32,355 nt of DNA, taken from Nitrospirota bacterium. GTDB lineage: Bacteria > Nitrospirota > Thermodesulfovibrionia > Thermodesulfovibrionales > JdFR-85. The translations under genes and the position numbers were made by a program. Numbering within the stretch: the first letter of the stretch is position 1; each line of letters starts with the position of its first letter. The notes below the pieces were generated by a model. It saw only the letters and a list, made by a program, of their open reading frames with translations, was not told the origin of the DNA and ran no database searches. Below are positions 1 to 32,355 of this stretch, piece after piece. The DNA lies in contig JAADIE010000122.1 of assembly GCA_013151495.1 (NCBI GenBank), positions 4,841 through 37,195 on the forward strand, read 5' to 3'.

Positions 1-743
1 CTGCTTGCTAGCATTAAGACCCCAAAAATCTTGTCAGAAACCACCAGGGGCGATATAACCAAAAATTCAATCCCTTCCCGAATAAGGACTGGGGTGTTTT
101 TTATTTCATCCTCTTCGGCAATATAAAGGGGTTGCCCCTCTTCAAAAAGATGCCAGAAGAAACTGTTCAGCTCTCCTTCTTTTGTCCTTTTAGAAAACTC
201 CTTTGATACGCCGCTTTCTGCAACTATTCTGAACTGGTCGTTTTCTCTAAGAAGTATCATGCCTACCTTGAATTCCGTTAGCATTAGTACCTTCTCAAGG
301 AGTTCATTAAAGACCTCAGCAATGTTTTCTGAGTTAATAAATGTTGTAGATAGGGTGTTTATAATCATCAGCTCCTGATTTCTTTTTAGCAGCTCGCGCT
401 CGATATTCATAAAGTGGGTAATATCGTAAAAAGCAATACTTATCAGGGTTTGAAGATAGGTAAGAGTGGTTGTTTTTAAAACTATTTCAAACTCTTTATC
501 ACGAAAACTTATTCTATCTTTAATTGGTTCCGATGCTGTTTTGCAGTAAAGAACGCTTGACCACAGGGTTGATAAATCCTTAACCTCTTTTAGATGCTTT
601 CCTTTTATGTTGTTCAAACCGAAAACCGTTGTAAATGCCTCATTGTAATCAACTATCTTTCCATAGGAATCGATTAAAAGAATTGGTATCGGAAAGGTAT
701 TAATTATGTCGGTATTCTGCTCCTTTTTTCCTTTAAAATCCAA
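1..743 (-). CDS. PAS-GAF sensor protein, N-terminal part (gene runs off the window)
   Basis: This open frame runs from a TTG at 743 off the left edge (247 codons seen). The TTG start is chosen because an in-frame TAA lies three codons upstream (748-750) and an AGGAG ribosome site sits about 9 nt before it. Residues about 15-100 read like a PAS domain (FPIPILLIDSYGKIVDYNEA, later SIAFYDIT). Residues about 120-247 read like the start of a GAF domain, from NTLSTTFINSENIAEVFNEL through LLRENDQFRIVAESGVSKEF to FLVISPLVVSDKIFGVLMLA. There is no signal peptide or membrane segment, so it is probably cytosolic. A histidine-kinase or diguanylate-cyclase output domain would lie beyond the window; which one cannot be told. 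It starts 20 nt after the leuC stop, so it may be cotranscribed with leuC. Confidence 0.75.
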   Translation of the reverse strand, partial: MDFKGKKEQNTDIINTFPIPILLIDSYGKIVDYNEAFTTVFGLNNIKGKHLKEVKDLSTLWSSVLYCKTASEPIKDRISFRDKEFEIVLKTTTLTYLQTLISIAFYDITHFMNIERELLKRNQELMIINTLSTTFINSENIAEVFNELLEKVLMLTEFKVGMILLRENDQFRIVAESGVSKEFSKRTKEGELNSFFWHLFEEGQPLYIAEEDEIKNTPVLIREGIEFLVISPLVVSDKIFGVLMLAS

Positions 744-763
744 TGCTTATTACTCCTGCAAAT

Positions 764-2020
764 TTAAGCAACTTCTTCAGGAAGAGCAATTCGGCCCATT
801 ACTGCAGAGGCTGCAGCTACTGCTGGACTTGCCAGATAGACTTCACTCTCTGGATGACCCATCCTTCCAACAAAGTTACGATTGGTTGTTGCTACTGCTC
901 GTTCTCCCTTTGCCAGTATGCCCATATGTCCACCAAGACAGGGTCCACAGGTAGGAGTCGAAACAACAGCTTCGGCATCAAGGAATATCTCCAGAAGCCC
1001 CTCCTTCATGGCCTGTTTGTAGATCCATTGAGTGGCAGGTATTACAATCATACGCACATTGGGATTTACCTTTTTACCTTTAATAACCTCTGCTGCCTCG
1101 CGCAGATCCTCAAGACGACCATTAGTGCATGAGCCGATAACAACCTGATCTATGTCAATGTCGGTAAGTTCCCTGGCAAATTTTGTATTTGAAGGAAGAT
1201 GCGGACAGGCAACAACTGGCTCAATCTTTGAACAGTCGTATTCCCTGACTTCGACATAATTAGCATCGTCATCTGAGGTGTAAAAGGTGTAGTCTCTTTT
1301 TGCTCGCTCTTTTACATAAGCCTCGGTTATTTCATCTGGTACTATTATGCCGCTTTTACCACCAGCCTCTATGGCCATATTACACATGGTTAGTCGTGCG
1401 TGCATAGGCAGGTTACGGATGGTCTCGCCGGTAAACTCCATGGCCCTATAGAGGGCTCCGTCTACACCTATATCGCCGATGGTATAAAGTATCAGGTCCT
1501 TCCCACCTACCCATTTATTCAGTTTTCCATAGTAAATGAATTTCATGCTTTCAGGTACTCTGAACCAGCATTCACCTGTTGCCATTGCTGCGGCCACATC
1601 AGTTGAACCAACTCCAGTAGCAAAAGCACCAAGGGCACCATATGTGCATGTATGACTGTCGGCACCTATTACAAGGTCTCCTGGAAGTACAAGGCCCTGT
1701 TCAGGGAGCAGGGCATGTTCTACTCCCATTCTGCCAACTTCAAAATAAAGGGAAAGGTTATGTTTATGCGAAAACTCCCTGAGCATTTTACACTGTTCTG
1801 CTGCCTTTATATCCTTTTGTGGTGCAAAATGGTCAGGGATAAATGCTATTTTATCAGAGTCAAACACCTGTTTTGCACCTATCTTTTCAAACTCCTTTAT
1901 TGCAATTGGTGCTGTAATATCATTTGCCAGGATTAAATCTACCTTGGCGTTTATCAACTCACCCGGTGCAACCTCTTTTTTACCAGCATGCGCGGCAAGA
2001 ATCTTCTCTGTTATCGTCAT
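764..2020 (-). CDS. leuC: 3-isopropylmalate dehydratase large subunit
   Basis: LeuC isomerises 2- to 3-isopropylmalate in leucine synthesis. With a citramalate synthase nearby, the same enzyme probably also handles citramalate on the way to isoleucine. The 418-aa protein is an aconitase-family [4Fe-4S] subunit of the compact archaeal/bacterial type. Visible motifs are [28 protein letters not shown] and [13 protein letters not shown]298, C358 and C361 are the cluster ligands by family. The ATG at 2020 is preferred over a TTG one codon upstream (2023), because AGGAGG (2026-2031) is 5 nt from the ATG but only 2 nt from the TTG. The leuA stop codon lies partly inside that ribosome site, which suggests translational coupling. 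The small subunit LeuD does not follow; a sensor gene does. Confidence 0.95.
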
Positions 2021-2025
2021 CAAAA

Positions 2026-2031
2026 CCTCCT
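2026..2031 (-). promoter_or_regulatory. Ribosome binding site of leuC, overlapping the leuA stop
   Basis: AGGAGG on the minus strand, 5 nt before the leuC ATG. The TAG stop of leuA (2030-2032) overlaps its first bases, so ribosomes ending leuA stand directly on the leuC initiation site. Confidence 0.85.
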
Positions 2032-3556
2032 ATATCCCCTTCGTTGGTATACGCTTTCTTCCTTCTAATTTGTTCAATGCATTTATATAAGCCTTTGCAG
2101 AGGCAACTATAATGTCCGTATCAGAGCCGTAGCCTCTAACTGTCCTACCATCCTGTTCAAGGGTTACTATGACTTCACCCAGTGCATCGGTACCACCGGT
2201 AATACCCTTGATTTCAAACTTTTCTAAAGAGCTTTTTGCCTCTGTAAGTTTTGAAATTGCTCGATATGTAGCATCTACAGGACCGTCTCCGGTTTCGGTT
2301 GTCTCCTTTTCCTCACCACGAATCAACATCTTTACAGTAGCGGTAGGTTTGGAGTCTGTACCACTAACTACATGGAGTTTTAGCAGACTAAATACTTCGG
2401 GAACCTTTTTTACTTCTTCAGATACCAGGGCTTCGAGGTCCTCGTCAAAGATATACTTTTTTTGATCGCATATTTTTTTAAAACGCTGAAATGCCTTATC
2501 CAGTTCTTCTGGTGTTAATTCATATCCGAGTTCCCTGAGACGCTCCTTGAAGGCATGTCTACCTGAATGTTTTCCCAGAATGAGTTTGGATTGGGGTATG
2601 CCTACAGTTTCCGGTCTCATTATTTCATATGTGGAGCGTTCCTTGAGAAATCCGTCCTGATGGATTCCTGACTCATGGGCAAATGCATTGGCCCCTACGA
2701 TGGCCTTGTTAGGTTGAACCACCATTCCTGTTATTTTAGATACGAGGCGGCTTGTTTTATAGATCTCCTCAGTTTTAATTCTTGTGTCGGCGTTAAAAAA
2801 CTTTGGACGGGTCTTCAGGGCCATTACAATCTCTTCCATTGCTGCATTACCTGCACGTTCACCAATACCGTTAATGGTGCATTCAACCTGCCCGGCACCT
2901 TTCAGTATTGCAGTAAGGGAATTTGCCACTGCCAGTCCGAGGTCGTTATGGCAATGCACCGATATAACTGCCTTGTCAATGTTGGGTACCTTGTTAAAGA
3001 GGTATTCAATGAGTTCTGCATACTCCTGTGGAACAGTGTAACCTACTGTGTCCGGTATATTTACAGTTGTAGCACCGGCCTTGATGACCTCTTCAGCAAC
3101 ACGGCATAAAAAATCCCAGTCACTCCGGGTTGCATCCTCAGCAGAAAACTCAACATCATCAGTGTATTTACGTGCCTTCTTAACGGCATATATTGCGGCC
3201 TCCAGTACCTCCTGGCGTGACATTCGAAGTTTGTACTTTAAATGGATATCAGATGTGGCTATAAAAGTATGAATTCGGCCTGATTCTGCTGGTTTGATCG
3301 CCTCAGCCGCACGTTCAATATCAAGGTCTTTTGCTCGTGCAAGGCCACAAACAGTTATTCCTTTTATCTCCTCAGCAATTCTTTTTACTGCTTCGAAATC
3401 ACCAGGAGAAGCAACAGGAAAGCCCGCCTCAATAATATCGATATTCAGCCTGGCAAGTTGCCTGGCCACATGAAGTTTTTCGTCTACATTCATTGATGCG
3501 CCAGGCGATTGTTCTCCATCCCTCAGGGTTGTATCGAAAATTTTAATTATTCTCAT
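2030..3556 (-). CDS. leuA: 2-isopropylmalate synthase
   Basis: LeuA condenses acetyl-CoA with 2-ketoisovalerate, the committed step of leucine synthesis. The 508-aa protein has the HMGL-like TIM barrel with [16 protein letters not shown] at the N-terminus, the metal-binding [24 protein letters not shown] and [11 protein letters not shown]. The C-terminal roughly 120 residues form the LeuA dimer regulatory domain, the site of leucine feedback in this family. The frame is open to 3622, but that extension overlaps pssA and lacks family similarity. The ATG at 3556 gives the expected N-terminus and has an AGAGGA site about 10 nt upstream. It starts 2 nt after the pssA stop and ends in the leuC ribosome site, so psd-pssA-leuA-leuC is very probably one operon. 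Confidence 0.95.
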
Positions 3557-3558
3557 GG

Positions 3559-4278
3559 CTAAACAGTCCTCTTTGATTGTCTTTTTTTGTAAAAAAGGTA
3601 CGTATTTTCTATTATACCCCAAAGTAGATATCCCATTGCAAAGGAAAATAGCGCTATTGGTGGGTGGACAACGGTAAAAAATATTAAAGTCACAAAAAAT
3701 ACAAGTGCCCAGAAGGGTTTGCGTCTTTTTAGGTCTATCTCTTTTATACCATGAAAACGCATAGTACTTATCATTAACATAGCTAATATAATGGTTAATA
3801 TCAAAACAAAAATGCTCCCCCTCGGGGGTGAATCATAAAAGCTATTGTGAAATATAACCAGTGTAGCTATTACCGAAGCGGCAGCAGGAATGGGCATACC
3901 GGTGAAGGCAAGCCTTTCTGTAGACACCATCTGAATATTATAACGGGCAAGCCTTAAAGCTCCACAGGCTGCAAAAAGGAATGCCGTTGCTGTGCCAACC
4001 CTGCCAAATGGCATTAACGACCATGTATAAACCAGCACAGCAGGTGCAATTCCAAATGCAACAAGATCGCTAAGAGAGTCCAGTTCCAGACCAAACTTGG
4101 TTGTTGTGTTTGTCAATCTTGCCATCCAGCCATCCAATCCATCGAATATATTGGCAATAAGGATTGCCCAGGCAGCCCTGACATAATCTCCTTTAATGGC
4201 TGAAATAAGCGCATAAAAACCGAAAAACATACCACATATGGTGAGGCTATTTGGTAAGAGATAAATACCTTTTTTCAT
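3559..4278 (-). CDS. pssA: CDP-diacylglycerol-serine O-phosphatidyltransferase
   Basis: PssA makes phosphatidylserine from CDP-diacylglycerol and serine in the inner membrane; Psd next door converts it to phosphatidylethanolamine. The 239-aa protein carries the complete CDP-alcohol phosphatidyltransferase signature D46-x2-D49-G50-x2-A53-R54-x8-G63-x3-D67-x3-D71, the metal and CDP site. Several hydrophobic segments follow, consistent with a polytopic membrane enzyme. The start ATG overlaps the psd stop by four bases (4275-4278, ATGA), so the two genes are translationally coupled. The product is inferred from the family signature and the neighbouring psd; other members of the family use different alcohols. 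Confidence 0.92.
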
Positions 4279-4910
4279 GCTTTACCTTCTTTCAATCTGG
4301 CAATTGGTGTTTCACCAGCTTTTACCTTGTTGCCAGGTTTTACAAGTGGTTCAGAATTTTCTGGAAGGAAAATATCGACTCTTGATCCCAGCTTTATTAT
4401 TCCATACCTGTCACCACGCTGAAGTCTTTCTCCGGGTTTGGCCCGACAAACAATTCGTCTAGCAACCAGGCCTGCTATCTGTCTGACAAGAACAGGCCCC
4501 CTGTCTGTTTCAAGCAACATTGAGACATTCTCGTTTTCTAATGAGGCAAGGTCTGTATAAGCAGCCCTGAATCCACCTTTACGATGTACCACCTTCAGTA
4601 CCCTGCCGGTATAAGGAGCCCGGTTCACATGTACATTAAAGGGTGACATGAAAATGCTGATCCTCAGGGCCCGTGTCATCAAGAAATCAGGCTCCTGAAT
4701 TTTGTCTATTTTGATAATTTTTCCATCTGCAGGGGAAACAACGATGTCAGGCTCAACTGTTGATCTCCTTTCAGGGTCTCTGAAGAAATATAGTACGAAT
4801 AGAAAACCTGTAATTGGTAATGTAGAAACAAGCCAGCCCCAGAGGGCATAACTCAAGGCTGCTGTGGCAGCCGTAGCAAAAAGATATGGAACCCCTTCCT
4901 TTGCGATCAT
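4275..4910 (-). CDS. psd: Phosphatidylserine decarboxylase proenzyme, short (PSD-A) type
   Basis: Psd decarboxylates phosphatidylserine to phosphatidylethanolamine. It cleaves itself to create a pyruvoyl group. The 211-aa length and the site KLGSRVDIFLP fit the short PSD-A branch, which has GSR in place of the longer enzymes' GST; S176 is the expected cleavage and pyruvoyl serine. The other likely active-site residues are D62 (SPADG) and H94 (FNVHVNRAPY). One or two hydrophobic segments near residues 8-45 (ending in FLFVLYFFRDPERR) anchor it to the membrane. No ribosome site is visible before the ATG. A weak -10 (4944-4949) and the palindromic element described separately lie directly upstream. 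In Geobacter, as I recall, psd-pssA-leuA also occurs in this order. Confidence 0.93.
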   Translation of the reverse strand: MIAKEGVPYLFATAATAALSYALWGWLVSTLPITGFLFVLYFFRDPERRSTVEPDIVVSPADGKIIKIDKIQEPDFLMTRALRISIFMSPFNVHVNRAPYTGRVLKVVHRKGGFRAAYTDLASLENENVSMLLETDRGPVLVRQIAGLVARRIVCRAKPGERLQRGDRYGIIKLGSRVDIFLPENSEPLVKPGNKVKAGETPIARLKEGKA

Positions 4911-4943
4911 GTTTTTTATTGAATAGTCAATAATGCCCGGTAA

Positions 4944-4949
4944 ATAATA
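4944..4949 (-). promoter_or_regulatory. Possible -10 element for psd-pssA-leuA-leuC
   Basis: TATTAT on the minus strand, placing a start site roughly 27 nt before the psd ATG. No good -35 is visible. It coincides with the edge of the candidate mobile element, so the element may supply or interrupt this promoter. Weak call. Confidence 0.3.
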
Positions 4950-5142
4950 CAGGGGATATTAATATTGATCGGTTTTAATTTTGCTAAAGATTTGCTATGA
5001 AGAGCAAATCGCAATATTTCCTCGTAAAAAGTGGCCCCCGAAAAGTCGCAGACCTTTCTGAATGTCTGTCGATAGCGGGCACCCCATAAAGTCATCAAGA
5101 CTTTATGGGGTGCCTTGGGAGACGAATAACTACTATCCCCTG
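4950..5142. mobile_element. Candidate miniature inverted-repeat element (or structured RNA) between cimA and psd
   Basis: This fills most of the 273-nt cimA-psd spacer. Its ends are a perfect 9-bp inverted repeat, CAGGGGATA (4950-4958) and TATCCCCTG (5134-5142), with partial similarity continuing inward. The ends are flanked directly by the direct repeat TAATA (4945-4949 and 5143-5147), as expected of a target-site duplication. Inside are three hairpins: 4989-5010 (8 bp, 6-nt loop), about 5046-5072 (8 bp with one bulge) and 5078-5114 (16 bp, 5-nt loop). No transposase or convincing protein frame is present. The flanks are AT-rich, so the 5-bp duplication could be chance. A multibranched RNA closed by the end repeats is the alternative reading. 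Confidence 0.5.
5078..5114. repeat. Perfect 16-bp hairpin, 5-nt loop
   Basis: Arms 5078-5093 (GGCACCCCATAAAGTC) and 5099-5114 (GACTTTATGGGGTGCC) are perfectly complementary around the loop ATCAA. Neither strand has a T-run after it, so it is not a typical intrinsic terminator. A stem this long and exact is not expected by chance in 273 nt. Confidence 0.9.
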
Positions 5143-5183
5143 TAATATAATAAGTTCTCATCGTTTGCAGACAATAGTATAGA

Positions 5184-6767
5184 CTATTGTTTTTCTTCTT
5201 TATTTTCTTCTTTAAGAAGTTTGTAATCAATACTATCAACAAGGGCCTGCCAGGAGGCCTCAATGATATTTTCAGATACACCAACGGTGCCCCATTTTGA
5301 TTCAGAATCACCCGACTCTATCAGAACTCTTACCTTAGAGCCAGTTCCTTTGCGTGTACTTAATACGCGAACCTTATAGTCATTCAATTTTACCGACTTT
5401 AGTTCTGGATAAAACTTCTCAAGGGCCTTTCTCAGGGCATTGTCAAGAGCATTAACTGGTCCGTTTCCGGTTGCAGCAGTGTGTTCTATATGTCCACTTA
5501 CCCTGACCATTATTGTGGCTTCACTAAGTGGCTCTTCGGTTTCCTTTCTTTTTTCAACTATCACTCTAAAACCAATAAGATCAAAGAACCGCTTGTGAAG
5601 ACCGAGTATCTTTTTAACAAGGAGCTCAAAAGATGCATCGGCTGCCTCAAATTGGTATCCCTGATTTTCAAGCTCTTTGATTGTAACCAGGATTTCCTCA
5701 AGCTGTGGAGAGCCCTTATCCAGGCTGATGCCAAGTTCTTCAGCCTTTCTGATGATATTGCTTTTTCCGGCAAGATCAGACACCAGTACCCTGCGGGAGT
5801 TACCAACAAGCTCAGGCCTTATGTGTTCATAGGTGTCAGGGTTCTTTATAATTGCTGATACATGGACACCGCCTTTGTGTGCAAAGGCACTATCGCCTAC
5901 ATAGGGCTGACGATTAAAGTGGCTGATGTTCGCAATTTCATTTATAAATCTGGAGACCTCTCTGAGGCGTCTAAGCTGCTCGTCAGAAACGCATTGATAA
6001 CCCAGTTTTATCTGAAGATTGGGTATTATTGAGCAAAGATTGGCGTTTCCACATCTTTCACCAAGGCCATTAATTGTGCCCTGAACATGGGAGGCCCCTG
6101 CAGAGACAGCAAGCAGTGAGTTGGCTACTGCGCATTCCGAGTCGTTATGGGCATGTATGCCTATTGGGGCTTTCAGGGTCTTCTTTATGGTTTTTGTGAT
6201 CTTCTTTATATCATCTGGCAGTGTACCACCGTTTGTGTCGCAGAGAACAAGACAGTCTGCACCAGCCTCCTTAGCTGCTTCAAGACATTTAACCGCATAT
6301 TCAGGGTTGTTTTTATATCCATCGTAAAAATGTTCGGCATCAAAAAACACAGTGTCGACTCGTTCCTTTAAATATTTAATTGTGTCATAAATGATTTCAA
6401 GGTTCCTATCAAGAGAGATTCTCAAGGCTGCGGTAGCATGAAAGTCCCAGGTTTTACCAAATATAGTGATAACGGGTGTTTCTGCCTTTAACAGGCTCTG
6501 AATATTGTGGTCCTTTTCGACCTTTACACTTGCCCTGTGGGTGCTTCCAAAGGCCACTACCTTGGAGTTTTTGAGTTTGAGGCCTTTGGCTTTTCGGAAG
6601 TACTCAGCATCTTTTGGGTTTGAGCCAGGCCAGCCTCCCTCGATGTAGTCAATACCCAGCTCGTCCAGCTTTTCTGTAATGCGCAGTTTGTCTTCAACCG
6701 AGAAGTTGATCTCCTCAGACTGGGCACCGTCTCTTAAGGTTGTGTCGTATATAACGATTTTTTTCAT
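5184..6767 (-). CDS. cimA: (R)-citramalate synthase, LeuA-like type
   Basis: CimA condenses pyruvate with acetyl-CoA to citramalate, the entry to threonine-independent isoleucine synthesis. The 527-aa protein has the HMGL-like barrel with [72 protein letters not shown] and the C-terminal LeuA dimer domain. [10 protein letters not shown] and the DGAQSEE variant separate this branch from true LeuA. It is a paralogue of the leuA in this window. The ATG at 6767 is chosen over a TTG at 6785 because it matches the family N-terminus; neither has a ribosome site. LeuCD, LeuB and IlvD would complete the pathway. A homocitrate-synthase-like role is less likely given the motif set. Confidence 0.92.
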
Positions 6768-6815
6768 AATATTAAATTTAATCAAAATTATGTTTAAAAA
6801 ACAAGGAAAATTTTG

Positions 6816-6821
6816 ATTATA
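6816..6821 (-). promoter_or_regulatory. Candidate -10 element for cimA
   Basis: A perfect TATAAT on the minus strand in the divergent cimA/hemG region, about 48 nt before the cimA ATG. No clear -35 is visible. Confidence 0.5.
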
Positions 6822-6855
6822 TACCTTTGCACTGGTAGCATTTCTCTAAAAAAGG

Positions 6856-6864
6856 TGGTATAAT
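6856..6864 (+). promoter_or_regulatory. Extended -10 promoter for hemG
   Basis: TGGTATAAT is a perfect extended -10 (TGnTATAAT), which can work without a good -35; none is seen. The predicted start is near 6871. AAAGGAG (6901-6907) lies 9 nt before the hemG ATG. Confidence 0.6.
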
Positions 6865-6916
6865 TAAATCAAGGTGATCGAGCCACACTCCCTTCATAGA
6901 AAAGGAGTATCCTGAG

Positions 6917-8293
6917 ATGAGTCTCACCGTTGTAGGTGGAGGAATCTCAGGACTATCATTAGCCTACCTTTTAAGTAGACAAATTCCAGAGCTTGAGATA
7001 AGGGTTTTAGAAGCAGAAAAAAGGCCTGGTGGAAAGATATGGACAGACAAGGCTGATGGTTTTTTATGTGAAAGTGGGGTAAATGGATTTCTTGACAACA
7101 AACCTACAACCCTTGAATTTATAAAGACCCTTTCGCTTGAGCCCCTCAGAAGTAATGATGCTGCCAGAAAACGATACATATATCGTGCTGGCAGGTTACA
7201 TAGATTGCCAGAAAGCCCCCAGGCATTTCTGCTTTCAGGACTACTTACGCCTTGTGGAAAGGGCCGCATTATATATGAACTCCTGGCACCAAGGGGAAAG
7301 GACGAAGACGAATCCCTTGCCTCTTTTGCCATCCGTAGACTTGGTAAAGAGGTTTACGAGTATTTTATTGATCCCATGGCCTCTGGAATATATGCAGGAA
7401 ATGCAGAGGAATTAAGCCTGAAGAGTTGCTTTCCAAGGATATACGAACTTGAACGACAGTATGGTAGCCTTATCAGGGCGCTTGTAAGGCTTCAGAAAGA
7501 GGCAAAAAAAACAGGCAAAAAGGTCGGACCATCCCCTGGTGGGGTACTTACCTCCTTTTATGATGGCATGGAAACAGTAATAGGGGCATTAAAGGAGAGC
7601 CTTGGTAAGAGGATTGTTACCTCAAAGAGGGTTGTCGGGATAGAGAAAAACAACGGGTACTACCGTGTATATACCGATGATGGCCAGAGCTTTGAATCCG
7701 AGGCTGTGGTACTTGCCTGTCCAGCATACGAGGCTGCCAGAATCGTTAGTGAGCTCGACAGGGATGCCTCGGAATTGATGAAGAAAATACCATACCCACC
7801 TGTATCTGTGGTCTGTCTTGGTTTCCGGTATGAGGATATAGATTTTGACATTAATGGGTTTGGTTTTCTTGTGCCCTCTGTTGAGGGAAGAAGAATCCTT
7901 GGCACCCTTTGGGATTCAAGTATCTTTCCTAATAGGGCGCCCCAGGGGTATGTACTTTTCAGGACAATGCTTGGTGGGGCAAGAAATCCTGATGTGGCCC
8001 TTCAGAAGGAGGAGGCACTTATTGATACCGTGCTTGGTGAGTTAAGAGATATCATGGGCATTGATGTGGAGCCAGAGTTTTCAAGGGTATATGTACATGA
8101 AAAGGCAATCCCTCAGTACAGGGTTGGACATTCCTCTTTGGTAGAGGAGATAAGAAACAGGCTCGAGAAAAAATTCAAAGGGGTCTTTTTAACCGGAAAC
8201 GGCTATGGTGGCATTGGGTTCAACGACTGTATTTACAACTCATATAAATTATCAGAGACAATTCTAAACCATTTCACTCCTGAAGAGGAGTGA
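6917..8293 (+). CDS. hemG: FAD-dependent protoporphyrinogen/coproporphyrinogen oxidase (HemG/HemY family)
   Basis: This enzyme performs the six-electron oxidation of protoporphyrinogen IX (or coproporphyrinogen III) late in haem synthesis. The 458-aa length is typical. The N-terminal FAD dinucleotide fold is clear (LTVVGGGISGLSLAYLLSR, then LEAEKRPGGKIWT), followed by the family's GFLCESGVNGFLDNKP. The C-terminal FAD motif reads GVFLTGNGYGGIGFNDCI. The ATG is supported by AAAGGAG 9 nt upstream and an extended -10. It is the first gene of a plus-strand group diverging from cimA. Whether it works on protoporphyrinogen or coproporphyrinogen cannot be told from the sequence, and no other haem gene is in the window. 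Confidence 0.85.
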   Translation: MSLTVVGGGISGLSLAYLLSRQIPELEIRVLEAEKRPGGKIWTDKADGFLCESGVNGFLDNKPTTLEFIKTLSLEPLRSNDAARKRYIYRAGRLHRLPESPQAFLLSGLLTPCGKGRIIYELLAPRGKDEDESLASFAIRRLGKEVYEYFIDPMASGIYAGNAEELSLKSCFPRIYELERQYGSLIRALVRLQKEAKKTGKKVGPSPGGVLTSFYDGMETVIGALKESLGKRIVTSKRVVGIEKNNGYYRVYTDDGQSFESEAVVLACPAYEAARIVSELDRDASELMKKIPYPPVSVVCLGFRYEDIDFDINGFGFLVPSVEGRRILGTLWDSSIFPNRAPQGYVLFRTMLGGARNPDVALQKEEALIDTVLGELRDIMGIDVEPEFSRVYVHEKAIPQYRVGHSSLVEEIRNRLEKKFKGVFLTGNGYGGIGFNDCIYNSYKLSETILNHFTPEEE

Positions 8294-8294
8294 G

Positions 8295-8302
8295 AAAGGA
8301 GG
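8295..8302 (+). promoter_or_regulatory. Ribosome binding site that decides the DUF465 start
   Basis: AAAGGAGG, 5 nt before the ATG at 8308. An in-frame GTG at 8290 lies upstream of this site and is therefore not the start. Confidence 0.8.
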
Positions 8303-8307
8303 CAGCA

Positions 8308-8538
8308 ATGAGAGAACAGGAAATCGTAGAGGTACTGAGGGTAGAAAACCCTGAGTTTCAGCAGCTTGAACAGGAACACAGGGCTCTGGAATCAAGGCTA
8401 TCAGAGCTTGAAAGCAAACACTTCCTCAAACCGGAAGAGGAGATGGAAATAAAGCTTATAAAAAAGCAGAAGCTTGCTAAAAAGGACAAAATGGCAATGT
8501 TAATAAGGCAGTATAAGAAAACAGTGCTGCAGAATTAA
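8308..8538 (+). CDS. Small DUF465 (YdcH-like) protein
   Basis: This 76-aa charged, helical protein matches the DUF465/YdcH pattern: FQQLEQEHRALESRLSELE, then an E-rich turn, then KLIKKQKLAKKDKMAMLI. The family is a short helical hairpin of unknown function. There is no membrane segment or signal. It starts 14 nt after the hemG stop and is probably cotranscribed with it. The gene after it has its own promoter signals. Confidence 0.8.
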   Translation: MREQEIVEVLRVENPEFQQLEQEHRALESRLSELESKHFLKPEEEMEIKLIKKQKLAKKDKMAMLIRQYKKTVLQN

Positions 8539-8563
8539 TTAAAAAATAAAGAAAATTATTCGA

Positions 8564-8577
8564 CCTTTGTTCAAAGG
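8564..8577. repeat. Short inverted repeat upstream of ilvD
   Basis: CCTTTG-TT-CAAAGG is a 6-bp perfect dyad about 35 bp before the ilvD -10. It could be an operator. There is no T-run, so it is not an obvious terminator for the hemG group. Confidence 0.35.
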
Positions 8578-8611
8578 AAGGGGTGGAGTCTACTTTTTGT
8601 CTTCAAATCTG

Positions 8612-8617
8612 TATAAT
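8612..8617 (+). promoter_or_regulatory. Candidate -10 element for ilvD
   Basis: A perfect TATAAT about 59 nt before the ilvD TTG; the -35 region does not resemble TTGACA. Confidence 0.5.
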
Positions 8618-8660
8618 AAATAGCAAAAAAATCAGAAGATATCAAAAATAAACGAATTTA

Positions 8661-8666
8661 AGGAGG
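8661..8666 (+). promoter_or_regulatory. Ribosome binding site supporting the TTG start of ilvD
   Basis: AGGAGG, 9 nt before TTG 8676. The spacing makes the TTG a convincing start codon. Confidence 0.8.
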
Positions 8667-8675
8667 TCAAGAAGG

Positions 8676-10328
8676 TTGAGAAGCGATGAGGTAAAAAAGG
8701 GACTTGAACGGGTACCCCACAGAGCTCTGCTTTATGCAACTGGCATCCCCAGGTCTGAGATGGACAAACCCTTCATTGGAGTAGCCACAAGTTTTACAGA
8801 TATCATTCCCGGTCATATTGGTATGAGGGACCTTGAACGTTTCATTGAAAAGGGGATTCATGCCGGAGGTGGCTATCCATTTTTCTTTGGTATACCTGGT
8901 ATCTGTGATGGAATAGCAATGGGACACAGTGGTATGCACTACTCCCTGCCTTCAAGAGAACTGATCGCCGACATGGTAGAAACCATTGCAGAGGCCCACA
9001 AGTTTGATGGGCTGGTGTTGTTGACAAACTGCGATAAGATTACCCCTGGCATGTTAATGGCTGCAGGCAGGGTAAATATTCCAACAATTATAGTAACGGC
9101 AGGGCCTATGCATTCTGGGCATCTCAAAGGCAAAAGACTGAGCCTCGTTAATGATACCTTCGAGGCTATAGGCAAATACAAAAAAGGCCTGATAGACAAC
9201 AAAGAACTTTCATCTCTTGAGATGTGTGCATGCCCTGGAGCTGGTTCCTGTCAGGGCATGTATACAGCAAACACCATGGCATGTGTTACTGAGGCCCTTG
9301 GTATGAGTATTCCGTTTTGTGCTACGGCCCTTGCAATAGATTCGGAAAAGCGCAGGATTGCCTTTGAAAGTGGTCGTCGAGTAGTGGAGCTGGTCAGAAA
9401 AGGCATAACACCAAGAAAGATTATGACCCGTAAGGCCTTTGAAAATGCCATTATGGTCGACATGGCACTTGGAGGCTCCACCAACACGGTTCTGCACATA
9501 CCTGCAATAGCTAAAGATGCAGGTGTTAAACTTCCCCTCAAGGTATTCGATGAATTGAGTCGGAAAACTCCCCATATCTGTAACATGCTTCCAGGTGGGG
9601 TTCATTATATGGAGGATCTGCATCATGCCGGTGGAATTCCTGCAGTGCTGAAACGTTTAAGGGAGCTTATCCATAACTGCCCAACAGTAAGTGGTATGAG
9701 AACGCACAGGATTGCAGACCAGGCCGAGGTCTTTGACGAGGAGGTTATCAGGTCTATTGACAGGGCCCACCATAAAGAGGGTGGAATAGCCATACTTACA
9801 GGTAACCTGGCACCTGATGGTGCTGTTGTAAAGCAATCGGCAGTTAGCCCGAAAATGATGCGCTTTGAAGGCACTGCAAAGGTTTTCGATTCAGAGGAAG
9901 AGGGTATGAAGGCCATACTTTCGGGTAAGATAAAACCAGGTGATGTGGTGGTTATCAGATACGAGGGGCCAAAGGGAGGCCCTGGTATGAGGGAAATGCT
10001 CTCTCCAACCGCTACAATTGCTGGTATGGGCCTCAGTGAGTCGGTTGCACTAATTACCGATGGCCGATTCTCGGGTGGCACTCGTGGCCCCTGTATCGGG
10101 CATATTTCACCAGAGGCCATGGAAGGTGGCCCAATTGCTATCATAGAGGATGGTGACCGCATAAAGATTGATATACCATCCAGGAGAATAGATCTGCTTT
10201 TACCTGAAGAAGAGATAAAAAGCAGACTGAACAGGTGGAAGCCACCCAAGCCAAAGATAACCAAAGGGTATCTGGCCCGTTATGCACGCATGGTTAGCTC
10301 GGCTGCTTCAGGGGCTGTAATGCTATAA
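8676..10328 (+). CDS. ilvD: Dihydroxy-acid dehydratase
   Basis: IlvD dehydrates 2,3-dihydroxy acids to the 2-keto acids that precede valine, leucine and isoleucine, so it serves the leuA and cimA branches here. The 550-aa protein has the IlvD/Edd Fe-S motifs [10 protein letters not shown] and [18 protein letters not shown], plus [32 protein letters not shown] and [20 protein letters not shown]. The position held by cysteine in plant-type [2Fe-2S] enzymes (PCN) is PGH here ([12 protein letters not shown]), as in E. coli IlvD, so the oxygen-sensitive cluster type is more likely. Translation starts at TTG 8676 with AGGAGG 9 nt upstream. A -10 and a small dyad precede it. A sugar-acid dehydratase of the same superfamily is possible but less likely beside leu and cim genes. 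Confidence 0.93.
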
Positions 10329-10357
10329 ATTAAAGATATAATTGCTGGATTAGAGGT

Positions 10358-10828
10358 ATGGAAAAAACCGTTAAGGTTGTACTTGGAGCAGACCACGGAG
10401 GATATCATCTCAAGAATGCCCTGCTTGATTACTTGTTAAGGCTTGGCTACGATGTAATGGATGTGGGGGCTTATAATGATGAATCTTCCGATTATCCTGA
10501 CTATGCCAGGCTGGTAGCAGAAAAGATAATTTCAGGTGAGGCAAAAAGAGGGATATTGATCTGTGGTAGCGGGGTTGGTAGCTCAATTGCAGCTAACAAA
10601 TTCAAAGGCATCAGAGCTGCTGTATGCCACGATACATATTCTGCCCGTCAGGGTGTTGAGGATGATGACATGAATGTACTATGTCTGGGGGCAAGGGTTA
10701 TTGGGGAGGCCCTTGCCAGGGATATAGTAAAGGCCTTTTTATGTGCTTCCTTTAAAGACAAGGATCGTTATAAAAGACGACTAAAAAAGATACTGGAGTT
10801 TGAGGAACAATGGATGAAGAGAAGCTGA
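10358..10828 (+). CDS. rpiB: Ribose-5-phosphate isomerase B
   Basis: RpiB interconverts ribose 5-phosphate and ribulose 5-phosphate in the pentose phosphate pathway. The 156-aa protein is a typical RpiB/LacAB member: LGADHGGYHLKNALLDYL at the N-terminus, the catalytic GILICGSGVGSSIAANKF with C69, and HDTYSARQGVEDDDMNVLCL. The N-terminal Asp-His pair (D12-H13) is present. It begins 29 nt after ilvD, with only a weak ribosome site. Its last 19 nt overlap the next gene. Confidence 0.93.
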   Translation: MEKTVKVVLGADHGGYHLKNALLDYLLRLGYDVMDVGAYNDESSDYPDYARLVAEKIISGEAKRGILICGSGVGSSIAANKFKGIRAAVCHDTYSARQGVEDDDMNVLCLGARVIGEALARDIVKAFLCASFKDKDRYKRRLKKILEFEEQWMKRS

Positions 10829-11169
10829 TACATGACTGGCTGGTGCGAACCCTGAAGAAACGGCTATCAAGGGATTATAAAGATATCAAGGACAACATTG
10901 AGGGTCAGAAGGAGTCGTTCCGCGGACAGTATCCTGACCTGATACTTGGTAGCCACGGTATGGTACTTTCGGTTGTAGAGGTGGAAACAGAAAGTACTAT
11001 CACCGAGGAGGCTGCCAAAAGATGGAAGGCCCTTGTGGAGGGGCCTGTTAAGCTTGTGTTGATGGTGCCCAAGAACTCAGTTAAAGAAGTTACCACGCTA
11101 TTGTGGAACGAGGGCATTGCTGAGAAGGTCTCCATAGGCACCTATGATATGGTGATCAAAATGCCCTGA
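10810..11169 (+). CDS. Unrecognised 119-aa protein with PD-(D/E)XK-like motif pattern
   Basis: I do not recognise a named family. Residues 42-59 read P-D-L-I-L followed by SVVEVETE, that is P42-D43 and then E57-V-E59 on a predicted beta strand. This spacing resembles the PD-(D/E)XK nuclease core, but the usual lysine is replaced by glutamate, so catalysis is uncertain. The helix after it (EEAAKRWKALV) and strand KLVLMVPKN also fit that fold. The N-terminus is a basic helix. It starts inside rpiB (19-nt overlap) with GAGG just before the ATG, so it is translationally coupled. Its 3' end overlaps the convergent metallo-beta-lactamase gene by 28 bp. Function unknown. Confidence 0.6.
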   Translation: MDEEKLIHDWLVRTLKKRLSRDYKDIKDNIEGQKESFRGQYPDLILGSHGMVLSVVEVETESTITEEAAKRWKALVEGPVKLVLMVPKNSVKEVTTLLWNEGIAEKVSIGTYDMVIKMP

Positions 11170-11912
11170 ATTTTAAGCACCATCAAATCCTCTGCGACAA
11201 TTACCTTGCCACTGAAGTGCTGTTTACATTGCCTTATAAATTCTGATGAAGGCACATCTGTTGGATACAAATGACTCAAAAGAAGGGTAGACACATTTGC
11301 CTTATTTGCCAGTTTACCACATTCAGAAGGTGTCATATGTCCCTGTTTCTTTAATCCATCTGGAAAGGAACAGTCTGCCACAAGCAGGTCTGCACCTGAG
11401 GCAAGTTCGATGAGTTCCTCTGAGAGGTCTGCATCGCCTGTAAAAACAACCACCTTATCTTTACTTTCAAACCTGTAGGCAACACTATCTGGTGAATGAA
11501 GGGTTTTTGCTGAAACAATATCGAGGTCAAAGAGGTGTACCTTTTTTGGGCATGTTTTAAGCACTATTTTAAACTCATCTGGCTCTCGAAGAAGATTCAG
11601 AATAACATCTTCGTAAAACCATCTCAGTTTTTCAGGACCAAAAAGATAAAGGGGCTTTTTTCTTTTAAACCCTGGTGTTGCTGAGAGGGCATGAACAAGC
11701 CCTGGCAGGTCTGAAACATGATCTGGATGCAGGTGTGTGATAAACACAGCATCTATTTTTCTGTAATCTACTCCTGAAAGGGCTATCTGTCTTAAGGTTC
11801 CCGGGCCACAGTCTATGAGTAACCTATTGTTGGTAAAGGAAAGCAGATAGGATGATGCTGATCTTTTGGCTGAGGGCACACATGTTCCACTTCCAAGTAC
11901 TGTAAGTTTCAT
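11142..11912 (-). CDS. Metallo-beta-lactamase-fold hydrolase, RNase Z-like
   Basis: This 256-aa protein has the MBL fold in RNase Z-like order: TVLGSGTCVPS at the N-terminus, the metal motif THLHPDHVSDLPGL (H60, H62, D64, H65), then VVFTGDADLSEEL and a late histidine in LLLSHLYPTD. It is shorter than true RNase Z and lacks an obvious exosite arm, so a tRNA 3'-processing role is not established. Other members of this group act on cyclic phosphodiesters or small molecules. It starts 10 nt after the Uma2-family gene with no ribosome site, which suggests coupling. Its 3' end overlaps the plus-strand 119-aa gene by 28 bp, with no terminator between. Confidence 0.8.
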   Translation of the reverse strand: MKLTVLGSGTCVPSAKRSASSYLLSFTNNRLLIDCGPGTLRQIALSGVDYRKIDAVFITHLHPDHVSDLPGLVHALSATPGFKRKKPLYLFGPEKLRWFYEDVILNLLREPDEFKIVLKTCPKKVHLFDLDIVSAKTLHSPDSVAYRFESKDKVVVFTGDADLSEELIELASGADLLVADCSFPDGLKKQGHMTPSECGKLANKANVSTLLLSHLYPTDVPSSEFIRQCKQHFSGKVIVAEDLMVLKIQGILITIS

Positions 11913-11922
11913 GGGAGTTTTA

Positions 11923-12462
11923 TCAGGAGAAGATTTCTTTTATGTTCAGCTCAAGTGTACAGTCCTTACAAATAGTAAACGAAAAGATCCCATCATCGCT
12001 GTCGAAGACCTTATCATATCTGCCTGATTTAAGCTCAAAGACCCGGACTTTTTTAATATCAGGGTAGGCAAGTATATAAAACCTGACCTTTTCTCTTTCG
12101 TAAAGCTGAAATTTTAGTTCTTCATCTTTTTGAGCAGTATTTTTAGAAACCACTTCAATGGCAACCTCTGGTGGCTCTTTCAGGTGTTCCTCAACCTCTT
12201 TGCATACCACCATCAGGTCGGGTCTGACCACGGTGTTTTCGTCAATAATCCAGTCGAGTTCAGGATAAAGTGATATTGATTTAGAGCATTTTTGTAATTG
12301 AGCGCCAAACTGAGTATTAAGCTTACCTAAAGCTTTCTGATGCACTCCATATGGAGAAGGAGCCATGGCATATGGAATACCCTCGATAAGCTCCCAGTCA
12401 CCCTCCCAGCGTTTATAATCCTCTACCGTGTATCTTGGCAGATATTTTTCAGCCAAAGCCAT
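11923..12462 (-). CDS. Uma2-family (DUF820) PD-(D/E)XK nuclease-fold protein
   Basis: This 179-aa protein matches the Uma2/DUF820 pattern: YTVEDYKRWEGDWELIEGIP near the start, then VVRPDLMVV (D82), PEVAIEVVSKNT (E103 to S106) and DEELKFQLYEREKVRFYIL (K117). These residues form the nuclease-like core in the family. The biological role of Uma2 proteins is not known; they are common in cyanobacteria and some thermophiles and often occur in many copies. GGGAGG (12469-12474) lies 6 nt before the ATG and a strong extended -10 lies upstream, so it has its own promoter. It follows an M50 protease gene and precedes an MBL gene. Confidence 0.85.
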   Translation of the reverse strand: MALAEKYLPRYTVEDYKRWEGDWELIEGIPYAMAPSPYGVHQKALGKLNTQFGAQLQKCSKSISLYPELDWIIDENTVVRPDLMVVCKEVEEHLKEPPEVAIEVVSKNTAQKDEELKFQLYEREKVRFYILAYPDIKKVRVFELKSGRYDKVFDSDDGIFSFTICKDCTLELNIKEIFS

Positions 12463-12487
12463 TATTTGCCTCCCTGCCGGTTTTTTA

Positions 12488-12496
12488 ATTATAGCA
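12488..12496 (-). promoter_or_regulatory. Extended -10 promoter for the Uma2-family gene
   Basis: TGCTATAAT on the minus strand is a perfect extended -10. A weak -35 (TTTACT, 16-nt spacer) overlaps the stop codon of the M50 gene. It would drive the Uma2-MBL pair separately from rimO-M50. Confidence 0.6.
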
Positions 12497-12507
12497 CAAT
12501 AATTATA

Positions 12508-13407
12508 TCAGTAAACTCTGAAAGGCGCAGGTGTAAAGGTGAGTATAAATATAATAATGGAAAGCCAGCCCATGATCAGGCGGCCTCTGCTTAGTGGTAC
12601 CTCCCAGTAGATAACCGGAGGATGGCTAAGGCCCAGCATGTAAAGAAGAAAGGCCCACACAAGCCATCCTTCCCAGAGGTAGTCTTTTAAAACCGAAAGG
12701 GATGTATGGTCGATACTGCTATTGTAAAGCAGTATTCTAAGTATCCCGGCTGATGCCAGTACCACGGTCAAAACCACTGAAAGCCTTTTGTGTCTTTTGG
12801 GACCGAACAGGGCATAGGCCACATGGCCACCATCAAGCTGACCAATTGGAAGGAGGTTCATGGAAGTAACAAAGAAACCGATCCAGCCAGCAAAAGCCAC
12901 CTGGTTTAGCATGATATCCTTGCCCTCCGGAGGGGTTCCTACAATTGCCTTTGAAAGCAGTGAAAATAGAATCGAGTCTCCAAGTATTAATCCACCACCA
13001 GTGTCTTTCAGTGAGACAATCTGTGAGTTGCTCAGACCATAGATGGTAACAACAAGGGCTACCAGGAAACCAGCAATAGGACCAGACGAGCCTATATCAA
13101 CCAGAGCTCGACGATTAATTATAGGTGATTTCATCTTGATAAAGGCCCCGAAGGTGCCAATAATCGAAGGTGCTGGAATAAAATAGGGCAGGGTGGCCTT
13201 TGTATGATTAAGCCTTGATGCAAAATAATGAGAAAGTTCGTGAGTAAGAAGGATTGCAAGCAGTGAGATACAAAAGGGATAGCCTTCAATGATGCGGTCT
13301 GGCCTTGCGATTATATCTATCCCCTTCTGTAAGGCACCAGCCACAAGTGTTGAAAAAACCGTTAATACAAACAACCCAATATGTATCAGATACTGTCTTG
13401 GTTTCAT
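12508..13407 (-). CDS. Site-2 protease family (M50) membrane metalloprotease
   Basis: This 299-aa polytopic protein has the intramembrane zinc-protease signatures LLTHELSHYFASRLNH (HExxH at H56-H60) and NLLPIGQLDGGHVAY (D192). It also has the family stretch TLPYFIPAPSIIGTFGAF. About six hydrophobic segments are visible. It resembles the compact bacterial/plant EGY-like M50 group rather than RseP, since no PDZ domain is present. The substrate is unknown; the family cleaves membrane-anchored regulators. The ATG follows the rimO stop directly (TAA-ATG, no gap), so it is coupled to rimO. Confidence 0.87.
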   Translation of the reverse strand: MKPRQYLIHIGLFVLTVFSTLVAGALQKGIDIIARPDRIIEGYPFCISLLAILLTHELSHYFASRLNHTKATLPYFIPAPSIIGTFGAFIKMKSPIINRRALVDIGSSGPIAGFLVALVVTIYGLSNSQIVSLKDTGGGLILGDSILFSLLSKAIVGTPPEGKDIMLNQVAFAGWIGFFVTSMNLLPIGQLDGGHVAYALFGPKRHKRLSVVLTVVLASAGILRILLYNSSIDHTSLSVLKDYLWEGWLVWAFLLYMLGLSHPPVIYWEVPLSRGRLIMGWLSIIIFILTFTPAPFRVY

Positions 13408-14691
13408 TTAGTTAAGTTCTGCCTCCAGATCATAATCGTAGGCCCTGGTTATTGTGACATCAACAAAGTCGCCTTTCATAAGTGGCCTTCTTAAGCCTTT
13501 AATAAATACCAACCCGTCAATCTCCGGGGCCTGCCCATAATAACGACAAAGGGCAACATCCTGGTCTATTTCATCCACCAGGACCCTCAGTCTTTTTCCA
13601 ACAAGCCTTAGATTTTTTTCTAACGATATACCTGCCTGAATGCTCATCAACCTGTGATAGCGATCCTTTTTTAACTCATCAGGGATCTGGTCCTTGAGGT
13701 CAAAGGCAGGGGTGCCCTCTTCCTGTGAGTATAAGAAGGCTCCAACCCGGTCAAATTGAACCTCTTTAATAAAGTTAAGAAGTGCCTCAAACTCCTGCTC
13801 TGTCTCTGATGGAAACCCCACTATAAAAGCGGTTCTTAATACAATATCGGGTATTTCCTGACGAATGGTTTTTATGGTTTCCTGAATCTGCCTTTTAGAA
13901 CATGGCCGGTTCATGAGTTTCAGGATTCTGTCTTCTGAATGCTGTAGTGGCATGTCTATATAATGGCAAACCCTGGGGTTGTTTTTTATGGCATCGATCA
14001 GGCCTTCATTTATTGAATCAGGGAATAGATAAAGTAACCTTATCCAGAAATCGCCATCAAGACTGTTAAGTTCATACAGTAGATTACTAAGGCTGTACCC
14101 TCCAAGGTCTTTACCATAAGAGGTTATATCCTGAGCAACAAGTATTATCTCCTTTACACCTTTAATGATTAGCTCTTTAGCCCTCTTTATGATCTCTTTC
14201 TGGCTCAGGCTCCTTAATCTTCCCCTGATTGAGGGAATAACACAGAAACTACAGCGACGATTACATCCCTCTGCTATCTTTATATATGCATAGCTTGACA
14301 GATCATTGGCACCAACGAAATCAACCCTCTCAGGCTTTCTACCATTGAGGAATCTTTTACAGTACTGGAGTATATTTTTAAAATCCTCTACACCAAAAAA
14401 GGCATCAACCTCAGGCAGCTCTTTTTTTAGCTCTTTTAGATACCGCTTGGCAAGACAACCAAAGACAATTAGTTTTTGTTCAGGAGACTTTTTTTCAACA
14501 TAACTCAATATCTCTTCGACAGATTCCTCTTTTGCTGCATCAATAAAGCCGCAGGTATTAATCAGAACTAAAGAGGCCTCCTCCGGGGTGCTGGCAGGAT
14601 AGAAGCCTGCCTCGGTCAGTTTCTTCTTGAGCACATCGGAGTCGACAGTATTCTTTGGACAACCAAGGGTGTGAATATAAAATGTGGACAT
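13408..14691 (-). CDS. rimO: Ribosomal protein S12 methylthiotransferase
   Basis: RimO adds a methylthio group to an aspartate of ribosomal protein S12. The 427-aa length is standard. The N-terminal MTTase domain has C11, C47 and C79 (HTLGCPKNTVDSD, INTCGFIDAAKEES, VFGCLAKRY). The radical-SAM motif is EGCNRRCSFCVIPSIRG (C143, C147, C150). The C-terminus holds the TRAM domain. CGFIDAAKEESVE and CVIPSIRG point to RimO rather than the tRNA enzyme MiaB. There is no ribosome site: the 48 nt before the ATG are a degenerate heptamer repeat separating it from nadA. Confidence 0.94.
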   Translation of the reverse strand: MSTFYIHTLGCPKNTVDSDVLKKKLTEAGFYPASTPEEASLVLINTCGFIDAAKEESVEEILSYVEKKSPEQKLIVFGCLAKRYLKELKKELPEVDAFFGVEDFKNILQYCKRFLNGRKPERVDFVGANDLSSYAYIKIAEGCNRRCSFCVIPSIRGRLRSLSQKEIIKRAKELIIKGVKEIILVAQDITSYGKDLGGYSLSNLLYELNSLDGDFWIRLLYLFPDSINEGLIDAIKNNPRVCHYIDMPLQHSEDRILKLMNRPCSKRQIQETIKTIRQEIPDIVLRTAFIVGFPSETEQEFEALLNFIKEVQFDRVGAFLYSQEEGTPAFDLKDQIPDELKKDRYHRLMSIQAGISLEKNLRLVGKRLRVLVDEIDQDVALCRYYGQAPEIDGLVFIKGLRRPLMKGDFVDVTITRAYDYDLEAELN

Positions 14692-14695
14692 TTTA

Positions 14696-14737
14696 ATTTC
14701 AGATTTTAGATTTCAGATTTCAGATTTAAGATTTTAA
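14696..14737. repeat. Degenerate heptamer repeat, six units (nadA-rimO gap)
   Basis: Six back-to-back heptamers on the plus strand: ATTTCAG, ATTTTAG, ATTTCAG, ATTTCAG, ATTTAAG, ATTTTAA. They fill the gap between nadA and rimO, where rimO should have a ribosome site. The same unit, in the opposite orientation, recurs at 26267-26301 and 26564-26598. Confidence 0.85.
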
Positions 14738-14739
14738 TC

Positions 14740-15723
14740 TCATTTGATTTCAAGCATTTTATCAAGGGCTTTCACCGCCTTTATGCGTATATCTTCTGGT
14801 ACCTTTACTTCGTGTTTCATTTCTTTTAGAGCAAATAGCACACTTTCGAGCCGGGTTTTCTTCATGTTTGGACAGATCATATCTTTTCTTAATGGGTGAA
14901 AAATCTTGTCAGGATTTTCCTTCCTCAACCTGTACAGGAGGCCAACCTCTGTGCCTACTATAAACTCCTTTGCATCCGATGCCTTTGCATATCTGAGCAT
15001 TCCTGATGTGCTGGTAACATGGTCAGCCAGTTCTAAAACCTCGAGTCTGCACTCGGGATGGGCCATTAATACGGCATCAGGATGCTCCTTCCTGGCACGC
15101 TCTACATCATCGGCGGTTACTCTATCGTGTACATGACAGAAGCCATCCCAGGTAATTATCTTTTTGCCTGTGTTTTTCTGGGCCCAGGCAGAGAGATTAC
15201 GATCGGGCACACAGATAACCGTGTCTGAATCTACCGATTCAACAACCTTGACAACATTTGCTGAGGTACAGCATATATCACTTTCTGCCTTTACATCAGC
15301 GGTTGTGTTTACATAGGTGACTACTGGTACACCAGGGTATTTTTCCTTCATATCAAGTAAGGTGAAGTCATGAGGAAATACAAAAGCTGGTTGTTCTTCA
15401 TATCCAGGAAATGTTTTCCAGACCTTACGTTCACCAGAGACCCTTATCATATCTGCCATTGGACAGTTTGCCTCAAGCTCGGGCAAAAGTACTGTCTTTT
15501 CAGGAGACAGTATAGATGCACTTTCAGCCATAAAATTTACACCACAGAAGACAATTACATCGCAATCAACCTCTGCAGCCTGTCTTGAAAGCTCCAGAGA
15601 GTCGCCTGTGAAATCGGCAATTTCCTGTACCTCTTCCCGTTGATAGTTGTGTGCAATGATAATTGCCCTTCTCTGCTCTTTGAGCTTCAAAATCTCCTCT
15701 ACGATCTTCTGCTTATCTGACAC
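14740..15723 (-). CDS. nadA: Quinolinate synthase
   Basis: NadA makes quinolinate from iminoaspartate and dihydroxyacetone phosphate in NAD synthesis, using a [4Fe-4S] cluster. The 327-aa protein shows IIAHNYQREEVQEIADFTGD, FCGVNFMAESA, HPECRLEV, STSGMLRYA and CPNMKKTRLE. By family comparison C87, C196 and C284 are the probable cluster ligands. It starts at GTG 15723; an ATG 7 nt upstream is out of frame. A purine-rich AAGGGGG lies 10 nt before the GTG. It follows the lytic transglycosylase gene by 26 nt and precedes rimO after the heptamer repeat. Neither nadB nor nadC is in the window. Confidence 0.94.
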   Translation of the reverse strand: MSDKQKIVEEILKLKEQRRAIIIAHNYQREEVQEIADFTGDSLELSRQAAEVDCDVIVFCGVNFMAESASILSPEKTVLLPELEANCPMADMIRVSGERKVWKTFPGYEEQPAFVFPHDFTLLDMKEKYPGVPVVTYVNTTADVKAESDICCTSANVVKVVESVDSDTVICVPDRNLSAWAQKNTGKKIITWDGFCHVHDRVTADDVERARKEHPDAVLMAHPECRLEVLELADHVTSTSGMLRYAKASDAKEFIVGTEVGLLYRLRKENPDKIFHPLRKDMICPNMKKTRLESVLFALKEMKHEVKVPEDIRIKAVKALDKMLEIK

Positions 15724-15749
15724 CTTGCATTAACCCCCTTTAAATTGAT

Positions 15750-16430
15750 TTAAAAGGATGAAAGGTCCCTGAGGTAAACGGATGTGTTGGTAAACATCAC
15801 GGTACCATCATCAAGATAGATTCGATAGATTTTCTGTGTCCTTTTTTTACTGTTAGAAATGGTTTTTTTGTTGTATCTGTAAAGAATGGTTTTAATATAT
15901 TGTCTGGTCTCATTATAAGGTGGAACACCGCTATAGCGATCTACAGTTGTTGGTCCAGCATTATAAGCTGCCAGGGCCAGCCTGAGGTCTCCTTCGAACC
16001 TGTCTATCAGGTACCTCAGGTATCTAACACCTGCCTTAATATTTTCGTAAGGATCGAATGGATTAATAACACCAAACTGTTTTAAGGTCTCAGGCATTAA
16101 TTGCATCAGGCCAAGGGCGCCCTTTTTTGAGACTGCATAGGGATTCCATCCAGACTCAACTTTAATTATCTTTTTAACCAGCTCTGGATCAACTGAGTAT
16201 TTTCTACAAATCCTGTCTATATATGATGAAAGACTCTCTGCAAGAGAACTGTCTTTATTAAAAGAAGACCTGTCCGGACGAACAACTTCATAATCTACTC
16301 CACTGGGAACAACATCAGTAAAATGTATAACTCCTTGTTCATCAACAAATTTATAGATTGCCGACTGAACAGTCGATACTAAAGCCAGCGAATATAAAAA
16401 AAACAGGATTAAAATAAAGACCCTTTTCAT
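15750..16430 (-). CDS. Secreted lytic transglycosylase with split DUF4124-like ends
   Basis: This 226-aa protein begins with a signal peptide (hydrophobic run RVFILILFFLYSLALV, likely cut near residue 23). A DUF4124-like strand follows (IYKFVDEQGVIHFTDVVPSG). The SLT domain is residues about 70-190, with catalytic E92 in IIKVESGWNP, then KKGALGLMQLMPET and LALAAYNAGPTTVDRY. The tail IYRIYLDDGTVMFTNTSVYL resembles the first DUF4124 strand. It should cleave peptidoglycan glycan strands in the periplasm; there is no lipobox. No ribosome site precedes the ATG. It lies upstream of nadA on the same strand. Confidence 0.87.
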   Translation of the reverse strand: MKRVFILILFFLYSLALVSTVQSAIYKFVDEQGVIHFTDVVPSGVDYEVVRPDRSSFNKDSSLAESLSSYIDRICRKYSVDPELVKKIIKVESGWNPYAVSKKGALGLMQLMPETLKQFGVINPFDPYENIKAGVRYLRYLIDRFEGDLRLALAAYNAGPTTVDRYSGVPPYNETRQYIKTILYRYNKKTISNSKKRTQKIYRIYLDDGTVMFTNTSVYLRDLSSF

Positions 16431-16637
16431 TATGAAAATATAACATTATTCAAATTAAATCTTCAAATTCAGGGAACAACAGACTCTGCAGAAGATAGTG
16501 ATAAAGGCCCGATTTTAAGCTTAATTGTCATCACTTTCCTTGAATCTTTTTAAATCCATCTAATAATATTTTTGCAGATTTTTTTATTTAACATCTAATA
16601 TCTTCAATCATGGTAAACTTTATTTCAGCAAGTTCTC

Positions 16638-16643
16638 TATAAT
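16638..16643 (+). promoter_or_regulatory. Candidate -10 element for argG (distal)
   Basis: A perfect TATAAT 57 nt before the argG ATG, without a recognisable -35. Confidence 0.4.
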
Positions 16644-16666
16644 AGTAAGAACGGTTAAAAAACATC

Positions 16667-16672
16667 TATAAT
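16667..16672 (+). promoter_or_regulatory. Candidate -10 element for argG (proximal)
   Basis: A second TATAAT, 28 nt before the argG ATG. Which of the two is used cannot be told. Confidence 0.4.
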
Positions 16673-16700
16673 CTAAATCAAAAAATCAGGAGGTTTTTCT

Positions 16701-17888
16701 ATGAAGATAGTACTTGCTTACTCGGGCGGCCTTGATACATCGGTTGCCATAAAGTGGTTGAAGGAGACCTATAATGCCGAGATAATAGCCTATTGTGCAG
16801 ACCTCGGACAGGGTGAAGACCTTGATGCAATAAAGGAAAAGGCCCTGAGAACCGGTGCATCCAAGGCCTTTGTAGAGGATTTAAGGGAGGAGTTTGTAAG
16901 GGATTTTATTTTTCCTATGCTCAGGGCCAATGCAGTATATGAGGGTTATTACCTTATGGGTACATCAATAGCCCGTCCTTTGATTGCCAAGCGTCAGATA
17001 GAGATTGCCGAGGCCGAAGGAGCCGAGGCGGTTGCTCATGGAGCCACTGGTAAGGGAAATGATCAGGTTCGATTTGAGCTTACTTACTATGCCCTTAAAC
17101 CTGATATAAAGGTGATAGCCCCATGGCGTCAGTGGCCATTTAATTCCAGGCAGTCTTTGATAGATTATGCCCAGTCCAGGGGGATCGATGTGCCTGTTAC
17201 AAGGGAAAAACCCTACAGCATGGACCAGAATGTGTTTCACATAAGTTATGAAGGCGGAGTGCTTGAAGATCCCTGGGCAGAACCCCCTGATGATATGTAC
17301 ACCATGATGGTGCCTCCGGAACAGGCTCCTGACAGACCTACCTATATTGAAATTGAATATCGTAAGGGTGATCCGGTTGCTTTAAATGGTGAGGAATTGA
17401 GCCCATTCAGGTTGCTTGAAAGGCTTAATAAAATAGCCGGTGAAAATGGTATCGGAAGAGTGGATATTGTTGAAAACCGTTATGTTGGTATTAAATCTCG
17501 TGGTGTTTATGAAACACCTGGTGGCACTGTACTTCATATTGCACACAGGGCCGTAGAATCCATAACCCTGGACAGAGAGGCCCTGCATCTTAGAGATAGT
17601 CTTATTCCAAGATATTCTGAGGCAGTTTACTATGGCTACTGGTACTCACCTGAACGCGAGGCTCTACAGAGTCTGATAGACAAAATCTCCCAGGATGTTA
17701 CTGGTACGGTAAGGCTTAAGCTTTATAAAGGAAATTGCATGGTGGTTGGTAGAAAGTCACCGGTCAGTCTTTACAGTACTGAACTGGCAACCTTTGAGGA
17801 AGAGCAGATTTATGACCAGAAGGATGCAGAAGGTTTTATAAAACTGAATGCCCTGAGGTTAAAGGTCAGACACAGAAGGAATATCTGA
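16701..17888 (+). CDS. argG: Argininosuccinate synthase
   Basis: ArgG joins citrulline and aspartate with ATP, the penultimate step of arginine synthesis. The 395-aa length is typical. The PP-loop is [19 protein letters not shown], followed by [45 protein letters not shown] and [22 protein letters not shown] precedes the ATG at good spacing and two -10 boxes lie upstream. It is the first gene of a plus-strand group; dprA follows after 11 nt. No argH is next to it. Confidence 0.96.
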
Positions 17889-17899
17889 GTTTTATAAAG

Positions 17900-19006
17900 A
17901 TGCAGAGTCCACTTGATTGTCTTATTGCCCTGACCGAGGTCGAATCGATAGGCCCTGTACTGGCAAACAGACTGATTGATTTCTTTGGTAGCCCTGAGCA
18001 TATATTCAAGGCCTCGTTAACAGATCTCCTGCAGGTTGAAGGGATAAATGAAGCAAGGGCAAAAAGGATCAGTAATTTCAAAGGCTGGAAAAGGGTCGAA
18101 GAAATCTTCAGGATATGCAAATGTAAGGATATAAAAATAGTTGATATTTACTCAAAGGAGTATCCTGAACAATTAAGAGCTATTCCTGATCCGCCGCTTG
18201 TGCTATACATAAAGGGTATTTTAGAGGATACAGACAGGGCATCTGTAGCAGTTGTAGGCCCCCGCAGAGCCTCAACCTATGGTAAGACCGTTACAGAGAG
18301 ACTTGTTTCAGAGCTTTCATCAATGGGAATAACCATTGTCAGTGGACTGGCAAGGGGTATAGACACAGTTGCTCACAGGAGTGCTATCGACTCAGGAGGT
18401 AGAACCATAGCGGTGCTTGGTAGCGGTATTGATGTCCCCTACCCACCAGAAAACAGAGCTCTGATGAAAAAGATATTTAACAAAGGTGCTGTGATAAGTG
18501 AATTCCCTCCTGGCACAAAACCGGACAGAGGAAATTTTCCAAAAAGAAATCGTATAATTAGTGGCCTCAGTCTGGGGGTATTGGTTGTAGAGGCCCGTAT
18601 GAGAAGCGGAGCATTAATAACTGCCAGACTTGCCCTTGAGCAGGGCAGGGATGTATTTGCTGTGCCCGGGAGAATTACATCTGAGCTTTCTCTGGGGACA
18701 AACGATTTGATAAGAAAGGGAGCAAAAACTGTATTAACAGCAAAGGATATTATTGAGGAACTGTCGGAACAGTTTAAAGGAATTATAAGAGAGAGGGCCT
18801 GTGAGACAAGGAATTATGAGCTTAGCAATGATGAGGAAGCATTACTTGAGCTCTTAACGGATGAGCCAGTTCATGTGGATGATTTGACAAGAATGTCCAC
18901 TTTACCGTTATATAAAATATTGGGTATACTTACCAGCCTTGAGCTAAAGGGGCTTGTTAAACAAGCCGAAGGCAAGAGGTTTTATAAAACAAGGGAGGTC
19001 ACTTGA
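17900..19006 (+). CDS. dprA: DNA-processing protein DprA (Smf)
   Basis: DprA binds incoming single-stranded DNA and loads RecA during natural transformation, and is also found in many non-competent bacteria. The 368-aa protein has an N-terminal helix-hairpin-helix region (residues about 1-70, SIGPVLANRLIDFFGSPEHI), then the Rossmann-like DprA core with VAVVGPRRASTYGKTV, VSGLARGIDTVAHRSAI, TIAVLGSGIDVPYPPEN, FPKRNRIISGLS and VVEARMRSGALITARLAL. A C-terminal winged-helix domain (about 300-368) follows. It begins 11 nt after argG with no obvious ribosome site. It sits in the order dprA-small gene-topA, which is common in related phyla as I recall. Confidence 0.94.
   Translation: MQSPLDCLIALTEVESIGPVLANRLIDFFGSPEHIFKASLTDLLQVEGINEARAKRISNFKGWKRVEEIFRICKCKDIKIVDIYSKEYPEQLRAIPDPPLVLYIKGILEDTDRASVAVVGPRRASTYGKTVTERLVSELSSMGITIVSGLARGIDTVAHRSAIDSGGRTIAVLGSGIDVPYPPENRALMKKIFNKGAVISEFPPGTKPDRGNFPKRNRIISGLSLGVLVVEARMRSGALITARLALEQGRDVFAVPGRITSELSLGTNDLIRKGAKTVLTAKDIIEELSEQFKGIIRERACETRNYELSNDEEALLELLTDEPVHVDDLTRMSTLPLYKILGILTSLELKGLVKQAEGKRFYKTREVT
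18993..18998 (+). promoter_or_regulatory. Ribosome binding site supporting the GTG start at 19008
   Basis: GGGAGG at the end of dprA, 9 nt before GTG 19008. An ATG at 18954 in the same frame would lie well before this site and inside dprA. Confidence 0.7.
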
Positions 19007-19007
19007 G

Positions 19008-19292
19008 GTGTATAAGAAGTTTATTGATCTGCTAAGGCTAATTACAGAGGAGCTTGATGTACGTGATGGCGATATTGAGGAATTGCTCCTCCAGGTAAAT
19101 GCCAAGGATGTTAATCTTTATCAGGTTAATGAGGAACTCAAGGTTCTTGAACGCTCATCGGTTATTGAACCAGAGGAATCAGACCTGATAAAATCTGTGC
19201 TTGTATATCTATTTATGAAAAATACCGATCTTGAGGTAGAGGATATATACGCGTTAGTTTATGGCAATGGAAAAAAGATAACCTGGCACTAA
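19008..19292 (+). CDS. Small acidic protein in the Smg/DUF494 position
   Basis: This 94-aa acidic, helical protein begins VYKKFIDLLRLITEELD with GTG as start, 1 nt after the dprA stop. The frame stays open upstream to an ATG at 18954 within dprA, but GGGAGG supports the GTG. In many bacteria a DUF494 (Smg) gene sits between dprA and topA. The length here is only about 60% of the roughly 155 aa I recall for E. coli Smg, and similarity by eye is limited to the helical acidic character. It could be a divergent short Smg or an unrelated small protein. Function unknown. Confidence 0.65.
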   Translation: MYKKFIDLLRLITEELDVRDGDIEELLLQVNAKDVNLYQVNEELKVLERSSVIEPEESDLIKSVLVYLFMKNTDLEVEDIYALVYGNGKKITWH

Positions 19293-19308
19293 TGGAGAAT
19301 GGCAAAAA

Positions 19309-21633
19309 ATGAAATCACTTGTGATTGTTGAGTCGCCGGCAAAGGCAAAAACCATTAATAAAATACTTGGGAAGGAATTCTCTGTGAAGGCCTCAATTGG
19401 CCATATCAGGGACCTGCCTGAAAAGGAGCTTGGTGTTGAAGAGGATAAGGGTTTTCAGCCCAAATACATTATTATTCCTGGCAAGGAAAAGATTATAAAG
19501 GAGTTAAAGAAGGCTGCAAAGAATGCTGATGTTATCTATCTTGCCCCAGACCCTGATAGAGAGGGTGAGGCCATTGCATGGCACATTGCCGAGGTAATTA
19601 AAGACTCCGATAAAAAGGGCAAGAAGATGTCTGACGATGGAAAGAAACTATACCGCATAACCTTTAACGAGATAACCGAAAAGGCTGTAAGGGATGCAAT
19701 TAAAAACCCTGGCTACATAGATATGCGCAAGGTCTATGCCCAGCAGGCAAGAAGGATACTTGACAGGCTTGTTGGTTACAAACTGAGTCCGCTTCTCTGG
19801 CGTAAGGTTCGCAGGGGACTAAGTGCTGGAAGGGTTCAGTCGGTGGCACTGAGGCTTGTTGTTGAAAGAGAGAAGGAGATTCAGGCATTCAAGCCTGTTA
19901 AATACTGGAGCATCAGTGCCGAGTTTTTGGGAGATGAACCACCTCAGTTCAGGGCCAGGCTTTTCAAGTTTAAGGATAAATACATAATTAACCGGGACAA
20001 GGGTGAATTCTATCTCCGTACAGAAGAGGATGCCAAGGCACTACTTGAGACCCTGAAAGAGAGAGAGTTTTATCTTGCCTCTGTTCAGAAAAAGCTCAGA
20101 AAACGGAATCCACCAGCTCCTTTTATTACAAGCACCTTACAACAGGAGGCATCCCGTAAGTTACGGTTTACACCTAAAAAGACCATGATGATTGCCCAGC
20201 AACTGTACGAGGGAGTTGAGCTTGGTGATGAGGGCTCGGTAGGTCTGATTACATATATGAGAACAGACTCCACAAGGGTTGCAGAGGAGGCTGTTGAGGC
20301 TGCAAGGGCTTACATACTGGACAGATATGGTAAAGAGTATCTTCCTGGCAAAAAGAAATCCACAAAGAAGACAAAAACAAAGATTCAGGATGCTCACGAG
20401 GCTATAAGACCAACCTATATGGACAGGCCACCAGAAAGCGTAAAAAAGTTTCTTACCCGCGATCAATACAATCTATACAGACTTATCTGGCAGAGATTTG
20501 TGGCAAGCCAGATGGCACCGGCCAAGATAGAGCAGACAACCTTTATTATAAAGGACAAACAGGAGGAGGCAGAGTTCAGAGTATCTGGAGATGTGGTTAA
20601 GTTCAAGGGATTTATGGCTGTTTATACCGAGGGAAAGGATGCTGAAGATACTGAAGAACCGGAGATGGAGGGGCTTTTGCCACCTCTTAAAGAGGGAATA
20701 GATCTTGAATTAAAATCCATTGAATACACAGAGCACCAGACACAGCCGCCCCCTCGTTATTCTGAAGCCACCCTTGTAAAGGCCCTTGAAGAAAAAGGGA
20801 TAGGAAGGCCAAGTACCTACGCAACAATACTTTCAACCATACAGGAAAGAAAGTATGTTAAGAAAAAGGACGGCCGTCTGGTACCAACTGAGCTTGGCAT
20901 GCTGGTTAGTGATTTGCTTGTTGAGCGGTTTCCAGAGCTAATGGATGTAAGGTTTACTGCCAGAATGGAGGACGAGTTAGACAAGATAGAGGGTGGCGAG
21001 CTTGAGTGGGTAGAGGTTGTGAACGACTTTTATATCCCTTTTAAGCGGGATCTTGAAGAGGCTATGGATACCCTTGGAAAGGTGCGCCCAAAGGATGAGC
21101 CAACGGATATCGTTTGTGAGCTCTGTGGCCAGCCTATGGTCAAACGCTGGGGCCGTCATGGACGGTTCCTCGCCTGCTCTGGCTATCCAAAATGCAAGAA
21201 TACCAAGCCTCTGAAGGAGGAGGAAGAAAAATCAACTGAACCACAGCTGACAGAAGAAAAATGTCCTGAATGCGGCTCACCCATGGTTATACGTACCAGC
21301 AGATACGGACGGTTTTTAGCCTGTTCTAAATATCCTGACTGTAAGGGGACCAAACCCCTTGGTACAGGAGTGAGTTGTCCTCTGGATGGAGGCGAGATTA
21401 TAGAGCGTAAAAGCAAAAAAGGAAAGGTCTTCTGGAGTTGTAGCAACTGGCCTGACTGTAAGTTCGCCTCCTGGTACAAACCGGTGCCGGAGAAATGCCC
21501 TGAGTGTGGTTCTGAGTATTTGCTTCAAAAGCGTGATAGACAGGGAAACACAGTTCTTCAATGTCCTGAAAAGGATTGTAAATTCAAGAAGACCCTTCAA
21601 CCAGAGCCTCAGGCTGCTACAAAAGAGGCTTAG
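19309..21633 (+). CDS. topA: DNA topoisomerase I (type IA) with zinc-ribbon tail
   Basis: TopA relaxes negative supercoils. The 774-aa protein has the Toprim domain (LVIVESPAKAKTINKILG, YLAPDPDREGEAIAWHI) and the catalytic Y316 in GLITYMRTDSTRV, with the type IA core to about residue 600. Four C-terminal zinc-ribbon repeats follow: CELCGQP, CPECGSP, CPLDGGE and CPECGSE. Each of the first three is closed by a C-x(4)-YPKC/YPDC/WPDC pair and the fourth by CPEKDC. The third ribbon has Asp where the second Cys should be, a variant common in TopA. A GGAG lies 11 nt before the ATG. The stop TAG is followed directly by the polA ATG. Confidence 0.96.
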   Translation: MKSLVIVESPAKAKTINKILGKEFSVKASIGHIRDLPEKELGVEEDKGFQPKYIIIPGKEKIIKELKKAAKNADVIYLAPDPDREGEAIAWHIAEVIKDSDKKGKKMSDDGKKLYRITFNEITEKAVRDAIKNPGYIDMRKVYAQQARRILDRLVGYKLSPLLWRKVRRGLSAGRVQSVALRLVVEREKEIQAFKPVKYWSISAEFLGDEPPQFRARLFKFKDKYIINRDKGEFYLRTEEDAKALLETLKEREFYLASVQKKLRKRNPPAPFITSTLQQEASRKLRFTPKKTMMIAQQLYEGVELGDEGSVGLITYMRTDSTRVAEEAVEAARAYILDRYGKEYLPGKKKSTKKTKTKIQDAHEAIRPTYMDRPPESVKKFLTRDQYNLYRLIWQRFVASQMAPAKIEQTTFIIKDKQEEAEFRVSGDVVKFKGFMAVYTEGKDAEDTEEPEMEGLLPPLKEGIDLELKSIEYTEHQTQPPPRYSEATLVKALEEKGIGRPSTYATILSTIQERKYVKKKDGRLVPTELGMLVSDLLVERFPELMDVRFTARMEDELDKIEGGELEWVEVVNDFYIPFKRDLEEAMDTLGKVRPKDEPTDIVCELCGQPMVKRWGRHGRFLACSGYPKCKNTKPLKEEEEKSTEPQLTEEKCPECGSPMVIRTSRYGRFLACSKYPDCKGTKPLGTGVSCPLDGGEIIERKSKKGKVFWSCSNWPDCKFASWYKPVPEKCPECGSEYLLQKRDRQGNTVLQCPEKDCKFKKTLQPEPQAATKEA

Positions 21634-24273
21634 ATGCAGAAGAGGGAAAGGGTCTATCTTATTGATGGAAACTCCTTTGTTTACAGGGCCTTTCATGCTA
21701 TAAGAGGGCTTACCAACTCAAAGGGCTTTCCAACCAATGCCATATACGGTTTTACCAATATGCTTTTGAAGTTGATAAAGGAGATGAAACCAAATGCCCT
21801 TGCAGTTGCTTTTGATTCGCCAGTGCCTACCGATAGACACCGCCTTTACGAGGAATACAAGGCCCAGAGGCCCGAGACCCCTGATGAATTAATAGTACAG
21901 GTGCCATATATCAGAGAGATCCTGAAGGCACTAAATATCAAGATATATGAGGTTGAGGGTTTCGAGGCCGACGATATTCTGGCAGTACTTGCACAGAAGG
22001 CCGCTGACAGGGGATATGAGGCCTACATTGTAACTGGTGATAAGGATATGTTCCAGATAGTTAACGAAAGCATCTACATATATGATCCAATGAAAAACAA
22101 GATTTACAGACCTGAGGATGTGGTGAAAAAGTTCGGCCTGCCACCTGAGAGGGTACCAGAGTTGATGGCCCTTACTGGCGACACCATAGACAACATACCA
22201 GGCGTAAAGGGTATTGGTGAAAAGACTGCCTCATCATTACTTAAAGAGCATTCTCTTGAAGAGCTGATTAATGACCCCTCAAAGGCGGGGAAGAAGAGGC
22301 TTTCGGAACTTATCAAAAAGAGCATAACCGACATAAAACTCAGCCTTGAGCTTGCAAGGATAAGAACTGAGGTGCCACTGGAGTTTGATATTGAAGAAAT
22401 GAAAATCAGGGAGCCAGACTGGCAAAGGCTTTTTGAGATATTCAGAGAGCTTGAATTCAGTACCCTTATGGCCATGATCCCTGCCGAGACAGTAAAGGTG
22501 GAGTTCAGAGTATTAAATGGGAAAAGGGATATCGAGAAGGAGTTCGATGATGTAAAGGACCGTCTGTTTCTTTTTACTATTACCGAAGAGGTTAATCACC
22601 AGAGTACTATTGTGGGAGTGGCCTTCAAGAAAGATGAAGGTGAGATTTGTTATGTGCCCACCGGGCATAGATATCTTGGAGTACCTGATCAGACGGCTCC
22701 AGAGACTTTATGTACAGTTATGAAGAAGTGGCTTGAGAACGACAAGGTAAAGAAGGTCGGTTATGATATAAAAAAACTGATGAAGGACCTTGCAGAGTAT
22801 GGAGTTAGTCTTAGTGGCGAGCTTGAAGATGTGATGATAGCCTCCTATCTGATTAATCCAAACCGGCCCAATCACAGGCTTTCGGAATTGATACTCGAGT
22901 ATCTTTACAAGAAGACTGATCTGGAAAAGGAACTCTTCAGCCCTGATATCGCTACCAGGGAGATCGAATATGTGGGCGAAAAGGCAGCAGAGGCTGTCTC
23001 ATTGATAGAGCAGCTCTCAAAGGAGTTATTTAAAAAACTTCACCAGGAATCCCTTGCAAAGGTTTATAAAGAGATCGAGATGCCCTTAATACCTGTACTT
23101 TGTGAAATGGAGAGAACCGGTATAAAGGTTGATAAAGAGGTTCTATCAAAGATCTCTCAATCCCTTGATGATGAGTTGATGGGTATCAAAAAGAGAATAT
23201 ACTCCATTGCTGGCGAGGAGTTTAACATAAATTCTCCAAAACAGCTGAGCAGGATTCTTTTTGAGAAATTGGGGCTCAAACCCATAAAACGTACCAAAAC
23301 AGGATATTCCACTGATGTCAGGGTTCTTGAGGAGCTTGCCAGGGTTCACGAACTTCCAAAGGAGATTCTGAACTGGCGTACCCTTAGTAAATTAAAAAGC
23401 ACCTATGTGGATGCACTTCCCAGGCTTATAAATCCCAGAACAGGCAGGGTACATACAACATTCAACCAGGCTGTTACATCCACCGGAAGGCTAAGCAGTA
23501 GTGATCCCAACCTACAGAACATCCCTGTCAGGGGCTCCTGGGGAAAGCTTATCAGGTCTGCCTTTGTCTCAGAGCAGGGATATCTCCTGATGGCTGCAGA
23601 TTACTCACAGATTGAACTCAGGGTGCTTGCGCATCTTAGCAGAGATGAAAGACTCGTCAGGGCCTTTAGACAGAACATGGATATTCATACTGCTACAGCA
23701 TCAGAGCTTTTTGATGTATCTCCAGAGCAGGTTACGCCGGATATGAGAAGAATAGCAAAAACCGTCAATTTTGGGGTTATCTATGGTATTTCAGCCTATG
23801 GTTTATCAGAGGCAATTGAGGTATCCATGGAGGACGCCCAGAGCTATATTGACGAATATTTCCTGAAACACCAGGGAGTAAAGGAATATTACGAGCGAAC
23901 AATTCAAGAGGCAAAAAGGCTTGGTTATGTTAAGACCATGTTTGGCCGTAAACGGGCGGTACCTGAATTACAAAGCCCAAATGCTCAGGTTAGGGCCTTT
24001 GGACAACGTCTTGCAATGAACACTCCTGTGCAGGGCACAGCCGCAGATATTATAAAGATCGCCATGATCAGGATATTTAATAGACTTAAAAAAGATGGCT
24101 ATCAGTCAAGAATGATTCTACAGGTTCATGATGAGCTGGTTTTTGAGGTGAAGGAGGAAGAGCTTGAGGAGTTAAAAGCACTGGTGAAAATGGAGATGGA
24201 GGGAGTGGTTGAACTCGAGGTGCCTCTTAAGGTTGATATAGGTGTTGCTGACAACTGGGCAGATGCCCATTGA
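21634..24273 (+). CDS. polA: DNA polymerase I, probably proofreading-deficient
   Basis: PolA fills gaps and removes primers. The 879-aa protein has the 5'-nuclease domain (residues about 1-290; DGNSFVYRAFHAI, YEVEGFEADDILAVLA, TGDKDMFQI, GVKGIGEKTA), a middle 3'-5' exonuclease fold and a family A polymerase. Polymerase motifs are A (MAADYSQIELRVLAHLS, about 650), B (RRIAKTVNFGVIYG, about 705, with the ddNTP-discriminating Phe) and C (LQVHDELVFEV, about 830). In the exonuclease domain the DTE motif is replaced by FTITEE, the second-motif Asp (NLKYD in E. coli) aligns to Leu in DIKKL, and the third-motif Asp aligns to Lys in YVGEK. It should therefore lack proofreading. It starts directly after topA with AGAGG 5 nt upstream and ends 3 nt from the convergent mrcA stop. 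Confidence 0.95.
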   Translation: MQKRERVYLIDGNSFVYRAFHAIRGLTNSKGFPTNAIYGFTNMLLKLIKEMKPNALAVAFDSPVPTDRHRLYEEYKAQRPETPDELIVQVPYIREILKALNIKIYEVEGFEADDILAVLAQKAADRGYEAYIVTGDKDMFQIVNESIYIYDPMKNKIYRPEDVVKKFGLPPERVPELMALTGDTIDNIPGVKGIGEKTASSLLKEHSLEELINDPSKAGKKRLSELIKKSITDIKLSLELARIRTEVPLEFDIEEMKIREPDWQRLFEIFRELEFSTLMAMIPAETVKVEFRVLNGKRDIEKEFDDVKDRLFLFTITEEVNHQSTIVGVAFKKDEGEICYVPTGHRYLGVPDQTAPETLCTVMKKWLENDKVKKVGYDIKKLMKDLAEYGVSLSGELEDVMIASYLINPNRPNHRLSELILEYLYKKTDLEKELFSPDIATREIEYVGEKAAEAVSLIEQLSKELFKKLHQESLAKVYKEIEMPLIPVLCEMERTGIKVDKEVLSKISQSLDDELMGIKKRIYSIAGEEFNINSPKQLSRILFEKLGLKPIKRTKTGYSTDVRVLEELARVHELPKEILNWRTLSKLKSTYVDALPRLINPRTGRVHTTFNQAVTSTGRLSSSDPNLQNIPVRGSWGKLIRSAFVSEQGYLLMAADYSQIELRVLAHLSRDERLVRAFRQNMDIHTATASELFDVSPEQVTPDMRRIAKTVNFGVIYGISAYGLSEAIEVSMEDAQSYIDEYFLKHQGVKEYYERTIQEAKRLGYVKTMFGRKRAVPELQSPNAQVRAFGQRLAMNTPVQGTAADIIKIAMIRIFNRLKKDGYQSRMILQVHDELVFEVKEEELEELKALVKMEMEGVVELEVPLKVDIGVADNWADAH

Positions 24274-24276
24274 TTA

Positions 24277-26049
24277 CTATCTTCTGTAGTTCTTCATAAA
24301 TTCTATCCAGATTGGAAGGGCTGCACGAGCACCTGTTTCTCTATCACCAATTGGTGTATGGTCGTCTCTTCCAACCCATACACCTACTACAAGCTGATCA
24401 TCGAAGCCAATAAACCAGGCATCGGTATAGTCATTAGTTGTACCGGTTTTTCCATATACAGGACGATTAAGTATCTTTGCCTTTTTCCCGGTACCATGTA
24501 GAATAACATCCCGCAGCATGTAACGGATTGTATCTACCACCGCGGCATCAAGTACCCTCTCGGCCTCGGGATAATGTTCCTCGAGGCTGATATCCTGACG
24601 GTTTAAGACAGAAGTTATGTAAAGAGGGGTTGTTTTGTAACCAGATGCCAGGGTTACATAAGCATAGGCAAGATCAAAAAGGGTTGTTTCTGAAGCACCT
24701 ATTGCTGAGGACAGATATGGATAAACAGTGGTCCTTAATCCGATTTTTCTGGCTGTTTTTACCACCTCTTTTATACCTATGGTATCGGCAAGGCACACGG
24801 TAGCAGCATTTAGACTATGAGAAAGGGCAGTAAGCAGTGTAACCTCACCATTGTATAGTTTTTCATAGTTCCGGGGCGTCCAGACCTCATTTTCTTTATC
24901 AGGCATTTTGTATCCTACCTCGGCATCGATTATGGTATCTTCAGGGATAAAGCCTTTTTCAATGGCTGTTAAATATACAATTGGTTTAAAGGCAGACCCA
25001 GGCTGTCTTAAGGCCTGAGTGGCTCTGTTGAACTGGGTTTGCCAGAAGTCGGTTCCTCCTACCATTGCCACAACAGAGCCTGTATCGATTTCTATTGCGA
25101 TCAGGGCAGCCTGCACACCCGGTTTTACTCTTTTTTCCAGGGCCTCAATCCCCTTTTTTACAGCCTCTTCAGCTGCTCTCTGGTAGTTCATGTTAAGGGT
25201 TGTGTATATCCTGAGTCCATCTGTATACAGGCTTTGATTGTATCTATCTTCAAGACGCTCACGAAGAAACTCGATAAAGTAAGGGGCATTGTATTTTCTT
25301 CTGTGTGGTTTCTCAGGCAGGGGTTCGGTCAGGGCCTCTTCGTATTGCTCAGTGGTTATATATCCCTGCTCGAGCATCTTTTTTAAAACCAGATTTCTAC
25401 GTTTCAGGGCTAAAGAAGGATGTTTAAAGGGTGAATAATAAGAGGGTGCCCTTGGCAGGGCTGCAAGCAGGGCAGCCTCTGCAATGCTCAGATCCTCTGT
25501 AGGCTTTCCAAAGTATGTATGGGCTGCTGCCTCTATACCATAGGCGTTGGTACCAAAGAAGGCCTGATTGAGGTACAGACCAAGTATTTCATCCTTGGTG
25601 TATTTTTTCTCTATCTGTATAGAAAGAGCTGCCTCTTTTATCTTTCTGGATATGCTCCTTTCGGGTTTTAAAAAAAGTAGCTTTGCAAGCTGCTGGGTAA
25701 TGGTGCTTCCGCCCTGTACAATTCTGCCGGCTTTTATATCGTAATACAGTGCCCTCAGTATACCGATAAAATCTATACCATGATGTTTATAGAAACGCTC
25801 GTCTTCGATTGCGATAAAGGCCTTTTTAACATGGTCGGGTATTTTATAAAAGGGAATAAATGTTCTTCGTTCAAGGTAGTACTCTGCAACGAGTTCACCA
25901 TCGGAGGCATATACCTTTGATGCCTCCAATGGTGCATACTCTTCCAGGGATTCAACCTTTGGAAGATCTGAGAGACTCCAGAAGAGAAAACCTGTCAGAC
26001 TACCAATAAGTATCCCTGCTAAAGCAACAAGAACTAACCGTTTGAACAT
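24277..26049 (-). CDS. mrcA: Class A penicillin-binding protein (PBP1A family)
   Basis: This bifunctional enzyme polymerises and cross-links peptidoglycan at the outer face of the inner membrane. The 590-aa protein has an N-terminal membrane anchor (about 5-28). The glycosyltransferase 51 domain has E82 in AIEDERFYKHHGIDFIGILR, GGSTITQQLAKLLFL and YLNQAFFGTNAYGIEAAA. The transpeptidase domain has S352-x-x-K355 (RQPGSAFKP), S412-L-N414 and K534-T-G. It is much shorter than E. coli PBP1A because the inserted OB-like domain is missing. There is no ribosome site, and a -10 box 6 nt before the ATG suggests a leaderless or very short-leader transcript. It converges on polA with 3 nt between stops and no visible terminator. 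Confidence 0.93.
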   Translation of the reverse strand: MFKRLVLVALAGILIGSLTGFLFWSLSDLPKVESLEEYAPLEASKVYASDGELVAEYYLERRTFIPFYKIPDHVKKAFIAIEDERFYKHHGIDFIGILRALYYDIKAGRIVQGGSTITQQLAKLLFLKPERSISRKIKEAALSIQIEKKYTKDEILGLYLNQAFFGTNAYGIEAAAHTYFGKPTEDLSIAEAALLAALPRAPSYYSPFKHPSLALKRRNLVLKKMLEQGYITTEQYEEALTEPLPEKPHRRKYNAPYFIEFLRERLEDRYNQSLYTDGLRIYTTLNMNYQRAAEEAVKKGIEALEKRVKPGVQAALIAIEIDTGSVVAMVGGTDFWQTQFNRATQALRQPGSAFKPIVYLTAIEKGFIPEDTIIDAEVGYKMPDKENEVWTPRNYEKLYNGEVTLLTALSHSLNAATVCLADTIGIKEVVKTARKIGLRTTVYPYLSSAIGASETTLFDLAYAYVTLASGYKTTPLYITSVLNRQDISLEEHYPEAERVLDAAVVDTIRYMLRDVILHGTGKKAKILNRPVYGKTGTTNDYTDAWFIGFDDQLVVGVWVGRDDHTPIGDRETGARAALPIWIEFMKNYRR

Positions 26050-26055
26050 CTATAT

Positions 26056-26061
26056 ATTATA
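26056..26061 (-). promoter_or_regulatory. -10 element placed for a leaderless mrcA transcript
   Basis: A perfect TATAAT on the minus strand with only 6 nt between it and the mrcA ATG, so the predicted transcription start is the A of the start codon. No clear -35 is seen. Confidence 0.45.
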
Positions 26062-26063
26062 GT

Positions 26064-26083
26064 CTAATCCAGCACGGGATTAG
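26064..26083. repeat. 7-bp inverted repeat in the mrcA promoter
   Basis: CTAATCC (26064-26070) and GGATTAG (26077-26083) flank a 6-nt centre. It sits where the -35/-10 spacer of the mrcA promoter would be and just after the stop of the zinc-ribbon gene. No T-run follows on either strand, so an operator is a better reading than a terminator. Confidence 0.45.
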
Positions 26084-26097
26084 CAGCCCCAGGGACT

Positions 26098-26250
26098 TCA
26101 ACCACCACCGCTGAACATCTGAGGAGTAACTATATTAACCCTTGAAGAGCCACATCCAGGACATTTGCTTTCCCCTGGTGCTGGCTCTCTGTTTGAGGCT
26201 ATGGTGAAAACCCTGCCACAGTCAAGGCAGACAAATGTATAAAAAGGCAT
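26098..26250 (-). CDS. 50-aa FmdB-type zinc-ribbon protein
   Basis: This small gene encodes MPFYTFVCLDCGRVFTIAS followed by a linker, CPGCGSS, a short strand and FSGGG. Two CxxC pairs (C8/C11 and C30/C33) form a zinc ribbon of the FmdB/CxxC_CxxC_SSSS type, whose role is unknown though some members are regulators. AAGGAGG (26260-26266) is 9 nt before the ATG, strongly supporting translation. It follows the DUF2892 gene after a heptamer repeat and precedes mrcA on the same strand. Confidence 0.85.
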   Translation of the reverse strand: MPFYTFVCLDCGRVFTIASNREPAPGESKCPGCGSSRVNIVTPQMFSGGG

Positions 26251-26266
26251 ATTGCCTCACCTCCTT

Positions 26267-26301
26267 AATCTGAAATTTGAAATCTGAAATCTGAAATCAT
26301 A
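26267..26301. repeat. Degenerate heptamer repeat, five units, downstream of DUF2892
   Basis: Plus-strand units: AATCTGA, AATTTGA, AATCTGA, AATCTGA, AATCATA. They lie between the DUF2892 stop and the ribosome site of the zinc-ribbon gene. It is the same repeat as at 26564-26598 (same orientation) and 14696-14737 (opposite). Confidence 0.85.
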
Positions 26302-26309
26302 AATTATTG

Positions 26310-26531
26310 TCACTTAATCCTGGGTCGCGCACCAAGCTTATAGAGTATATTTGCCATCAGGCAAAATCCTGTGATTGCAAATACAATCAGGTTTATACCT
26401 ACAAGCCCTGTAAGTATCAGCCAGTATTTGCTGTGGAAAGCCGCAAGCAATGTACCTGTGAGGGTAAAGATACCCGCAATTAACCAGATTATCCTTTCCA
26501 GATACCAACCATCAGTTTTGGCTATATACAT
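26310..26531 (-). CDS. Small DUF2892 (YgaP-like) membrane protein
   Basis: This 73-aa protein has two hydrophobic segments and the DUF2892 pattern: LERIIWLIAGIFTLTGTL, then YWLILTGLVGINLIVFAITG and FCLMANILYKLG, including the conserved FC. The family is a two-helix inner-membrane module, also found fused to rhodanese domains in YgaP. The ATG at 26531 is chosen over a GTG at 26540, because the AGGAGG site (26540-26545) overlaps the GTG and is 8 nt from the ATG. Heptamer repeats lie on both sides. It follows the RND pump gene on the same strand. Function unknown. Confidence 0.82.
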   Translation of the reverse strand: MYIAKTDGWYLERIIWLIAGIFTLTGTLLAAFHSKYWLILTGLVGINLIVFAITGFCLMANILYKLGARPRIK

Positions 26532-26539
26532 ATTAACCA

Positions 26540-26545
26540 CCTCCT
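26540..26545 (-). promoter_or_regulatory. Ribosome binding site that decides the DUF2892 start
   Basis: AGGAGG, 8 nt before ATG 26531. It overlaps the alternative GTG at 26540, which rules that codon out as the start. Confidence 0.8.
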
Positions 26546-26563
26546 ATATAATCTTACAACTTA

Positions 26564-26598
26564 AATCTAAAATCTAAAATCTGAAATCTGAAATTTAA
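26564..26598. repeat. Degenerate heptamer repeat, five units, overlapping the RND stop
   Basis: Plus-strand units: AATCTAA, AATCTAA, AATCTGA, AATCTGA, AATTTAA. The RND pump stop codon (26595-26597) lies inside the last unit, so the repeat reaches into the coding end of that gene. Confidence 0.85.
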
Positions 26599-29500
26599 AC
26601 ATTTTCTCCTGCCGAGATCTTGCAAGACTGACCCTCGATAGCTCCTTTATCCTCGTGACGGGTTACACACTTTTTATACACATAATACAGAACAGGAACA
26701 ACTGTTCTTGAAAGCAGTGTGGAGGCCACTTCACCTGCCATAAGTGATATGGCCATACCCTGGAATATGGGGTCAAAGAGTATAACCGATGAACCAACAA
26801 CAACTGCTGATGCTGTAAGGAGCATTGGACGGAACCTGATTATACCAGCCTGAACAACTGCCTCTTTTAGGGGCATTCCCTCTTTAAGCTTTAGCTCGAT
26901 GAAGTCAACAAGGATTATAGAGTTTCTTACCACTATACCAGCACCTGCAATGAAGCCGATCATGGATGTGGCGGTAAAGAATGCTCCCATCAATGCATGG
27001 GCTGGTAATATTCCAACCAGTGAAAGCGGAATAGGAGCCATTATTACAATAGGTGTAAGGAACGACCTGAACCACCCAACCACCATTACATAGATCAGCA
27101 CAAGCACTGCTGCAAAGGCGATACCCATGTCTCTGAAAACCTCATAAGTAATCTGCCACTCACCATCCCACTTCATGGAGTATTTATCATCAAGCCAGGG
27201 CTGACGGGTATAGTATTGCTTTAGATCATAGCCTTCAGGGAGTTTCAGTTTCTTTATCTTTTCCTTTATCTTAAGGATTGCATAAACCGGACTTTCCTCT
27301 TTGCCTGCCACATCTGCTGTTACATACACCACTCTTTTTAGGTTTTTGTGATAAATTGTCTTATCTGCGATTGTCCTTTTAACCTTGACAAGTTCAGCAA
27401 GTGAAACAGGTTTTCCATCAGGTGTAAAAAGGGTAATCTCTTTTAGGTCTTTTATAGAAGCCCTTTCTTTAAGGGGTGCCCTGAGCACGATCTCGACAGG
27501 CTCTTTGTCTGGCTCCACATGTAATAGCCCTGCCGGTACACCTGCAAGGGCGATCCTGAGTGCGTCAGTTACATCCTTTGTGCTTATACCATGAAGGGCT
27601 GCCTTTTCCTTGTCTACCACAAAGCTTATCTTAGGCTGATCATCCTCGTAATACCAGTCCACATCTACCACACCTTCAGTGGATTCAAAGATCTCTTTGA
27701 TCTTTCTTGCAACCTCTACCTGTCCTTCAAGCTCGGGCCCATAGACCTCTGCAACCAGAGTACTTAAAACAGGAGGTCCTGGTGGTACCTCAACAACCTT
27801 TACATTGGCATTATAACGCCTGGCGATTTCCTGGACATAAGGACGTATCCTCTTGGCAATATCGTGACTTTGAGCCTCTCTTTCATCCTTGGAAACGAAG
27901 TTTACCTGTATGTCTGCTACATTACTTCCAGAGCGTAGAAAGTAATGACGAACAAGGCCATTGAAGTTAAAGGGAGCAGCAGTGCCAGCATATATCTGAT
28001 AGTTGGTTACCTCTGGAACAGTTTCAAGATACTTTCCGATCTCCCTTGCCACATGGGTTGTTTCTTCAAGGGTTGTGCCTTCGGGCATATCTATGATTAA
28101 CTGGAGCTCGCTCTTGTTATCAAAGGGAAGCATCTTCATAACCACGAGCTTCATAGGTACCAGTGCAAAAGAGCCACCGAGCAGGAGAACAATTACGATT
28201 AAACCTATGAAGCGTTTCTTTGGGCTGTCAAGGAGACTGCGTAAGTTGTTTTCATAAAGCTTATTAAACCATTCAATAAGACGATTTTCTTTCTCCTTTT
28301 CTCCCTTCTTATGCTTTACACCTTTTAAGACAATATAGCTCATCCATGGGCTTATTACAAAGGCAATAAATAGTGACAGAAGCATTGCAGCTGAAGCACC
28401 AACCGGTATGGGCCTCATATATGGTCCCATAAGACCAGATACAAAGGCCATTGGTAGCAAGGCCGCTATAACCGTAAATGTGGCAAGTATTGTTGGATTA
28501 CCAACCTCATCCACAGCAAATACCGCTATTTCTGGCTTTATGCCTGAGATTTTGAAATGACGGTGGATGTTTTCAACTATCACAATGGCATCATCAACCA
28601 GTATACCTATAGAGAATATCAGGGCAAAAAGGGTAACCCTGTTGAGGGTATAACCATAGGCATAAAAGACGAGTATTGTAAGTGCAAGTGTTACTGGCAC
28701 AGCTACAGCCACCACAATGGATTCCCGCCATCCAAGGGCAAGTGCAATAAGAAGGGTAACCGAAATGGCTGCAATGAGCATGTGTTTTAGAAGTTCATCA
28801 GATTTTTCCTTTGCCGTATCTCCATAATTACGGGTAACAGTTACCTCAATCTCTTTTGGGATAATTGTGCCTTTGAGGGCCTCGGTTTTTTCTATCAATC
28901 TTTCGGCCAGGTATGTGGCATTGGTTCCCTTTTTCTTGGCAATCGAAAGGGTAACAGCATCATACATGCCTGTTTTTTTGTATTTTGAAGAAGGTCCAAA
29001 ACCCATCAAAACATAATTAACAGGCTCTTCAGGGCCATCAACTACTTTTGCAACATTCTTTAAATATACAGGTCTACCATTGAAGACATTAATTACAAGG
29101 TTTTCAACATCCTCGGCACTTTTAAGGAATCCGCCTGTTTGAACTATAAATTCCTGGTTTTCAGATGGAAAGGTACCAGAGGGTAGTCTGTAGTTAGAGG
29201 CCTTTATAGCTCCAAGTACCTGCTGTGGAGAAAGATGATAGGCTTTAAGTCTTGCAGGGTCAAGTATCACCCGTATCTGTCTTCTCTGTCCACCAATAAC
29301 ATGAATCTCTGATACATCCGGGTCCTGCTTAAGTTGATTTTCGAGTTCATAGGCAACCTGTCTGAGTTGATAACCATCGTATTTGTCACTCCAGAGGGTA
29401 AGGGTCAGTATGGGCACATCATCAATGGATTTTGGTTTTACAAGTGGCTTGGACACACCTGGTGGAATACGGTCGTAATTGGACATCAGCTTGTTATAAA

Positions 29501-29840
29501 GTTTTACAAGACTGTCTTCCATGTTTTCGCCCACATAAAACCTTACGATTGCTATGCTCATACCGGGCTTTGACATGGAATAAACATACTCCACACCCTT
29601 TATCTCCCAGAGCAGTTTTTCCATGGGGCGTGTTACGCGTTCCTCTACCTCCCTGGCCGATGCGCCTGGGTATTGAACAAAAACATCTATCATTGGAACC
29701 ACAATCTGTGGCTCTTCCTCTCTTGGGGTCTTGATTATTGCGAAAAGGCCAAGCAATAAAGCTGTAATAACGATAAGCGGTGTGAGTTTAGACCGCAAGA
29801 AGGCCTTTGCAATTCTACCTGATATTCCGATTACTTCCAT
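26595..29840 (-). CDS. RND efflux pump, inner-membrane permease (AcrB/HAE-like)
   Basis: This 1081-aa protein is a full-length RND pump, exporting a substrate by proton antiport through the adaptor and outer-membrane factor encoded upstream. It has the N-terminal transmembrane start ([18 protein letters not shown]), then [18 protein letters not shown] typical of the porter domain. The TM4 proton-relay motif is [16 protein letters not shown], with Asp-Asp near residues 416-417. Two periplasmic loops and 12 membrane segments fit the family. Two adjacent Asp residues favour organic-compound (HAE-type) pumps over metal pumps, but the substrate cannot be read from sequence. AGGAGG lies before the ATG. 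It follows the adaptor gene by 30 nt and ends inside a heptamer repeat. Confidence 0.92.
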
Positions 29841-29870
29841 CTCTTTATCTCCTCCTTTTCACAGGTACCA

Positions 29871-30974
29871 TTAACCCTTGATAATTCCGCCATCCTGAAC
29901 ATTTTCAACGCCATCCACTACTATCCTTTCGTCAGGGTCAAGTCCAGAGAGAACCTCCACTTTGGAATCCACAGTCTTTCCGGTCCTTATGAACCTGAGT
30001 GTAACAATGCCATTACTGTCTACTACATACACACCAGTGAGCTGGCCTCTCTTAACAATTGCCTTTTCAGGAACGAGAATCAGCTTTTTTGTGCCTTTGG
30101 GTATAATCACCCTCGCAAACTGACCACCCATAAGACCTTTAATACCTTTAAGCCCCAGCTTAACTGTAAATGTCCTTGTTACAGGGTCTACCTGATGTGA
30201 GATTTCTTCAACTATGCCTTCGGTTATAATATTTATGGCATCAATCCTGACTTTTAGTTTCATGCCAGGTTTTATTTTGTCCATTAAGCTCTCATCAACA
30301 GGCACCTCTACCCTGTATCTGGGTTCTTCTATCACAAAAAGTGGGGTGCCTGGCAGTGTCATGCTACCAATATCGATCTTCTTCTCTGCCACCCTGCCAT
30401 CAACAGGGCTTTTTATGACGGTATATGCATTGTAGGCCTCGGCCTCTTTTACTCTGGCCTTTGCCATACTGAGTGCAGCCTCGGCCTTTTTAAGCTGTAA
30501 TCTGGCCACATCGTACTTTGTCTGTATTTCATCGAATTCCTGTTCACTGATGGCTTTTTCTTTATACAAGGCGCTGAACCTTTTATATGTTTTTTCCATA
30601 AGAGCTAAATTTCTTTTTGCCATCTCGTAACCTTTTTGCGCCTGTGCCAGGGCCTCACGGGCCTCGCTTACTCTTGCCTGAATCTCGGGAGAATAGATTG
30701 TCAGAAGCACATCTCCCTTTTTTACCCACTGGCCTGTTTTTACCTTTATATCCGATACAGTACCCATTAATTTAGCTGACACAAGAGAGGTATTTGCTGA
30801 TCGAACTGTAGCTGTAACCATAGTTAGTTCCGGTATTTCCTCCAGTTTTACAGTTTCGATTTTCACATTTTTTATTACCGGCCTCTGAACGGTCTTGTGT
30901 GTTTCTTCTTGGGCCTTACCACAGGCCTGTAAAGCAAAAACCATTATAACAAGATAAATAAGTAGCCTCTTCAT
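29871..30974 (-). CDS. RND efflux periplasmic adaptor, lipoprotein (MFP family)
   Basis: This 367-aa adaptor links the RND pump to the outer-membrane factor. It has a lipoprotein signal with lipobox LQAC at C18 (MVFALQACGKAQ). The first half of the biotinyl-lipoyl-like domain is SAKLMGTVSDIKVKTGQWVK. A long coiled-coil hairpin covers about residues 90-180, followed by IKSPVDGRVAEKKIDIGSM and the beta-barrel and membrane-proximal domains. AGGAGG precedes the ATG. It lies 23 nt after the outer-membrane-factor gene and 30 nt before the pump gene, so the three form one operon. Confidence 0.93.
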   Translation of the reverse strand: MKRLLIYLVIMVFALQACGKAQEETHKTVQRPVIKNVKIETVKLEEIPELTMVTATVRSANTSLVSAKLMGTVSDIKVKTGQWVKKGDVLLTIYSPEIQARVSEAREALAQAQKGYEMAKRNLALMEKTYKRFSALYKEKAISEQEFDEIQTKYDVARLQLKKAEAALSMAKARVKEAEAYNAYTVIKSPVDGRVAEKKIDIGSMTLPGTPLFVIEEPRYRVEVPVDESLMDKIKPGMKLKVRIDAINIITEGIVEEISHQVDPVTRTFTVKLGLKGIKGLMGGQFARVIIPKGTKKLILVPEKAIVKRGQLTGVYVVDSNGIVTLRFIRTGKTVDSKVEVLSGLDPDERIVVDGVENVQDGGIIKG

Positions 30975-30997
30975 AATCTATCCTCCTTAAATTCTCT

Positions 30998-32341
30998 TTA
31001 TTTACCTGATCTGCTTACAAGAAAGTTTTCAATTTCTTTAGCAAGGATTCCACTTTGAAAGTACAGATCTATTAATGCTATACGGTAGTCATTTCTGGCC
31101 TGAACCAGCTTAGCCCTTGCATGATCAAGCATAACCTGGGTGTCAAGAAGATCTACAACGGGTGAAAGAGAATTTTCATATCGTTTTCTTACAAGCCTCA
31201 AGGCTTCCTTGGCATCTTTAACTGAGGCCTCGTAAAGCTCGATATTCTTCTTCATTTCTATTACATCATTATATGCCTTGTTAATCTGAAAGTGGATAGT
31301 ATTTTTTAAGCCTTCAATGTTTTCTGAAAGTTCTTTTGCCTTCAACGAGGCCTTATTAACCCTGTGCTTGAGCGTAAAGTCTATTGCTCGCCATCTTAAA
31401 AAGGCCATAACTATATAACTGCTGCCTTCTGAACCAAGTGGAGTATTATGATCGTTAAGCTGATAACTGCCACCAATACCAATTTCAGGAATAAAAGTGG
31501 ATTTTTCAAGTTTAACCACATTTTCTGCCATTTCCAGTGATTTCTTGAGAGACTTTAAATCGTACCTGTTAAATCCTGCCTCAAGATAGGCGTTTAGATC
31601 TTTCAGGTAAAGGGGTATGTCTTCATCCAGGACATCTACTGGCTCTGTTTTACCAAGTACCAGCGCAAGCATCCTCTTGGCTGTATCAAATGAGTTTCTG
31701 GCGCTTATTAATTTTTTTTCAGCATCTTTTAATGAAACCTCTGCCCTTAACACATCCGAGTAAAGACCAAGTCCGGCCTTATATCTGAGTTCAGCCAGTC
31801 TTTTGTGTTCTTTTATATCCTCAATCGATTTCTGAGCAACTTTTACATATTCCCTTGCTGTCAATACACCAAGGTATGCCCTGATTACATCTCTTATAAC
31901 TTCTTCTTTTAACCTACTTAGCCTCAGAGACTTTTCCTGAAGCTGGATTTTTGATATCTTTATTCCTGTGTTAAGTTTAGGGATGTAGAGTGGTTGCTCT
32001 ATGTTCAGGGATGTTTGAAAATCGTTAATTGAGTCTGGGTTATTAAGGGAGTCTATAATGAAATCGTTAGAGGTAAATCTTTCTTGATTGAGTTTTGACA
32101 TAAAGGCATAGGTTGGATTATTGGTTCTTGAGAATCTTTCCTCAAGAGTAATCTTAGGGTAGTAGTTTTTCTTTAAAATCTCAATATCTTCCTTCTGTGC
32201 TTCAATAGACCAGTTGAAGGCCCTTATTCGAGGATTGTCTTTAAGTGCTATATTAATAGCCTCTTTAAGAGACAATACCTCTGCATTCGAGATGCCGGAT
32301 GTAAGTATTAGAAAAATAATTATAGTTAATACTCGATTCAT
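30998..32341 (-). CDS. TolC-family outer-membrane factor
   Basis: This 447-aa protein forms the outer-membrane channel of the efflux system. It starts with a signal peptide (LTIIIFLILTSGISNAEV), then the first repeat LSLKEAINIALKDNPRIRAFNWS. Long alternating helices carry the OEP-family repeat feature twice (RYKAGLGLYSDVLRAEVSL and RYENSLSPVVDLLDTQVML). The start ATG is 14 nt from the window edge, with AGGGTGG directly upstream. An upstream frame may overlap it, so the first gene of the operon, often a TetR-type regulator in such loci, could lie outside. Confidence 0.92.
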   Translation of the reverse strand: MNRVLTIIIFLILTSGISNAEVLSLKEAINIALKDNPRIRAFNWSIEAQKEDIEILKKNYYPKITLEERFSRTNNPTYAFMSKLNQERFTSNDFIIDSLNNPDSINDFQTSLNIEQPLYIPKLNTGIKISKIQLQEKSLRLSRLKEEVIRDVIRAYLGVLTAREYVKVAQKSIEDIKEHKRLAELRYKAGLGLYSDVLRAEVSLKDAEKKLISARNSFDTAKRMLALVLGKTEPVDVLDEDIPLYLKDLNAYLEAGFNRYDLKSLKKSLEMAENVVKLEKSTFIPEIGIGGSYQLNDHNTPLGSEGSSYIVMAFLRWRAIDFTLKHRVNKASLKAKELSENIEGLKNTIHFQINKAYNDVIEMKKNIELYEASVKDAKEALRLVRKRYENSLSPVVDLLDTQVMLDHARAKLVQARNDYRIALIDLYFQSGILAKEIENFLVSRSGK

Positions 32342-32355
32342 ACCACCCTGAACAT

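Follow-up and report, generated by a model that had tools for sequence, protein, structure and literature searches.

What occupies the space between psd and cimA in this Nitrospirota genome, and how did it come to be there? We addressed this in the window, meaning the whole 32,355-nucleotide stretch of DNA that was analysed. A sequence-only reading had taken positions 4950-5142 for a non-autonomous miniature inverted-repeat transposable element (MITE), bounded by CAGGGGATA and its complement and flanked by TAATA as a 5-bp target duplication. We compared this copy with its siblings in the same and other genomes, built a covariance model, and asked which ends, which fold and which strand are conserved.

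The element between psd and cimA

The two genes are as had been proposed: one is psd (PF02666), and the other encodes an enzyme with HMGL-like and LeuA-dimer domains, consistent with cimA. Between them lies a composite mobile element of about 254 bp (about 4928-5181), which by sibling comparison extends from 17 bp ahead of the psd start codon to the cimA stop codon. Its parts are listed here with their neighbours.

4275..4910, minus strand: psd, phosphatidylserine decarboxylase (PF02666, E 2e-46)
4928..4944, plus strand: left outer inverted repeat CAATAATGCCCGGTAAA, consensus CARTAnTGTCCGRTAAA, from by-eye sibling alignment; an IS4/DUF4372-type end, with which an insertion sequence also begins
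4950..4966, plus strand: closing stem P1, left arm CAGGGGATATTAATATT; the same arm occurs in siblings
4967..4972, plus strand: junction motif 1, GATCGG here, consensus GARCGG
4973..5019, plus strand: arm P2, a hairpin GATTTGCT...AGCAAATC atop an AT-rich stem
5020..5026, plus strand: junction motif 2, degenerate, CCTCGTA here, consensus CCTCGGA
5027..5116, plus strand: region of arm P3, into which REP-like modules that stand alone in other genomes have inserted, rearranging it
5036-5047 and 5082-5093, plus strand: the REP-like modules CCCCGAAAAGTC and CCCCATAAAGTC inside the P3 region
5078..5114, plus strand: perfect 16-bp hairpin (5078-5093/5099-5114), belonging to an inserted module
5119..5126, plus strand: what is left of junction motif 3, GAGACGAA (consensus GAGAATGAGACGAAAA), AATGAG lost (sibling comparison)
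5126..5142, plus strand: closing stem P1, right arm, ending TATCCCCTG
5163..5181, plus strand: right outer inverted repeat, degenerate, around GTTTGCAGACAATAGTA, from by-eye sibling alignment
5184..6785, minus strand: cimA-like citramalate/isopropylmalate synthase; its stop codon (5184-5186) abuts the element, and its C-terminus is EENKEEKQ followed by the stop

The segment folds far beyond its shuffled versions (z -8.5 as DNA, z -7.0 as RNA). The repeat CAGGGGATA is indeed present at 4950-4958, with its complement at 5134-5142, and the inverted repeat there is longer than had been noted (4944-4961/5131-5148, 89% complementary). This repeat does not mark the ends of the mobile unit or a transposase site, as had been supposed; it is an inner stem, the one that closes a three-way junction. 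TAATA likewise stands at both 4945-4949 and 5143-5147 but is not a target duplication, since in siblings the flanks AATA...TATT continue the inverted repeat and the duplications lie about 55 bp further out. The perfect hairpin of 16 bp was confirmed, as a secondary insertion of a REP-like repeat: in this copy a second repeat, CCCCGAAAAGTC ... GACTTTTCGGGG plus a variant of CCCCATAAAGTC, takes up P3.

With GATCGG for GAGCGG, CCTCGTA for CCTCGGA and AATGAG gone, the window copy is a worn, damaged member of its subfamily, and no function for cimA or psd need be assumed. The second dispersed hairpin repeat, about GGGGTCCCCGAAAAGTCGCAGACTTTTCGGGGT, was seen in the window (5036-5047, 5078-5114) and at five further loci (L036, L038, L044, L046 and L053). 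It inserts into the arms of three-way-junction elements and also occurs on its own in intergenic DNA of two other genomes, G042 and G047, in one case next to a tRNA gene.

Copies, empty sites and outer ends

We performed BLAST against the host genome and found more than 20 dispersed relatives (best 84% identity), and several genomes of the same family hold many copies. With a covariance model derived from 39 copies, the count in the host genome rose to 43; the genus-mate has 5 and other genomes as many as 106 (range 0-106 between genomes). The dispersal that a MITE implies was therefore found in place of a single copy. The window copy scores 39.8 bits with this model; a weak match elsewhere in the window (13655-13772, minus strand; 17.3 bits, E 0.04) is probably due to chance. 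No element with a gene inside its core, that is, an autonomous version, was present among the fetched loci, and blastn against phages and plasmids gave no match.

The cimA-psd locus was found without the element in relatives, as the sequence-only reading had anticipated, and conservation at the same locus was not seen. In two sister genera (G003 and G005) the psd start overlaps the cimA stop (CAATGA), and in the genus-mate (G001) the gap is element-free, unrelated and AT-rich. The absence of the element at this site in relatives indicates that it was inserted in this lineage. At other loci, seven genome pairs hold elements at orthologous intergenic sites. In two of these pairs (L187/L193 and L218/L335) the core is flipped with respect to its flanks and the P1 arms still align; in others the arms come from a different subfamily. 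Inversion in place across P1 and independent insertion would both explain the opposite core orientation, in what is a small sample. Some of the intergenic DNA of Thermodesulfovibrionales is accounted for by these elements. One contig of the host genome (C63; L377, L378) carries ten of them in 28 kb, filling many gaps between ordinary genes, with three in a row at L378:7975-8515. We considered an integron-like cassette array on this contig and rejected it, as the genes there are ordinary metabolic and regulatory ones.

In the sibling copies, similarity extends about 35-55 bp past the CAGGGG stem, up to ends of the form CARTAnTGTCCGRTAAA. Outside these ends, at least six copies carry 9-bp direct repeats in a register read by eye: CCTTGGGTT (L032), ATCCCGGAT (L034), ATCACTGCT (L041), ATAGCTGGA (L042), ATAAAACAT (L048) and AAATTGAAA (L049). 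Flanking duplications of dispersed copies thus exist, with a length of 9 bp instead of the 5 bp suggested earlier. No clean 9-bp target duplication is recognisable at the window copy.

To find contigs with this outer end, we searched TANTGTCCGRTAAA across the order. Contigs starting with the end continue into an open reading frame, MNKVYTIFTELLKLCP..., that matches DUF4372 (PF14294, E 3e-8 and 2e-10), a domain at the N-terminus of certain IS4-type transposases. Insertion sequences starting with TAGTGTCCGGTAAA and continuing into a DUF4372 start were found at L231, L255, L382-L384 and L386; contig ends truncate these frames, so that each was recovered only as a left end plus start. In the host genome, a draft of 128 contigs from which repeated genes may be missing, neither PF01609 nor PF14294 gave a match, and no transposase with these outer ends was found. 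A transposase with matching ends, which the sequence-only reading had suggested looking for, appears only as partial insertion sequences in other genomes. Two candidate sources were rejected: the ends of the PF01609 transposases of the family (five loci) do not match, and matching ends were not found around the DUF4372 gene of the genus-mate (L414). Small elements with TAGTGTCCGGTAAA-type ends in which the three-way-junction core is absent were also observed (L388, L390 and L394).

The family therefore looks like a MITE in its dispersed non-coding copies, its insertion-sequence-like terminal inverted repeats (clear in siblings, degenerate in the window copy), its 9-bp duplications and its empty site. 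The non-autonomous, MITE-like character of the earlier proposal stands, and its boundaries at 4950-5142 and TAATA duplication do not. IS4-type ends together with 9-bp duplications in siblings show that the element was spread by DDE cut-and-paste in this bacterial family. The transposase would act in trans, given that the only insertion-sequence fragments with these ends were seen in other genomes.

The three-way junction and its folded strand

Copies from other families share neither the outer ends nor the arm sequences, and have the same core plan: P1, GARCGG, P2, CCTCGGA, P3, GAGAATGAG, P1. We found double changes at 15 of the 20 predicted pairs. The P1 arms are 93.8% paired, compared with 53.8 +/- 1.6% when arms are swapped between copies, and nearly every P1 position shows all four Watson-Crick types; for P3 the figures are 96.7% and 57.9%. 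Tandem GA/GA mismatches are common at the junction (left GA in 111/133 copies, right GA in 108/133). At the junction pair beside them, 31 distinct copies have G-C and 10 have A-T, with G-T/A-C in none (Fisher p 9e-10). On sequence comparison, the inner part of the window element is a worn member of this larger family, in which the junction is constant and the arms are variable but paired. In one subfamily (L258, L263, L279 and L303), P2 is conserved as TTTTTTGCCGATAGTC ... AAAGAGGCAAAA with a variable insert.

We determined which strand is folded from the mismatches in P1. Across 91 arm clusters, G-T outnumbers A-C by 80 to 18 (p 2e-10); as the excess would be reversed on the complementary strand, it is the folded form of the GARCGG strand that is under selection. 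The sign is the same in all four gene-orientation classes (26:9 in copies antisense to both neighbours), and an excess kept in every arrangement of neighbouring genes does not arise from read-through mRNA. An orientation antisense to both neighbours is also commoner than a sense one (53 vs 29 copies, p 0.01), and these antisense copies (53 of 114) lie at median gaps of 24 and 20 nt from the genes. Since they sit so tightly between genes and keep the bias, folded single-stranded DNA is favoured over an RNA with its own promoter.

Distribution, candidate reader and rival explanations

The junction pattern occurs in 83 of the 176 genomes of the order, and a reversed-pattern control in none (0/176). 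Among the matches listed, which come from named genomes, those forming a P3 stem are mainly Nitrospirota/Thermodesulfovibrionales records; the others belong to Latescibacterota, Desulfobulbaceae and other Desulfobacterota, Gemmatimonadetes, Parcubacteria, Auribacterota and Spirochaetes. The records from other phyla are mostly metagenome assemblies, so that single cases may be contamination; several of these genomes (PBOD, DQLG, VMGG and JAHJRI) have two or three element-bearing contigs each. Viral contigs gave 32 pattern matches, none with a P3 stem, and we judged these to be chance. No family among the Rfam 15 covariance models matched, and our literature search found no paper on such an element. 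This appears to be an undescribed family of three-armed folded elements in several bacterial phyla.

Y1 (HUH) transposases are present in 51 of the 55 genomes with at least three copies, as against 70 of the 121 others. After stratification by family, this association has an odds ratio of 9.1 (p 3e-4), compared with 1.06 for the rve transposase family and 0.86 for CsrA as controls; all of these tests ignore kinship below family level. A Y1 gene was not detectable in the host genome or in G003, G069 and G074, all of which have several copies. An arrangement with elements adjacent to the gene, as in RAYT, was rejected: 20 neighbourhoods of 22 Y1 genes (146 kb) contain only 3 elements, none of them adjacent. 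Because some carriers lack a detectable Y1 gene and Y1 genes are not flanked by elements, Y1 is a candidate partner and not a finding. We saw no conserved cleavage tetranucleotide outside P1. Target duplications directly at P1 show no excess over swapped flanks in copies generally, which is compatible with a mechanism other than DDE. At two loci of one genome (G029:C22 and G029:C17; L126, L141), we observed paired Y1 transposase genes about 2 kb apart.

We consider it probable that the locus holds a worn, composite, protein-free mobile element with IS4-type-ended siblings, whose three-way-junction core is read as folded single-stranded DNA. A protein acting in trans would recognise the inner element in this form, through its junction and irrespective of the arm sequences, much as attC sites and REP sequences are read. 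The most plausible reader would be an HUH/Y1-type transposase, a route that predicts the lack of adjacent target duplications outside the IS4-ended subfamily. It is possible, though we think it unlikely, that the junction acts instead as RNA, the GARCGG strand being transcribed into a structured RNA, either catalytic or bound by protein, that was dispersed by happenstance. Free arms on a constant junction, tandem GA/GA mismatches, a covarying R-Y junction pair and tolerance of G-T would all suit an RNA. Such an RNA would have little promoter room in the 53 of 114 copies antisense to both neighbours, where the strand bias also holds; moreover, flanking sequence is unconserved between subfamilies and Rfam is without a match.

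The IS4-type ends with their 9-bp duplications, both seen in this family of bacteria, and the occurrence of same-ended elements without the core (such as L388) would also fit an ordinary IS4-type MITE whose internal structure is an incidental palindrome. We find this improbable, as the core covaries strongly and occurs in other families and phyla without these ends and with unrelated arms. A non-mobile regulatory structure inherited vertically could account for the seven orthologous intergenic sites at which two different genomes carry an element; it is very improbable given the empty cimA-psd site in relatives, copy numbers from 0 to 106, the target duplications of siblings, and cores exchanged wholesale or inverted at orthologous sites. 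Many arm-3 loops resemble the CsrA consensus (e.g., GACAAGGATGTC) and the host genome has csrA, so we also considered that the hairpins are CsrA-binding sites with GGA in their loops, dispersed as decoys or regulators. A GGA loop is present in only 78 of 139 copies, csrA is absent from families f2 and f10, which are rich in copies, and present in f3 and f9, which have hardly any, and the odds ratio is 0.86. We give this reading next to no credence, and a CsrA sponge is effectively refuted for the whole family by the csrA distribution.

Beyond this locus, we tentatively propose, with slightly less than even confidence, an undescribed, cross-phylum class of elements in which a constant three-way junction carries free arms. 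Selection would act on the folded single strand, of DNA or perhaps of RNA, and the elements would spread both alone, by a strand-specific enzyme, and as cargo in IS4-type MITEs. If this is right, mobile DNA that is read by its structure extends more widely than the REP and attC types. The class would have a simple diagnostic (a constant junction, free covarying arms and a G-T excess on one strand) for which a search model is ready, and the recognising protein would become a testable question, with Y1 transposases as the first candidates.

Each known system shares part of this description. Like IS4-family MITEs of the DUF4372/DDE transposase group, the element is short and protein-free, with insertion-sequence-like outer inverted repeats and 9-bp duplications in siblings; unlike them, it contains a three-way-junction core that exists independently of the ends. 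REP/BIME sequences are mobilised by RAYT (TnpA-REP), which are Y1 HUH enzymes. They resemble the present family in copy number (from tens to about 100 per genome, in intergenic DNA), in being palindromic, in that the folded strand matters, and in a Y1 association, here at genome level. Our element differs from them in having three arms and a constant junction of about 25 nt, and in lacking a GTAG-type tag at the hairpin foot among its conserved positions; the elements also do not flank Y1 genes, as REP sequences do with RAYT, and in some carriers no Y1 gene was detected. With attC sites of integrons, the element has in common free arm sequence, constant structure and recognition of one folded strand (putative here), whereas its consensus is without GTTRRRY boxes and the elements are not set out here as an array of gene cassettes with an integrase. 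BOX elements of Streptococcus pneumoniae are likewise dispersed, mosaic and structurally conserved intergenic repeats; we noted no sequence relation to them, and the present family, in contrast, spans several phyla.
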